From Lentzea tibetensis (lineage in GTDB: Bacteria > Actinomycetota > Actinomycetes > Mycobacteriales > Pseudonocardiaceae): a stretch of DNA of 64,000 bases. The DNA is taken from contig NZ_VOBR01000003.1 of the NCBI RefSeq assembly GCF_007845675.1, positions 393,862 to 457,861 on the forward strand, in the 5' to 3' direction. Both the position numbers and the translations under genes were made by a program. The notes beneath the pieces were generated by a model, which was given only the letters and a program-made list of their open reading frames with translations, was not told the origin of the DNA and searched no databases. Shown here piece by piece: positions 1 to 64,000 of this stretch (positions within the stretch are counted from its first letter, which is position 1; every line of letters starts with the position of its first letter).

Positions 1-1682
1 TCAGCCAGTCCCGTGTGTACGTCCTGCCGGGAGCGGGACAGCACGTCTTCCGGTCCGACGACCGAGGCAAGCGCTGGTTCCAGGGCGGGTACTTCCCCGG
101 TGACGGCCTGCGCGGCAACGCGGTCACCGCGGACCCGCGCAGGCCGGACACCGTCTACGTGGCCGGGTACGTCGGTGGTGGCGGCGCGGGTGCCGTGCTG
201 CGCAGCACCGACGGCGGCGCCACGTTCAAGTCCGTACTGGACACTCCGTCCGGTGTGGAGGACGTCGCGGTCGGGTCCGTCTCGTACGCGTCCTCTGAGG
301 AGGGCGTGTACCGCAGCACGGACGGCGTGAGCTGGAAGCTGATGCCCGGCTCGCCGAAGAAGGCCGAGGACCTGCACCTCGTCGGCTCGGACCTCTTCGT
401 GGCCGCGGGCGACCTGTACGCGTTCCGCGGCGGCAAGTGGTCCAAGGCGACGTCGAACGCCGAGTGGATCAGCTCGCGCGGCAACGTCGTGGTGACCCGC
501 GACTTCACCGACGGCGTGCAACTGTCCAAGGACCGCGGCCGCACCTGGACGCCCGTCAAGGGCCCGTGGTCCGGCTGGACGATCTTCGGCGCGATCACCG
601 CGTCCGGGCAGATGCAGGTGCAGACGCTCGACGGCCACTTCGTCAGCGACGACCTCGGCACCACCTGGCGGCGCACGCTCGCGATGGAGGCCATGGACGT
701 CTACGACGACCTCGGCAGCTTCCCGGACGACCCGTCGCTGCACGTGGTCTCCGCGACAGGTGGCGTCTACACGACCCGCGACTCCGTGCGTTTCCAGCGC
801 ATCGGCGTGCCGGGCGCCAACGTGCTGTCGCTGGCCGCGACCGGCAACTCGCTGATCGCGGGCACCTATCTCGGTTCGCACCAGACGACGCTGCCCGGCG
901 ACAAGCAGGACTGGGGCTTCGACGGCACCGCGCCGCCCTCGATCGGCAACCGGATCGGCGCGCTGGCCGTCCTGCGGCCGGGCGTCGTGCTGCGCGGGCG
1001 CAACGCCTACCGCGGCTCCATGGACCGCATCTTCCTCGAACAGTCCGTCGACGCGGGCAAGACGTGGGTGACGATCTCCGAGGAGGCCGGCAACACGCGC
1101 TCGATCTCGGTCGACCCGGTGCACCCGATGCGCGTCTACGTCGGCGCGTACCTCGTCAACTGCTTCTACGTCAGCGACGACGGCGGCGTGACCCTGCAGC
1201 CGCGGATCCACAACTTCCTCAGGGGCGTGAAGTCGGTGGCCGCGGACGACGGCGGCGTCTGGGTCGGTGACGTCAGCGGCCTGTACCGCAGCTCCGACGG
1301 CGGCGTGACGATGATCAAGGTGTTCGACGGCGTCATCAACGCCGTGCTCGTCGACCCGCGCGACGACCGGCACGTCGTCGTGCTCGGCAACACCTCGACG
1401 TGGACGTCGTTCGACGGCAAGACCTTCACCGAGACGCCGAAGGTGAGCGAGGAGAACCTCAGCTCCGTCGCGATCGGACCGGACGGTGTGCTGTACGCGG
1501 CGGCGCGCACGTTCCGCGGCACCTCGGGTCCCGGCGTGCTGCGGTCGGTCAACGGCGGGCGCACGTGGTCGTCGTTCGGCGGCCCGAACGAGGGCATCGA
1601 CTCGCTGCTGGTGTCACCGGACGGCCGCTGGCTGTTCGCGGGCACTCAAGCCGGAGGGGTGCACAGGCGCGCGCTGAGGTGA
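1..1682 (+). CDS. Secreted-type beta-propeller (sialidase/VPS10-like BNR repeat) protein, 5' end outside window
   Basis: The frame is open from the window edge to the TGA at 1680-1682, and residues before the first possible GTG (position 15) already look like part of a repeat, so the N-terminus lies outside. The protein shows repeated Asp-box motifs of the form S-x-D-x-G-x-T-W: FRSDDRGKRW, LRSTDGGATF, LSKDRGRTW, YRSSDGGVT and RSVNGGRTW. These are typical of BNR/VPS10 beta-propellers found in sialidases and sortilin-like glycoside hydrolases. No catalytic residues can be assigned, so enzyme versus carbohydrate- or protein-binding propeller is open. It lies 12 bp upstream of the next gene on the same strand. 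The fold is likely; the function is unknown. Confidence 0.8.
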   Translation, partial: SQSRVYVLPGAGQHVFRSDDRGKRWFQGGYFPGDGLRGNAVTADPRRPDTVYVAGYVGGGGAGAVLRSTDGGATFKSVLDTPSGVEDVAVGSVSYASSEEGVYRSTDGVSWKLMPGSPKKAEDLHLVGSDLFVAAGDLYAFRGGKWSKATSNAEWISSRGNVVVTRDFTDGVQLSKDRGRTWTPVKGPWSGWTIFGAITASGQMQVQTLDGHFVSDDLGTTWRRTLAMEAMDVYDDLGSFPDDPSLHVVSATGGVYTTRDSVRFQRIGVPGANVLSLAATGNSLIAGTYLGSHQTTLPGDKQDWGFDGTAPPSIGNRIGALAVLRPGVVLRGRNAYRGSMDRIFLEQSVDAGKTWVTISEEAGNTRSISVDPVHPMRVYVGAYLVNCFYVSDDGGVTLQPRIHNFLRGVKSVAADDGGVWVGDVSGLYRSSDGGVTMIKVFDGVINAVLVDPRDDRHVVVLGNTSTWTSFDGKTFTETPKVSEENLSSVAIGPDGVLYAAARTFRGTSGPGVLRSVNGGRTWSSFGGPNEGIDSLLVSPDGRWLFAGTQAGGVHRRALR

Positions 1683-1694
1683 AGTATCTGACGG

Positions 1695-2510
1695 GTGGAT
1701 CCCCGTCAGATGTGGTTTCGCTACGAGCCCTACCACGACGTCACGTACTTCACGCCCGAGTCGCGCGCCGCGACCGACGCGCTGGGGTGCAAGGGCGGCT
1801 GGATGGGGTACTTCGGGATGAGGGCCGCACCGCTCGGTGCGGCCTCGCCCGAGCTGGTGACCGCGGTGTTCTACAACTTCGCGCCGCGCATGGTGCACCG
1901 GGCTCTTCCTGACGCGTGGGCGGTCGCGTCTCCCGCTGAGTTCCTGGAGACGCGACTGCTCGGCGCCGACCGGGCGTTGCGGCGGATGCTCGGTGACGTG
2001 TCCGGGATGGACGAGGTGGCTCTGCTGGCGCAGGAGGCCGCGCTGCGCGCACCCGTCGCCGGACGGCCGCTCGCCGCCGCGAACCGGGCGCTGCCGTGGC
2101 CGTCGGAGCCGCACCTCGTGCTCTGGCAGGCGTGCACGATCCTGCGCGAGTCGCGCGGTGACGGGCACGTGGCCGCGCTGGTGTCGGCCGGCGTCGGCCC
2201 GCTGGAGGCGTTGGTGCTGTACGCCGCCGCGCACGGGCTGGACCCGGCCTACATGCAGGTGGCGCGCGGCTGGACGCCCGACGAGTGGAACGCGGCGTCT
2301 CCCACCGGCGACCTGGAGGCGGTCGAACGCGCGACCGACCTGGCCGCGGCCGAGCCGTGGCTGTCGCTCGGCGCGGAGAAGACGGCGCGGCTGGCGGCGC
2401 TGCTGGAGCCGCTGGCGTTGCGCATCGCGGGGCAGAACGAGGCGATGCGAGTGAACCCGATGGCCCTCGACCCGGTCCGCGAACTGGCCGTGCCAGGATG
2501 GAACACGTGA
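1695..2510 (+). CDS. SCO6745 family protein (SalK-like HTH-fold)
   Basis: A 271-residue protein whose N-terminus ([19 protein letters not shown], then [14 protein letters not shown] and [11 protein letters not shown]) matches the conserved signature of the actinobacterial SCO6745 family, which carries winged-helix-like SalK domains. The biochemical role of this family is not established. The start is given as GTG at 1695; ATG at 1710 would remove five residues and cannot be excluded. The stop TGA (2508-2510) overlaps the GTG start of the next gene, which suggests translational coupling. The same family-sized length and uninterrupted motifs point to an intact gene. Confidence 0.8.
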
Positions 2511-3478
2511 CAAGGCCTGATCCTCGCAAGACCGCCGCACTGTCCGCCGCGCTCTCCGGTGCCGTCGACCTGGGCGCTCTCAAGGCCCGTGCCGACGCGG
2601 CCCGTCAGCAGCCAGCCGCTCCGTCCGCCGCGTCCGCGAACGGCGCCCCCGCCGCCGGGCAGGTGCCGTGGATCGTGGACGTCACCGAGGCCATGTTCCA
2701 GGCCGTGGTGGAGCAGTCCTTGCAGGTACCCGTGGTCGTGCACCTGGGTGCCGCGTACAGCCCCGAGTCGCAGCAGCTGGGCGCGACGCTCGAGAAGCTG
2801 GCGCAGGTCAGCGGCGGCTCGTGGATCTTCGCGCGGGTCGACCTCGAGCAGTCGCCGCGCATCGGCCAGGCGTTCGGCGTGCAGTCCGTGCCGACCGTCG
2901 TCGCCATCGCCGCGGGCCAGCCCATCGACGCGTTCGCGGGCCCGCTCGGCGAGCCCGAGGTGCAGCAGTGGATCGCGCGCCTGCTCGACGCGCTGCGCGA
3001 CCGCCTGCCCGGCATCCGCGCGGGCGAGGCCAACGCCGGTGAGGTGCCGGTCGCCGAGGAGGCGCCCGAGGACCCGCGCTTCGTCGCCGCCGAGGAAGCC
3101 TTCGAGCAGGGCGACTACGCCGGCGCACAGGCCGCCTACGAGCAGATCCTGGCGTCCGAGCCGGGCAACGAGCTCGCCAAGGAGGGCTTGGCGCAGGTCA
3201 AGTTCGCGGCGCGCGCCGAGGCCGTCGACCCGGACGTCATCGCCCGCGCCGACGCGGCCCCGGACGACATCGACGCCCAGCTCGCGGCTGCGGACGCCGA
3301 AATCGTGCAGCAGCGCGTCGAGGAGGCGTTCAAGCGCCTGGTCGACACCGTGCGCCGCGTGTACGGCGACGACCGCGACCGAGTGCGCGAGCACCTGGTC
3401 GGCCTGTTCGAGCTCTTCGCCGCCGACGACCCCCGCGTGGCCGTCGCTCGCCGCAACCTGGCGAGCGCCCTGTACTAA
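2507..3478 (+). CDS. Thioredoxin-like/TPR protein (YbbN/CnoX-like, Rv1324 orthologue)
   Basis: A 323-residue protein that begins [18 protein letters not shown] thioredoxin fold spans roughly residues 50-155 and a helical TPR-like region of about 140 residues follows, the layout of YbbN/CnoX co-chaperones. The redox CxxC is missing: the equivalent loop reads [10 protein letters not shown], so it should not act as a disulfide reductase. The cis-Pro loop (GVQSVPTVV) is kept. Start: GTG 2507 overlaps the upstream stop as GTGA and gives the N-terminus seen in mycobacterial Rv1324; ATG 2498 is in frame but less likely. In mycobacteria the orthologue also lies beside glgB/glgE, as here. Confidence 0.88.
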
Positions 3479-3527
3479 CGCGGGTTTCCGCAGCAGGTGA
3501 TCATCGGGCCAAGTAGGGTGCGGGCCC

Positions 3528-4964
3528 ATGGGGAAGGCACGGGTCGTCGCGGCTGTGGCCGCGCTGGCGTTGCTCAGCGGGTGCACCTCGGTCGTCGAGG
3601 GCACCGCGAGAGGCGAGCGCCCGGACCCGACGAAGGTCGCCGGCCTGGAGATCACCAACGGCGCGTCCGGCCCCCGCGAGGGCGTGCCGGACGCGGACCT
3701 GCGCGTGGAGAACGCCGACGGCGGCGACATGGACCGCCTGGCGATCAACACGCTGGCCGACGTCCAGGAGTACTGGACCGCTGAGCTGCCCGCCCAGTTC
3801 GACGGCAAGACGTTCGAGCCGGTGAAGCGCCTGGTGTCGTACGACTCGACGGGCAAGGGCGTCGAGGTCTGCAAGACCGACACGACCGGCGTCGCCAACG
3901 CCTTCTACTGCTCGCTGGACGACAGCATCACGTGGGACCGCGGCGACCTGCTCCCGATGCTGAACGACTCGTTCGGCCCGCTCGCCGTGGTCACCGTGCT
4001 GGCCCACGAGATGGGCCACGCCGTGCAGTACAAACTCGGCCCGGCGTCCGGCATCACCCAGGCGACCCCGTCGATCGTGAAGGAACAGCAGGCCGACTGC
4101 TACGCGGGCACGTTCTTCCGCTGGATGGCTGAGGGCAAGGCGAAGCACTTCGAGATCTCCACCGGCCCAGGCCTGAACAAGGTCCTGACCACGATGTTCT
4201 TCATCCGCGACCAGGCGGGCACGTCGTTCGAGAAGCAGGGCGCCCACGGCAGCGCCTTCGACCGCGTCTCGGCATTCCAGTTCGGCTTCGCCCGCGGCGC
4301 CCGCCGCTGCGCCGACATCGACGAGGCCGAGATCGAAGCCCGGATCACCGAGCGCAAGTTCGAGCCCGCGGACACCGACAAGGGCCAGGGCCGAGGCAAC
4401 GCGAAGGTCGACGACGACAAGTTCCTGCGCGCACTGGAGAACAGCCTGCGCAACGCCTACAAGACCTCCGGCGCCACGTTCCCCGCGATCAACCGGGATG
4501 GCGCGGGCTCGTGCTCCGACGCGGAGCCGACCACTCCCGCCACCTACTGCCCCGCCACCAACCAGGTCGGACTAGACCTGCCCGGACTCGTGCGGATCGG
4601 CACGCCCCCGAAGAAGGGCCAGAAGGGCGGCATCGGCGACTTCGCCGCGTTCGCGGTGATCGCGTCGCGGTTCTCGCTGTCGATCCAGAAGGCCACCGGG
4701 TTCAAACTCGACGACGAGGCCGCCGGGCAACGCACCGCCTGCCTCACCGGCGCCTGGGCGGGCGAGGCCAACAAGCCGACCGCCGAGCTGCGCCTCTCGC
4801 CCGGCGACCTGGACGAGGCCGTGTCCGAACTGCTGGCCGACGACAGCCTGATCGCCGCCGACGTCAACGGCGCCACCGTGCCTTCCGGGTTCGCACGGGT
4901 GGAGGCGTTCGGTGACGGCTTCTTCGGCGGCTCCTCAACCTGCGTGCGCAAGTACAACCGCTAA
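3528..4964 (+). CDS. Lipoprotein with neutral zinc metallopeptidase domain
   Basis: 478 residues starting at ATG 3528. The N-terminus (MGKARVVAAVAALALLSGC) is a lipoprotein signal with the lipobox LLSGC, so export and membrane anchoring are expected. The HEMGH zinc motif is at residues 160-164, followed by the acidic EQQADCYAG segment that supplies further active-site residues in the neutral zinc metallopeptidase family. A GAHGSAFDR motif follows. The C-terminal third contains paired cysteines, probably disulfides. It is a clear paralogue of the convergent gene at 5840-7210. Substrate is unknown. Identification as a zinc-peptidase-family lipoprotein is firm; activity is inferred from the intact motif. 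Confidence 0.88.
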   Translation: MGKARVVAAVAALALLSGCTSVVEGTARGERPDPTKVAGLEITNGASGPREGVPDADLRVENADGGDMDRLAINTLADVQEYWTAELPAQFDGKTFEPVKRLVSYDSTGKGVEVCKTDTTGVANAFYCSLDDSITWDRGDLLPMLNDSFGPLAVVTVLAHEMGHAVQYKLGPASGITQATPSIVKEQQADCYAGTFFRWMAEGKAKHFEISTGPGLNKVLTTMFFIRDQAGTSFEKQGAHGSAFDRVSAFQFGFARGARRCADIDEAEIEARITERKFEPADTDKGQGRGNAKVDDDKFLRALENSLRNAYKTSGATFPAINRDGAGSCSDAEPTTPATYCPATNQVGLDLPGLVRIGTPPKKGQKGGIGDFAAFAVIASRFSLSIQKATGFKLDDEAAGQRTACLTGAWAGEANKPTAELRLSPGDLDEAVSELLADDSLIAADVNGATVPSGFARVEAFGDGFFGGSSTCVRKYNR

Positions 4965-5003
4965 CGCGCGCTAGTGCTTGACGTGCGGTGCGGGCGTGCT
5001 TTC

Positions 5004-5081
5004 GCAGGCGTCCTCGCACGCGAGAAACCCCCGAATCGATGCTCTCAGCCGGCACTGACAACTCCGGGCCCCGCAGCCACG
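5004..5081 (+). repeat. Dispersed repeat module A, copy 1 (78 bp)
   Basis: A 78-bp segment that recurs at 5163-5240 and, inverted, at 23701-23778. Shared stretches include GCAGGCGTCC, GAGAA(A)CCCCCGA, a TCTC-GCC core and an ending like CCGGGCC-GCAG-CACG. Each copy has the same length, with scattered substitutions. No gene is evident here. Confidence 0.75.
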
Positions 5082-5162
5082 CCGACCGTGAATTCACCGA
5101 GAAAGCAGGGCTCGCTGCGCACGGCTGGGAGCGAGGCGGGCGCGGGTCGCGGCCATGCTCAC

Positions 5163-5240
5163 GCAGGCGTCCCCCGCGTGTGAGAACCCCCCGATTCCAT
5201 GGTCTCTGCCAGCACCGACAATCCCCGGCCCGCAGGCACG
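5163..5240 (+). repeat. Dispersed repeat module A, copy 2 (78 bp)
   Basis: Second 78-bp copy of module A, directly upstream of the 30-bp tandem repeats. It is closer to the inverted copy at 23701-23778 (both share CAGCACCGACAATCCCCGGCC) than to copy 1. Copies 1 and 2 are direct repeats 159 bp apart, which suggests local duplication. Confidence 0.78.
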
Positions 5241-5249
5241 CAAACCACT

Positions 5250-5606
5250 GAATCCGGCAGGTACCGAGGGAGCGCAGCCCAAACCGGCGGGTACTAAAGG
5301 AGCACCGCTCAAACCGGCGGGCACCAAGGGGGCGCGAGCCCAACTGGCGGGCACCAAGGGAGTATCGCCGAAACCGGCAGGTACCGAGGGGGCGCGGCCC
5401 GAACCAGCGGGTACTAAGGGAGCACCGCTCAAACCGGCGGGCACCAAGGGAGCGCGAGCCCAACCGGTGGACACCAAGAGTGCACGGCGAAACCGGCGCG
5501 AACCAAGCGAGCACCCCCTCAACCGGCAGATACCAAGAGCCGAGCGAAACCGGCAGATACCAAGGGAGCACCGCCAAAACCGGCAGATACCAAAAGAAAA
5601 GAGCGC
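5250..5606 (+). repeat. 30-bp degenerate tandem repeat, about 12 units
   Basis: About 12 head-to-tail units with consensus AAACCGGCGGGTACCAAGGG followed by AGCACCGCTC. Ten-base phasing is exact for most units (5281-5310, 5311-5340, 5341-5370, 5371-5400, 5401-5430, 5431-5460), then units of 29 (5461-5489), 30, 27, 30 and 30 bp. The last units carry AGATACC in place of GGTACC. The 29-bp unit shifts the reading frame inside the repeat, which argues against a coding function. About five diverged units of the same repeat occur inverted at 23511-23660. Confidence 0.85.
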
Positions 5607-5677
5607 CCGCCGCACTAGCAACCCCCGCACTGCCAACCGGGCGCGGCCCCCGAACACAAACCGGCAGCCAAATGATC
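5592..5677 (+). repeat. Dispersed repeat module C, copy 1 (86 bp)
   Basis: An 86-bp block from AAAAGAAAAGAGCGCCC to CCAAATGATC. The reverse complement of 23429-23514 matches it with only a handful of differences (for example GCAACC/GCGACC and CCCCCGAACAC/CCTCCGAGCAC). It is the best conserved part of the mosaic repeat and follows the tandem array in both places. Confidence 0.85.
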
Positions 5678-5700
5678 AGAACAAACTTTCCCGGAGGGCG

Positions 5701-5830
5701 GGGTGGGGAGAGGTTCGCGGATCAGGCGAAGCCTTGCCATATTTTCAGGTCGGGGTCAAGACGTCTTTTTGTCTTGACCCCGCCCTGAAAATATGGCCAC
5801 CTCTGGTGATCCGCGAACCTCTCCCCACCC
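5701..5830. repeat. 130-bp long palindrome between convergent genes
   Basis: The outer arms are a perfect 24-bp inverted repeat: GGGTGGGGAGAGGTTCGCGG plus ATCA at 5701-5724, with its complement at 5807-5830. An inner pair (CCATATTTTCAG near 5738 and CTGAAAATATGG near 5784) and GGGGTCAAGAC/GTCTTGACCCC extend the stem to a short T-rich centre around 5765-5771. It ends 10 bp from the stop of the 5840-7210 gene. It could form a very long hairpin and act as a bidirectional terminator, or be a MITE-like element; the sequence does not decide. Confidence 0.8.
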
Positions 5831-5839
5831 AGAGGAATC

Positions 5840-7210
5840 TCAGCCCACCCCACACTTCTTGGGCCCCTCGAACACACCTTCACGAAACACAGCAACCCGC
5901 TTGAACCCAGGCTCAAGCGCAGACCCACCTTTACTGTCCCGAGCCGCGTAGTCGTACTCGAGCAACACGTTGACGGCCTCGTCCATATCGCCGGGCGAAA
6001 GCCCGAACCCCTTCTCACGAGCAAGCACAGACCCGGTGTAAGCGCCGGCCAAGCACAACGCACTGCGGCTAGCGTCCTCACCCTCCAAGGGCTTCCCGAG
6101 AACAGCCAACTCAGCCATCCCGTACCGCGAGGCGAGCAACACGCCAGTCGCGTAGTCACCCAGCTCAGCGTGCAAAGCGGGCAACTCCTCCTTGACGTCA
6201 ACGGCGATCGACTTGGCAGAAGGGCAGTACGCAACCGGCCCTTGGTTACCGGAGCAGTCGGGCTCGGTCTGGCTGGCCTCGGCCTTGGGCGGAGTCCACG
6301 TCTTGCCGAGCTGCTGGGCGATGGACGCGTAGTACCCGTCCAGGTCGGGCGTGATCGACTCGAGCATCTTCGCGAACGGCAGGTTGCCGCCGGTGGCGCG
6401 GTCGTCGGCGTTGGTGAACGCCCGCTGCGTGAAGACGCGGTTCTGCACGGTCATCGCGGCGCAGAACTTGGTGCCCTGCTCGTACCCGTCCTGGAACGCC
6501 GCGACGCGGTCGAACGCGCTGCCGTGCGCCTGCTCGTCAGTGGGCGACGTGCCCACCGGGTCGCGGAACGTGATCAACGCGCCCAGCGCTGAGTCGAGCG
6601 TGTTGGAGCCGATGTCGAGGTGGTCGGACTTGCCGTCGTTGACCCACCGGATGAACGAGCCGGCGAAGCAGTCGGCCATGGCCTCGGTGAGGATCGTGGG
6701 GAACCGTTCCGGCTCGCGGCGTTCGGCCTCCGGGGTGATGCCCATGCGGCGCTGCACGGCGTGGCCCATCTCGTGCGCCAGCACGATGACCACGGCGGCC
6801 TGCCCGAACTTGTCCTCCAGCACGGGCAGCAACGCGGTCCGGTCCCAGGCGATCGCGTCGGCGGCGGGGCAGTAGAAGGCGTTGCCTTCGACGTCCGAGG
6901 CCTTCTGGGTGCACGGCGGCGGCTTGGCGGTGTTGTCGGAGGTGTCGACGGAGTAGTAGCCGCCGGTGAGCTTCTGCCACGGCTTGTTGAACGTCGGCTG
7001 GGACGCGTCGGTCCAGAACTGCTCGATGTCCGTCAGCGCGGTCGCGGCCAGCTGGTCGATGCGGCCGCCGTCCGTGCCGCGGACCACGGCCGTGTCGATG
7101 CCCTCGTTGTTCACCACCTTCGCGGCGACCGGACGGCCTGGGATTGCGTTGGAGCACCCGGTGACCACGAGTGCCAAGACGACCAGGAACGCGATCCGAG
7201 AGTGCCGCAT
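5840..7210 (-). CDS. Lipoprotein with neutral zinc metallopeptidase domain, paralogue of 3528-4964
   Basis: 456 residues from ATG 7210 (MRHSRIAFLVVLALVVTGCS), a lipoprotein signal with lipobox VVTGC. The longer open frame upstream has no signal-like N-terminus, so this start is preferred. HEMGH is at residues 146-150, then a TEAMADCFAGSF segment, the AHGSAFDR motif and a cysteine-containing C-terminal region, in the same order as in the 3528-4964 product. The two genes converge on the repeat/palindrome region. The pair is probably an old inverted duplication. Substrate is unknown. Confidence 0.88.
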   Translation of the reverse strand: MRHSRIAFLVVLALVVTGCSNAIPGRPVAAKVVNNEGIDTAVVRGTDGGRIDQLAATALTDIEQFWTDASQPTFNKPWQKLTGGYYSVDTSDNTAKPPPCTQKASDVEGNAFYCPAADAIAWDRTALLPVLEDKFGQAAVVIVLAHEMGHAVQRRMGITPEAERREPERFPTILTEAMADCFAGSFIRWVNDGKSDHLDIGSNTLDSALGALITFRDPVGTSPTDEQAHGSAFDRVAAFQDGYEQGTKFCAAMTVQNRVFTQRAFTNADDRATGGNLPFAKMLESITPDLDGYYASIAQQLGKTWTPPKAEASQTEPDCSGNQGPVAYCPSAKSIAVDVKEELPALHAELGDYATGVLLASRYGMAELAVLGKPLEGEDASRSALCLAGAYTGSVLAREKGFGLSPGDMDEAVNVLLEYDYAARDSKGGSALEPGFKRVAVFREGVFEGPKKCGVG

Positions 7211-7281
7211 CACCCCATTGTGCCGGGTGCGCGGTGTGGTGGGGGGCATGTCAAGGCCAACGTGCCTCACCCCGCACCGGT

Positions 7282-8433
7282 TCAGGTGCGTTGGGCTGAT
7301 AGTGGGACGTTCGGACTGCTCGCACCGATGCAGTCGTGCACGCCGACCCCGTCAGCGACATAGGACTCGTCGCTCTCGACCTGCAGGTTGTAGACCCAGC
7401 CGTCGAATTTCGGCGAGGTGACGCCCTGCACCCGCCGCCACACAGCGGTGTCGTCGACCTTGGGCAGGTTGGTCCCGTTGCCGTAGGGAAACGACAGGTC
7501 GTACCGGGTCTGTCGGGTCGCGGCGTGTCGGTTGAGGCTGGGCTCGGACTGACGCAGACCGACTGGCCGTCCGAGCGTGGTGGCGATGGCGAGCATGTCC
7601 AACGCGAGCTGGCGGCACACCGTTACGCCGACCACCAGCTGCCGGTCCTGCCGGTCAGAGCCGTCGCCAGCCAGCCAGCCGTCCAGCAACGCCTCGAGAT
7701 ACGGGGCCGGGCCGTACGTCACGTGCGCGGACAGCCTCTTGTCGCCGTGCTTGGCAGTACCGGGCACCAGGATTTCGAACAACCGCTTCCACGTCTTGCC
7801 GTACAGCACGACGATCATGGCCCCGTTCGGGCGCTGCTGAATCCGCGAAGTCGCTCCGAACGCGTCCTTGATCAGGGCACATGTTTCCGGGACCAGGGTG
7901 TCGCGTTCGTGGCTGCCGTAGGTCCAGGTGACCTTGTTGGGAGTGACGTTCCCTTCGGCCGCGTACAGGCCGAGCAAGCGACCGAGCGACGGAGTGCGGG
8001 CCAACAGCGTCGGCAGTGGCGCGATCTCGCTGATCACGCCGCCGACGTTGATCGTGCCGTCGATGGTCCCTCGCAGGTCCTTGACGTTGACCAAGCGCTC
8101 CACGTGGATCAGATCGTCTCCGGCGGCGTGGTAGCGGGTGATCGACACGTGGTCGCCGTTGCGGAGATCCTTCGCGGCGACGTAGCCGCGAGTCGTGCGC
8201 ACCGGGTGGTTCGGAGTGCAGTGCAGTGGCATGTGCCCGCGAAAGGTCACCTCCACCAGACCGTCGTCCGCGCGCCGCACCATCGTGTGCAGTACCCGCC
8301 CGGTACGCCCTTCGGCGGTGACCACCTCGTCGAGCAGCCGGATCTGCTCGATGGGGCGCTGGCTGCCGTCGGCCAGGCGCACGTACGTCCCGGCCGGGAC
8401 GCACACGCTCAACGGTTGGAAAGCCCTCTTCAT
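7282..8433 (-). CDS. Free-standing intein-like protein (Hint splicing domain with LAGLIDADG homing endonuclease)
   Basis: 383 residues from ATG 8433, seven bases after the glgB stop. After ten residues (MKRAFQPLSV) an intein begins at Cys11: block A CVPAGTYVRLADGSQ, block B LHCTPNHPV with the TxxH motif, a two-motif homing endonuclease core (LLGLYAAEG and LLDGWLAGDG), and block F VYNLQVESDESYVADG ending VGVHD before Cys368. Only 16 residues follow. The intein would be about 357 residues, normal for a LAGLIDADG intein. Its last residue is Asp, not the usual Asn, which may slow C-terminal cleavage. Splicing would join a 10- and a 16-residue flank into a 26-residue peptide. No recognisable host protein surrounds it, which is unusual. 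It may be co-transcribed with the glgE-glgB operon. Domain identity is firm; splicing and host function are inferred. Confidence 0.85.
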   Translation of the reverse strand: MKRAFQPLSVCVPAGTYVRLADGSQRPIEQIRLLDEVVTAEGRTGRVLHTMVRRADDGLVEVTFRGHMPLHCTPNHPVRTTRGYVAAKDLRNGDHVSITRYHAAGDDLIHVERLVNVKDLRGTIDGTINVGGVISEIAPLPTLLARTPSLGRLLGLYAAEGNVTPNKVTWTYGSHERDTLVPETCALIKDAFGATSRIQQRPNGAMIVVLYGKTWKRLFEILVPGTAKHGDKRLSAHVTYGPAPYLEALLDGWLAGDGSDRQDRQLVVGVTVCRQLALDMLAIATTLGRPVGLRQSEPSLNRHAATRQTRYDLSFPYGNGTNLPKVDDTAVWRRVQGVTSPKFDGWVYNLQVESDESYVADGVGVHDCIGASSPNVPLSAQRT

Positions 8434-8440
8434 GGCAACG

Positions 8441-10588
<2,148 letters not shown>

Positions 10589-10591
10589 GAC

Positions 10592-11904
10592 TCACTCTCC
10601 TCCGCTGGTGATCCGGGCGATCGACGACAGGGGGATCGTCAACCACTCCGGCCGGTTCGCGTGCTCGTAAGCGACCTCGTAGACCGCCTTGTCCAACTCG
10701 AACGCCTGCAACAGGAAGGCGTGCTCGCGCGGGTCCGACAAGACCTCCGCGTACCCGTCGCAGAACGCCGCGCGGTTGCGCCGCGCCCACTCCAGCGCTC
10801 GGTAGGCGAGCTGGTCGTCGTCCTGACCGACCAGCAGCTGGTGCGCCGCGTAGTCGAAGGATCGCAGCATTCCGGCCACGTCGCGCAGTGGCGAGCGCAT
10901 CGCCGTCCGCTCCGCGATCGGTGCGGCGGGCTCACCTTCGAAGTCGATCAGCAGCCAGCCCTGCACGGTCCGCAGCACCTGACCGAGGTGCAGGTCGCCG
11001 TGGATGTGCTGGATCGCGATGTCGCCGAGGTGCTCGCGCGCCTGCTCGAACACCTCCCGCAGCGCCGCCGAGTGCTCGCCCAGCTCCGGGACGTCGTGCA
11101 GCACGGCGTCCAAACGGGACTGCATCGACGCGATCGCCGACGCGATCTCGGTGGCGCCCGCGGTCTGCGTGCCGAGCGCCCGCGCCAGGTCCGCGTGCAC
11201 GGACGCCACCGCGTGGCCCAGCCGGTGCGCCTCGGCCGCGAAGTCGCCGCCGACCTCGTCCGCGTGCAGGTCCGCCTCGGCCATCAGGTCGCGCACGCTG
11301 GTCGTCGCCATCGCCCAGCCGTCGACCGCGTCGGGCAGGAACTCCTGCAGCATGCCGAGCGTCACCGGCGTGCCGTCGAGGTCCGTCGTGATCGACCCGA
11401 GCGGCTGCGCGATGTGCTGGCAGCCGACGCCGCGCAGCGCCCGGTGCAGCACCAGGTCCGGGTTCTCGCCGAGCGTCAGCTTGCGGAACAGCTTCAGGAT
11501 GTACTGCTGTCCGTAGATCAGCGACGTGTTGGACTGCTCGACCCCGACCGGCCGTCCGCGCAGCCCGGTGCGCAGCTCGGTGTCCGGCTCGTGCGCGAAC
11601 ACCAGGCCGTCCACCCGCTCGCCGCGGGCGATCAGGTCGAGGAGCACGCCGTTCAGCTCGGGGTCGGCCGTCGACTCGTAGGAGTCGGCCAGTTCGGAGA
11701 TCAGCAGCTGGTACGGGCTCGACCGGCCGTCCTGGTCGACCGCGACGATCACGTGCACCAGGTCGTCGTCCAGCAGTGTCGTCCGAAGTGGACGGACGCC
11801 GCTGACGGGCCGGTCCTTGCCGCCGAACCAGCGCAGGTTCGGCAGCATGTCCGGCAGCGCGGACACCAGCTTGTCGACGAGTTCGTGCGGGTCGATCACG
11901 CGGT

Positions 11905-11908
<4 letters not shown>
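10592..11908 (-). CDS. mak: Maltokinase (Pep2)
   Basis: 438 residues. It phosphorylates maltose with ATP to maltose-1-phosphate, the donor used by GlgE. Kinase-like features are [14 protein letters not shown] (catalytic HGDLH loop) and [10 protein letters not shown] (metal-binding Asp), typical of aminoglycoside-phosphotransferase-fold maltokinases. The length fits the family. The start is GTG 11908, whose last two bases lie in the TreS stop (GTGA); GTG 11899 three codons later is the alternative. The adjacent treS agrees with the TreS-Mak complex or fusion known in actinobacteria. It lies three bases before glgB. Confidence 0.95.
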
Positions 11909-13725
<1,817 letters not shown>

Positions 13726-13762
13726 GTACTGCTCCCACGTCATCGGGGGTTGCGGGGGACCC

Positions 13763-15739
<1,977 letters not shown>

Positions 15740-15903
15740 GCGCAGCGCCCCTCTCGCCGTGTTTGTGCCAATCCTGCCTTGCTCGATCAAGCCGCCGATC
15801 ACCGGGCAGGTCACGGCGGGAGTCCCACCCAGTCCGTACCCCGTACTTGTCGATCGCACACCCTTGTCCCGAGCGTGTCCAGAGGAGGCCGCCAGTACTG
15901 GTA

Positions 15904-15918
15904 GATAACGCTGTTATC
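15904..15918. promoter_or_regulatory. Palindromic operator candidate between glgE and the kinase
   Basis: GATAAC-GCT-GTTATC is a perfect 6-bp inverted repeat with a 3-bp spacer. It lies about 40 bp before the kinase GTG, next to a TACTCT box at 15943-15948 that could be the -10 element. A regulator binding here would cover the -35 zone. The site is also 165 bp from the glgE start. The regulator is unknown. Confidence 0.4.
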
Positions 15919-15956
15919 GGCACGTCGGCGGTGGTCGGTCGGTACTCTCGGCCGCC

Positions 15957-17285
15957 GTGACCAAGCTTGGTGACCGATACCTCCTGCTCGACGAGCTGGG
16001 CAGCGGTGCGATGGGCGTGGTGTGGCGGGCGCGCGACGAGCTGCTGCACCGCGAGGTCGCGATCAAGCAGCTGCTGCTGCCCGATCTGGCGCCCCGGCAG
16101 GTGGACGAGGCCTGTCAACGGGCGATGCGGGAGGGCCGGATCGCGGCCCGGCTGCAGCACCCGAACGCGATCGGGGTCTTCGACGTCGTGATCGAGGACG
16201 GCAAGCCGTGCCTGGTCATGGAGTACCTGCCGTCCCGCAGCCTGTCCGCTGTGCTCGCCGAACGAGGTCCGCTGCCGCCTGCCGAGGCCGCGCGGATCGG
16301 CGTGCACGTCGCTGCGGCGCTCGCCGCCGCGCACGAGGCGGGGATCGTGCACCGGGATGTCAAACCCGGCAACGTCCTCATCGGATCCAACGGCAGCGTC
16401 AAGATCACGGACTTCGGGATCTCCCGAGCGGCCGGTGACGTGGCGGTCACCCGGACCGGGATGCTGGCGGGCACGCTCGCCTACCTCGCGCCCGAGCTGG
16501 CCCGCGGCGCGGACCCCGACGCCGCGTCGGACGTGTTCTCGCTCGGGGCGACCCTCTACGCGCTGACCGAGGGACAGCCGCCGTTCGGGCGCACCGACAA
16601 CGACTTCGGCCTGCTCTACAAGATCTCGATGGGACAGATCACGCCACCCGCGCGGTCCGGCGCGCTCGGGCCCCTGCTCTCCCGGCTGCTGGCGATCGAC
16701 CCCGCGGCCAGGCCGACCGCCGCGCAGGTCGCCGAGCTGCTGGCGGGCATCACCGGTCCGGCCACCGCCGTCCAGCCCGTGCCGAAGCGGCGCACGGGCG
16801 TGGTCGTCGCCGCCGCTGCGGTGGTGCTCGTCGCGACGGTCGTGGCCGCGTCGTTCCTGGTCGACCGCGGCTGGACCGCGGGGTCGGTCGGCAGTTCGAC
16901 GCCGCAGACGTCCCAGTCGACATCCCAGTCGGCGTCTGCGCAGCACACGGCGTTCACCACGCGGCAGGTGGACGCCTTCGTTCAGCAGCACTTCGCCAAG
17001 CTGCCGAAGGACACCGCGGGCGCGCGGCAGGACTGGGCGCCGGAGTTCCGGCCCGCCGAGTGGAACGACGATCAGTTCTGGAGCGCGTACGAGGTGGTGG
17101 CGATCTACGGCGCACCGGTGATCAGCAGCAGCGCGCAGGACGAGAGGTTCGCCGTCAAGGTCGACCTGACGCTGCGCAGGCGGGACGCCGCCGAGCACGA
17201 CGTGTCGATCAAGTCCCACCAGCTCGACGTGATGGCCAGGGACGGCAGGCTGCTCATCACCCACGCGATCGAGGCCGGCAACTGA
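15957..17285 (+). CDS. Membrane-anchored serine/threonine protein kinase (PknB-type)
   Basis: 442 residues from GTG 15957. The kinase domain (about residues 7-265) is complete: glycine loop LGSGAMGVV, catalytic Lys in VAIKQ (Lys37), HRDVKPGN loop, DFG motif and an APE-like LAPELA. A single membrane helix follows near residue 285 (VVVAAAAVVLVATVVAASFL), then about 130 extracytoplasmic residues ending in a SnoaL/NTF2-like stretch. There are no PASTA repeats. It sits between the divergent glgE operon and glgP, so a role in sensing or controlling glucan metabolism is an attractive inference from position only. No usual Shine-Dalgarno is seen; the mRNA may be near-leaderless. Confidence 0.92.
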   Translation: MTKLGDRYLLLDELGSGAMGVVWRARDELLHREVAIKQLLLPDLAPRQVDEACQRAMREGRIAARLQHPNAIGVFDVVIEDGKPCLVMEYLPSRSLSAVLAERGPLPPAEAARIGVHVAAALAAAHEAGIVHRDVKPGNVLIGSNGSVKITDFGISRAAGDVAVTRTGMLAGTLAYLAPELARGADPDAASDVFSLGATLYALTEGQPPFGRTDNDFGLLYKISMGQITPPARSGALGPLLSRLLAIDPAARPTAAQVAELLAGITGPATAVQPVPKRRTGVVVAAAAVVLVATVVAASFLVDRGWTAGSVGSSTPQTSQSTSQSASAQHTAFTTRQVDAFVQQHFAKLPKDTAGARQDWAPEFRPAEWNDDQFWSAYEVVAIYGAPVISSSAQDERFAVKVDLTLRRRDAAEHDVSIKSHQLDVMARDGRLLITHAIEAGN

Positions 17286-17425
17286 CCCCGCCTGTGGGCT
17301 GACTCTCCTGTCGCGCTGTTTGCGCAGGTCGCGGGCTCGTTCGTCTTGATCGGTTCTGCAAGTCGTTGCAGGCTTGGCCGGGAATCTTGTCGAGGCATCG
17401 GGGGCGGGAGATAAGGTCGCTCGCC

Positions 17426-20011
17426 ATGCGAGCACTTCGCCGGTTCACCGTCCGAGCCAGCCTGCCGGAGCCTCTGTCCGCGCTGGCCACGCTCGCCACC
17501 AACCTGCGCTGGACGTGGCATCCGCCGACGCAGGATCTGTTCGCCTCGATCGACGCCTCCGTCTGGTCCGAGGTGGGTGGCGACCCGCTGCGCCTGCTGT
17601 CCGTTGTCGACGCGGGGCGGCTCGAGACACTGGCACGCGACGAGCAGTTCCTCCTCCGCGTCCGCGCACTGGCCGACGACCTCGACCGGTACGTCACCGG
17701 TCCGCGGTGGTACCAGAAGCGCCAGGACGAGATCACGCAGCGGAGAGAGCACGGCGTCGGTGACGACAAGCCGTTGCCCACGTCCGTCGCGTACTTCTCG
17801 ATGGAGTTCGGTGTCACCGAGGCGCTGCCCAACTACTCGGGAGGTCTCGGCATCCTCGCCGGTGACCACCTGAAGGCGGCGTCGGACCTCGGCGTGCCGC
17901 TGATCGCGGTCGGGCTGCTCTACCGGTCCGGGTACTTCCGCCAGTCGCTGTCGCTGGACGGCTGGCAGATCGAGCACTACCCGGTGCTCGACCCGCGCGG
18001 CCTGCCGCTGGAGCTGCTGACCGAGCCGTCCGGGCTGCCGCTGCTCGTGCACGTGTCCATGCCTGGCAACAGGGTGCTGCGCGCCAAGGTGTGGAAGGCC
18101 CAGGTCGGCCGGATCCCGCTGCTGCTGCTCGACTCCGATGTGGAGCAGAACGACGACGACCTGCGCGGCGTCACCGACCGCCTCTACGGCGGCGACCAGG
18201 GGCACCGCATCCGCCAGGAGATCCTCGCCGGCATCGGCGGCGTGCGCGCCGTGCGCACCTTCTGCGAGCTCACCGGCCACCCGCAGCCCGAGGTGTTCCA
18301 CACCAACGAGGGCCACGCCGGATTCCTCGGCCTGGAGCGGATCCGCGAGTACATCACCAACGAGGGCCTCGACTTCGACCAGGCGCTGGCCGCGACCCGC
18401 GCCGGTGCCGTCTTCACCACGCACACGCCCGTGCCCGCCGGCATCGACCGCTTCCCGGTCGACCTCGTCCAGCACTACTTCGGCGACGAGCAGCTCGTGC
18501 CCGGCGTGAACACGCAGCGGATCCTCGCGCTCGGCGCCGAGGACAACCCCGGCATGTTCAACATGGCGCACATGGGACTGCGCCTCGCGCAGCGCGCGAA
18601 CGGCGTGTCCAAGCTGCACGGTGAGGTCTCGCGGGACATGTTCCGCGGCCTGTGGCCGGGCTTCGACGTCACCGAGGTGCCGATCGGCTCGGTCACCAAC
18701 GGCGTGCACGGCCCGACCTGGGCGGCGACCGAGATCAGCAAGCTGCTCGGCGGCTCGGACGCGGACACCGCGTCGTCCAGCACTGGCTTCGGCTCGTTCG
18801 AGCCGGTCACCGACGGGCTGCTGTGGGAGCTGCGCTGCGAGCTGCGCGCGCGGCTCGTCGGCGAGGTCCGGCGGCGGCTGCGGGAGTCGTGGCTGCAGCG
18901 CGGCGCGTCGGCGCTCGAGCTCGGCTGGACCGACTCCGTGTTCGACCCGAGCGTGCTCACCGTCGGCTTCGCCCGGCGCGTGCCCACCTACAAGCGGCTC
19001 ACGCTGATGCTGCGCGACCCGGAGCGGCTGCGGCACCTGCTGCTGCACCCGGAACGTCCCGTGCAGCTCGTCGTCGCGGGCAAGTCGCACCCGGCCGACG
19101 ACGGCGGCAAGGCGCTGATCCAGCAGATCGTGCGCTACGCCGACGAGGCGGGCGTGCGGCACCGGATCGTGTTCCTGCCGGACTACGACATGTCCATGGC
19201 CCGGTACCTGTACTGGGGCTGCGACGTGTGGCTGAACAACCCGATGCGCCCGCTCGAGGCGTGCGGCACGTCCGGCATGAAGGCCGCGCTGAACGGCGGG
19301 CTCAACCTGTCCATTCGCGACGGCTGGTGGGACGAGCTCTACGACGGCAGCAACGGCTGGGCCATCCCGACCGCCGACGGCGTCGCGGACCCGATCCGCC
19401 GTGACGACCTGGAGGCCAACGCGCTCTACGAGCTGCTCGGCTCGCAGGTCGCGCCGCTGTTCTACGACCGAGGCGAGGACGGCGTGCCGACCCGCTGGAT
19501 GTCGATGGTGCGGCACACGCTCGCGTCGCTCGGCCCGGTCGTGCAGGCGTCGCGCATGGTCCGCGAGTACGTCGAGACCTACTACGCGCCTGCCGCGGCG
19601 TCCGCGCACAACGTGCTCGGCGAGGGCTTCCGCGGCGCGAAGGAGCTGTCCGCCTACCGGCACCGGCTGCGCGCGTCGTGGACGCGGGTGCGGGTGCTCG
19701 ACAGCGACCTGTCCATCGGCGGTCCGGCCGTGCCCGTGCTGGGTGCGCCGGTCCACGTGCGGGCGCGGGTCGAGCTGGCCGGGCTGGAGCCGTCCGAAGT
19801 GGACGTCCAGGTCGTGCTCGGCAAGGTCGGCGACAGCGACGAGCTGTACGACCTCGTGAGCGCGCCGATGCACTACGCGGGCAACGGCAACTACGAGGTC
19901 GACGTGCCGCTGCCGCACGCCGGGACCCTCGGCTACACCGTCCGCGTGCTGCCCCGGCACAACCTGCTGGCCTCCCCGGCCGAACTCGGTCGCGTCGTCC
20001 TGGCCTCGTGA
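17426..20011 (+). CDS. glgP: Alpha-glucan (glycogen/maltodextrin) phosphorylase
   Basis: 861 residues, typical of the actinobacterial/thermophile GlgP group with a DUF3417 N-terminal domain (about residues 8-120, including NLRWTWHPPTQDLF). It releases glucose-1-phosphate from alpha-1,4-glucan ends. Landmarks are VAYFSMEFGVTEALPNYSGG, FHTNEGHAGF, and EACGTSGMKAALNGGLNLS, whose Lys binds pyridoxal phosphate. Start: ATG 17426; the open frame reaches 20 codons further back without similarity. It follows the kinase by 140 bp, and a perfect hairpin follows its stop. Orthologous order (glgB, glgE, glgP) is known from mycobacteria. Confidence 0.96.
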   Translation: MRALRRFTVRASLPEPLSALATLATNLRWTWHPPTQDLFASIDASVWSEVGGDPLRLLSVVDAGRLETLARDEQFLLRVRALADDLDRYVTGPRWYQKRQDEITQRREHGVGDDKPLPTSVAYFSMEFGVTEALPNYSGGLGILAGDHLKAASDLGVPLIAVGLLYRSGYFRQSLSLDGWQIEHYPVLDPRGLPLELLTEPSGLPLLVHVSMPGNRVLRAKVWKAQVGRIPLLLLDSDVEQNDDDLRGVTDRLYGGDQGHRIRQEILAGIGGVRAVRTFCELTGHPQPEVFHTNEGHAGFLGLERIREYITNEGLDFDQALAATRAGAVFTTHTPVPAGIDRFPVDLVQHYFGDEQLVPGVNTQRILALGAEDNPGMFNMAHMGLRLAQRANGVSKLHGEVSRDMFRGLWPGFDVTEVPIGSVTNGVHGPTWAATEISKLLGGSDADTASSSTGFGSFEPVTDGLLWELRCELRARLVGEVRRRLRESWLQRGASALELGWTDSVFDPSVLTVGFARRVPTYKRLTLMLRDPERLRHLLLHPERPVQLVVAGKSHPADDGGKALIQQIVRYADEAGVRHRIVFLPDYDMSMARYLYWGCDVWLNNPMRPLEACGTSGMKAALNGGLNLSIRDGWWDELYDGSNGWAIPTADGVADPIRRDDLEANALYELLGSQVAPLFYDRGEDGVPTRWMSMVRHTLASLGPVVQASRMVREYVETYYAPAAASAHNVLGEGFRGAKELSAYRHRLRASWTRVRVLDSDLSIGGPAVPVLGAPVHVRARVELAGLEPSEVDVQVVLGKVGDSDELYDLVSAPMHYAGNGNYEVDVPLPHAGTLGYTVRVLPRHNLLASPAELGRVVLAS

Positions 20012-20018
20012 GATCAAC

Positions 20019-20063
20019 TCAGGGCATCCGGTTCGCGGGTTTGAAGCGGACTGGATGCCCTGA
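20019..20063 (+). terminator. Hairpin after glgP
   Basis: A perfect 11-bp stem, TCAGGGCATCC at 20019-20029 with GGATGCCCTGA at 20053-20063, starts eight bases after the glgP stop. The loop is 23 bases, so it is an imperfect example, but the position fits transcription termination. Confidence 0.6.
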
Positions 20064-20135
20064 TGCGTCTATCTTGACGCCCCTCTGGTGACTGCTGGTC
20101 ACCTGCTTCGCGCCTGCGTGCTCATTTGTGCCCTT

Positions 20136-20153
20136 CCCTCATTGGAATGAGGG
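20136..20153. promoter_or_regulatory. Perfect palindrome upstream of the small secreted protein
   Basis: CCCTCATT-GG-AATGAGGG is an 8-bp perfect inverted repeat with only two central bases, followed by CGTTTCGTTC. It is either a second terminator for glgP or an operator for the gene at 20300. A second small palindrome, GTATG-CGGG-CATAC, lies at 20197-20210. The remainder of the 288-bp gap 20012-20299 shows no gene. Confidence 0.4.
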
Positions 20154-20299
20154 CGTTTCGTTCGGGTGATTTCCTCATCTCCGCTGGTAGAGCCTGGTAT
20201 GCGGGCATACGCTCTGTCGCATGGAATGACCCGGTGCCCGCAAATACGGACATTCTCGGGTTGGTTTACTGGAAATGCGCATGAGGAAAGCAGGTAGCC

Positions 20300-20827
20300 G
20301 TGAAGAAAACAGTTACCGTTATCTCGCTCGTCGCAGTTGTGTTTACCGCCTCGATCGTCCCCGCAGCCTCCGCCTCCGACCACCGCGCTGATCCACCCGC
20401 CGCCTGCGCTGGGCTCGTGACGCAGCTCGTCGACACCCTCAAGAAAGTGATCGGATCGCTCACGGCTCTGCCTCCGAATCCGGGCAACGCCGCCGCCCCG
20501 CTCGGCGACATCCTCGGCGTGCTGTCCGCGTTGCAGGGCGCGAAGTGCCTGCCGACGCCACCGGTGAGCGCGCCCGTCGCGCTGCCCGTCGACCTGCAGT
20601 GGCAGGGCCCCGAGGAGTGCCTGCCGGTCGTCATGAGCCTGTTCTCGAACGTGTTCGGCCTGCTCGGCAAGGTGCTGCCGGGCGCGGGTCTGCCGGACCC
20701 GACGAAGTTGTTGTCGCTGGTCACGGACCTGCTCAAGACGTTGACCGACGCGCTGCAGAAGTGCGGCCTGCCCGCACCTCCGGGTGGCCTGCCGACGCTG
20801 CCCGGACTCCCAGGACTGCCCACCTGA
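20300..20827 (+). CDS. Small secreted protein of unknown function
   Basis: 175 residues from GTG 20300, with GAGGAAAG as ribosome site. A signal peptide (MKKTVTVISLVAVVFTASIV, cleavage near ASA-SDH) predicts secretion. The mature part is built of hydrophobic/amphipathic stretches with four cysteines spaced through it (AACAGL, AKCLP, EECLP, QKCGLP) and a Pro/Gly/Leu-rich tail. The spacing suggests two disulfides and perhaps an internal duplication of the C-LP unit. I do not recognise the family. It is followed by a strong terminator and appears monocistronic. Confidence 0.75.
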   Translation: MKKTVTVISLVAVVFTASIVPAASASDHRADPPAACAGLVTQLVDTLKKVIGSLTALPPNPGNAAAPLGDILGVLSALQGAKCLPTPPVSAPVALPVDLQWQGPEECLPVVMSLFSNVFGLLGKVLPGAGLPDPTKLLSLVTDLLKTLTDALQKCGLPAPPGGLPTLPGLPGLPT

Positions 20828-20840
20828 CCGCGGGGTAGGG

Positions 20841-20876
20841 AAAGGGGCTGTCACCCTCACCGGTGACAGCCCCTTT
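20841..20876 (+). terminator. Strong intrinsic terminator
   Basis: AAAGGGGCTGTCACC (20841-20855) and GGTGACAGCCCCTTT (20862-20876) form a perfect 15-bp stem with a six-base loop, 14 bases after the stop of the secreted protein. The A/T ends make it work in both directions, and the next gene is convergent. The rest of 20877-21042 shows nothing further. Confidence 0.85.
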
Positions 20877-21042
20877 CTCTTGTGACGCACCGCGTTATTC
20901 GGCTTGCTGTGGAATAGAGTCCGTGAGCTGCCCGGTCACTCTTCAGAACCGGGTCAAGCGGTATTCCGGGAATGCGCACAATGGTGCGACAGATTCCTGT
21001 TCCGGCGCGAACCGGGGCTAATGTCCGTCCGGGGTGGCGGGA

Positions 21043-22158
21043 CTAACCGATCGACAGTCGGGCGCGGGTCGCCGCGACCCTCGGGAACCAGCCCGCGAGC
21101 TCGTGGGCGACGTCCATGAGCTCGCGGGCCTTCTTGTTGTCACCGGCCGCCATGTACGCCTTCGCGACCGTCGTCAGGCCGTCCGCCCGGTCGACCGCTC
21201 GCTCGCTCGACTCGGCGGCCCGGTTGCCCAGGTCGATCGCGCTGCTCGTGTCGCCTTCCAGCAGGGCGATGATCGCCAGCGTTCCGGTCGCGCGGTACGA
21301 GGGGTAGCCGACCTGGATGGCGCCTTCGAGGGTGCGGCGGGCCGCCGGGACCCCGATCTCGCCCGGCAGCTGGCCCGCGTCGACGGCCAGCGCGGTGAGC
21401 CCGGCCGTCGTCGCCATCACGTACGCCATCTCCCGCGGCGACAGGTCCTGCCTGCTGACGAGCCCGGTGACCAGGCCGAGCGCCTGGCCGTACTGGTTGC
21501 GGCCGCAGAGCGTCGAGATCTGGAGCCCGATGACCGTCAGCAGCTCGGGGTGCTCGCCGGTGAGCTCGGCCGAGATCCGCTCGGCGGTGTCGAGATCGCC
21601 GACGTTGAACGCGTCCTTCGCCGCCGTGATGCGCGGCGTCGACTCCATCTCGGCCAGCTCGCGTCCGGCGAGGCGGGGGAGTCCGAGCACGAACCAGCCG
21701 ATGCTCGTGCCGCCCGGCTTGCGCACCGGGATGAGCTCGTAGACGAGCGCGGCCGCGGCGGCGAGCGCGAGTCCCTTGCCCAGGTCCGCGCCGACGGTCA
21801 GCCAGGTGGCGGCGGCCGTCGCGGTGGCGGTGACCGCGGAGGCGGCGCCCGCCGCGACCATCCTGCGGCGCACCGGTGTCCGCTCGCCCGCGATGCCGAC
21901 CGTGAAGAGCACGGGGATGTTGCGCAGCACCACGCGGCGCTTGGCCGTCGTCCACTCGCGGAGCTCGCCGCCGATGCCGATGATCACGTGGGTGACCCGC
22001 AGTCCGAAGAGGACCGCGCCCAGCATCAGCCCGAGCTGGAACGCCGCCTGCACCAGCAGCAGCCCCAGCAGTGTTCCCGCCAGGCTCGCGAAGCCAGGCG
22101 CCCACAGTTCCGCGATTGCGACGACCAGCGCCGCAGACCCCCACCGCACATACCTCAC
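21043..22158 (-). CDS. Membrane protein with C-terminal TPR-like helices, unknown function
   Basis: 371 residues from GTG/ATG-type start at 22158 (MRYVRWGSAALVVAIAELWA). Several hydrophobic segments lie in the first half (about 7-55 and 105-160) and a cytoplasmic-looking helical repeat region fills residues 180-371, with TPR-like pairs such as AKDAFNVGDLDTAERISAEL and AVDRADGLTTVAKAYMAAGD. The M50-like arrangement of helices is noted, but no HExxH is present. I assign no function. It lies 33 bp downstream of the rhodanese gene stop on the other side of a short gap and is convergent with the secreted protein gene. Confidence 0.75.
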   Translation of the reverse strand: MRYVRWGSAALVVAIAELWAPGFASLAGTLLGLLLVQAAFQLGLMLGAVLFGLRVTHVIIGIGGELREWTTAKRRVVLRNIPVLFTVGIAGERTPVRRRMVAAGAASAVTATATAAATWLTVGADLGKGLALAAAAALVYELIPVRKPGGTSIGWFVLGLPRLAGRELAEMESTPRITAAKDAFNVGDLDTAERISAELTGEHPELLTVIGLQISTLCGRNQYGQALGLVTGLVSRQDLSPREMAYVMATTAGLTALAVDAGQLPGEIGVPAARRTLEGAIQVGYPSYRATGTLAIIALLEGDTSSAIDLGNRAAESSERAVDRADGLTTVAKAYMAAGDNKKARELMDVAHELAGWFPRVAATRARLSIG

Positions 22159-22191
22159 GGGAGGCAGACGCTACCGGCCGCCGCGGGTTCC

Positions 22192-22584
22192 TCAGGAGAC
22201 CGCCTGCGATCCACCTTCGCGAATCGGCAGCCCGGCCGCGCGCCACGCCCGGTAGCCGCCGATCAGGTCGGTCGCCTTGGGCAGCCCGATGCGCTTGAGG
22301 TCGCGCGCCGCGAGGCTCGACGAGTACCCCTCGTTGCACACGACGATCACCGGCGTGTCCTTCGTGAAGCCGGGCAACCGCCAGTCGCCGCTCGGGTCGA
22401 GCCGCCACTCCAGCACGATCCGCTCCACGACCACGGACCCCTCGATCTCACCCTCGGCGAGCCGGTTGTGGTGCGGCCGGATGTCGACGATCAACCCGCC
22501 CAGCCTCCGCAGACCGTCCGCTTCTTCAGGACTCACGCGCGTGATCTCGGCGCGCGCGTCTTCGAGGAACGCGTCGACGCTCAC
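22192..22584 (-). CDS. Rhodanese-like sulfurtransferase
   Basis: 130 residues, a single rhodanese domain. The active-site loop VVCNEGYSSSLAA carries the catalytic Cys, and the fold hallmarks GLIVDIRP and LIGGYRAWRAAGLP are present. The start is GTG 22584, overlapping the cysteine dioxygenase stop as GTGA, so the two are translationally coupled. A rhodanese beside cysteine dioxygenase fits cysteine catabolism, where sulfane sulfur or sulfite is handled. The precise sulfur acceptor is unknown. The length is normal for a stand-alone domain. Confidence 0.9.
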   Translation of the reverse strand: MSVDAFLEDARAEITRVSPEEADGLRRLGGLIVDIRPHHNRLAEGEIEGSVVVERIVLEWRLDPSGDWRLPGFTKDTPVIVVCNEGYSSSLAARDLKRIGLPKATDLIGGYRAWRAAGLPIREGGSQAVS

Positions 22585-23159
22585 GGACCCTCCAGGTCGG
22601 CTCGGAGCTTCAGCTCGGCCAGCGGCAGTCGTTGCGCCGGCAGCGGTGGTATCTCGGCGGGGATGTCCGCGAGACTCGGGTACTCCCTCGTCGGCACCAG
22701 CGGCGGCGAGTACGCGTGCACCGTCGCCGCCGGCTTCTCCCCGGCGTTGCGCACCTGGTGCGCCCGCCCCGACCCGAACCCGACGGCCTCGCCGGTGTGC
22801 CGGACCGTGGTCCTGATCGGGCCGGAGGGGTACCGGTAGTCCTCGGTCAGCTCGCCGGTCAGCACGGTGAAGCTGCCCGCGGCGCCACCGTGGTCGTGCG
22901 GCTCGGTGCCCTGGCCGGGCAACCAGCTCAACAACCACAGCTCGACGCCCTCGGTGAGGCCGAGCCTGGTCCACCAGCGCTGCTCAGGCACGTACCGCAG
23001 CACCTGGAGCAGAGGCGTGGTCAGTTCACTCGCGACCGTCGACGTCAGCTCGCGCAGCTCGCGCGGCGTCCACAGGTCGCGGTCCGGGTGGATGAGGTCG
23101 CGCAGGAACTGGACGTCCAGCGCGGGGTGCAGGTCTGCTCCAGAAATGGTCGTGGTCAC
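22581..23159 (-). CDS. Cysteine dioxygenase type I
   Basis: 192 residues from GTG 23159 (MTTTISGADLHPALD). It should oxidise L-cysteine to cysteine sulfinate with Fe(II) and O2. The cupin motif 1 is GTEPHDHGGAAGSFTVLTGE (two His ligands) and motif 2 lies around GRAHQVRNAG with HAYSPPL, typical of bacterial CDO. The Cys-Tyr cofactor found in animal enzymes is replaced by Gly at the cupin-1 position, as in most bacteria. A Cys-rich leader peptide (23213-23290) precedes it, which suggests attenuation by cysteine availability. It forms an operon with the rhodanese gene. Confidence 0.93.
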   Translation of the reverse strand: MTTTISGADLHPALDVQFLRDLIHPDRDLWTPRELRELTSTVASELTTPLLQVLRYVPEQRWWTRLGLTEGVELWLLSWLPGQGTEPHDHGGAAGSFTVLTGELTEDYRYPSGPIRTTVRHTGEAVGFGSGRAHQVRNAGEKPAATVHAYSPPLVPTREYPSLADIPAEIPPLPAQRLPLAELKLRADLEGP

Positions 23160-23212
23160 GCGTGCGCTCCTGATGGCTTGCTTCCGGAATGCCGACAGCG
23201 CGGCGCTCGGAT

Positions 23213-23290
23213 CTAGCGCCGCGGGCAGCTACACGCACACGAGGCGACCAGCACGAGGTCGATCGTGCGGTCGGACCACAGGAAAGCCAC
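23213..23290 (-). CDS. Cys-rich leader peptide of the cysteine dioxygenase operon
   Basis: A 25-residue open frame from GTG 23290 to TAG 23213-23215, 53 bp before the dioxygenase start. It contains the pattern RTIDLVLVASCACSC with three Cys codons in five and ends PRR. This matches the short 'putative leader peptide' type found before sulfur-metabolism genes in actinobacteria. Ribosome stalling at the UGU/UGC cluster when charged tRNA-Cys is low would regulate the operon. No Shine-Dalgarno is seen; CAACAT six bases before GTG could be a -10 of a leaderless transcript. Too short for standard gene calling. Confidence 0.65.
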   Translation of the reverse strand: MAFLWSDRTIDLVLVASCACSCPRR

Positions 23291-23428
23291 GAGGCGATGT
23301 TGGCACGGGTACCTCGTGTTCGGCTAGTGCTCCCAGGCAATGGACACGAACGTTGCGATGTCCGGGGGAGTTCTGCAGGCGGGGCTTTGGTGGTGGGCCT
23401 CCCCGCCCCCGGCCGTTCGGATGCTTGG

Positions 23429-23514
23429 GATCATTCGGCTGCCGGTTTGTGCTCGGAGGCCGCGCCCGGTTGGCAGTGCGGGGGTCGCTAGTGCGGCGGG
23501 CGCTCTTTTCTTTT
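23429..23514 (-). repeat. Dispersed repeat module C, copy 2 (86 bp)
   Basis: The reverse complement matches 5592-5677 nearly base for base. It abuts tandem-repeat units at 23511, in the same internal order as at the first locus, so the whole mosaic is present inverted. Confidence 0.85.
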
Positions 23515-23660
23515 GGTACCTGCCGGTTTCGCTGGGGCTCTCTTGGTATCTGCCGGTTTCGCCGGGCTCTTTTGGCGCCTGCCGGTTGGGCCGGTGCGCC
23601 TCTGGTATCTGCCGGTTTGGTCGGTGCTCTCTTGGTTCTGCCGGATCGTGGTGGGTCGCC
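23511..23660 (-). repeat. 30-bp tandem repeat, about 5 diverged units
   Basis: Units such as TTTTGGTACCTGCCGGTTTC plus GCTGGGGCTC (23511-23540) and TCTTGGTATCTGCCGGTTTC (23541-23560) are complements of the 5250-5606 repeat. There are fewer units here and more divergence toward 23660. Confidence 0.75.
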
Positions 23661-23700
23661 GGGTGTGCTGGCGTCGCTTCGCTCGCTCGTTCTCGGCTTA

Positions 23701-23778
23701 CGTGCCTGCAGGGCCGGGGATTGTCGGTGCTGGCTGAGAGCATCGACTCGGGGGTTCTCGCTGCCAGGGGACGCCTGC
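23701..23778 (-). repeat. Dispersed repeat module A, copy 3 (78 bp)
   Basis: The reverse complement aligns over 78 bp with 5004-5081 and 5163-5240. It lies at the far side of the tandem units, keeping the A-B-C order. No gene is seen in 23291-23957 apart from these elements. Confidence 0.78.
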
Positions 23779-23805
23779 GTGAGCGTGGCCTGGCAGCGAG
23801 CTACC

Positions 23806-23895
23806 GGGCACGTCGACACGCCGAAAAAACGCCGCGTCCCGTACACCTCAGACCCCAAAAACCCAGCCCCGACAACGCGGGTACGTCGACACGCC
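23806..23895. repeat. 17-bp direct repeat pair
   Basis: GGGCACGTCGACACGCC (23806-23822) recurs as GGGTACGTCGACACGCC (23879-23895), 73 bp apart with one difference. It lies between the mosaic repeat and the glgX stop. A 10-bp stem (CTCGCCCGAC 23901-23910, GTCGGGCGAG 23946-23955) just beyond it may help end glgX transcription. Confidence 0.55.
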
Positions 23896-23957
23896 TGAAT
23901 CTCGCCCGACCTCGTACTCGGCCGCGCCCGGCGAAGAGCGCCAACGTCGGGCGAGCG

Positions 23958-26078
<2,121 letters not shown>

Positions 26079-26168
26079 ACCTCCGATCTTGTCATCATCC
26101 ACCGACAAAAAACGCCCTACATAACCCCCTTGGACGGATGGCTGAGGGCGTTCGGAAACAATGGGCCC

Positions 26169-26972
26169 GTGGCGGACGTCGACGTGACAGATCTGGTCGT
26201 GCACATGGCGGGCGTGTCGGTCCGCCGGGGGAAGAACATCCTGGTCGGGAACATCGACTGGGCCGTTGAGCTGGACGAGCGGTGGGTGGTGCTCGGGCCG
26301 AACGGCGCGGGCAAGACCACGCTGCTCAGGCTGGCCAGTGCCGAGGTGCACCCGACCAAGGGCAAGGTGCACCTGCTCGGCGAGCGGCTCGGCAAGACCG
26401 ACATCTCGGAGCTGAAGCCGCGCATCGGGCTGTGCTCGGCTGCGCTGAACGGCCGCGTCCCGGCCGAGGAGAAGGTCGTCGACGTCGTGGTCAGCGCCGG
26501 CTACGGCGTGCTCGGCCGCTGGCGCGAGGAGTACGACCAGCTCGACACCGGCCGGGCGCGCGAGCTGCTCGGCACCCTCGGCATCGAGCACCTCGCGGAC
26601 CGCACCTACGGCACGCTGTCCGAAGGGGAGCGCAAGCGCACCCTCATCGCGCGCGCACTCATGACGGACCCGGAGATGCTGCTGCTCGACGAGCCCGCCG
26701 CCGGACTCGACCTCGGCGGCCGCGAGGACCTCGTCGCCAAGCTGTCCGAGCTGGCGATGGACCCGGACGCGCCCGCCACCGTGCTGGTGACGCACCACGT
26801 CGAGGAGATCCCGCCGGGCTTCACGCACTGCCTGCTGCTGCGCGAGGGCAGCGTCGTCGCGCAGGGCCTGCTGGACGACGTGCTGACGGAGGAGAACCTC
26901 TCCAAGACCTTCGCGCAGGACCTGGAGCTGACGCGCTCCGGCAACCGTTTCTTCGCCCGCAGGAAGGCTTGA
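26169..26972 (+). CDS. ABC transporter ATP-binding protein (YlmA-like, stand-alone)
   Basis: 267 residues from GTG 26169 (MADVDVTDLVVHMAGVSV). All ABC motifs are present: Walker A GPNGAGKTT, signature LSEGERKR, Walker B LLLDEPAAGLD and switch His in LVTHHVEE. No permease gene is adjacent; the next genes are metabolic. Single ATPases of this sort occur throughout actinobacteria, and their partners are not obvious from sequence. It is divergent from glgX, with the shared control region at 26079-26168. It is followed by a 43-bp gap and enoyl-CoA hydratase. Confidence 0.9.
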   Translation: MADVDVTDLVVHMAGVSVRRGKNILVGNIDWAVELDERWVVLGPNGAGKTTLLRLASAEVHPTKGKVHLLGERLGKTDISELKPRIGLCSAALNGRVPAEEKVVDVVVSAGYGVLGRWREEYDQLDTGRARELLGTLGIEHLADRTYGTLSEGERKRTLIARALMTDPEMLLLDEPAAGLDLGGREDLVAKLSELAMDPDAPATVLVTHHVEEIPPGFTHCLLLREGSVVAQGLLDDVLTEENLSKTFAQDLELTRSGNRFFARRKA

Positions 26973-27015
26973 GTTACCGCCAGGTAACCTGCGCGGCGAG
27001 ACCAAGGAGGAGACC

Positions 27016-27795
27016 GTGGCTGAGTTCGTCAGGCTGGAAGTCGAGGACGGGATCGGCACGATCCGGCTGGATCGCCCCCCGATGAACGCCCTGAACCGGC
27101 AGTTGCAGTCCGAGCTCGCGGCCGCCGCCAAGGAGGCGACCGACCGCTCCGACGTCTACGCCGTGATCGTCTACGGCGGCGAGAAGGTCTTCGCGGCTGG
27201 CGCGGACGTCAAGGAGTTCGCCACCATCTCGCACGCCGAGATGACGCTGCGGGCCAAGGCGCTCTCGGACGGACTCGGCGCGCTCGCGAGCGTCCCGAAG
27301 CCGACGGTCGCCGCGATCACCGGCTACGCGCTGGGCGGCGGCTTCGAGGTCGCGCTCGGCTGCGACCGTCGCATCGCCGGTGACAACGCGAAGCTCGGCC
27401 AGCCCGAGATGCTGCTCGGTCTCATCCCCGGCGGCGGCGGCACGCAGCGGCTCGCCCGCCTGGTCGGCCCCGCGAAGGCCAAGGACCTGATCTACACCGG
27501 CCGCTTCGTCGGGGCCGAGGAAGCACTGCGGATCGGCATGGTCGACGAGGTCGTCGCGCCGGACGACGTCTACCCGGCCGCGGTCCGCTGGGCGAAGCAG
27601 TTCGTCAACGGTCCGGTGCTCGCGCTCGCTGCCGCGAAGGCCGCGATCGACGGTGGCCTCGAGACCGACCTCGAGAGCGGGCTCAAGCTGGAGAGCCACC
27701 TCTTCGCGATGCTGTTCGCCACCGAGGACAAGAAGACCGGCGTCGAGTCGTTCATCGCGAACGGACCTGGAAAGGCCAAGTTCAGTGGCAACTGA
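27016..27795 (+). CDS. Enoyl-CoA hydratase/isomerase family protein
   Basis: 259 residues from GTG 27016 with an AAGGAGGAGA ribosome site. Crotonase-fold landmarks are FAAGADVKEFA (first oxyanion-hole strand), ITGYALGGGFEVALGCDRRI (second oxyanion hole), and GQPEMLLGLIPGGGGTQRL, where the catalytic Glu in PEMLLGL and the Glu region before it (ALGC) fit true hydratases. It probably hydrates 2-enoyl-CoA in fatty-acid beta-oxidation; chain-length preference cannot be read. The following methyltransferase start overlaps its last codons by 11 bp, so the two are one operon. Confidence 0.92.
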   Translation: MAEFVRLEVEDGIGTIRLDRPPMNALNRQLQSELAAAAKEATDRSDVYAVIVYGGEKVFAAGADVKEFATISHAEMTLRAKALSDGLGALASVPKPTVAAITGYALGGGFEVALGCDRRIAGDNAKLGQPEMLLGLIPGGGGTQRLARLVGPAKAKDLIYTGRFVGAEEALRIGMVDEVVAPDDVYPAAVRWAKQFVNGPVLALAAAKAAIDGGLETDLESGLKLESHLFAMLFATEDKKTGVESFIANGPGKAKFSGN

Positions 27796-28741
27796 CCCCG
27801 CACCGAACCCGCACGCGACGGCCGAGGAGATCGAGGCCGCGTGGCAGGACCCCAAGCTCGCCAACGTCCTCTACCACGACTGGGAAGCCGGGACGTACGA
27901 CGAGAAGTGGTCGATCTCGTACGACGACCGCTGCATCACCTACGCGGTGGACCGCTTCAAGGCCGTCGCCGGTGACGTCGGCCCGTACGAGCACGCGCTG
28001 GAACTGGGCTGCGGCACGGGTTTCTTCCTGCTGAACCTCATGCAGGGCGACGTGATCGAGAAGGGGTCGGTCACCGACCTCTCACCCGGCATGGTCGAGG
28101 TCGCGCTGCGCAACGCCGAGCACCTGGGCCTCCCGGTCGACGGCCGGGTCGCGGACGCCGAGCGGATCCCGTACGACGACGACACGTTCGACCTCGTCGT
28201 CGGGCACGCGGTGCTGCACCACATCCCGGACGTCCAGGCGGCGATGCGCGAGGTGCTGCGCGTGCTCAAGCCGGGTGGCAAGTTCGTGTTCGCGGGCGAT
28301 CCGACGAACATCGGCAACTTCTACGCCCGCAAGCTCGGCCAGGCGACCTGGTGGCTGACCACCAACGTCACCAAGGCGATCCCGGCGCTGAACGACTGGC
28401 GCCGTCCGCAGGAGGAGTTGGACGAGTCGTCCCGCGCCGCCGCGCTGGAAGCCGTCGTCGACCTGCACACGTTCGACCCCGCCGACCTGGAGCGGACGGC
28501 GAAGCGCGCGGGCGCGGTCGAGGTGAAGGCCGTGACGGACGAGCTGACCGCCGCGCTCTTCGGCTGGCCGGTGCGCACGTTCGAGTCCGCGGTGCCGCGC
28601 GAGAAGCTCGGCTTCAGCTGGGCGCTGTTCGCCTACCGCACGTGGCAGAACCTGTCCTGGGTGGACCAGAACGTGTTCGCCAAGGTGCTGCCGCGCGAGG
28701 TCTTCTACAACGTCTCGGTGACGGGCAAGAAGCCGCTCTGA
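27785..28741 (+). CDS. Class I SAM-dependent methyltransferase
   Basis: 318 residues from GTG 27785 (MATDPAPNPHATAEEIEAAW). Motif I is ALELGCGTGFFLL, the acidic loop TDLSPGMVEVAL, and motif IV/post-IV FDLVVGHAVLHHIPD with LRVLKPGGKFVFAG. This is a UbiE/COQ5-like fold. The roughly 120-residue C-terminal part (WRRPQEELDESSRAAALEAV onward) is specific to an actinobacterial subgroup. Substrate is unknown. The gene overlaps the enoyl-CoA hydratase by 11 bp and is followed one base later by another methyltransferase, so coexpression is expected. Confidence 0.88.
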   Translation: MATDPAPNPHATAEEIEAAWQDPKLANVLYHDWEAGTYDEKWSISYDDRCITYAVDRFKAVAGDVGPYEHALELGCGTGFFLLNLMQGDVIEKGSVTDLSPGMVEVALRNAEHLGLPVDGRVADAERIPYDDDTFDLVVGHAVLHHIPDVQAAMREVLRVLKPGGKFVFAGDPTNIGNFYARKLGQATWWLTTNVTKAIPALNDWRRPQEELDESSRAAALEAVVDLHTFDPADLERTAKRAGAVEVKAVTDELTAALFGWPVRTFESAVPREKLGFSWALFAYRTWQNLSWVDQNVFAKVLPREVFYNVSVTGKKPL

Positions 28742-28742
28742 C

Positions 28743-29906
28743 GTGGGCTACACCTTCTCGCTGGACGACGTGGCGTACCTGCGCTCCGATGCCGGGTGCG
28801 CCGCGTTGTCCGAGGTCGCGGCGCTGCCGCTGACCCCGGCGTCGCACCTGCACGACATCGGTGTCGCGCGGAAGACGTCTCCCGACCGCTTCGCCGCGCT
28901 CGTCGAGACCGTGCTGCTGCGCCGCCGTGCCCAGTCCAAACTGGACGGTGCGGATGGCTGGCTCTTCACCGACGACGCGCTCCAGCAGGCCACCGCCTCG
29001 CCCGTCGCCGGGCACCGCGCGCGGCGCTTCGCCGGACGCGACGTGCACGACGTGACGTGCTCGGTCGGCGCCGACCTGGTCGCGCTCTCGCAGGTCGCCG
29101 CGAGGTGCATCGGTTCCGACCTCGACCCGGTCCGCCTCGCCATGGCGCGCAACAACTGCGGACCCGATCAGCTCCTCCTGAAAGCCGACGCGCTGAAGCC
29201 CGCGTCGAGGGCGACGGCCGTCACCGCGGACCCCGCGCGCCGCGACTCGGCGGGCCGCCGCAAGTGGCACCCGTCGGACTTCGTGCCGCCGTTGGACGAA
29301 CTGGCGGACGCCTACGCCGGCCGCGACCTCGCCGTGAAGTGCGCACCCGGCATCGACTTCGCCGTCGCGCCGTGGGCCGACGAGGTCGAGCTCGTGTCGC
29401 TCGACGGCCAGGTGCGCGAAGCATGTTTGTGGACAAGGGGTTTGGCGACACCGGGTGTCACGCGCCGAGCCTCCGTCCTGCACGGACGAGGCGAGTGGAC
29501 GATCACCGACGCCGAGCCGGACGACTGCCCGGTGCGCGCGCCGGGGGAGTGGATCATCGATCCGGACGGCGCGGTCGTGCGGGCCGGTCTGGTGCGGCAC
29601 TACGCCGCGCGCCACGGGTTGTGGCAGCTCGACGAACGCATCGCCTACCTCAGCGGTGACACCCCGCCACCGGGCATCCGCGCGTTCCGGGTGCTCGAAC
29701 ACGCCCACTACACCGAGAAAGCGCTGCGCACGTCGCTGCGCGCACACGGCATCGGCAGGCTGGAGATCCTGGTGCGCGGCCTCGACGTGGACCCGAACAC
29801 GTTGCGCAAACGGCTCAAGCTCGCCGGGCCGGACGAGGCCACGGTCGTGCTCACCCGCATCGGCTCCCGCCCCACCGCGGTCCTCTGCCGCGCGACCAGG
29901 ACGTGA
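28743..29906 (+). CDS. SAM-dependent methyltransferase with THUMP-like C-terminal domain
   Basis: 387 residues from GTG 28743, one base after the previous stop. The N-terminal helical region (LDDVAYLRSDAGCAALSEVA) is followed by a Rossmann-type core (VHDVTCSVGADLVALSQVAA, IGSDLDPVRLAMARNN, VTADPARR with the DPAR motif), then a beta-rich middle and a THUMP-like C-terminal domain ending in TVVLTRIGSRPTAVLC. The composition is that of a known actinobacterial methyltransferase family with RNA-binding-type features. An RNA or tRNA substrate is a reasonable inference but is not shown. Full length. Confidence 0.85.
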   Translation: MGYTFSLDDVAYLRSDAGCAALSEVAALPLTPASHLHDIGVARKTSPDRFAALVETVLLRRRAQSKLDGADGWLFTDDALQQATASPVAGHRARRFAGRDVHDVTCSVGADLVALSQVAARCIGSDLDPVRLAMARNNCGPDQLLLKADALKPASRATAVTADPARRDSAGRRKWHPSDFVPPLDELADAYAGRDLAVKCAPGIDFAVAPWADEVELVSLDGQVREACLWTRGLATPGVTRRASVLHGRGEWTITDAEPDDCPVRAPGEWIIDPDGAVVRAGLVRHYAARHGLWQLDERIAYLSGDTPPPGIRAFRVLEHAHYTEKALRTSLRAHGIGRLEILVRGLDVDPNTLRKRLKLAGPDEATVVLTRIGSRPTAVLCRATRT

Positions 29907-30012
29907 GAGCGCTCCCACCAACGGAATATTACGTAGTGGATGCGCAGCGACACCAGGCGTAATGTGCAGGGCAGCCCCCAGTGCCGCCGCCCGCTGCGAG
30001 CAAGAGGCACCC

Positions 30013-30834
30013 ATGCCGAAATGCATGCGATCAACGAGGATCGCAGTGCACTGTTGGGACCGGTTGACCGGCGATGCCATCGCCAGCTGGCTGGACGCAC
30101 TGCCCGGCTGGTTGGTGGTGGGCACGACTGTCGCGGTCGACGACTTCGTTCTGCTGTGCCGGTTGCGGCCGCCTGATGTGGCCGTGTGCCAGCTCGAACC
30201 GGTGGAGCTGGGCCTGCCCCGGCTGCTCAGCCGCACGCTGCCCGGCCTCCACGTGATCGGGATCTGCCCGGAGTTCCGCGACGAGGACGAGATGCTGCTG
30301 CGGGCATCCGGTGTGCATCAGGTGGTCTGCGTGCGCGGCGGGCTCGCCTCGTTGCGCGCGGCGCTGGACCGGGCGTGGGTTGGTCGCGCTCCCGCGTCCG
30401 CGCCGGGTGCGCTGACCGATCGCGAGCTCGAGGTGCTCGCGCTGGTCTGCATCGGGCTCACGGCCGCGGAGCTGGGCGACAAGCTGCGGCTCAGCCCGCA
30501 CACCGTGGTCAACCACAAGCGCCGCATCTTCGGGAAGCTCGGCGTGCAGAGCAGGGCGCAGGCCGCGGCCGAGGCGACCCGGCTGGGCCTGATCCGGCCC
30601 AACGGCCACGTGCCCGGCGTGCGCGTCCGCCCGGAAGCGGCACCTGCGCTGACCCATCGCGACCACGACATCCTCGCGTCCATCGCGCGCGGCGAGTCCG
30701 TCCGGCAGACCGCGCAAGCGCTTGGTATCGCCGTCAAGACCGTGGAGGCCGAACAACATCAACTGTTCGTGAAACTGCGCGTGCACAACCGCGCGCAGGC
30801 GCTGACGGAGGCGCAGAGGCTCGGGCTGGCCTAG
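30013..30834 (+). CDS. LuxR-type regulator with two tandem HTH domains
   Basis: 273 residues from ATG 30013. Residues 1-130 resemble a degenerate receiver-like domain without the usual phospho-acceptor pattern. Two LuxR-type HTH units follow: LTDRELEVLALVCIGLTAAE with LSPHTVVNHKRRIFGKLGV, and LTHRDHDILASIARGESVRQ with IAVKTVEAEQHQLFVKLRV. Both units end with an R-AQA-EA-RLGL pattern, so they are a tandem duplication. The first retains the canonical ELEVLALV core, the second is diverged. The target genes are unknown; the peroxidase gene lies 69 bp downstream. Confidence 0.85.
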   Translation: MPKCMRSTRIAVHCWDRLTGDAIASWLDALPGWLVVGTTVAVDDFVLLCRLRPPDVAVCQLEPVELGLPRLLSRTLPGLHVIGICPEFRDEDEMLLRASGVHQVVCVRGGLASLRAALDRAWVGRAPASAPGALTDRELEVLALVCIGLTAAELGDKLRLSPHTVVNHKRRIFGKLGVQSRAQAAAEATRLGLIRPNGHVPGVRVRPEAAPALTHRDHDILASIARGESVRQTAQALGIAVKTVEAEQHQLFVKLRVHNRAQALTEAQRLGLA

Positions 30835-30853
30835 GAGTTTCTCGTCCTCCTAG
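30831..30853 (+). terminator. Short hairpin after the LuxR-type gene
   Basis: CTAGGAG (30831-30837) and CTCCTAG (30847-30853) make a 7-bp stem overlapping the stop codon, followed by TGTTTGTTC. It is a modest terminator candidate. Confidence 0.4.
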
Positions 30854-30903
30854 TGTTTGTTCGTCCGTGTCACGTGGACGATTGGTCTGGACAATCTCCA
30901 GCC

Positions 30904-32430
30904 ATGGGCAATCTGACCAGACGGAGATTCCTGGGAGGCTTCACCGCGGGCGCCGCAGGCGCCATCGCGATGAGACCTTCTTCAGCCGTCGCCGATGTCA
31001 CGGCACCAGCGACGTCGCCGAGGTTCTTCGGCCGGATGTTCCAGCTTCCCCCGTTCGCCGAGAACACCCCGCGCGTGCAGGAGGCGTTGCGGGCGTTCGG
31101 CGCTCCGGGCGGGATCCTGGACGCGAAGGACCCGTTGCACGAGGGACCGATCCGACTCATCACCAACCCCGAGCTGAGCCCGAACAACCGGGACAACCCG
31201 TTCCACACCGCGGGTACGACGTTCCTCGGGCAGTTCGTCGACCACGACTTCACGTTCGACCTCGGTTCGCGGCTGGCGGTGCCCGCGGTGCCGGAGCAGT
31301 CGCCGAACACGAGGAACCCCACGCTCTCACTGGACTCCGTGTACGGCGGCGGGCCGACGGCCACTCCGCAGCTGTACGAAACGGCCGACCGCGCCAAGCT
31401 GCGCGTCGAGAGCGGCGGCGCCTTCGAGGACGTGCCGCGCCGCGCGGACGGGGTGGCGATCATCGCCGACCCGCGCAACGACGAGAACCTGATCATCTCC
31501 GGTCTGCAGGCCGCGTTCCTCAAGTTCCACAACAACGTCGTCGACCGGCTGCGCTCGCAGGGCGTGCCGAACGATCGCGTGTTCGAGGAGGCTCAGCGTC
31601 TGGTCATCTGGCACTACCAGTGGATCGTGGTGCACGAGCTGTTGCCGCAGCTCGTCGGTCACGGCATCGCGCTGGACGTGCTGACGCACGGCAGGCGGTA
31701 CTTCCGGCCGCGGCCCGGCCAGCACTTCATGCCCGTCGAGTTCCAGGGCGCGTGCTACCGGTTCGGGCACAGCATGGTCCGCCCGTCGTACCGGGCGAAC
31801 CTCAAGGGCGACGTCGGCGGCACACCGTTCTTCGCCTTCATCTTCGACCCGGCGGGCGAGGGACAGGCCGACCCGGTGGATCTGCGCGGAGGACGGCGGG
31901 CGCGCAGGCGTTTCATCGGCTGGCAGACGTTCTTCGACTTCGGCGACGGTCAGGTGAAGCCGAACAAGCGGATCGACACGAAGATCTCGACGCCGCTGTT
32001 CCGGTTGCCGCTGGGCGCGATCGCGTCCGGCGACCCGCCGACGTCGCTGCCGCAGCGCAACCTGTTGCGGCACCTCACGTGGTCGCTGCCGTCCGGTCAG
32101 GCGATCGCGAAGGCGATGGGGATTCCCGTGCTGGGAGCGGACGTCTTCCCCGAGCTGCGGCAGTTCGGCGTGGGACTCGAGGCCAGCACACCGCTCTGGT
32201 ACTACACGCTGAAGGAGGCCGAGTTCCTCGGTGACGGCATCTCGCTGGCGGGATCGGGCGCCCGGCTGGTCGCCGAGGTCTTCGTCGCCATGCTGCAGCT
32301 GGACCCGGACTCGTACCTGTCGGTGAACCCCGGCTGGAAGCCGACCCTGCCAAGCCGCCGCGCCGGCGACTTCGCGATGGTCGACCTGCTGCGCTTCGCA
32401 CAGGTCGATCCGTCGAGCCGCGGCCAGTAG
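30904..32430 (+). CDS. Haem peroxidase (animal-type family), Tat-exported
   Basis: 508 residues from ATG 30904 (MGNLTRRRFLGGFTAGAAG). The twin-Arg motif TRRRFLGG and the following hydrophobic stretch indicate Tat export, suited to a folded haem enzyme. The catalytic region QFVDHDFTFDLG carries the distal His, and FGHSMVRPSYR the proximal His of the animal haem peroxidase superfamily. The Arg of the distal site and the Asn ligand pattern fit bacterial peroxidases of this group. The substrate is unknown. It ends at a strong bidirectional hairpin. An upstream in-frame start at 30853 would hide the Tat motif behind 17 residues and is rejected. Confidence 0.92.
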   Translation: MGNLTRRRFLGGFTAGAAGAIAMRPSSAVADVTAPATSPRFFGRMFQLPPFAENTPRVQEALRAFGAPGGILDAKDPLHEGPIRLITNPELSPNNRDNPFHTAGTTFLGQFVDHDFTFDLGSRLAVPAVPEQSPNTRNPTLSLDSVYGGGPTATPQLYETADRAKLRVESGGAFEDVPRRADGVAIIADPRNDENLIISGLQAAFLKFHNNVVDRLRSQGVPNDRVFEEAQRLVIWHYQWIVVHELLPQLVGHGIALDVLTHGRRYFRPRPGQHFMPVEFQGACYRFGHSMVRPSYRANLKGDVGGTPFFAFIFDPAGEGQADPVDLRGGRRARRRFIGWQTFFDFGDGQVKPNKRIDTKISTPLFRLPLGAIASGDPPTSLPQRNLLRHLTWSLPSGQAIAKAMGIPVLGADVFPELRQFGVGLEASTPLWYYTLKEAEFLGDGISLAGSGARLVAEVFVAMLQLDPDSYLSVNPGWKPTLPSRRAGDFAMVDLLRFAQVDPSSRGQ

Positions 32431-32442
32431 GGGTAAAGGGGT

Positions 32443-32484
32443 CGTGAGTGGTTGGGGTCGTTGCGGCAACCCCAACCACTCACG
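32443..32484. terminator. Bidirectional terminator
   Basis: CGTGAGTGGTTGGGGT (32443-32458) and ACCCCAACCACTCACG (32469-32484) form a perfect 16-bp stem with a 10-base loop. It lies between the convergent peroxidase and GH92 genes and can serve both. Confidence 0.85.
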
Positions 32485-32492
32485 GCTGTTCC

Positions 32493-35400
32493 CTACGCGG
32501 TGGCCACCGCGAAGACGTGCAGGTCCTCGTCGGTGGGCAGCGTGACGCTCCTGAGCTGCTTGCCCTCGGGGACGGTGTACGTCTTGGTGGCGAGGATGTG
32601 CGTCGCCACCTTCTCGTTGCCGCCGCCCAACTGGTTGCGGTACGGCGTGTTCGCGACGATCACGTTGCCGTACGACGGGGTCTGCTGGCCGCCGCCGAGC
32701 GTCCAGTCGCTGAACCCGAGCTCGATCGTCGCCGTGGTGCCGTCGGTGAACGTCACGGTGGCGGTCTTCACCCGCGCGCCGTTCGTGGCGGAACCGACGA
32801 ACGCCAGCTTCGTGCCGGTGACGTCGATCCGCTGACCGGCGGCCTCGGCGTTGTCCGGCCTGCCAGGGGGCGAGCTGGGCCAGGTGAACGTCAGGCCGTC
32901 CACCGTGCTCGTGCCGCCCGGCTTCAGCCCCGCGGCCGCCAGTGCCTGCCGCGAGTAGCTGTAGCCGCCGCCGTCGAAGTCACCCTCGCCGGTCTCGTCG
33001 TCGGACGCGCCGACGTTGTTGACCGCGGCGAGCAGGCTGCCCTCCGGCGCGACCTTCACCGTCAGCGGGATCACGACCGGCTTCGCCCCCTCGACGTTCA
33101 CCGTGACCGTCGCGGAGTAGAACCCTTGCGCCGCAGCGGGAGCCGCGGTGATCGTGAAGTCCGCGGGCACCGGTCCGGACGCCGGGCTGAACGTCAGCCC
33201 CTCCTGGCCGGTGATCGTGTACGTCACCTTCGGGTCGCCGTCGTACAGCTTCTTGGCGGTCACCTTGGCGTTCAGCGTGCCGCCCGGCGTGACGGTCGGG
33301 CTGCCCGGCACGACCTCCAGGAAGTACGGCTGGTCGTGCTTGATCGGCTGCTCGCCCTCGCGGAACGACGGCGGCGCGTCCGACGCGGCCGAGCCCCACG
33401 CCTTGTTCGGCGTGGCACCGAGCGTGAAGTCGAGCCTCCCGCCGCGCTCCACGAAGGACTCCGGCAGCCAGGTCTTGGTCGTGGCGCGACCGTTGACCTT
33501 CAACGACTGCACGAACTTCGTCTTCGCGTTCGCCTGCGGCGCGGTGATCGTGATGTCCTTGCCGTGCCCGCGGTTGATCTTGACGGACGTGAACAGCGGG
33601 CTGCCGACGGCGAGCTCGGCGCGGGCCGGAACCTGCGGGTAGAAGCCCATCGTGGCGAACACGTACCAGGACGACATGGCGCCGAGGTCGTCGTTGCCGG
33701 GGATGCCGCCGGACTGCGTCGTCCACAGCGTGTTGACGACCTCGCGAACGGTCTCCTGCGCCTTGTACGGCTGGCCGGTGTAGTTGTAGATCCACGGCAC
33801 GTTCAGCGACGGTTCGTTGTCCAGCTCGGACTTCTCGTCGCCCGCCTTGGACAGCGCCCAGCTGCCGTCGGCGTTGTGGAAGAAGTCGTCGAGCCGCTTG
33901 TTCGTGCGCTCGACGCCGCCCAGCGACTCGACGAGACCCGCCACGTTGTGCGGGACCATCCAGGTGTACTGGGCGCTGCTGCCCTCGACGAACCCGTTTC
34001 CGGTGCCCGGCGTGAAGTTCGGGACCCACGAGCCGTCCGCGTTGCGGTTGCGGATGTAGCCGCCGGTGCCGTGCGCGACCGGGTCGAAGTTGTTCTGCCA
34101 CCACTGCGACCGGGCGGCGAACTCCTTCTCGGTCCTGCGGTCGCCGGTGCGCGCGGCGAGCTGGCTGAGCGCGAAGTCCGCGCCGGACATCTCCAGCGTC
34201 TCGGCCGCACCGCCCCACGCGTTGGAGATGGACGGCATGTACTGGTGCTTCAGGTACTTGTCGAGCGACGGCCGCTGGCCGACCGACATGACGGCCCAGC
34301 CGTCCTTGCTCAGGTCGAACTTCGTCGGCACCTTCGCCGCCTGCACCAACGACTTCAGCGCGGTGCGCGCGTCGTACCGGTCACCGCCGAACGCCAGGAT
34401 GCCCGCGAGCGCCTGCGCCGACGGGTCGCCGTTCATGACGTGCGTGCCGCCGTTGTTGTGCGACCAGCGGTCCCACACGCCGCCGTTCTGCTCGGCCTGG
34501 TTCAGCAGTGACTGCGCCATGTCCGAGCCGATCTCCGGCTCCAGCAGCGTCACCAGCTGCACCTGCGAGCGGTAGGCGTCCCAGCCGGAGAACGTGCCGT
34601 ACTGGGCCTTCTGCCGCCTGGTGACCTGCTTCGGCTTGCCGTCGAAGCCCGCGTACTGGCCGTTGACATCGCTGAAGAGGTTGGGGTGCAACAGGGAGTG
34701 GTACAGCGCGGTGTAGAACTTGGTGCGCTCGTCATCGGAGCCGCCGCCGACCTCGATGCGCCTGAGCTGCTTCTGCCACGCGCGGTACGCGTTGTCCCTC
34801 ATGTCCTCGATGGACTGGTTCTTGTTCTCCGCCTTGAGGTTCGCCTTCGCGTTCTCCAGGCTGACGTACGAGATGCCGATCTTCACGCCGACCGTCGAGC
34901 CGGGCGCGAAGCCGAGATAGCCGCCAGAACCCTTGCCCAGCACCGGCCAGCCGTTCGTGCCGTACGTGGTGCCGCCCTGCGAGGCGGTGCTGCCGGGGGT
35001 GACAACGTTGTCCTGGTAAGTGCCGACAGACGTGAACGGCTGGTCGAACTCCGCCACGAAGTGCAGCGTGTAGTAGCTGCGCCTGCCGACCTGGTTGATG
35101 TAGCCGCAGAAGTTGCCACTGGTGACGCTGCCGGTGACGGTCTTGTTGGCCTGGTCGATCGTCGTCTGCGCGTCGCTGCTGCCGACCTGCGATTTGGACG
35201 TGTTGATGAGCATCGTGGCCGGCTTGTCCGCGGGGAACGTGAACCGGCCCGCGCCGGTGCGTTCGGTCGCGGACAGCTCGACCTGCGCGCCGGACTTGAG
35301 CTTCACGTCGTACCGGCCGGGCTTGGCGACCTCGTCGGCGTGGGCGAAGTCGCTGGCGTAGACCTCGTCCTTCGCGTCGGTCGTCGGGCTCGTCGTGACG

Positions 35401-35747
35401 GTGCCGACGTGCGGGAAGATCGGGATGTCCCCGGAGCCGCCCGCGCAGCCGGTGCCGGACATGTGCGTCAGGCTGAAGCCGCGCGCTCGCGTGGCGTCGT
35501 ACCGGTAGCCGCCGGGCGCCGCCGCACGCAGGGTGTTGCCGCGGGAGCCCTCCGGGCTGAAGGAGAACATGCCGAACGGCACCACCGCGCCGGGGAAGAC
35601 GTTGCCGAGGTTGGTCGTGCCGATGAACGGGTTGACGTGCGCCGCTGGATCAGGGACGACCTGAGCCTGCGGTTGCGCCATGGCAGGGGCCGCGCCGAAC
35701 GCCAGCGCGGCTGTCACGGATGTGATCAGGACGCTTCTTCGCTGCAT
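32493..35747 (-). CDS. Secreted GH92 family alpha-mannosidase
   Basis: 1084 residues from ATG 35747. The signal peptide is MQRRSVLITSVTAALAFGAA to APAMAQ. The GH92 core (about residues 35-780) shows NPFIGTTNLGNVFPGAVVPFG, GFSLTHMSGTGCAGGSGD, and the catalytic domain signatures TEKEFAARSQWWQNNFDP and GYIRNRNADGSW. GH92 enzymes are Ca-dependent exo-mannosidases acting on alpha-mannosides such as fungal mannan or N-glycans. A NEW3-type Ig-like domain (about 810-900) and a C-terminal NPCBM-like domain follow. It is probably used to degrade environmental glycans. Single gene with its own promoter region at 35748-35805. Confidence 0.9.
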   Translation of the reverse strand: MQRRSVLITSVTAALAFGAAPAMAQPQAQVVPDPAAHVNPFIGTTNLGNVFPGAVVPFGMFSFSPEGSRGNTLRAAAPGGYRYDATRARGFSLTHMSGTGCAGGSGDIPIFPHVGTVTTSPTTDAKDEVYASDFAHADEVAKPGRYDVKLKSGAQVELSATERTGAGRFTFPADKPATMLINTSKSQVGSSDAQTTIDQANKTVTGSVTSGNFCGYINQVGRRSYYTLHFVAEFDQPFTSVGTYQDNVVTPGSTASQGGTTYGTNGWPVLGKGSGGYLGFAPGSTVGVKIGISYVSLENAKANLKAENKNQSIEDMRDNAYRAWQKQLRRIEVGGGSDDERTKFYTALYHSLLHPNLFSDVNGQYAGFDGKPKQVTRRQKAQYGTFSGWDAYRSQVQLVTLLEPEIGSDMAQSLLNQAEQNGGVWDRWSHNNGGTHVMNGDPSAQALAGILAFGGDRYDARTALKSLVQAAKVPTKFDLSKDGWAVMSVGQRPSLDKYLKHQYMPSISNAWGGAAETLEMSGADFALSQLAARTGDRRTEKEFAARSQWWQNNFDPVAHGTGGYIRNRNADGSWVPNFTPGTGNGFVEGSSAQYTWMVPHNVAGLVESLGGVERTNKRLDDFFHNADGSWALSKAGDEKSELDNEPSLNVPWIYNYTGQPYKAQETVREVVNTLWTTQSGGIPGNDDLGAMSSWYVFATMGFYPQVPARAELAVGSPLFTSVKINRGHGKDITITAPQANAKTKFVQSLKVNGRATTKTWLPESFVERGGRLDFTLGATPNKAWGSAASDAPPSFREGEQPIKHDQPYFLEVVPGSPTVTPGGTLNAKVTAKKLYDGDPKVTYTITGQEGLTFSPASGPVPADFTITAAPAAAQGFYSATVTVNVEGAKPVVIPLTVKVAPEGSLLAAVNNVGASDDETGEGDFDGGGYSYSRQALAAAGLKPGGTSTVDGLTFTWPSSPPGRPDNAEAAGQRIDVTGTKLAFVGSATNGARVKTATVTFTDGTTATIELGFSDWTLGGGQQTPSYGNVIVANTPYRNQLGGGNEKVATHILATKTYTVPEGKQLRSVTLPTDEDLHVFAVATA

Positions 35748-35805
35748 GGCGCGGACCCTACTTAGAGTCGTCTTTCAACCCCAGACCGTGAGCGATTCTT
35801 GTCGC

Positions 35806-36105
35806 CTACCGGACAGCTGACACGTCGACCTGCACCTCGAAGCGTTCGATCTGGGTTCGCTCCCACGGCCGCTTCAGCTCGAGGCGCACCTTCGACAGCC
35901 CGGGATCGGTGGCGCGCAAGCGGATCACCCGCTCACCGTTCGACCGCGTCTCGGTGAGCTCGTCGTCGACCAGTTCGACGTGCCTGCCCAGGTCCATGAT
36001 CGTCCACTGGTACCCGGTCGTGGTGTTCTCGGTGAGGCGGATGACGATCTCTTCACCCGGTGCCGCCTCCACACGGGTGCCGCTCGCGGTGATTTCGACG
36101 GCCAT
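35806..36105 (-). CDS. Chagasin-type cysteine protease inhibitor (family I42)
   Basis: 99 residues from ATG 36105, three bases after the nucleoside hydrolase stop. The signature loops of chagasin are present: ENTTTGYQWTI (BC loop, NTTTGYxW), the DE-loop region and KRPWERTQ (FG-type RPWE loop). These insert into the active site of papain-like proteases. No signal peptide is visible, so the product seems cytoplasmic, unlike many secreted I42 inhibitors. Which protease it blocks is unknown. Pairing with a nucleoside hydrolase is unusual. Confidence 0.85.
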   Translation of the reverse strand: MAVEITASGTRVEAAPGEEIVIRLTENTTTGYQWTIMDLGRHVELVDDELTETRSNGERVIRLRATDPGLSKVRLELKRPWERTQIERFEVQVDVSAVR

Positions 36106-36108
36106 GTC

Positions 36109-36999
36109 TCACGGTCTCATGAGGCGGTCCTTCAGGAACTCCCTCAGCGCGTCCAGATCGGTGCCGGTCGCGACGTCGATCTCGTGGGGGCCTTCTTTCA
36201 GTGCGCCCTCGTCGTCTGTGGTGAGGTGGTAGGTCTTGGTTTCGAGGATGCCCGGCACGATCGCCTCGGCCACCGCGACCGCGTCGTGGACGACGATGCC
36301 GTCCTTGCCCGTCCTTCCTTTGAAGTACTCGCGGTACTGCTTCGCGAAGCCGACGAGGATCTTGCCGAGGCCGGACTCCCCGACCAGGTCGAGCCAGTCC
36401 GCGTAGACCGCGCACCTTCGGGTCAGGTCGATGGTGACGAGCGTCGGGTTCGCCTTGGCCAGCACCGTCTTCGCCGCTTCGGGATCGCTCCAGAGGTTGA
36501 ACTCGGCGGTGCTGGTGACGTTGCCTTCGTCGAGCCCGCCGCCCATCACGACGAGCCTGCCGATCCTGCTCGCGGTCGCCGGGTGGTCCTCGATCAGTTT
36601 CGCGATGTTGGTGAGCGGTCCGATGGCCGCGACCGTGACGCGGGCGTCCGTTCCCTCGATGGTGTCGCGGAGGAACGTGACCGCGTCTCGTTCGTCGAGC
36701 GGCCTCGTGGGCTCCGGCAGCGTGTGGGCGAGCCCGGACAGGCCGTCGTCCCCGTGCACGTCGCCCGCGTCGCGCTTCTTCCGCTCACCCCTGGGATGCG
36801 CTTCGCCTCTGGCCACCGGCGCGTCGTGGCCGAGGAACTTCAGCAGGCGCCGGGCGTTGCGGGTGGTGTGGTCGAGGTCGACGTTGCCGAACACCGTGGT
36901 GACGCCGATCAGGTCGACCTCGGGGCTGCGGGCCGCGAGTGCCAGCGCGAACGCGTCGTCCACGCCGGGGTCGGTGTCGATGATGAGTGGGATCGCCAT
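36109..36999 (-). CDS. Nucleoside hydrolase (inosine-uridine preferring type)
   Basis: 296 residues from ATG 36999. The N-terminal Ca-binding motif IIDTDPGVDDAFAL is intact, with VTTVFGNVDLDHTTRNARRL, TVAAIGPLTNIAKL and VVMGGGLDEGNVT following, and HDAVAVAEAI near the C-terminus. The enzyme should cleave N-glycosidic bonds of ribonucleosides for salvage. The exact base preference cannot be read from sequence. It forms a short operon with the I42 inhibitor gene, spaced by three bases. Confidence 0.93.
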   Translation of the reverse strand: MAIPLIIDTDPGVDDAFALALAARSPEVDLIGVTTVFGNVDLDHTTRNARRLLKFLGHDAPVARGEAHPRGERKKRDAGDVHGDDGLSGLAHTLPEPTRPLDERDAVTFLRDTIEGTDARVTVAAIGPLTNIAKLIEDHPATASRIGRLVVMGGGLDEGNVTSTAEFNLWSDPEAAKTVLAKANPTLVTIDLTRRCAVYADWLDLVGESGLGKILVGFAKQYREYFKGRTGKDGIVVHDAVAVAEAIVPGILETKTYHLTTDDEGALKEGPHEIDVATGTDLDALREFLKDRLMRP

Positions 37000-37041
37000 G
37001 CGATCAGCCTGCCTGGCACCTCGTCCGTTCGGCCAGGCGGC

Positions 37042-37497
37042 TCAGGTCCGGCAGGGTGGCCCGAATCGACGGTTCTTGGGGGTCGTGAACCACTCGGCTG
37101 CGCGCAATGCCATCTCCTCAGCGGTGTGTCCGGCCGCTCGCAGGTCCAGCCCGTCGGGGCCGGACACGTCGATCTGCGCCGCCTCGGCTCTCACCCCGTC
37201 GTCCCAGTTGAGGCAGGCGGGGCTCCAGCCCCCGCGGATGCCGTTCTCGTCGAAGTCCAGCCGGAGGGTGGCGAGCACCGCGCGGTCCTCGATCACGTCG
37301 TGCGACACCAGGAGCCACGGTGTGCCGTCGCCATCGGCGTGCAGCCAGAAGTCCAGCCAGCAGTTCTGCCTCGGGACCAGCGCGGTCAACGCCGTCGCGA
37401 AGTCGAGCTCGGCCTGTGTCGGCTCACCCCCGCGGCTGCCGCCCCAGTCCACGTCGCCGGGGCCGGCCACTCGGCGTTCGGCTTCTTCCTGCGGCAC
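37042..37497 (-). CDS. Hypothetical protein, 151 residues
   Basis: A small acidic, Trp-rich soluble protein from GTG 37497 (MPQEEAERRVAGPGDVDW). Motifs visible are WLDFWLHADGDGTPWLLVSH, GGWSPACLNWDDGVRAE and FTTPKNRRFGPPC. I do not recognise the family, and no signal peptide or membrane segment is present. It ends 42 bp before the nucleoside hydrolase start, on the same strand, and lies divergent to the acyltransferase gene at 37599. The open frame and its codon pattern look real. Confidence 0.6.
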   Translation of the reverse strand: MPQEEAERRVAGPGDVDWGGSRGGEPTQAELDFATALTALVPRQNCWLDFWLHADGDGTPWLLVSHDVIEDRAVLATLRLDFDENGIRGGWSPACLNWDDGVRAEAAQIDVSGPDGLDLRAAGHTAEEMALRAAEWFTTPKNRRFGPPCRT

Positions 37498-37598
37498 GTG
37501 CGTCCCCCGTTCCCCCGAAACCGTCTCGGGGCGCGAGGCCCCCGACCTGGCAACCCTAGCGGCGAGTCCGGTGCTGGTCGGGAGCTAAGGTGCCCGCC

Positions 37599-38345
37599 AT
37601 GACCAGCATGTGGGGTGCACCGGTGTGGACCAGGTGGCGGAGGAACCGCCGCGACCCGATGCAGGCGCGCTTCCTGACGCTCGCCTCCCTGCGCTGGATG
37701 CTGCGCCACCGCGCGTACACGCCGTGGTACCTGGTCCGCTACTACCGCCTGCTCAAGTTCCGCCTGCTCAACCCGCACGTGGTGCTGAGGGGCATGGTGT
37801 TCTTCGGCAAGAACGTCGACATCATGTGCCGCCCCGGCTACGGCCGCATGGAGATCGGCCGCTGGGTGCACATCGGCGACGGCAACGCGCTCCGGTGTCA
37901 CGAGGGCAGCATGCGGATCGGCGACAAGGCCGTGTTCGGCAAGGACAACACGGTCAACTGCTACCTCGACGTCGAGATCGGCAGCGCCACGCTCGTCGCG
38001 GACTGGGTGTACATCTGCGACTTCGACCACGTGACGGCGGACATCAACCTGCCGATCAAGGACCAGGGCATCGTCAAGTCGCCGGTGCGGATCGGGCCGG
38101 ACTGCTGGCTCGGCGCGAAGGTCACGGTGCTCAAGGGCACCCGCGTCGGCAAGGGCTGTGTCCTGGGCGCGCACGCCGTCGTCCGGGGCGACGTGCCGGA
38201 CTTCAAGATCGCCGTGGGCGCGCCCGCCCGCGTGGTGCGGGACCGGCGCGCCGACTACGAGGCCGAGGCGCAGAAGCGCGCGGACATCGCGGACATGGCC
38301 CGCAAGGCCGAGGACGCGCTCAACCGCTCACTGGAGCGGCAGTAG
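37599..38345 (+). CDS. Left-handed beta-helix acyltransferase
   Basis: 248 residues from ATG 37599 (MTSMWGAPVWTRWRRNRRDP). AAGG lies nine bases upstream; the in-frame GTG 37590 adds three residues. The hexapeptide-repeat region is clear: IGRWVHIGDGNAL, MRIGDKAVFGKDNTVN, SPVRIGPDCWLGAKVTVLKG and GKGCVLGAHAVVRGDVPDF, ending IAVGAPARVVRDR. It is a WbbJ/CatB-like O-acetyltransferase fold, probably acting on a sugar or lipid. The C-terminal helix is basic and Ala-rich. The last 18 bp overlap the convergent SGNH hydrolase. Confidence 0.85.
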   Translation: MTSMWGAPVWTRWRRNRRDPMQARFLTLASLRWMLRHRAYTPWYLVRYYRLLKFRLLNPHVVLRGMVFFGKNVDIMCRPGYGRMEIGRWVHIGDGNALRCHEGSMRIGDKAVFGKDNTVNCYLDVEIGSATLVADWVYICDFDHVTADINLPIKDQGIVKSPVRIGPDCWLGAKVTVLKGTRVGKGCVLGAHAVVRGDVPDFKIAVGAPARVVRDRRADYEAEAQKRADIADMARKAEDALNRSLERQ

Positions 38346-39092
38346 CTCCGGGCGCTTCGGGGTGAAGCCGTCGCCGGGGGAGCGGCCGATCAGGCGGTTC
38401 CGCACGCGGGTGTAGGCGACGGGCAGGACCTGGGTGCGCAGCCACGACACGTGGTCCGCGAGCGACGCCGGAGCGGCCTGGCCGGGCAGCGGCGAGAGCC
38501 ACGACGACGGGAACGGCTCGTCCAGCGCCGACAGCAGGTGGCCCGCGAGACGCAGGTGGCCGAGCGTGGACAGGTGCAGCCGGTCGGGGCCGAAGTAGCG
38601 CGAGTCGTGCACGGCCTGGTCCGCCCACACGTCGACCAGCACGGCGCCGTAGCGCGCAGCCGAGGTGCGCACCGCGTCGTTCAGCGCCTCGATGCGCGGA
38701 CCCATGCGCCAGCCGAACGGCATCCGGCGCGAGATGTCGCTCAAGGTGAACACGGCGACGACCGGTGCGGCAGAGGTGGCCGCGCGCACGGCGGCGTCCA
38801 CCCGGCGCGCGAGAACAGCAGCCGAGTACCCGCCGGACATCAGGTCGTTGCCACCGCCGAACAAGGCGACGAGATCAGGCCGCAGCGACTCCAGCGACGG
38901 GATCTGCTCGACGGTGATCTGGTCGAGCCGGCGGCCGCGCACGCCGAGGTTGGCGTAGCCGAACCGGGGGTTGCCTTGAGCGAGGACCGACGCGGTGAAG
39001 TCGGCCCATCCCCGGTACACGCCATCAGGCTGCAAGTCGTCCAGACCCTCGGTGCAGCTGTCCCCGAGGGCCACGAAGCGTTCGTATCTCAT
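38328..39092 (-). CDS. SGNH/GDSL-family hydrolase
   Basis: 254 residues from ATG 39092. The family blocks are complete: FVALGDSCTEG (block I Ser in GDS), LGVRGRRLDQI (block II Gly), LFGGGNDLMSGG (block III GxND), and GPDRLHLSTLGHLRLA (block V with Asp-x-x-His). The catalytic triad is therefore intact. No signal peptide is seen, so it is probably cytoplasmic. Substrate may be an acyl ester of a lipid or glycan. It shares 18 bp at its 3' end with the convergent acyltransferase gene; an acylation/deacylation pair is an idea from context only. Confidence 0.88.
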   Translation of the reverse strand: MRYERFVALGDSCTEGLDDLQPDGVYRGWADFTASVLAQGNPRFGYANLGVRGRRLDQITVEQIPSLESLRPDLVALFGGGNDLMSGGYSAAVLARRVDAAVRAATSAAPVVAVFTLSDISRRMPFGWRMGPRIEALNDAVRTSAARYGAVLVDVWADQAVHDSRYFGPDRLHLSTLGHLRLAGHLLSALDEPFPSSWLSPLPGQAAPASLADHVSWLRTQVLPVAYTRVRNRLIGRSPGDGFTPKRPELLPLQ

Positions 39093-39140
39093 TCAAGTCC
39101 CAGTAACCCGGCGTTCACGTAGCCGGGCACTGTAGCGGGT

Positions 39141-40385
39141 CTAGATGAACGCGTTGCCCGTCGCGATCTTGGGACGACCCAGCGGCGGGTGCTCGCGCAC
39201 CACGGCGGCCGCGTAGACGGCCGCGGTGTCGGAGGCGATCTTCGCCCAGTCGAAGTCCGTTGCCAGCCTTGCTTTCGCGGCCTTCGCACGGCGTACCGCA
39301 GCCGGGCGGTCGGACAGCACGTCGCGCACCGCGCGGGCCAGTCCGTCGATGTCGCCGGGGGTGAAGGAGAGACCGGTCTCACCGTCGAGCACGACCTCGC
39401 CGAGCCCGCCCGCGGTCGACGCGACCAGAGGCGTCCCGGCCGCGGCGGCCTCCAGGGCGACGATGCCGAACGGCTCGTACTTCGACGGCAGCACAACGGC
39501 GTCCGCCGCGGACAGCAGCGCGGCGAGCGAGCGGTCCGGCAGGTGGCCTGCGAAGTGCACCGCGCGCAGCACCTTGTGCTTGCGCGCCTGCTCGGTCAGC
39601 CACTGCTTCTGCGAACCGCCACCGGCGACGACGACGCGCGTGCCGCGGTGGTGCCGCCGCACGCGGGGGAGCGCGGCGATCAGGTCCTGCACGCCCTTCT
39701 CCCACTCCAGCCTGCCGAAGAACAGCAGCAGCGGGTCGCCGTGCGGGCTGTACTCGGCCCGCGCCGCCGCCACGTCGGCCGGCCGCACGCGCCAGCCGTG
39801 CGGCTCGATCCCGTTGTGCAGCACGGTGATCCTCGCGGTGTCCACCTCGAACAGGTGCGCCACCTCGGCGCGCATCGCGGACGAGCAGGTGATCAGCGAG
39901 TCGGCGCGGTTCGCCAGCCACCACTCGACCGAGTGAACTTGCTGGTTGAGCGGGTGCGACAGCCAGCCGCTGTGACGGCCGGCCTCGGTCGCGTGCACGG
40001 TCGCCACCAGCGGCACCCCGTACGCCTCGGCCAGCGCCACCGCCGGGTGCGTCACGAGCCAGTCGTGCGCGTGCACCACGTCCGGCTTCCAGTTCAGCGC
40101 GAGGCCAGCGCGGGCCATCGCGTGCCCCATCGCCAGCGTCCACGCGACCAGGTCTTTCTCGAACACCAGGTGCGCGGGGTCCTCGGCGACGCGCACCAGC
40201 CGCACGCCCTCGGACACGACGTCCGACGTCGGGTGCGTGATCGCGTCGCTGCCGGACGGCTGGCGGCACAGCACCACCACGTCGTGCCCCTGCGCCGCGA
40301 GCTGCGTGGCGAGCGCGTGCACGTGCCTGCCCAATCCGCCGACGACCACCGGCGGGTACTCCCAGGACAGCATCAGCACGCGCAT
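39141..40385 (-). CDS. GT4 glycosyltransferase (Rv3032-type alpha-1,4-glucosyltransferase)
   Basis: 414 residues from ATG 40385. GT-B fold signature: MLSWEYPPVVVGGLGRHVHA at the start, WKPDVVHAHDWLVTH, ITVLHNGIEP, LLFFGRLEWEKGVQDL and PSKYEPFGIVALEAAAAGTP (EX7E motif). The N-terminal VGGLGRHV segment resembles glycogen-synthase-like GT4 enzymes. In mycobacteria the orthologue Rv3032 elongates alpha-1,4-glucan for methylglucose lipopolysaccharide and glycogen. Its neighbours here, a GH57 branching-type enzyme and a methyltransferase, are the same as in mycobacteria, which supports that role. Confidence 0.9.
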   Translation of the reverse strand: MRVLMLSWEYPPVVVGGLGRHVHALATQLAAQGHDVVVLCRQPSGSDAITHPTSDVVSEGVRLVRVAEDPAHLVFEKDLVAWTLAMGHAMARAGLALNWKPDVVHAHDWLVTHPAVALAEAYGVPLVATVHATEAGRHSGWLSHPLNQQVHSVEWWLANRADSLITCSSAMRAEVAHLFEVDTARITVLHNGIEPHGWRVRPADVAAARAEYSPHGDPLLLFFGRLEWEKGVQDLIAALPRVRRHHRGTRVVVAGGGSQKQWLTEQARKHKVLRAVHFAGHLPDRSLAALLSAADAVVLPSKYEPFGIVALEAAAAGTPLVASTAGGLGEVVLDGETGLSFTPGDIDGLARAVRDVLSDRPAAVRRAKAAKARLATDFDWAKIASDTAAVYAAAVVREHPPLGRPKIATGNAFI

Positions 40386-40435
40386 GCCGCATCCTCTCTT
40401 GGATCGCGCTACCGTGGGGACGGGGAGGGGTAGTC

Positions 40436-40564
40436 GTGATCTACACGTTGGTCATCTTGGTTCTGCCTGTGGTGCTGGTACTGCTGGGGGCGCTGGTCAT
40501 CAAGCCGAAGGACGAGTCAGCCGAGCACGCGATGCAGGGCTCGCGCCTGTCAGTTCGGCCTTAG
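40436..40564 (+). CDS. 42-residue membrane protein (Rv3032A-like position)
   Basis: From GTG 40436 to TAG 40564, with GGGGAGGGG five bases before the start. The protein is MIYTLVILVLPVVLVLLGAL followed by a short polar tail (KPKDESAEHAM...SVRP). It has one membrane helix and a cytoplasm- or periplasm-facing charged tail. Its position beside the GT4 gene matches the small Rv3032A gene in mycobacteria; orthology is inferred. It lies between the divergent GT4 gene and the convergent GH57 gene, with which it overlaps by 15 bp. Its codons are GC-rich at the third position, consistent with a real gene. Confidence 0.75.
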   Translation: MIYTLVILVLPVVLVLLGALVIKPKDESAEHAMQGSRLSVRP

Positions 40565-42010
40565 CGAGCGCGCGTCGAGGTGCCCGAACGGGCCGTCCGC
40601 CGCACGCAGCTCGGAGGCTCGGGCGTGGCCGCGACCTGAGCGGAACAACGTCGCCAGCTCGCTGAACCGGTCGCTGTGGATCTTCGCCCGGTAGCGCGCG
40701 TAGTCGGCGGCCGAGTCCTTCGTGACCATGAACGCCCAGTCGCTCGAGAGCGCCAGCAGCGCCTCGCGCACGGCCTGGTCGAGCACCGGGTCGCGCACCT
40801 CGCCGGAGAAGTCCAGCTCCAGCAGCTCGCGCTGCACCTGGGTGTTGAGCGACACGATGTCGGAGACCTGCGCGCCGTCCCAGACGCGCCAGTCCTTGCC
40901 GGTGCCCCACGACGAGGCGGGCAGCTCGATCGGCGTGCCGACGTGCCCGGCGTCAACGGCGCCGCGCAGCGTCGTCACGTGCACGCCCGCTTCGGGCAAC
41001 GCGCGCAGCACGGCTTCGAGCCACTGCGGGCCCTCGTGCCACCAGTGCCCGAACAGCTCGGTGTCGTAGGCCGCGACGATGAGCCCGCCGTCGACGGCGC
41101 GCAACCGCCGCACGACCGTCTCGACGAAGTCCGCGACGTGCCGTTCCAGCGCGACCGACGCCAGCGCGGGCTCGTAGGGCCGCTTCTCGTGCGGCGCCAC
41201 GTTCTTGCCGGTCACCCGCGCGGGCTTGAGGCCCGTCGGGTGGTCGTAGGTGTGGAAGTCGCGGTACGCCGGGTCGCCGGGGTAGCCGACCTTGGGCGAC
41301 CAGACGCGGTACGACACCTCGAGGTCGCGCCCGAACGCCAGTACGTCGGAGTCACCGACGGGGCGCGCACTGGACGTGTCGCCGTGCATCGCGGGCCCGT
41401 CGACCATGAAGCGCCGCACGCCCGCGCGGGCGTAGTCGTGCTCCATGCCGGGCGAGTAACCGCACTCCGGCGCCCAGATGCCCTCCGGTGCCGAGCCGAG
41501 CCGCAACGCCGTGTCGGCGAGCCCGGTGCGCAGCGCGAAGTCGCGGATCCGCGGGTCGAGCAACGGCTGGAAAGGGTGCGTCGCCGGCCCGCCGAGCAGC
41601 TCGATTGTCGAGGAGTCCGTCAAAGCGCGTAAGAGCGGCGAGAACCCGTGGCGCCAATGGGTTTCGAACTGCTCCAGCGACCACGTGGCCGCGCGGTGCT
41701 CGTACGCGGACAGCTCGCGCAGCCGAGGGCCGGCGTACTGGGCGCGCAGGTGCCAGTTGCCGAGCCAGTCGTGCGCGCCGCGCAGGCAGTACGGGTCGTC
41801 CAGCTGCGCCGCGAGCACGGGCGTGACGCCCAGCGTCAGCACGTCGGTGCGGCCCTCGTCGGCGAACCGCCGCAGCATGTCGACGACCGGCAGGTACGAG
41901 TGCGCCCACGCCTGGTAGAGCCACTCCTCGCCGACCGGCCACGCGCCGTGGTGCGCGAGCCAGGGCAGGTGGCTGTGCAGGACGAGGCAGAACGTGCCCT
42001 CGCGCTTCAC
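40550..42010 (-). CDS. GH57 alpha-glucan branching-type enzyme (Rv3031-like, DUF1957 C-terminal)
   Basis: 486 residues from GTG 42010, overlapping the methyltransferase stop by GTGA. The GH57 pattern is LVLHSHLPWLAHHGAWPVGE, WLPLD-like WAPECGYSPGME (catalytic Glu region), RRFMVDGPAMH, and VAAYDTELFGHWWHEGPQWL (catalytic Asp motif). The C-terminal helical DUF1957 domain follows. The enzyme should form alpha-1,6 branches or short glucans from an alpha-1,4 donor. In mycobacteria Rv3031 acts in methylglucose lipopolysaccharide synthesis. Together with the GT4 and methyltransferase genes it forms a three-gene set. Confidence 0.9.
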   Translation of the reverse strand: MKREGTFCLVLHSHLPWLAHHGAWPVGEEWLYQAWAHSYLPVVDMLRRFADEGRTDVLTLGVTPVLAAQLDDPYCLRGAHDWLGNWHLRAQYAGPRLRELSAYEHRAATWSLEQFETHWRHGFSPLLRALTDSSTIELLGGPATHPFQPLLDPRIRDFALRTGLADTALRLGSAPEGIWAPECGYSPGMEHDYARAGVRRFMVDGPAMHGDTSSARPVGDSDVLAFGRDLEVSYRVWSPKVGYPGDPAYRDFHTYDHPTGLKPARVTGKNVAPHEKRPYEPALASVALERHVADFVETVVRRLRAVDGGLIVAAYDTELFGHWWHEGPQWLEAVLRALPEAGVHVTTLRGAVDAGHVGTPIELPASSWGTGKDWRVWDGAQVSDIVSLNTQVQRELLELDFSGEVRDPVLDQAVREALLALSSDWAFMVTKDSAADYARYRAKIHSDRFSELATLFRSGRGHARASELRAADGPFGHLDARSLRPN

Positions 42011-42756
42011 GGGCGCACCGCCACCGAGACGAGGTCGAGGCTCGTGTCGAGGTCGCGCGTCGTGATCTCGAAGTCCGCGCACGTCACCGACACGACCGCC
42101 TCCAGCAGTTCGTCCGGCCACGGCGCACCGGACACCGCGACCTCCACCTGAGCCTCGATGATCCGCCCGCCCAGCAACGCCTCCAGCCGCGGCCCGTGCC
42201 GCAGCCCGGCCAGCAGCTCGACGCGGAAGCCCGCCTCGACGAGGAGCGAATCGAGCTCGGAGGGTGCCAGCTCGCGCGTGTGGAACGGGTTCAGCGGCTT
42301 GTCCAGCCCCGGCGAGAAGGTCAGCCGGTTCGGCGTGGTGACGATCAGCCTGCCGCCGGGCCGCAGCACGCGGAAGCACTCGGCGAGGAAGCCCTCCTGG
42401 TCCCACAGGTGCTCGATGACCTGGAGGTTCGCCACGACGTCCACGCCGGCGTCGCGCAGCGGCAGCGACGCGAGGTTGCCGCGCAGCACGTCCAGCTCCG
42501 GGTAGGCGCGGCCGACGTGCGCGGCGGTGAACTCGTCGTAGTCGAGCGCCACGACCCGGCGCGCGCGTTGCCGGATCAGCTGGGCGCCGTAGCCCTCGCC
42601 GCAGCCGGCTTCGAGCACGACGGCGTCCTCGCAGTGGCCGAGCAGGTCCAGGTACGCCACCTCGTGACGCCGGAACCAGTAGTTCTCCTCGGCGATGCCG
42701 GGCACCGTGCGCTCGCCGGTGAGCGGGAGCGGCTCGACGGTCCGTTCTGGAGTCAC
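42007..42756 (-). CDS. Class I methyltransferase (Rv3030-like)
   Basis: 249 residues from GTG 42756 (MTPERTVEPLPLTGERTVPG); GTG 42765 is an alternative. The SAM-binding motif I is AVVLEAGCGEGYGAQLIR, with VVALDYDE as the acidic loop, VDVVANLQVIEHLWDQEGFL as post-motif and RVLRPGGRLIVTTPN as motif III. The length and context match Rv3030, the suggested sugar methyltransferase of the methylglucose lipopolysaccharide cluster. It is first of the divergently orientated set methyltransferase-GH57, translationally coupled. Sugar O-methylation is inferred from the context. Confidence 0.85.
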   Translation of the reverse strand: MTPERTVEPLPLTGERTVPGIAEENYWFRRHEVAYLDLLGHCEDAVVLEAGCGEGYGAQLIRQRARRVVALDYDEFTAAHVGRAYPELDVLRGNLASLPLRDAGVDVVANLQVIEHLWDQEGFLAECFRVLRPGGRLIVTTPNRLTFSPGLDKPLNPFHTRELAPSELDSLLVEAGFRVELLAGLRHGPRLEALLGGRIIEAQVEVAVSGAPWPDELLEAVVSVTCADFEITTRDLDTSLDLVSVAVRP

Positions 42757-42849
42757 CCGGTGCACCCTACCCGTCGGTAACCTTCGGTAGAAGAAGAGCC
42801 TGAGCGCGCTGTCTTGCACCTGTCACGGCCTGGGCCATTACATCCGGGC

Positions 42850-44016
42850 ATGAAGATCGGCCTGGTGCTCGTCATGATCGCCTCCCTGTTCACGCCCGTC
42901 GCACATGCCGAGCCGCGCGGTTTCGCGCACCCCGGTGTCTTCGTCAGCAAGCCGCAGCTGAACCTGGTCAAGCGCAAGCTCGCCCTGCACGCCGAACCGT
43001 GGGCGTCCGCGTTCGCCGCGATGAAGGCCAGCTCCTTCGCGTCCCTGGCGTACGTGGCGAAGCCGCGACCGGTCGTCGAGTGCGGGCCGTACTCGACGCC
43101 GAACCTCGGCTGCACCGAGGAACGCGACGACGCGATGGCCGCCTACACCCACGCGCTGCTCTGGTACCTCACCGGCGACCGCGCGCACGCGGGCAAGGCG
43201 ATCGAGATCATGGACGCCTACGCCACCACGCTCGTCGACCACACCAACAGCAACGCGCCGCTGCAGAGCAGCTGGGCCGCGAACTCGTGGGCGCGCACCG
43301 GCGAGCTGATCCGGTACACCCACGACGGCTGGGACGCCGAGCGCCAGGCCCGCTTCACCACCATGCTGCGGTTCGTCTACCTGCCGGAGTTCATCAACGG
43401 CGACGCGCAGCGCAACGGCAACTGGGAACTGATCATGATGGCCGCGACGTCCGGTGTCGCGGTGTTCCTCGACGACCGGCCGCTGTTCGACCGGGCCGTC
43501 GCGATCTGGCGCGGCCGGATGCCCGCCTACGTCTACCTGACGAGCGACGGTCCGCTGCCCAAGCCGCCGCCCGGCAGCACGTACGCGACCCGCGAGCAGA
43601 TCATCAAGCACTGGCACGGCCAGACCACGTTCGTCGACGGCCTCACCCAGGAGACGTGCCGCGACTTCGGCCACGCCGGCTGGGGTCTCGTCGCGGCGAC
43701 GCACATCGCCGAGACCGCGCGCATCCAGGGCATGGACCTCTACCGCGAGATGCGGACCCGGATCACCAAGGCCTACGAGTTCCACGCGCAGTTCGACCTC
43801 GGCGCGCCGGCACCCGAGTGGCTCTGCGGCGGCACGATCAAGCCGGGGCTCAACGCGACGCTCGAGGTCGGCTACAACCACTACGTCAACCGGCGCTGGA
43901 TGCACCTGCCCAACACCCGCGAGCTCATGGAGTCGCAGCGCCCGGCCGGGTTCGACTTCTGGCGCGGCTGGGAAACGCTCACCCACGCCGAGAACCCCTA
44001 CGGCTCGCCGGTCTAG
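42850..44016 (+). CDS. Secreted alginate-lyase-family protein
   Basis: 388 residues from ATG 42850 (MKIGLVLVMIASLFTPVAHA), a signal peptide cut after AHA. Helical (alpha/alpha) toroid features of PF05426-type polysaccharide lyases are SNAPLQSSWAANSWARTGEL, NGNWELIMMAATSGVAVFLD and LTQETCRDFGHAGWGLVAAT, which supply the catalytic Asn/Tyr/His region. A polyuronate or similar acidic polysaccharide substrate is likely, but the exact one is unknown. No other lyase or transport gene lies nearby. The upstream 12 codons in frame from 42814 do not form a signal and are excluded. Confidence 0.85.
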   Translation: MKIGLVLVMIASLFTPVAHAEPRGFAHPGVFVSKPQLNLVKRKLALHAEPWASAFAAMKASSFASLAYVAKPRPVVECGPYSTPNLGCTEERDDAMAAYTHALLWYLTGDRAHAGKAIEIMDAYATTLVDHTNSNAPLQSSWAANSWARTGELIRYTHDGWDAERQARFTTMLRFVYLPEFINGDAQRNGNWELIMMAATSGVAVFLDDRPLFDRAVAIWRGRMPAYVYLTSDGPLPKPPPGSTYATREQIIKHWHGQTTFVDGLTQETCRDFGHAGWGLVAATHIAETARIQGMDLYREMRTRITKAYEFHAQFDLGAPAPEWLCGGTIKPGLNATLEVGYNHYVNRRWMHLPNTRELMESQRPAGFDFWRGWETLTHAENPYGSPV

Positions 44017-44020
44017 TGGG

Positions 44021-44170
44021 GTGGCCCGAAACGTTGCCGTGCGAATTCGCGGTCAGACGGGCGCATCGCGGCACCGCCCCCGCGTCCTCGTACTGGTTGT
44101 CCGTGGGCGCGGGGGCGGTGCCGCGAGGCGTCCTGCTGAGCGTGAATTCACCGCCAACGTTTCGGGCCAC
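44021..44170. repeat. 150-bp long palindrome between convergent genes
   Basis: Arms of about 64 bases: GTGGCCCGAAACGTTG at 44021-44036 pairs with CAACGTTTCGGGCCAC at 44155-44170, and CGCGGCACCGCCCCCGCG at 44067-44084 with its exact complement at 44108-44125. The part in between matches less well (GAATTC on both sides). About 23 bases separate the arms. It lies five bases after one stop and five bases before the other. It is longer than ordinary terminators and unrelated in sequence to the 5701-5830 palindrome. Confidence 0.85.
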
Positions 44171-44174
44171 GCCG

Positions 44175-45017
44175 CTAGAACGGGGACACCGTGACGGCGA
44201 GCGCACCCGGACCCACGTTCGCCCCGATCGCCGCGCTCACCTGGGTGAGCACGAAGTCGCGGGCGTGCGGGATGCGCTTGCGCAGCTCGGTCAGCAGCTC
44301 GCGGCCCTTGGGCTCGGCCGCGAAGTGCTCGACCGCGATGTCGATCTGCTTGCCGTCGGCGATGGAGACGGCCCGGTCGATCAGCTTGGCGATCGCGCGG
44401 TCGGCGCCGAGCACCTTGTCGAACGGCTCGACCTGGCCGTCGTTGACGGTCAGCAGCGGCTTCACCGACAGCACGTTGCCGACCATCGCGGCGGCACCGC
44501 TGATCCGGCCGCCGCGGCGCAGGTACTCGAGCGTGTCCACGTAGATCAGCACCTTGGCGTTGCGGCCGCGCTGCTCAGCGACGCCGCGCGCGTGCTGGGC
44601 GTTGCCGCCGGTCTGCGCGATGCGCGCCGCGGCGAGCGCGGCGAAGCCGAGCGTCATGCCGGACGAGTGCGAGTCGACGATGTGCACCGGCACGCGCGAC
44701 TTGACCGCGGCGGCCTTCGCCGAGTCGGCCGCGGGGGACAGGCGCGGCGACACGTGCACCGAGACGATCGTGTCCGCGCCCTTCGCCCACGCGTCCTGGT
44801 ACGCCCAGAAGAAGGCGTCCGGAGCGGGCGGCTGGGTCGTGATCGGCACCTCGGCGCGCATCGCCGCGAGCAGCCGTTCGGTCGGCACGTAGGCCTCGTC
44901 GATCAGGTCCTTGCCGATCTGCAGCTGCATCGGGACGGTGATGATCTCGAACCGTTCGGCCAACTGGGCCGGAAGTGACGCTGTGGAGTCGGTGACGACG
45001 GCTACGCGTGAGGGCAC
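44175..45017 (-). CDS. DegV family fatty-acid-binding protein (copy 1)
   Basis: 280 residues from GTG 45017 (MPSRVAVVTDSTASLPAQLA). DegV-fold hallmarks are VVTDSTASLP, SVHVSPRLSPAADSA, VHIVDSHSSGMTLGFA and LEYLRRGGRI, where a Ser/Thr and Arg bind the fatty-acid carboxylate in known structures. In Gram-positive bacteria DegV (FakB) proteins present fatty acids to the FakA kinase; no FakA-like gene is visible here. No ribosome site is seen, so the mRNA may be leaderless. A paralogue of the same length lies at 47663-48505 on the same strand. Confidence 0.9.
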   Translation of the reverse strand: MPSRVAVVTDSTASLPAQLAERFEIITVPMQLQIGKDLIDEAYVPTERLLAAMRAEVPITTQPPAPDAFFWAYQDAWAKGADTIVSVHVSPRLSPAADSAKAAAVKSRVPVHIVDSHSSGMTLGFAALAAARIAQTGGNAQHARGVAEQRGRNAKVLIYVDTLEYLRRGGRISGAAAMVGNVLSVKPLLTVNDGQVEPFDKVLGADRAIAKLIDRAVSIADGKQIDIAVEHFAAEPKGRELLTELRKRIPHARDFVLTQVSAAIGANVGPGALAVTVSPF

Positions 45018-45347
45018 AAGGAAGAAGGTTAACGGCGCGTGATCGTCAGGGCCACCAACGAAGGATGGCAATTCGTGTGATGTTCAGCCGAGTGGTTGCA
45101 ATGAGTGAACAGCAAACGCGCCGAGTGGCCGATCGGGATTCATCCGAAGCTTGACACAATCGGGTGACCGTCTGTCGCGATCTGTTGATCTTCCGGCCAG
45201 CTGTTTGCGCAGGAAAGCATGCACATCTCTGGCGTTTCACCCCTGGTCCGGCAACGATTCGGACGTTGGTTGGTGCTAGATCACGTCGGTATCCTCGGCG
45301 AATCTTGAACTAGAAGTTCTTTCTGGGCGCTGAGTGAGTGGGTGGCC
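45018..45347. other. Control region before the DivIVA-like operon, no gene seen
   Basis: A 330-bp stretch between divergent genes. A TTGACA hexamer at 45151-45156 lacks a good -10 partner. A TTGGTT/TATCCT pair (about 45265 and 45289) with an 18-bp spacer is a weak forward promoter candidate. A small inverted repeat, GAAC-TAGAA-GTTC, sits 30 bp before the start. The 64-residue reverse frame here looks fortuitous. Confidence 0.5.
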
Positions 45348-46295
45348 ATGGGTGCAAAAGAGCAGGAGATAGTTCCGCTGCACGCAGGTTTCGACGTTGT
45401 CTACCGAGGATTTCACCGACGTCAGGTCATCGAACACATCGAGAATCTCGAAGAGCAGCTCCGGTTCACGAGCCTGGACCGCGGCGAGGCGCTCGCGCAG
45501 GCCGCGGACTTGCGCAAGCTGCTCGAGATGACGCGGCAGGACCTGGACGAGTCGAGGCAGCGCATCGGGCGCCTCGAGGTCTCCCCGGTCACGCACGCGG
45601 GTGCGACCGAGCGCATGCACCGGATGCTGACGCTCGCCGAGGACGAGGCGGCCGAGCTGCGGCTGGAGGCCGAACGCGAGGTCGCGGACCTGCGGCAGCG
45701 CGCCGAGGCCGAGATCGCCGAGATGCGCGAGCTGGCGCTGCGCGAGGCGAACCAGGTCAGGGAAGAGGCGGAGACCGAGTCGCGGCGGCTGCACAAGGCC
45801 TGCGCGAACCGGGCCGCCCAGCTCGACCAGCGCGAGGTCGACCTCGAACGGCGCAGTTCCGACCTCGAGGCGCAGCACCACCAGCGCGCGGTTCAGGTCG
45901 AGGAGGAATGCGCAGCCGCGATGGCGCAGGCGCAGGCCGACGCTGATCGTCTGTTGCGCGAGACCGCCGAGCAGTGCAACCGCCTGGAAGCGCAATCCGA
46001 GAAGAAGCGCGACAAGGAAGAACACTTCTTCGAGCTGACGATGACGCGCAGGCGCAATGAGATCGCGCAGCACTTGCAGGAACAGGAAAAGCTCGCGAAG
46101 GCGCGCGCCGAGTTCGTCGTGAAGCTCGCCTGCCGCGAGGCGCAGCGGCGCATTGCGGAGATCCAGGTGAAATCCGAGGAGCTGAAGGACCTGCGCCGCA
46201 CGGTGCAGTCGCAGCTCGCTTCCGCGCGGGCCGCGTTGTCCATGGCGGCGGATCGCGTGTCGCCGATCATCCCGGAACAGGTCGCCGCGTCGTGA
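45348..46295 (+). CDS. DivIVA-like coiled-coil protein
   Basis: About 315 residues from ATG 45348 (an in-frame GTG lies at 45342). The N-terminal module GFDVVYRGFHRRQVIEHIEN matches the membrane-targeting crossed-loop segment of actinobacterial DivIVA/Wag31-like proteins. Nearly the whole rest is a coiled coil rich in Glu, Arg, Ala and Leu (about residues 20-300). Such proteins scaffold polar growth or membrane curvature. It is first of three overlapping or adjacent genes; the next begins inside its stop (GTGA). The function of this particular family is unknown. Confidence 0.82.
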   Translation: MGAKEQEIVPLHAGFDVVYRGFHRRQVIEHIENLEEQLRFTSLDRGEALAQAADLRKLLEMTRQDLDESRQRIGRLEVSPVTHAGATERMHRMLTLAEDEAAELRLEAEREVADLRQRAEAEIAEMRELALREANQVREEAETESRRLHKACANRAAQLDQREVDLERRSSDLEAQHHQRAVQVEEECAAAMAQAQADADRLLRETAEQCNRLEAQSEKKRDKEEHFFELTMTRRRNEIAQHLQEQEKLAKARAEFVVKLACREAQRRIAEIQVKSEELKDLRRTVQSQLASARAALSMAADRVSPIIPEQVAAS

Positions 46296-46864
46296 AGCGT
46301 TCGTGGATTCCGCTCGCCGCGGGGTTCGTGATGGTTCCCGCGGTGCTGACGACGTTCGGTTTCACGGTCTACGGCGAGGAGCTCGCCGAAGGCCTGCCGT
46401 CGAGCGCGGCCGTGCAGACGATCACCAAGCCGGTGATGGACGTGCCGGGCGAACCGGTCAACTGGGCGGCGCTGGAGGAAAAGGCGCCGCCGCCCAAACC
46501 GCCCACCCCGGAAATGGTGCAGCGCAACGTCTCCGGCGTCTTCGCCGAGCACGCCGTCAAGGGCATCACGTTCGCGCCGGGCACGTCCGACTTCGTCGGG
46601 CGCGGCGCGGACGTGCAGCGCGCCGTCGGTGGTGCGCTGCGCCCGCTGCGCACCGCGGCGGTCACGCTCGTCGCGCACGCGTGGAACGGCGAGACCGCGT
46701 CGCACCGCTGCGACGTGCTCGCGATGCAGCGCGCGGGCCTGGTGAAGGAGTACCTGCTCAGCCAGGGCGTGCCGGCTGGGGCCATCAGCACAAGAGTGAT
46801 CGTCGACCCCGTGTGGGGTCCACCGTCCGACGGCGGACCGCAGGTCGACGTCGTCGTGAGGTAG
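46292..46864 (+). CDS. Membrane-anchored OmpA-like domain protein
   Basis: 190 residues from GTG 46292, overlapping the DivIVA-like stop. An N-terminal membrane anchor (MKRSWIPLAAGFVMVPAVLT) precedes a Pro-rich linker (EEKAPPPKPPTPEM) and a domain of about 110 residues that follows the OmpA C-terminal pattern: ITFAPGTSDF, TLVAHAWNGETASHRCDVLA and RAGLVKEYLLSQGVPAGAIS. OmpA-type domains bind peptidoglycan, but the diaminopimelate-binding Asp/Arg pair is not clearly kept. A link between the cytoplasmic coiled coil and the cell wall is inferred from order. Confidence 0.72.
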   Translation: MKRSWIPLAAGFVMVPAVLTTFGFTVYGEELAEGLPSSAAVQTITKPVMDVPGEPVNWAALEEKAPPPKPPTPEMVQRNVSGVFAEHAVKGITFAPGTSDFVGRGADVQRAVGGALRPLRTAAVTLVAHAWNGETASHRCDVLAMQRAGLVKEYLLSQGVPAGAISTRVIVDPVWGPPSDGGPQVDVVVR

Positions 46865-46872
46865 GAGCCGCA

Positions 46873-47448
46873 ATGGCAGGGGCTGTCGGGATCGTCTTCG
46901 GGTTGTGCGTGCTGTCGTTCACCGCCGGAGCCGCCCTGATGTACGTGGTGGTGCGCCGGCGAGAAGAACACGGAGCCGAAGTGCCGCAGGCGGTGGGGGA
47001 CGCCGCGCCCGCACCACCCGACGAGCAGCTCGAACTGCGGTGGCACGAGCCCGCGTACGACGTGCGGCCGATCCACCGCAACCCGGTCGTCGGCATGCCG
47101 CCGGTGTTCGAGGAGGTCGAGGAACCCGAGCCGGTGAGGGGGTTGTTCGAGCCGGTTGCTGAAGTTGAACCCGAGCCGGTCGCTGAGGCCGAGCCCGAGC
47201 CCGAGTGCGAGCTGGTGGCCGAGGCCGAGCCGGTGAGTGAGCCGGAACCTGAGCCGGTTGCTGAGGCCGAGCCGGTGAGTGAGCCCGAGCCGGAGGTCGA
47301 GCAGCGCCAGCCGGAGGCCGTGCTGCCCCCGCAGGCGGAGCCGTCGGTGCACGAGAACGCCACACCGCCGGAGCGCGACGAGTTCCGCCAGCGCTATCTG
47401 AGAACGTTCGAAGCTGCCCGCCGACGAGCGGCGGGCAGCAACAACTAG
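46873..47448 (+). CDS. Single-pass membrane protein with Glu/Pro-rich repeat tail
   Basis: 191 residues from ATG 46873, with GGAG eight bases upstream. One membrane helix (residues 4-26, VGIVFGLCVLSFTAGAALMY) is followed by a basic stop-transfer patch (RRREEH). The centre (about residues 80-145) is a low-complexity run of AEPEP and SEPEPE units, probably unfolded and highly acidic, ending in a basic helix (RYLRTFEAARRRAAG). It is the third gene of the DivIVA-like operon, nine bases after the OmpA-like stop. The repeats vary in length, as expected of a flexible linker. Function unknown. Confidence 0.72.
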   Translation: MAGAVGIVFGLCVLSFTAGAALMYVVVRRREEHGAEVPQAVGDAAPAPPDEQLELRWHEPAYDVRPIHRNPVVGMPPVFEEVEEPEPVRGLFEPVAEVEPEPVAEAEPEPECELVAEAEPVSEPEPEPVAEAEPVSEPEPEVEQRQPEAVLPPQAEPSVHENATPPERDEFRQRYLRTFEAARRRAAGSNN

Positions 47449-47449
47449 G

Positions 47450-47593
47450 TCAGCGCTTGCGGAACTTGCGCAGCATCTGCTGCGCCTGTGCCCGCTTGTG
47501 CGGGTCACGGGCCATCTGCTTGGCCTGCTGGGTGAGGCGGTGGCCCTGCGGGCTGTGCAGGAACCTCTTGAGCTTGTCGAGCAACGAGGCCAT
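47450..47593 (-). CDS. 47-residue basic helical protein
   Basis: From ATG 47593 to TGA 47450-47452, with a strong GGAGGAA ribosome site six bases upstream. The product starts MASLLDKLKRFLHSPQGHRL, continues as Gln/Lys/Arg-rich amphipathic helix (QQAKQMARDP) and ends RKFRKR. It is strongly basic with no Cys. Such small proteins next to DegV genes are widely annotated as hypothetical. Only one base separates it from the stop of the convergent Glu/Pro-rich gene. It is probably cotranscribed with nothing else; the DegV gene lies downstream of its start on the other side. Confidence 0.72.
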   Translation of the reverse strand: MASLLDKLKRFLHSPQGHRLTQQAKQMARDPHKRAQAQQMLRKFRKR

Positions 47594-47662
47594 GGGTTCC
47601 TCCAGGTGTCCGGTTCGTCCCGTCTCTTCAACGAGTCGCCGGGTACCTGGAGTTCCCCGAGA

Positions 47663-48505
47663 TCACACCGGGGAAACGGTGATTCCGAGCGCACCCGGTC
47701 CGACGTGCGCGCCGATCGCCGAGCTGACCTGCGTCAACATGAACTGGCGGACGTGCGGGACCTGGCGTCGCAACGTGCGCAGCAGCTTCGTCGCGGGTTC
47801 CAAAGCGTCGAAGTGCTCGACCGCGATGTCGACCGGGCTGTTGCCCGCCCGCTTCACCGCGATGTCCAGCATCTTGCGCAACGCCCGGTCCGTGCCGAAC
47901 GCCTTGTCCAGCGGTGTGATCTGCGAGTCTGCCATGGTCAGCAGCGGCTTGACCGAGAGCGCGGAGCCCACCAGCGCCGCGGCGGCGCCGATGCGACCGC
48001 CCCGTCGCAGGTACTCGAGCGTGTCGACGTAGATCAGCTCGGTGGATCTGTCGTACCGGTGGTGCGCGGCTTCCAGCACTTTCTCCACGCCGAAGCCCGC
48101 CTCGGCGGCCTTCGCCGCCGCGATCACCGCGTAGCCGATGCTCATCCCGCAGGTGTGCGTGTCCACGACGTGCACCGGCACGCCGACCTGGGCGGCGGCG
48201 TGGCGCGCCGCGCTGCAGGTCTCCGACAGTCGTGAGGACACGTGCACGGAGACGATCGCCTGAACTCCTTGGGCGACCAGGTCCGAGTACGTCCAGTAGA
48301 ACGCACCGGGGTCCGGTGGGATCGTGGCCACGGGCAGGTTCGCGCGCATGGCCGAGACGAGCTCGGGGACCGGGATGCGGGACTCGTCATCGACGTGGTC
48401 GCCGATCTTCACCTGGATCTGGACGACCTCGATGCCGAGTTGATCAATCAGCTGCGCCGGGAGACATGCAGTCGAGTCGGTCACCACAGCTACTCGCCGG
48501 TACAT
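47663..48505 (-). CDS. DegV family fatty-acid-binding protein (copy 2)
   Basis: 280 residues from ATG 48505 (MYRRVAVVTDSTACLPAQLI). It shares with copy 1 the blocks VVTDSTA-LPAQL, LIYVDTLEYLRRGGRI, LSVKPLLT and the C-terminal IGAHVGPGALGITVSPV. Copy 2 has Cys in VVDTHTCGMSIGYA where copy 1 has Ser. Both are full length. The two copies flank the DivIVA-like operon on the same strand, so duplication with insertion of that operon is possible. Ligand specificity is unknown. Confidence 0.9.
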   Translation of the reverse strand: MYRRVAVVTDSTACLPAQLIDQLGIEVVQIQVKIGDHVDDESRIPVPELVSAMRANLPVATIPPDPGAFYWTYSDLVAQGVQAIVSVHVSSRLSETCSAARHAAAQVGVPVHVVDTHTCGMSIGYAVIAAAKAAEAGFGVEKVLEAAHHRYDRSTELIYVDTLEYLRRGGRIGAAAALVGSALSVKPLLTMADSQITPLDKAFGTDRALRKMLDIAVKRAGNSPVDIAVEHFDALEPATKLLRTLRRQVPHVRQFMLTQVSSAIGAHVGPGALGITVSPV

Positions 48506-48598
48506 GGACCCGCAGCGTAGTCCCCCGATTGGCGTAAGTCTTAATTGGCTTCGCCCGCTTGGTGAGAACCGTCACGCTAGCTGTGTGCTTGCTGGTGT

Positions 48599-48626
48599 TT
48601 GCGGCAGTGCTACTGGCGGGTAACAT
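48599..48626 (+). promoter_or_regulatory. Probable etfBA promoter
   Basis: TTGCGG (48599-48604) and TAACAT (48621-48626) are separated by 16 bp and lie about 95 bp upstream of etfB. This is the best housekeeping-type promoter match in the window. A GCAGGAGGTCG ribosome site precedes the etfB start. Confidence 0.55.
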
Positions 48627-48722
48627 CCGGGTGATGGCAGGGTCGTGAATACTCGGCGATGCAGGTACCTACAGTCCTCTTGTTCGCATCGCCGCCCGTC
48701 CGCAGGAGGTCGAAGAGGACCT

Positions 48723-49505
48723 ATGAACATTGTTGTCCTGGTCAAGCAGGTGCCTGACACCTGGTCCGAGCGCAAGCTCACCGACGCCGACCACACCCTT
48801 GACCGCGAGTCCGCGGACGCCGTGCTCGACGAGATCAACGAGCGCGCTGTCGAAGAGGCGCTGCAGCTCCAGGAAGCTCACGGTGGCGAGGTAACCGTCA
48901 TCGCCATGGGCCCGGACCGCGCCACCGACGCCATTCGCAAGGCGCTGTCGATGGGCGCCGACAAGGCGATCCACGTCAACGACGAGGCGCTGCACGGCTC
49001 CGACGTGCTGTCCACCGCGAAGGTGCTCGCCAAGGCGATCGGCACCGTCGAGGGCGTGGACCTGGTCATCGCGGGCAACGAGGCCACCGACGGTCGCGCG
49101 GGAGCCATCCCGGCGATCATCGCTGAGCTCCTCGGTCTCCCGCAGGTGACCCAGCTCCGCAAGGTCGAGGTCGCCGACGGCGTCATCAAGGGCGAGCGCG
49201 AGACCGACGAGGGCGTTGCCTTCCTCGAGGCCTCGCTCCCCGCGGTCGTCAGCGTCACCGAGAAGATCAACGAGCCGCGCTACCCGTCCTTCAAGGGCAT
49301 CATGGCGGCCAAGAAGAAGCCGGTCACCACCCTCACCGTCGCCGACCTCGGTGTCGACGCGGGCGAGGTCGGTCTGTCCGGCGCGTGGTCCAGCGTGCTG
49401 GAGGCGGCCCCGAAGCCGCCGCGCAGCGCGGGTCAGCGGGTCGAGGACGCGGGTGACGGCGGTCAGAAGATCGCCGAGTACCTCGTCGGCCAGAAGCTCA
49501 TCTGA
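48723..49505 (+). CDS. etfB: Electron transfer flavoprotein beta subunit
   Basis: 260 residues from ATG 48723 (MNIVVLVKQVPDTWSERKLT). With the alpha subunit it forms a heterodimer that takes electrons from acyl-CoA dehydrogenases. The AMP-binding motifs are EINERAVEEALQLQEAHGG, VTVIAMGPDRATDAIRKAL and DLVIAGNEATDGRAGAIPA. The signature SVTEKINEPRYPSFKGIMAA is typical of EtfB. The longer open frame to 48645 is not used because GGAGGTCG precedes this ATG. The gene pair matches mycobacterial fixA/fixB (Rv3029c/Rv3028c). Confidence 0.97.
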   Translation: MNIVVLVKQVPDTWSERKLTDADHTLDRESADAVLDEINERAVEEALQLQEAHGGEVTVIAMGPDRATDAIRKALSMGADKAIHVNDEALHGSDVLSTAKVLAKAIGTVEGVDLVIAGNEATDGRAGAIPAIIAELLGLPQVTQLRKVEVADGVIKGERETDEGVAFLEASLPAVVSVTEKINEPRYPSFKGIMAAKKKPVTTLTVADLGVDAGEVGLSGAWSSVLEAAPKPPRSAGQRVEDAGDGGQKIAEYLVGQKLI

Positions 49506-49522
49506 AGGCGAGGAGGGAACAA

Positions 49523-50476
49523 ATGTCTGAGGTCCTGGTCCTCGTCGACCACGTCGACGGTGACGTCAAGAAGGTCACCTATGAGCTTCTATCCGCCGCG
49601 CGCCGTCTCGGCGAGCCGTCCGCGGTGGTGGTCGGTCAGTCCGGCACCGCGGCCAAGGTGAGGGAATCCCTCGCCCGCTTCGGCGCCGCGAAGGTGTACG
49701 CGGTCGAGTCGGACGACGCGGTGAACTACCTCGTCACCCCGAAGGTCGACGCACTGGCCGCGCTGGCCTCCGGCGCTGCCGCGGTGCTCGTCTCCGCGAC
49801 CGTCGAGGGCAAGGAGGTCGCCGGACGGCTCGCCGTCCGCATCGGCTCCGGTCTGCTCGTCGACGTCGTGGACATCGAGGAGGACGGCACCGGCGTGCAG
49901 TCCATCTTCGGTGGCGCGTTCGTCGTCAAGTCGAAGGTCGGCACCGGCACCCCGGTCATCACGGTCCGCCCCGGTGGCGTCGAGGCCGTCGAGGCTCCCG
50001 GTGACGCCGTGCTCGACGAGTCCGTGTCCGTCTCCGTGGACGCGGCCAAGTCCGCCCGCGTGACCGGTCGCGAGGCCGTCACCGGTGGCGACCGCCCCGA
50101 GCTCACCGAGGCGTCTGTCGTCGTCTCCGGTGGTCGCGGCGTCGGCTCCGCCGAGTCGTTCGCGGTCGTCGAGAAGCTGGCGGACTCGCTGGGTGCCGCG
50201 GTCGGTGCCTCGCGCGCCGCCGTCGACTCCGGCTACTACCCGCACCAGTTCCAGGTGGGTCAGACCGGTAAGACGGTCTCGCCGCAGCTGTACATCGCGC
50301 TGGGCATCTCCGGTGCGATCCAGCACCGCGCGGGCATGCAGACCTCGAAGACGATCGTCGCGGTCAACAAGGACCCCGAGGCGCCGATCTTCGAGATCGC
50401 GGACTTCGGTGTGGTGGGCGACCTGTTCAACGTCGCTCCGCAGCTCACCGAGGAAGTCGGCAAGCGCAAGGGCTGA
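49523..50476 (+). CDS. etfA: Electron transfer flavoprotein alpha subunit
   Basis: 317 residues from ATG 49523, with GGCGAGGAGGGAAC upstream and 17 bp after etfB. The FAD-binding C-terminal domain is clear: [54 protein letters not shown] and [20 protein letters not shown] with [18 protein letters not shown]. The N-terminal half is the more variable domain I. The protein is full length and cytoplasmic. A bidirectional hairpin follows 10 bp after its stop. Confidence 0.97.
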
Positions 50477-50486
50477 GCCTGTTTGT

Positions 50487-50535
50487 CGTCAGGGCCGCAT
50501 TCGCAACGTCACACGTTGCAGATGCGGCCCTGACG
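50487..50535. terminator. Bidirectional terminator
   Basis: CGTCAGGGCCGCAT (50487-50500) pairs with ATGCGGCCCTGACG (50522-50535), and an inner GCAACGT/ACGTTGC (50503-50509 and 50513-50519) extends the stem to a three-base loop. It separates the convergent etfA and ABC exporter genes. Confidence 0.85.
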
Positions 50536-50539
50536 GCGT

Positions 50540-52378
50540 TCAGACGACGGCGCCGGTCGGCGACGTGGTGTCCGCGTCTTCCAGGAACCCGCCGGACTGG
50601 TGGTGCCAGAGCCGGGCGTAGGTGCCCTGGGTCTTGAGCAGCTCGTCGTGCGTGCCCTGCTCGACGATCTCACCGCGGTCGAGCACGACCAGCCGGTCCA
50701 TCCGCACGACCGTGCTGAGCCGGTGGGCGACGACGATCGCGGTGCGGCCGTCCATCAGGCGCCACAACGCTTCCTGGACCAGGATCTCGCTCTCCGAGTC
50801 CAGCGCGCTGGTCGCCTCGTCCAGCAGCAGGATCGGTGCGTCCCGCAGGATGGCGCGGGCCAGCGCGACCCGTTGCCGCTGCCCGCCGGACAGCTTGATG
50901 CCGCGTTCGCCGACCAGGGTGTCGAAGCCCTGCGGCAGGCTCTCGGCGAACTCCGTGACGTGTGCTGCCCGTGCGGCGTTCAGCACGTCCGCGTCACTGG
51001 CGCCCGGCCGGGCGAACGCGATGTTGTCGCGCAGCGTCCGGTGGAACATGGCCGGCTCCTGCGGGACGTACGCGATCAGCCCGCGCAGGTCGGCCTGGCG
51101 CAGCTTCGAGATGTCCTGCCCGCCGACCAGGATCTGCCCGCCATTGATGTCCATCAGGCGCAGCAGCAGCCTGGTGAGCGTGGTCTTGCCACCACCGGAC
51201 CGCCCGACCAGCCCGATCTTCGTGCCGCTCGGGATGTCCAGGTCGAGCCGGTCGAACAGCTCCTTGCCGCCGCTGTGGGTGAAGCTGACCCGGTCGAACC
51301 GGACGTCGGCGCCGGTGGGGCGCAACGGCTCCGGCGCGGGCGCGTCGACCACGGTCGGCGGGTCCAGCAGCAGCTCGGTGAACTGCGCCGCCTCGGTCAG
51401 CGAGCTCTCCATCCGCCGGTAGATCTGGTTGAACTCGAACATGATCCGGGTGGCGTTCGAGTAGTACGCGAACGCGACCATGATCGCCTCGACGCCCAGG
51501 CCACCGCTGAGACCCACGGCCAGCAGCAGGCCGAGCGAGTTGGTGAGCACGGACAGCGGTGCGACCACGGTGTCGATGCGCAGGTTGGCGTAGTCCCACG
51601 ACCGCAGCGCGAGCCGCCGCTGCTCGGCGACGCGCGACCGGTGTTCCGCAGCCTCGCGCTCCTCGGCGGCGAACGCGCGGACCGTGTCCATGTTCGACAG
51701 CGTGTCGGCGACGTGGCCGGACACCTTGGCGATGGCGGCCTCCCGCTGGTCGACCAGCTCCTGGCGGCGGCGGATCAGCGGTGCGACGACCAGGCCGGTG
51801 ACCGCGATGAGCCCCACCAGCACGACCACGAGCCACGGCGAGTAGCCCCAGAGGATCACCGACGCGAACCCCAGCGGCACCAGGTTGGCCAGCACCGAGA
51901 ACGCGAGCGTGTCGACGAACTCCTCGAACCGCGACGCGAAGCTCAGCACCCGTTTGGTGAGCGAGCCCGCGAAGTTGTCGTGGAAGAACGCGGCGTCCTT
52001 GGCCAGCAGCTCGTCCATGCCGACCACGGCCAGCCGTTCGATGCCGCGCCCCTCGACGCGGTTCAGGCAGTGGATGCCGATCCGCCACAGGATCTCCGTG
52101 GCCAGCAGCAGCCCCGCGAAGCCGAGCACGTACGGCAGCACCGCACCCAGGCCGCTGTCCCCGCCGCCCGCGAGATGTCCGATCAGCGAGGCGACGACCA
52201 GCGGCGCCAGGTACTGCAGGCAGGTGTTGCCCAGCGCGGGCATCAGCAGCGCAGGCGCCGCCAGCGCCTTCTGGCGCGCCAGCTCGCGGACGTTGTAGCG
52301 CAGCGCCAGCAGCACCGATTTCTTCCGGGTGGACGAATCACGGCTCGCGGTGTCCGCTTCGCCGGGTGATTCGGGCAC
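50540..52378 (-). CDS. ABC exporter (fused membrane and ATPase domains)
   Basis: 612 residues. The start is GTG 52378 with AGGGGA six bases upstream; ATG 52396 in frame lacks a ribosome site. An N-terminal six-helix membrane domain (about residues 20-320) is followed by the nucleotide-binding domain with Walker A GRSGGGKTTL, signature LSGGQRQRVALARA, Walker B ILLLDEATSALDSES and VAHRLSTVV. It is a half-transporter expected to form a homodimer, or a heterodimer with a partner elsewhere. Substrate unknown; drug or lipid export is typical. Divergent from the acyltransferase genes. Confidence 0.93.
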   Translation of the reverse strand: MPESPGEADTASRDSSTRKKSVLLALRYNVRELARQKALAAPALLMPALGNTCLQYLAPLVVASLIGHLAGGGDSGLGAVLPYVLGFAGLLLATEILWRIGIHCLNRVEGRGIERLAVVGMDELLAKDAAFFHDNFAGSLTKRVLSFASRFEEFVDTLAFSVLANLVPLGFASVILWGYSPWLVVVLVGLIAVTGLVVAPLIRRRQELVDQREAAIAKVSGHVADTLSNMDTVRAFAAEEREAAEHRSRVAEQRRLALRSWDYANLRIDTVVAPLSVLTNSLGLLLAVGLSGGLGVEAIMVAFAYYSNATRIMFEFNQIYRRMESSLTEAAQFTELLLDPPTVVDAPAPEPLRPTGADVRFDRVSFTHSGGKELFDRLDLDIPSGTKIGLVGRSGGGKTTLTRLLLRLMDINGGQILVGGQDISKLRQADLRGLIAYVPQEPAMFHRTLRDNIAFARPGASDADVLNAARAAHVTEFAESLPQGFDTLVGERGIKLSGGQRQRVALARAILRDAPILLLDEATSALDSESEILVQEALWRLMDGRTAIVVAHRLSTVVRMDRLVVLDRGEIVEQGTHDELLKTQGTYARLWHHQSGGFLEDADTTSPTGAVV

Positions 52379-52636
52379 GGTCGTTCCCCTCTCCATGCGC
52401 CGGTTGAACGGCCATGCTCCCGCAGCGGGCCCGTCACCTGCGACTGAATATCGAGGCTTCGTCCACTGTGGACTTCTGCTTTCTGGCTGTTCACGTGCGC
52501 TGCGGCTCGTGTTCACCGGGCGGACGCCGACCTCACCTCATCGGGTGAGGGGAGCACCGGCCCTTAACCCGACTGCCACTGAGGTGTCATCGGTTTGACC
52601 TGCTGGGCTTTGCCGGGTTCGAGTCATCTTCGAGTC

Positions 52637-53410
52637 ATGACGCAGCCGGAACTGCTAGTCAGCACCCCGCACCAGCAGGGGACCGACGCACCCCGCTATT
52701 CCCTCCTCGTCGCCCGTGACAGCGCGGAGGTCGTTGCCGCGCAGAGACTCCGCCACGAGGTGTTCGCCGGTGAGATGGGCGCGACGCTGCACACGAGCGT
52801 GCCCGGCCTCGACGTCGACGCCTTCGACGAGCACTGCGACCACCTGGTCGTCCGCGACGACCGCACCGGTGACATCGTCGGCACGTACCGGATGCTGCCG
52901 CCCGAGCGGGCGCAGGAGGCCGGGAAGCTCTACTGCGACACCGAGTTCGACCTGACGAACCTCAACGCGCTGCGCCCCGCGCTCGTCGAGACGGGCCGGT
53001 CGTGCGTGCACCCGGACCACCGCAACGGCGCTGTCGTCAGCCTCGTCTGGGCCGGTATCGCGCGGTACATGCTGTTGTCCGGCCACGACCACCTCGTCGG
53101 CTGCGCGTCCGTGCCGCTGATCGACGGCGGCAGCTTCGCGGCGGGCGTGTGGGACCAGGTCCACGCCAAGCACTACGCGCCCGAGGAGTACCGGGTCCGA
53201 CCGCTGAAGCCGTGGGACGTCGACACCGTGAAGCGCCCGGAGAAGACGGTGCTGCCGCCCCTGCTGAAGGGCTACCTGCGGCTCGGCGCGTGGGTCTGCG
53301 GCCGGCCCGCGCTCGACGTCGACTTCGGCGTCGCCGACCTGTTCATCCTGCTCAGCATGGACCGCATCGACCAGCGGTACCTGAAGTTCTTCCTCGGGGA
53401 GACACCGTGA
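52637..53410 (+). CDS. GNAT-type N-acyltransferase (OlsB/Rv3027c-like)
   Basis: 257 residues from ATG 52637. The fold is a GNAT/OlsB-like acyltransferase: RYSLLVARDSAEVVAAQRLR, RHEVFAGEMGA, DHLVVRDDRTGDIVGTYRML, and CVHPDHRNGAVVSLVWAGIA, which is the acyl-carrier/CoA loop. OlsB enzymes N-acylate ornithine with 3-hydroxyacyl-ACP to make lyso-ornithine lipid; here the amino substrate is unproven. The next gene, a PlsC-type acyltransferase, starts inside its stop codon and would play the OlsA role. The pair order matches Rv3027c-Rv3026c. Confidence 0.82.
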   Translation: MTQPELLVSTPHQQGTDAPRYSLLVARDSAEVVAAQRLRHEVFAGEMGATLHTSVPGLDVDAFDEHCDHLVVRDDRTGDIVGTYRMLPPERAQEAGKLYCDTEFDLTNLNALRPALVETGRSCVHPDHRNGAVVSLVWAGIARYMLLSGHDHLVGCASVPLIDGGSFAAGVWDQVHAKHYAPEEYRVRPLKPWDVDTVKRPEKTVLPPLLKGYLRLGAWVCGRPALDVDFGVADLFILLSMDRIDQRYLKFFLGETP

Positions 53411-54294
53411 GCCACCCCTGGATGCCGACCTCGCCGTGCGGTGACGGCTGCCTCGGCGGGCAGGTGCCGACGATCGGCCGGGTGCGGATGGCGTTCCGCG
53501 CGGTCTTCGCCGCCAGTGCGATCCTGCTCGGGATCCCGCTGCTGCTCGGCATCGCGGTGCTGCGCGGCACGGCACGGGAGTCGTTGGTGCGCGGCTGGTT
53601 CCACGTCGTGCTGCGCGGTTTCGGCGCGCGGCTGCGGGTGATCGGGCCGCGCCGGTTCCAGGAGACGCGCGGCCGCGGCGTGCTCGTGGTGAGCAACCAC
53701 GTGTCCTGGCTGGACGAGCTCGCGATCGACGCCGTGCAGCCGATCCGCCTCGTCGCCAAGCGCGACATCAAGGACTGGCCGGTGCTCGGCCGCATCGTCA
53801 CCGGTGCGCGCACGGTGTACCTCGACCGCGAGCGACTGAGCCTGCTGCCCGCCGCGGTGGACGAGCTCGCCTCCGCGCTGCGCGACGGTGCCGCTGTCGG
53901 CATCCACGCCGAGGGCACGACCTGGTGCGGACTGGCGTCCGGGCGCTACAAGCCCGCGCTGTTCCAGTCCGCGCTGAACGCGGGCGTGCCGGTGCGCCCG
54001 ATCGTCCTGCGGTACCGGGTCGGCGACCGCGCCACCACGCACCCCGCGTTCGTGGGCAGCGACACGCTCGTCGACTCGATCCGCCGGGTGCTCAGCCTGC
54101 GCGGCCTGATCGTCGAGGTGCACGTGCTGGACGAGATCGCACCGGGCCGCGCGGCGAACCGGCGCGAGCTCGCGGCACTGGCCGAGGCGCAGGCGAATCG
54201 CTTGACCTCGACCGAGGTAGAGGTTGAACCATGTCCTGGTGACACTCACCGCGGAACCCACGTCCCGGCCCGGATCAGCTCTCTGGGCGCCTGA
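53407..54294 (+). CDS. 1-acyl-glycerol-3-phosphate acyltransferase-like protein (PlsC/OlsA type)
   Basis: 295 residues from GTG 53407 (GTGA overlap). A hydrophobic N-terminal segment (AVFAASAILLGIPLLLGIAV) anchors it to the membrane. Acyltransferase motif I is SNHVSWLDELA (HX4D), motif II-III RDIKDWPVLGRI with ARTVYLDRERL, and motif III FAEGT-like IHAEGTTWCGL. It would transfer a second acyl chain to a lysolipid. With the preceding N-acyltransferase it forms a two-step lipid pathway. The upstream open frame to 53002 is a shadow of the previous gene. Its 3' end overlaps the MFS gene by about 70 bp. Confidence 0.85.
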   Translation: MSHPWMPTSPCGDGCLGGQVPTIGRVRMAFRAVFAASAILLGIPLLLGIAVLRGTARESLVRGWFHVVLRGFGARLRVIGPRRFQETRGRGVLVVSNHVSWLDELAIDAVQPIRLVAKRDIKDWPVLGRIVTGARTVYLDRERLSLLPAAVDELASALRDGAAVGIHAEGTTWCGLASGRYKPALFQSALNAGVPVRPIVLRYRVGDRATTHPAFVGSDTLVDSIRRVLSLRGLIVEVHVLDEIAPGRAANRRELAALAEAQANRLTSTEVEVEPCPGDTHRGTHVPARISSLGA

Positions 54295-55591
54295 CCGGCG
54301 CTGGCCGACCACGGGGCTCGTCCTGCTCGTGACGCTGCTGGCCTTCGAGGCCATGGGCGTGGGCACGGCGATGCCGCGCATGGTCGCGGAACTGCGCGGC
54401 GAGGCGCTGTACGCGTGGCCGTTCATCGCGTTCATGGCGTCGTCACTGGTCGGGACCGTGTTCTCCGGCAGGCTGTCCGACCTGCGCGGCCCGAAGCCCG
54501 CGCTGCTGCTCGGCGTCGGCCTGTTCCTCGTCGGCCTGCTGGTCGCGGGCACCGCAGACTCGATGACGATGCTGCTGGTCGGCCGCGTGCTCCAGGGGCT
54601 CGGCGGGGGCACCCAGGTCGTCGCGGTCTACGTCCTGATCGCGGCCGTCTACCCCGACTCCGACCACCCGGCCGCGTTCGGCGCGCTGGCGGCGGCGTGG
54701 GTCGTGCCGTCGCTGGTCGGCCCGACGTTCGCGGGCTGGGCGACCGAGAACTTCACCTGGCGACTGGTGTTCCTGGCGCTGGTGCCGCTCGTGGTGATCG
54801 GCCTCGTGCTGCTGGTCCCGGTGCTGCGCAGACTGCCCGTCCACACCGCAACACCGCCCGCGCGCCGCTTCCTGCCGCTGGCCGCGCTGGGTGCGGCGGC
54901 GGGGGTCGCCGGGCTCAGCTGGGCCATGCAGCACCACATCTGGTGGCTGGGCCTCGTGGCGGTGGTCGTGCTGGGAGCGGCTCTGCGCGTGCTGCTGCCC
55001 AAGGGGACGTTGACCGCCCGCCGCGGCCTGCCGGTGACCGTGCTCGCCCGCGGCCTGCTCGGCGGCACGTTCTTCGCCGTCGAGGCGTTCATCCCGCTGA
55101 CCCTGACCGTCGTGCACGGCTACTCGCCGTTCGAGGCGGGCATCCCGCTGACGCTCGGCGCGCTCGGCTGGTCCGTCGCGGCCATGTGGCAGGGCCGCCG
55201 GACGGACATCCCGCGTCAGACGCTCGTGCGCTGGGGCTTCCTGCTCGTCTCGGCGAGCCTGGCCGCCGTGACGCTCATCGCGCCCTCCTGGGGACCGGCG
55301 TGGGCGACCGCGCTGATCTGGGCCGTCACCGGTGCCGGGATGGGGCTCGGCATGTCGAGCATCAGCGTGCTCGTGCTCAGGTCGTCGGTCGACACCGACC
55401 GCGGCTTCAACTCGGCGGCCGTGCAGATCAGCGACCAGCTCGGTGCGGCCCTGTTCGCCGGGGTGGGCGGGATGGTCGTCGTGGCCACCGCACCCACCGT
55501 CGGCGTCGTCGTGCTCGCGGTGCTGATGGCCGGGGTTGCCCTGCTCGGGGCGATCCTGACCGGGTCCCGGTGCCTAGTCGATCACGAGTGA
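54224..55591 (+). CDS. MFS transporter (drug/proton antiporter type)
   Basis: 455 residues, about 12-14 membrane helices. The start is TTG 54224 with GAGGT five bases upstream; GTG 54239 (MTLTAEPTSR) is a sound alternative. MFS motif A is SGRLSDLRGPKPALLL between helices 2 and 3, and motif C-like AAAWVVPSLVGPTFAGWATE in helix 5 marks drug-type exporters. Substrate unknown. The last helix group is intact (GAALFAGVGGMVVVA). It overlaps the PlsC-type gene, so it is cotranscribed with it. Confidence 0.85.
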   Translation: MNHVLVTLTAEPTSRPGSALWAPDRRWPTTGLVLLVTLLAFEAMGVGTAMPRMVAELRGEALYAWPFIAFMASSLVGTVFSGRLSDLRGPKPALLLGVGLFLVGLLVAGTADSMTMLLVGRVLQGLGGGTQVVAVYVLIAAVYPDSDHPAAFGALAAAWVVPSLVGPTFAGWATENFTWRLVFLALVPLVVIGLVLLVPVLRRLPVHTATPPARRFLPLAALGAAAGVAGLSWAMQHHIWWLGLVAVVVLGAALRVLLPKGTLTARRGLPVTVLARGLLGGTFFAVEAFIPLTLTVVHGYSPFEAGIPLTLGALGWSVAAMWQGRRTDIPRQTLVRWGFLLVSASLAAVTLIAPSWGPAWATALIWAVTGAGMGLGMSSISVLVLRSSVDTDRGFNSAAVQISDQLGAALFAGVGGMVVVATAPTVGVVVLAVLMAGVALLGAILTGSRCLVDHE

Positions 55592-55660
55592 GCGCGCCAT
55601 CGCGCGGAACGCGGGTAGCTGGTCGGAGTGCGGTGCGGGCTTGAAGTTGCCGATGATCAT
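55574..55660 (-). pseudogene. Possible remnant of a lipoprotein C-terminus
   Basis: A 28-codon reverse frame reading MIIGNFKPAPHSDQLPAFRA and ending at TAG 55574-55576. It looks like the end of an LpqN-type domain. Between it and the intact lipoprotein stop, another frame reads PDGMRVNA, similar to PPEGMQVDA inside that lipoprotein. The stretch may be a decayed second domain or tandem copy. Evidence is short and uncertain. Confidence 0.3.
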
Positions 55661-55697
55661 GCGATGGTGGCAGCGCGTTGACCCGCATGCCATCCGG

Positions 55698-56195
55698 CTA
55701 GTTCCACTTCGCGTCGGTCAGCACGGCGAGCGCGTCCTCGGCGGACAGCGGGTCGTCCTCGTCGAGCTCCGCGGTCATCATCACCGCGCCGTCGTCGCCC
55801 GCCATGACGACCGCTGCCCTCGCGAACGTCTTTCCCTTGAACTCGTGCGTCCCGGTGCTGGTGATAGCGGACATGCCCGCCACCGTCACGCGCTGGAACG
55901 GCGCCATCTTGATGCTCTGCTGGTTGACCTTCTCGCTGGTGAGGACCTCGGCCATCGCGTCGAGGCGCTGCTGCGCGGTCTGCGCGGACTCGGGCATGAC
56001 GGTGACGGTCACGGTGCTCTGGGTGTCCGGCCGTCTCAGCCCCGGCAGCTTGGCATCGACCTGCATGCCCTCCGGCGGCCGGAGCGACACCTTCGTGCCG
56101 GGAATGGCGACGTGGTCGGCGGTGGGCTTCGCCGGTTGGCCGCAGGCGCTGACCAGGCCGACGAGCACGGCTGCCGCGAGCAGCACGCGAAACAT
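55698..56195 (-). CDS. Lipoprotein, LpqN-like
   Basis: 165 residues from ATG 56195 (MFRVLLAAAVLVGLVSACGQ), lipobox VSAC with Cys18. The mature part is beta-rich: VAIPGTKVSLRPPEGMQVDA, STVTVTVMPESAQTAQQRLD, MSAITSTGTHEFKGKTFARA and a final DAKWN. It resembles actinobacterial LpqN/LpqT-type lipoproteins, whose role is largely unknown (lipid or protein binding at the envelope). A possible degraded extension lies downstream at 55574-55660. Its ribosome site region reads CCTGGGGGGGACGCC, usable as GGGGG. Confidence 0.75.
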   Translation of the reverse strand: MFRVLLAAAVLVGLVSACGQPAKPTADHVAIPGTKVSLRPPEGMQVDAKLPGLRRPDTQSTVTVTVMPESAQTAQQRLDAMAEVLTSEKVNQQSIKMAPFQRVTVAGMSAITSTGTHEFKGKTFARAAVVMAGDDGAVMMTAELDEDDPLSAEDALAVLTDAKWN

Positions 56196-56281
56196 GGCGT
56201 CCCCCCCAGGTGACGTCGTGGAGCGGTCACTCTAACCACGCGTGCACGATCACATCGGCGAACCAGATATCCTGAGGTCAA

Positions 56282-57451
56282 ATGGCTTATCTCGACCACG
56301 CTGCAACGACGCCGATGCTGCCTCAGGCGGTGGCGGCGATGACCGAGGCGTTGTCCACCACGGGCAACGCCTCGTCGCTGCACACCTCAGGCAGGCGGGC
56401 GCGCCGCGCGGTCGAAGAAGCGCGGGAGGACATCGCCGACGCGCTCGGTGCGCGGCCGTCCGAGGTGATCTTCACCGGGGGTGGGACGGAGAGCGACAAC
56501 CTCGCCGTCAAGGGCATCTACTGGGCGCGCGACCGCAAGCGCGTGCTCGCCTCGGCCGTCGAGCACCACGCCGTGCTGGACGCCGTCGAGTGGCTGGGCG
56601 CGCAGGGCGCCGAGATCACCTGGCTGGAAACCGACCGGTACGGCCGCGTGCACCCGGAGGTGCTCGCCGACGCGATGGACGACGACGTCGCGCTGGTCAC
56701 GGCGATGTGGGCGAACAACGAGGTCGGCACGATCAACCCGGTGTTCGACCTGGCCGCGGTCGCGCTGGAGCACGGCGTGCCGTTCCACACGGACGCGGTG
56801 CAGGCCGTGGGCGCGGTGCCGGTCGACTTCGCGTCGTCCGGTGCGTCGGCGCTGACGATGACCGGGCACAAGGTCGGCGGGCCGTACGGGGTCGGCGTGC
56901 TGCTGCTGGCGCGCGACGTGCGCTGCACGCCGCTGCTGCACGGCGGTGGCCAGGAGCGCGACGTGCGGTCCGGCACGCTGGACGTCCCGGCGATCGTCGG
57001 GCTCGCGGCCGCCGTCCGGCACGCGGTCGACGAGCAGGAGCAGCGCGCGGCCGAGCTGAAGGCGTTGCGCGACGAGCTGATCGAGTCCGTCCGAGCCGTG
57101 GTCCCGGACGTCATCGTCAACGGTGACCCGGTCGACCGGCTGCCCGGCAACGCGCACCTGACGTTCCCCGGCTGCGAGGGCGACAGCCTGCTGATGCTGC
57201 TGGACGCCAAGGGCATCGAGTGCTCGACGGGGTCCGCGTGCACGGCCGGTGTCGCGCAGCCGAGCCACGTGCTGCTCGCGATGGGCGTCGAGCCCGCGCT
57301 GGCCCGCGGCTCGCTGCGGTTCTCGCTCGGGCACACGTCGACCCAGCAGGACGTCCGCGAGCTGACCGACGCGATCGGGCCGGTGGTGGAGCGGGCGCGC
57401 ACAGCAGGTCTCGCCGGGATGCGGCGATCACGGAAGGTGGTGTCACCGTGA
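56282..57451 (+). CDS. Cysteine desulfurase (IscS/NifS type)
   Basis: 389 residues from ATG 56282. It takes sulfur from cysteine as an enzyme-bound persulfide. Landmarks are [15 protein letters not shown] at the start, [29 protein letters not shown] (PLP-binding Lys in GHK) and [18 protein letters not shown], whose Cys carries the persulfide. The adjacent mnmA, overlapping by four bases, shows its main partner: sulfur for tRNA 2-thiouridine. In mycobacteria Rv3025c (iscS) and Rv3024c (trmU) have the same order. Residues and length are intact. Confidence 0.95.
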
Positions 57452-58530
57452 GGGTCCTCGCGGCGATGAGCGGCGGCGTCGACAGCGCCGTCGCGGCGGC
57501 ACGCGCCGTCGACGCGGGGCACGACGTCACGGGCGTGCACCTCGCGCTGTCGGCCAAGCCCGGCACGTTGCGCACGGGTGCGCGCGGCTGCTGCACGATC
57601 GAGGACGCGCACGACGCGCGCCGCGCGGCCGACCTCATGGGCATCCCGTTCTACGTGTGGGACTTCGCGGAGCGGTTCACCGAGGACGTCGTCGAGGACT
57701 TCGTCGCCGAGTACGCCGCGGGCCGCACGCCGAACCCGTGCCTGCGCTGCAACGAGCGCATCAAGTTCGAGGCGTTGCTGGACAAGGCGATCGCGCTCGG
57801 CTTCGACGCGGTCTGCACCGGCCACTACGCCCGGCTGGCCACTGTGGACGGCGTGCTGGAGCTGCGCCGCAGCGCGGACGACGGCAAGGACCAGTCGTAC
57901 GTGCTCGCCTCGCTCACGCACGAGCAGCTGTCGCACGCCATGTTCCCGTTGGGGGACACCACGAAGGACGACGTGCGCGTCGAGGCCGCCCAGCGCGGCC
58001 TGTCCGTCGCGAAGAAGCCGGACAGCCACGACATCTGCTTCATCCCGGACGGCGACACCCAGAAGTTCCTCGCGAACAAGCTGGACGCCAAGCCGGGCCT
58101 GCTCGTCGACGACGAGACCGGTGCCGTGCTGGGCAGGCACGCGGGCGTGCACGAGTTCACCGTCGGCCAGCGCAAGGGGCTCGGCATCGACGCACCCGCG
58201 CCGGACGGCCGTCCCCGCTACGTGCTGTCGCTGGAGCCCGTCTCCGGCACCGTGCGGGTCGGCGCGGCGGAGAAGCTGGCGGTCACCGAGATCGTCGCGA
58301 CGTCGCCAGTCTGCCGGGTGAATTTGGACGGTCCGGTCGAGTGCGTCGCACAGGTGCGGGCGCACGGCGGCTGCGCGCCTGCCGTTGCCGAGCTGGTGGA
58401 CGGTGAGCTGCGCGTTCATCTCCGTGAGCCGCTCCGCGGTGTCGCTCCCGGCCAGGCGGTGGCGGTCTACCGCCCCGATTCGGCGGGCGATCTCGTGCTC
58501 GCCAGCGCGACCATCAGCGAGACCGGCTGA
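57448..58530 (+). CDS. mnmA: tRNA-specific 2-thiouridylase
   Basis: 360 residues from GTG 57448, overlapping the desulfurase stop. The enzyme makes 2-thiouridine at wobble position 34. The PP-loop is [14 protein letters not shown], the first catalytic Cys lies in [25 protein letters not shown]-like motif is [17 protein letters not shown], and the second Cys in [14 protein letters not shown]. The central and C-terminal beta-barrels ([19 protein letters not shown]) are complete. Actinobacterial MnmA of this length is normal. Sulfur is supplied by the upstream desulfurase. Confidence 0.96.
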
Positions 58531-58563
58531 AACGAATGTGATCCATCAGACGATGATGCATGT

Positions 58564-58854
58564 GTGCCGCATCACAACCCCGAAGGTCACGCTGACGTCG
58601 TCGCACGTCGCGTCAGGACGCTGACCATCAAGCTGGGCCACCCGTCCGCTCAGTGCCTGACGGCTGAGCAGTACGAGCGGATGACGCTCGAGGTCCGCAC
58701 GCTCTACTGGCTGACGCGAGGTGTCGCGGACGAGTCGCACGAGCAGGTGCTGTCGTTGATCAGGCGCATCGAGCTGCTGGACCCGGCGAGGGACCCGGAC
58801 ATCCACATCCCCCGCCAGATCACTCCGGTGTGGACCGTCGTCAAGACGCGCTGA
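58564..58854 (+). CDS. Hypothetical protein, 96 residues
   Basis: From GTG 58564. A soluble, mostly helical protein with HADVVARRVRTLTIKLGHPS, EQYERMTLEVRTLYWLTRGV and a Pro-rich end. I do not recognise the family. The ribosome site is weak and several in-frame GTG codons lie close together, so the exact start is uncertain. Its last 14 bp overlap the convergent membrane protein gene at 58841. Codon positions look coding. Function unknown. Confidence 0.55.
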   Translation: MPHHNPEGHADVVARRVRTLTIKLGHPSAQCLTAEQYERMTLEVRTLYWLTRGVADESHEQVLSLIRRIELLDPARDPDIHIPRQITPVWTVVKTR

Positions 58855-59545
58855 CCACCGCGGCCGCGACGATCGCCAGCACGTAGAGCGCGGACGCCGT
58901 CCCCACGATCCGGGTGCGACGGTGCTCGCTCCACGGCGTGAACGTCAGCAGCCACGCCAGCAACGGCAACAGCAGCACGCCGTGCATCGCCACGCCGTGC
59001 GCGAGCTTCCAGGTGCCCGCGGTCGCGTAGGCGACCTGGTGCCCCTCGGTGAGCGTGAGGACCACCCCGCGCGCGATCATCAGCGCGCCGAACAGCATGG
59101 CGGACAGGAACGTCACCGCCCCGACCCGCACGGCGAGCAGCATGCTCGGGGCGAGGTGCCGCGCCTTCCACGCCGCCACCACGAGCCAGATCACCGTGAA
59201 GATGATCAGGCCACCACCCGCGGCGAGACTGCGGGCCACGAGCGCGTCGAACGCCGTCTCGTCGTTGAAGTGCGAAGGCACCTTCCGCCACGCCTGCAGG
59301 GTGATGAGACCGACCTCCATCACCGACGCGAACGTGAAGATCCCCAGCACGACCGGCCCGACGCGCAGCAGCTTCGTCACCCATGCCACCGACGCCAGGG
59401 TGAGTCCGAACGACACCCCGAACGTGACCGCCTTGCGCCAGGACACCGGGCCCTCCCACGGCCCGCCGTCCACGAAGAACACGACGAGGTGGAACAGTCC
59501 GCTCAGCAGGAGCACCACGCTGATCCCGTACGCGACTTTCCTCAT
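58841..59545 (-). CDS. Integral membrane protein, unknown function
   Basis: 234 residues from ATG 59545 (MRKVAYGISVVLLLSGLFHL). Seven hydrophobic segments can be counted, with conserved-looking turns PWEGPVSWRKAVTFGVSFG and HGVAMHGVLLLPLLAWLL. The pattern of Trp, His and Pro between helices suggests a small polytopic membrane protein. I do not recognise a catalytic motif. It is monocistronic as far as I can see, convergent with the 96-residue gene, and followed on the other side by the dehydratase gene. Confidence 0.75.
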   Translation of the reverse strand: MRKVAYGISVVLLLSGLFHLVVFFVDGGPWEGPVSWRKAVTFGVSFGLTLASVAWVTKLLRVGPVVLGIFTFASVMEVGLITLQAWRKVPSHFNDETAFDALVARSLAAGGGLIIFTVIWLVVAAWKARHLAPSMLLAVRVGAVTFLSAMLFGALMIARGVVLTLTEGHQVAYATAGTWKLAHGVAMHGVLLLPLLAWLLTFTPWSEHRRTRIVGTASALYVLAIVAAAVVSAS

Positions 59546-59620
59546 GCGAGCAGTGTTGGCCGAAAGCCGCGCCGGAACATCAGCGCCGGAACGGCTCCGG
59601 CGTACGCAACCTGACGTACG

Positions 59621-60484
59621 TCATTCAGGCAGCCAGGAGCTGTTGGCGCCGCAGAGCAGCACGCAGGGGAGCTCACCCGGCACCTCACCCTTGAGGAAGG
59701 CCGCGAACGCGACGGCCGAGGCGGGCTCGACGGCGAACCGGAACTCCTCCCACAACCGGTCCCGAGCGGCCAGCAGTTCGGCGTCGGAGACGAGCACGGA
59801 CCGCACGTCGTGCCGCTGCAGGATCTCCAGCGGCACCTCACCGGCCCGCGTGGCACCGAGGGCGGAAGCGGCGACGGAGTCCACCGGCGAGTCGACCGGC
59901 GTGCCGGCCTCCAGAGCGTTGTGCATGGCACAGCAGCCATCAGGTTCCACCGCGACCACGAGCCGTCCGCCGGCCGACAGGCACGTCCCGGCGACCAGCC
60001 CGCCACCACCGACGGCGACGACGATCGAGTCGACGTCCGGCGCGTCCTCGACGATCTCCGCCGCCACCGTGCTCTGCCCGGCGATCACGTCCGGGTCGTT
60101 GTACGCCTCCAGGTACGTCACACCGAACGTGCGCGCCTCGGCCGCGGCCTGCGCGTAGGTGGCGCCGTAGCGGATCAGCTTCGCGCCCGCCTCCTCGATC
60201 CGCCGCGTCTTGCTCTCCGGTGCCGTGATCGGCACGAACACCGTCGCGTGCACCCCGAGCAGCTGGGCCGCCATGGCCACTCCGAGCCCGTGGTTGCCGC
60301 CGGACGCCGTGACGACCTCGGACGGCCGGTCCAGCGACAGGAGCTTGTTCACCGCGCCGCGCACCTTGAACGAGCCGGTCAGCTGGAGGTGTTCCAGCTT
60401 GAACACGAGCGGGCGGCCGTCGGCCTCGGCTCTCATGACGGGCGTGCGGCGGACGTACGGGGCGATGCGGGCGGCGGGTGTCAT
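59621..60484 (-). CDS. PLP-dependent threonine/serine dehydratase-like enzyme
   Basis: 287 residues from ATG 60484, whose ATGA overlaps the stop of the upstream gene. The fold-type II motif KLEHLQLTGSFKVRGAVNKL carries the PLP Lys, with VTASGGNHGLGVAMAA as phosphate loop partner and VVAVGGGGLVAGTC as the glycine loop. No C-terminal ACT domain is present, so it is not the classical biosynthetic IlvA. It may deaminate Ser/Thr or act on a related amino acid. Length is shorter than IlvA but normal for catabolic or racemase-like members. Confidence 0.88.
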   Translation of the reverse strand: MTPAARIAPYVRRTPVMRAEADGRPLVFKLEHLQLTGSFKVRGAVNKLLSLDRPSEVVTASGGNHGLGVAMAAQLLGVHATVFVPITAPESKTRRIEEAGAKLIRYGATYAQAAAEARTFGVTYLEAYNDPDVIAGQSTVAAEIVEDAPDVDSIVVAVGGGGLVAGTCLSAGGRLVVAVEPDGCCAMHNALEAGTPVDSPVDSVAASALGATRAGEVPLEILQRHDVRSVLVSDAELLAARDRLWEEFRFAVEPASAVAFAAFLKGEVPGELPCVLLCGANSSWLPE

Positions 60485-60984
60485 GTCACCAGCTTCCACA
60501 AGAACGTCGCCACCGTCACCAGGCCCAGCAGGAAGCACACCACGACGACGGTCCCGCCGAGCACGACCAGCAGGCAGGCGAGCCACGACGTCTCCTCGCG
60601 CGGTGTCGCGTCCAGCTCGCGCTGGAGCTGGACGCGCGCCTCGCGGTGCAGTTCGGTGAGCTTCGCGCGGGCGGTGTCGGTGGGGGCGTCGTCGAGGTTG
60701 CCGGACCAGCCCAGCGCCTCCAGTCGCATCGTGGGCGTGCGGTAGGCGCGTTCGAACGCGACGATCTCCACCGGATCGGGTGACTCCCCGAGGTAGTCCC
60801 ACCGGCCGGCTTGCGGGAGGTCGCCGAGCACCCGGTAGACCTCGGCGAGCCGGGAACGGAGGTCCAGTCGGTGCGGGTAGGTGCCGACCAGTCCGGCGAG
60901 TCGCTGGCGGGCGCGCAGGACGTTCGCCAGGTCACCTCGCCGCAGTTCTTCGGCGGCCTTGTGGAGCGTCAGCTCAACCGGCAT
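60481..60984 (-). CDS. Hypothetical protein with C-terminal membrane helix
   Basis: 167 residues from ATG 60984. The first 65 residues form TPR-like helices (RGDLANVLRARQRLAGLVGT, AEVYRVLGDLPQAGRWDYLG), like the DUF6584-type actinobacterial family, followed by a variable middle and one membrane helix near the end (ACLLVVLGGTVVVVCFLLGL). Function is unknown. The stop overlaps the start of the dehydratase by ATGA, so the two are coupled. Divergent from the membrane protein at 61021, with only 36 bp between them. Confidence 0.75.
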   Translation of the reverse strand: MPVELTLHKAAEELRRGDLANVLRARQRLAGLVGTYPHRLDLRSRLAEVYRVLGDLPQAGRWDYLGESPDPVEIVAFERAYRTPTMRLEALGWSGNLDDAPTDTARAKLTELHREARVQLQRELDATPREETSWLACLLVVLGGTVVVVCFLLGLVTVATFLWKLVT

Positions 60985-61020
60985 GGGGGACAGTGTCGCA
61001 AACGGCGCTACCGTCGGCTT

Positions 61021-62166
61021 GTGCTCGTCCTATCGGTGCTGGTGTTCGGCCTGGCGTGGTGGCTCGGCCTGTACGTGCTCGCGCGTGACCCCGGTAAGCG
61101 TTTGCTCTGGTGGACCGGCGGTGGTCTGGTCGCGTACGCCGTCGCCGTCGTGCTGCCCGTGCCCGCGCTCGTCGTCATCCCCGCACTCGCCTGGACCGGT
61201 GTGACGCTGACGTTCACCGGCCACGTCCGGTGGTGGACGTACGCGGTCGTGCCCGTGTACGTAGCGGCGCTGTTCGTGCCGTGGATCGTGCTGGTGCCGT
61301 TGGTGGGCGCGTTCGGGATCGCGCTGTACCGGCGGCTGTTCCTGGCGCTGATCACGATCCTCGTCCCGCTCGGGGCAGGCGCTTTCCTGCTGCGGCTGCT
61401 GCCGCCCGAGTGGGTGCTCCCGACCATCGGCGTCGACCTGGTGATCCTCGGCGTGCTGGTCGCGCTGACCGACGCGGTCGAGGAGGGCGAGGCGATCAAG
61501 GCGGACATGGTGCGCTCGTTCGTCGTCTCCGCGCTCACGGCTGCGCTCTTCGGCGGCCAGGTCGCGTTGTTCCTCCAGCCCGGCATGGAACCGCTGCTCT
61601 ACGGCACGGTCGCCGCGGCGATCGGTGTCCAGGTGCTGTCGAGCCCGCTGGCATCCGCGGTCGACCGGCTCACCGTCCCGAAGGTCGCGGCCGAACGGGC
61701 CGAGCTGCGGCAGGCCGCCGACGCGCTGCCCAAGCTCGACCCGCGCCTGGAGGGTGCGGACTTCGCGAAGCTGACCCGGCGGGCGCTGGCGCACTACGGC
61801 GACCTCGGCAAGCTCGTGGCGAGCCCGCTCACGGCGTTGCCCGCGATCGACCAGTCGTTGCCACCGCTGGAACGCGCCGCGGAACTGAAGAAGCTGTTGC
61901 TGGAGAGCATTGTCCGGCTCAAACCGCGCGACGGTGAGTTCGGCACGAGCGACGAATGGCGTTACTACAACGCCCTTTACTTCTACTACGTCGCCGGAAT
62001 CCGCCCGTACTCGGTGCGCACCAAGCGCGAGGGCCTCGACGCGGCGTCGAAGCAGGCGCTCACGTGGTTCGTCACCCAGGTGCCCGAACGGACGCTGCAC
62101 AACTGGCAGAACGCCGCCGCGCGCCTGGTCGCGACCGATCTGATGGCAGGAGTTGGCAGCGTTTGA
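61021..62166 (+). CDS. Membrane protein with cytoplasmic helical domain, unknown function
   Basis: 381 residues from GTG 61021 (MLVLSVLVFGLAWWLGLYVL). Eight or so hydrophobic segments fill residues 1-215, then a soluble helical part (RAELRQAADALPKLDPRLEG, TRRALAHYGDLGKLVASPLT, RLKPRDGEFGTSDEWRYYNA) to the C-terminus. No Shine-Dalgarno is visible; a TACCGT box at 61009-61014, six bases before GTG, suggests leaderless expression. I do not recognise the family. Only a 36-bp gap separates it from the divergent gene. Confidence 0.75.
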   Translation: MLVLSVLVFGLAWWLGLYVLARDPGKRLLWWTGGGLVAYAVAVVLPVPALVVIPALAWTGVTLTFTGHVRWWTYAVVPVYVAALFVPWIVLVPLVGAFGIALYRRLFLALITILVPLGAGAFLLRLLPPEWVLPTIGVDLVILGVLVALTDAVEEGEAIKADMVRSFVVSALTAALFGGQVALFLQPGMEPLLYGTVAAAIGVQVLSSPLASAVDRLTVPKVAAERAELRQAADALPKLDPRLEGADFAKLTRRALAHYGDLGKLVASPLTALPAIDQSLPPLERAAELKKLLLESIVRLKPRDGEFGTSDEWRYYNALYFYYVAGIRPYSVRTKREGLDAASKQALTWFVTQVPERTLHNWQNAAARLVATDLMAGVGSV

Positions 62167-62204
62167 CGTGGCTCTGGCAGTGATCGGGAGTGCACGGTCG
62201 GGCC

Positions 62205-62606
62205 ATGTTGAAATTCGCACTCAAGTTGGACGGTGTCGCTTCCATCGGAATCGGCCTGCTGATGTTGGTCCTGCGTCCCGCGCTGGGATTCCCGACGGCA
62301 TTCCTGATCGGGGTGGGCGCGGTCGCGGTGGCTTACGGTTGTTTCGCGTTCTGGCTCGGGACGCGGGAACTGCCGGACCGCAAGCTCGTGCAGCTGGTGC
62401 TCGCGTTCAACGCGTTGTGGGTGGCCGACAGCGTGCTCGTCGCGGAGGTCGGCTGGTTCCCGCTCAGCACGCTCGGGGTCGTGCTGACGCTCGCTCAGGC
62501 GGTGGGTGTCGTCGGGTTCCTGGTGCTCCAGGTCATGGGTGCGCGCGCAACGTACGGCTCCGCCCTCGGAACTCCGCGACGATCTCAGCACCCCGTCGCA
62601 CCGTGA
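62205..62606 (+). CDS. Small four-helix membrane protein
   Basis: 133 residues from ATG 62205 (MLKFALKLDGVASIGIGLLM). Four hydrophobic segments fill it; short polar turns hold RELPDRKLVQ and VAEVGWFPLS. It resembles small integral membrane proteins common in actinobacteria, without a known function. The last 74 bp overlap the convergent hotdog thioesterase gene, so either the C-terminus differs in reality or the overlap is genuine. It may be cotranscribed with the preceding membrane protein gene (38 bp gap). Confidence 0.65.
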   Translation: MLKFALKLDGVASIGIGLLMLVLRPALGFPTAFLIGVGAVAVAYGCFAFWLGTRELPDRKLVQLVLAFNALWVADSVLVAEVGWFPLSTLGVVLTLAQAVGVVGFLVLQVMGARATYGSALGTPRRSQHPVAP

Positions 62607-62925
62607 TGTCGTAGATGCCGCTGCGGCCGAACAGGGTCCGCTCGACGGCCTCGGCCTCCAGCGCGTCACCGGCGTGCACGGGCAGGATGAAGTCGATCTC
62701 GGCGGTGGCCGCCACGGTCACCGCCCCCGGCTTGTTGCACGCGCAGGCGAACGCCGTGTCTGCGAGCAGGAAGACGTACCCGCCGTGCGCGATGCCGTGC
62801 CCGTTGATCATGAGATCGGCGACGGTCATGGTGAGCCGGGCGTAGCCGTCGCGCAGCTCGACCGGCGTGATGCCGAGCGCGTTCGACGCCACGTCAGCGG
62901 CCAGCATCTCGGCAGGACCATCCAT
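62533..62925 (-). CDS. PaaI-type hotdog thioesterase
   Basis: 130 residues from ATG 62925 (MDGPAEMLAADVASNALGI). The hotdog fold shows MINGHGIAHGGYVFLLADTA, where the HGG-F-LADTA motif is the catalytic segment of PaaI/acyl-CoA thioesterases. It probably hydrolyses (hydroxyphenyl)acetyl-CoA or a related short or aromatic acyl-CoA. No other phenylacetate gene is nearby. A TACAGT box seven bases before the ATG suggests a leaderless mRNA. It is divergent from the Cys-rich mini-peptide and overlaps the 3' end of the membrane protein gene. Confidence 0.85.
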   Translation of the reverse strand: MDGPAEMLAADVASNALGITPVELRDGYARLTMTVADLMINGHGIAHGGYVFLLADTAFACACNKPGAVTVAATAEIDFILPVHAGDALEAEAVERTLFGRSGIYDITVRRGAEIVAEFRGRSRTLRAHP

Positions 62926-63025
62926 TCCGGTAACTGTAATCACCCTGAAGGTGGTGTCACACAGCGTGGCGCAAGACTTACTGTCCGAGGTGATTGCTTG
63001 GTCAACCCACGTGGAGGTCGTCGTC

Positions 63026-63091
63026 ATGGGTGGTTGCTCTTGCTGCAGTTCCTGCACCGGTCCTGGCTGCGGCTGCTGCGGGTCCTGCTAG
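63026..63091 (+). CDS. 21-residue Cys-rich peptide with two CxCCxxC motifs
   Basis: ATG 63026 to TAG 63091, with a strong GGAGGT site (63013-63018) seven bases upstream. Eight of 21 residues are Cys and six are Gly, arranged as MGG, then CSCCSSC, then TGPG, then CGCCGSC: two identical CxCCxxC units. A terminator hairpin follows 14 bases after the stop and a possible TACTGT -10 box lies at 62979-62984, so it is a separate small gene. It could be a metal- or sulfur-binding mini-protein of metallothionein type. Translation from an in-frame GTG at 62966 would add a 20-residue leader-like segment, as in a ribosomal-peptide precursor. No modifying enzymes are adjacent. Confidence 0.65.
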   Translation: MGGCSCCSSCTGPGCGCCGSC

Positions 63092-63104
63092 GCAGAACGG
63101 ATTC

Positions 63105-63136
63105 GGCCCGGTCTCCCGTGCAACGGGGGCCGGGCC
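63105..63136 (+). terminator. Terminator after the Cys-rich peptide
   Basis: GGCCCGG (63105-63111) with CCGGGCC (63130-63136) and an inner CCCGT/ACGGG pair form a two-step stem 13 bases after the stop, followed by TCTTC. It separates the mini-gene from the lipoprotein. Confidence 0.75.
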
Positions 63137-63154
63137 TCTTCACGTCCTCCGGGC

Positions 63155-63532
63155 ATGAGAACGCTCTGGGGGATGGTTCTGCTCCTGCTGCTGGCCGGCT
63201 GCGGGCCGCGGACGACCACGGCCGCGGACGCGCCCGATCCGAGCGGCGGGATCGTCGGCAAGATCGAGACGCACCAGATCGAGGTGCTGACGCACTGCGG
63301 GCTGGAGTTCCTGAAGTTCGGCGACCGCACCTGGCGCGCGGAGACGCCGCTGCCGGAACCGAAGCCGCGTCCCGATCCGAACGGCGTCAAGTACGACGGT
63401 TACACCAGCGGCGTGGTCACCGTCGTCGACGACAAGACGCTGCGCTTCGCCGTCGACGACACGCGCTTCGAGGCACCGTCCGAGCCGGTCGTCTTCCACC
63501 CGACGGACGTCGAACCACCGCTCTGCCACTGA
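63155..63532 (+). CDS. Small lipoprotein, unknown function
   Basis: 125 residues from ATG 63155 (MRTLWGMVLLLLLAGCGPRT), lipobox LLAGC with Cys16. The mature part is mainly beta (IVGKIETHQIEVLTHCGLEF, YTSGVVTVVDDKTLRFAVDD) with two Cys (in LTHCGLEF and at the end PLCH), possibly a disulfide. I do not recognise the family. The gene is monocistronic between two hairpins and convergent with the chitinase remnant. Confidence 0.65.
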   Translation: MRTLWGMVLLLLLAGCGPRTTTAADAPDPSGGIVGKIETHQIEVLTHCGLEFLKFGDRTWRAETPLPEPKPRPDPNGVKYDGYTSGVVTVVDDKTLRFAVDDTRFEAPSEPVVFHPTDVEPPLCH

Positions 63533-63540
63533 CGAGCGAA

Positions 63541-63572
63541 GGCCGACGCGGGACGGAAGATCCGCGTCGGCC
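63541..63572. terminator. Bidirectional terminator
   Basis: GGCCGACGCGG (63541-63551) and CCGCGTCGGCC (63562-63572) form a perfect 11-bp stem with a 10-base loop, nine bases after the lipoprotein stop and before the end of the convergent chitinase remnant. Confidence 0.8.
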
Positions 63573-63603
63573 TGCGCCCGGCAGGGGTTGCCGGAGGAGA
63601 AGC

Positions 63604-63880
63604 TCAGCCGGTGAAGCTCTTGAAGATGTTGGTGAACTCCCAGTTCGCCTGCGAGATGCCGCTGCACGACGGCGACACCTGACCGGTGGGGCAACCGCCG
63701 TTGTCCCGTCCGACCGACCAGAAGCCGATCCGGTTGACGTGGTTGGCCTGCGCGTAGGCGAGCACCTTCCGCGCGTCGGACTGCGTGGTGGTCATCCCGG
63801 TGTCGTTCTTGCCGATCATCGGGGTGAGCCCGAGCCGCGCCTTCAGCTGCGCGTCGCTCAGCGTCGGCCAGATCTGCCGC
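63604..63880 (-). pseudogene. C-terminal remnant of a GH18 chitinase
   Basis: Residues MRQIWPTLSDAQLKARLGLT, PMIGKNDTGMTTTQSDARKV, IGFWSVGRDNGGCPTGQVSP and the end NIFKSFTG match the last quarter of actinobacterial GH18 chitinases (PMIG-ND, WS-GRD and the terminal F-FTG). Upstream of about 63880 the same frame, still open to the window edge, no longer resembles a chitinase, so the catalytic DxxDxDxE region is missing. The gene is 5' truncated or its upstream part is unrelated sequence. Without the bases beyond 64000 a frameshift cannot be excluded. Confidence 0.6.
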
Positions 63881-64000
63881 ATCTGCAATCCAGGTCCGGC
63901 TGACGTGCGCAAACACGTCGAATAGCGTGCTTGACCAGGAAGGCAACCGTGACCGGACATGACCCTCGAACCACCCCAAATTACCGGCTGATCTGTACCC

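Follow-up and report, generated by a model that had tools for sequence, protein, structure and literature searches.

In Lentzea tibetensis, a complete phage-type intein carrying a LAGLIDADG homing endonuclease appears, on balance, to be an orphan intein, set outside any protein gene in the spacer that separates glgB from a Zn-peptidase gene. The element lies in a stretch of 64,000 nucleotides (hereafter the window), and no host gene is seen at its locus. It is best read as a dead end or as a solo homing endonuclease. The usual view is that inteins persist because their host genes are indispensable. A complete intein with no protein gene around it would mean that inteins can land elsewhere, and would provide a case of the fate of the splicing part once nothing depends on splicing.

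The open reading frame (ORF) starts with an ATG at 8433 and ends with a stop at 7284–7282, in a frame that differs from that of glgB; the plus-strand reading of the same positions contains stops, and the intein frame is that of the minus strand. All intein blocks and both endonuclease motifs had been predicted to lie in one open frame, and this is borne out on the minus strand by an alignment and by Pfam and NCBIfam, while the reading of the ORF confirms flanks of only 10 and 16 residues (Table 1). The Pfam model Intein_splicing (PF14890) matches with 36.0 bits, barely above its cut-off of 35.8 (E 7.6e-9), and the NCBIfam model of the intein C-terminus (TIGR01443) with 17.4 bits (cut-off 15.6); TIGR01445, which models the N-terminus, reaches 18.6 bits, under its cut-off of 24.5. 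LAGLIDADG_3 (just under), Hint_2, Vint and Hom_end_hint also match under their own cut-offs, and PADLOC reports 'HEase' (E 4e-4). When the window intein is aligned with nine others, of phage, plasmid and genomic origin, Cys1, Thr63, His66, Asp247, Gly248, His356 and Cys358 (intein numbering) are among the invariant columns, T63 and H66 being identical in 10/10 rows. As in class 1 inteins, blocks A, B, F and G are present with Cys1, TxxH, the penultimate His and the +1 Cys, and both LAGLIDADG motifs carry acidic residues (Glu160 and Asp257), with the conserved Lys232 standing ahead of the second; residues 348–362 of the ORF read YNLQVESDESYVADG. The C-terminal Asn of class 1 is replaced by Asp, which makes this an atypical variant, and in-frame insertion in a host protein is lacking. 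Since the exteins comprise 10 and 16 residues with no homologues found, the element is filed as an intein by sequence that is not in the usual intein setting. The open frame alone is little evidence, because the GC content is 67% and the opposite (plus) strand also carries a 475-amino-acid ORF in the same region. At the level of sequence, what is beyond chance is the frame-true identity of 41% along the intein to a viral intein. A scan for promoters and terminators found nothing.

Table 1. Features of the intein ORF and its neighbours (positions in the window; residues numbered from the start of the ORF unless stated otherwise)
Feature	Positions	Strand	Remarks
Stand-alone intein ORF, whole	7282..8433	minus	383 aa, ATG to TGA
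N flank, 10 residues (MKRAFQPLSV)	8404..8433	minus	extein homology: none found
Intein proper, residues 11–367 (Cys11 to Asp367)	7333..8403	minus	
Splicing block B, TPNH, residues 73–76 (Thr73, His76)	8206..8217	minus	alignment columns T63/H66 of the intein
LAGLIDADG motif 1, GRLLGLYAAEG, residues 151–161, acidic Glu160	7951..7983	minus	
LAGLIDADG motif 2, LLDGWLAGDG, residues 249–258, acidic Asp257	7660..7689	minus	
Splicing blocks F and G, ending His366-Asp367-Cys368	7330..7395	minus	C-terminal Asp instead of Asn, then +1 Cys
C flank, 16 residues including the +1 Cys (CIGASSPNVPLSAQRT)	7285..7332	minus	
glgB (1,4-alpha-glucan branching enzyme), upstream neighbour, co-directional	8441..10588	minus	
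Zn_peptidase (PF04228) gene, downstream	5840..7210	minus	Pfam
Conserved box TGAACC-N14-CACGTTG, upstream of the metallopeptidase gene	7258..7284	minus	intein TGA is its first three bases

The original prediction had placed the element directly after glgB, and its ATG does follow the glgB stop (8443–8441) by 7 nt. The name glgB for the upstream gene follows that prediction and background knowledge. Both glgB and the Zn-peptidase gene are present in 25/25 genomes of the genus, and the box lies downstream of glgB in 24 of them; in the remaining genome (G020) it is not within 1302 nt of the glgB stop and stands upstream of the peptidase gene, some 12–13 kb away. Measured from the glgB stop, the box is 17–62 nt away in 11 of the 25 genomes and 213–665 nt away in 12, whereas the window has 1156 nt; subtraction of the 357 intein codons leaves 85 nt in the window, near the range of 17–62 nt but outside it. 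The box stands 47 nt ahead of the peptidase ATG in the window, against 68 nt in each of the 23 further genomes that have it near glgB, which indicates that the spacer has been altered on the peptidase side too. In the 24 of 25 genomes with the box near glgB, the interval that follows glgB showed no extein gene ahead of its next neighbour, setting aside the contents of the longer spacers. As the box is kept and the flank and spacer have no matches, the foreign DNA apparently reaches no further than the native box, with no host gene visible at the site.

Other features of these spacers and their surroundings were recorded in passing. The 12 spacers of 213–665 nt (L020, L021, L024, L027–L029, L031, L033, L034, L039, L040 and L042; ten of them of 634–665 nt) perhaps hold another insert. 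The TGAACC-N14-CACGTTG box is kept upstream of the Zn-peptidase gene throughout the genus (7258–7284 in the window; loci L058–L082) and is possibly a regulator site. Nested inverted repeats (24 nt with 100% and 27 nt with 96% complementarity) lie at 5701–5830 between two convergent Zn_peptidase paralogues, and tandem arrays at 5250–5593 and 23509–23644, in opposite orientation and 18 kb apart, have a unit of ~30 bp (about GCACCGGCGAAACCGGCAGATACCAAGAG) that is the same in both by eye.

The flanks gave no sign of a host protein. Compared with the exteins of 56 related viral inteins, their best score was 9, against a mean of 8.9 for the shuffle maxima, and was reached by 48% of shuffles. The joined 26-residue peptide matched 50,697 phage records only at an E of about 10, the joined 85-nt spacer was not found in the 24 other genomes of the genus, and the core of the C flank, sought as a dispersed repeat with up to three mismatches, has one copy in the window genome and none in those 24. 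A relative whose flanks belong to a longer protein, the finding that the original prediction had named as speaking against it, was thus looked for among the 56 exteins, the phage records and the 24 genomes and was not found. The prediction of a free-standing element without a host protein is supported by flanks that score no better than shuffles and by the lack of an extein gene at the locus in 24/25 genomes.

The closest relative found is the intein of locus L116, on the virus contig IMGVR_UViG_3300037882_000695, in a protein of 642 amino acids. Direct alignment gives the identity of 41% quoted above; the best tblastn segment is 39% identical with an E of 1e-68, a value that is relative to the candidate stretches only. 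The next two viral matches have E values of 6e-27 and 5e-26 at 26–27% identity. In a FastTree phylogeny of 62 inteins the window intein and that of L116 are grouped with a support of 0.999, on long branches. The L116 intein breaks its host between ENQGSHGS and CNGYALANAAW, leaving exteins of 76 and 195 residues, neither of which has a match in Pfam. By its residue pattern, the host looks like a papain-type cysteine peptidase with the intein ahead of the catalytic Cys. Viral inteins ahead of a Cys and papain-like residues were also seen by eye at L133, L138, L172 and L191, as at L116, a hint that inteins may repeatedly settle at the catalytic Cys in cysteine peptidases of viruses. The hosts of far relatives, according to record names or by eye, are DNA methyltransferases, DnaE-like proteins, an amidase-like protein and a phage protein near a portal gene. 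A profile scan of viral contigs gave 268 relatives, of which the best 80 were kept. Pattern scans, which detect only loci that hold the chosen short patterns, found no close relative in genome and viral contigs when built on a single sequence; with a two-row alignment (A2) they gave 27 loci in genome contigs, all Hint-domain stretches within residues 1–133, and two in viral contigs, L116 and L224.

Host frames of related inteins are considerably larger than the window ORF, which has 26 extein residues in 383. In 81/81 viral loci, which represent 64 distinct intein segments and comprise the top 80 among the 268 relatives plus one, at least 143 residues lie outside the intein match. Residues were counted from the first possible start, and the N-extein count is somewhat too high at seven loci where the match starts after Cys1. 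The smallest extein total among them is that of L176 (89 + 54 residues) and the shortest frame has 544 amino acids; in a second, largely overlapping set of 80 loci, the C-terminal block was readable in 78 and no frame was shorter than 576. A search of the genus at E ≤ 0.001 found a match in 12 of 25 genomes: the window genome, one genome (G008) with an intein in a methyltransferase-like frame of 1091 amino acids, and ten whose matches are short Hint segments within frames of at least 563. Protein and A2 searches matched 7/391 genomes of the family (1e-8), 5/396 of the phylum (1e-9) and 9/394 of the class (1e-10); the four sets overlap and each includes the window genome, and in the three larger ones scoring was confined to the top 4 or 5 first-look candidates of each genome. 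Among the matches listed in the genus-to-class searches there was no second short frame with both intein ends and an endonuclease. The two short frames listed are Hint-only (G201, 274 amino acids; G859, 181 amino acids), the latter being part of an RHS-like gene by eye. A PF14890 search of the 391 family genomes found 89 with a match at E ≤ 1e-5, and by eye two of the listed matches lie in frames of less than 450 amino acids. One of these (G034, 345 amino acids) is an RHS-type Hint domain by eye. The other (G088, locus L113) has a listed frame of 421 amino acids, in which an intein lies in a 411-amino-acid ORF that ends ~34 residues past the intein; in other genomes, matches of this kind lie in frames of 645–726 amino acids, presumably of Rv2578c-like radical SAM proteins. 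By this comparison of frame lengths, G088 likely holds an intein-bearing pseudogene, the intein being left in a truncated host gene. The PF14890 search did not list the window ORF itself and can therefore miss others like it. A literature search over titles and the openings of abstracts returned no description of a bacterial stand-alone intein, a result that is not a claim of absence from print.

The splicing part is well preserved except at its C-terminus. Asp occupies the last position in one of 62 aligned inteins, that of the window, and Asn in the other 61 (near-duplicate viral loci and matches not beginning and ending with Cys were left out of this comparison). The original prediction was right that the Asp is unusual, at least in this group. 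According to a review, Asp and Gln can cyclise in place of the C-terminal Asn in other inteins, which can cleave or splice (PMC4031507), so the Asp need not uncouple cleavage from splicing, as that prediction had suggested it could. Of the conserved splicing columns, 4/25 are altered in the window intein at the 80% level (rank 58 of 62), 5/31 at 70% (rank 43) and 9/40 at 60% (rank 52); for the endonuclease the figures are 1/10 (rank 52), 2/15 (rank 29) and 4/21 (rank 26). Decay of the splicing part was considered from these ranks and is a weak reading. Two of the four splicing changes at the 80% level (G24L and H30A) are common to the window intein and L116, and only E341Q and N357D (intein numbering) are absent from L116. 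Every nucleophile but the C-terminal Asn is kept, unlike in a long-abandoned gene, so the orphan is either young or its processing is selected. Set against the intact nucleophiles, the two changes not found in L116 weakly suggest a young orphan.

Under the orphan reading, the intein would have inserted alone into the noncoding spacer between glgB and the Zn-peptidase gene, and its 10- and 16-residue 'exteins' would most likely be spacer DNA in frame by chance, from a chance ATG to the native TGA of the box. If made, the protein would probably be the last cistron after glgB. It should fold as an intein and cleave at either end or at both, a reaction that the Asp may make slow or incomplete; the products would be a free endonuclease and a short peptide without function. 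The old recognition sequence, when met in the DNA of a passing phage or of the host, may remain a target of the endonuclease, and the solo gene should be a recent arrival on its way to decay. The anatomy, the tie to a viral intein and the lack of a visible host gene at the locus are observed; the ectopic insertion, expression, processing, cutting and age of the orphan, as well as an intein-less site at this locus, are inferred. The codon adaptation of the ORF is low (0.56, against 0.80 for glgB, 0.80 for treS and 0.64 for the peptidase gene, these three forming the reference set, which favours them) and fits a foreign origin or import. Several points count against ectopic insertion. Inteins home by recombination that depends on homologous flanks, and insertion into a spacer would thus take an unusual event; no clear trace of a target site was found, the repeat scan of 7000–8800 giving only short, weak repeats; and the range of 17–62 nt excludes 85 nt, while the peptidase side of the spacer is changed.

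A possible but doubtful alternative is that a fragment of a larger gene with an intein, perhaps a phage gene, inserted here and had its exteins deleted back to 10 + 16 residues, which left an intein pseudogene. L116, the closest relative, sits on a virus contig, and G088 is a likely case of such decay within the family, as judged by the ORF end ~34 residues past the intein and by frame lengths. Nevertheless, the flanks resemble neither the exteins of L116 and 55 others beyond shuffles nor phage records, no phage genes were recognised by eye among the ORFs of 4000–13000, and the stop of the intein ORF falls in conserved native DNA, right where the foreign DNA ends.

Rather improbable is a bacterial free-standing element like yeast WHO or HO, which would cut the 3' end of an intein-less glgB and copy itself in together with a resistant 3' end, splicing being unneeded. 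The layout is alike, since yeast WHO genes stand alone, resemble inteins and come immediately after the metabolic gene FBA1 (PMC7282813), and the C-terminus of glgB in the window (VLYFVLDE) is unlike those of its relatives. Compared with glgB of G020, the two final blocks at the 3' end have some of the lowest identities in the gene (0.80 and 0.81), but values of 0.800 and 0.808 also occur at codons 201–240 and 561–600. Over the last 70 codons the window gene is no further from 23 others than that of G020 (differences of -0.008 and +0.001), larger identity deficits (up to -0.054) fall elsewhere in the gene, and the relatives also diverge most at the 3' end; the glgB of the window lineage is diverged overall and 3' identity falls in every comparison. 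No second glgB 3' fragment appeared in the repeat scan of 7000–8800, which gave at best repeats such as 23 nt at 74%, and the element is present in 1/25 genomes of the genus only. A WHO-like replacement of the glgB 3' end is not supported.

Selection for peptide release, in which splicing or one-sided cleavage would yield a functional peptide of 26 residues or fewer, is very improbable: the retained nucleophiles and the presence of only E341Q and N357D as splicing changes unshared with L116 at the 80% level would suit it, but neither the peptide nor its DNA was found in the phage records or the 24 other genomes of the genus, and the peptide-releasing system put forward in the original prediction is thus unsupported. 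An assembly artefact, in which an intein from elsewhere was wrongly joined to the glgB locus, is just as improbable; the draft genome has 105 contigs and the codon usage of the ORF is unlike that of its neighbours, but the ORF lies inside a contig of 457,861 bases, is single in the genome and runs on one side into the conserved box.

Of the known systems closest to the window intein, its viral relative L116 shares with it a DGSQ(R/K)PIE..RLLD..TAEGRT start; L116 differs in its 76- and 195-residue exteins and in ending HN before C, where the window intein has 10 and 16 residues and HD before C. Inteins with a C-terminal Asp or Gln are alike in having Asp for Asn, with cleavage or splicing possible; the cases described in PMC4031507 sit in host proteins. 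Bacterial intein-like (BIL) domains, also named in the original prediction, are not known to carry an endonuclease or to need a +1 nucleophile. They share a Hint-type domain with the window ORF (PMC7765530). Since this ORF combines a LAGLIDADG endonuclease with a +1 Cys and has an ordinary intein as its sister in the tree, that reading is not supported either. Yeast HO and WHO are stand-alone intein-derived LAGLIDADG genes without a host protein, as here, and most WHO genes directly follow a metabolic gene; however, they lack block G and carry zinc fingers (PMC7282813), whereas the window ORF keeps block G, ends 16 residues later and has no Pfam zinc-finger match, and the replaced gene 3' ends of WHO are absent. 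The window element may work like HO or WHO. It is improbable, yet conceivable, that it represents a bacterial counterpart of HO and WHO at the first step, a freed intein with a near-intact splicing apparatus that would act as an independent homing gene and use self-cleavage only to trim itself. Yeast HO may once have arisen from a natural starting point similar to an orphan intein such as this.
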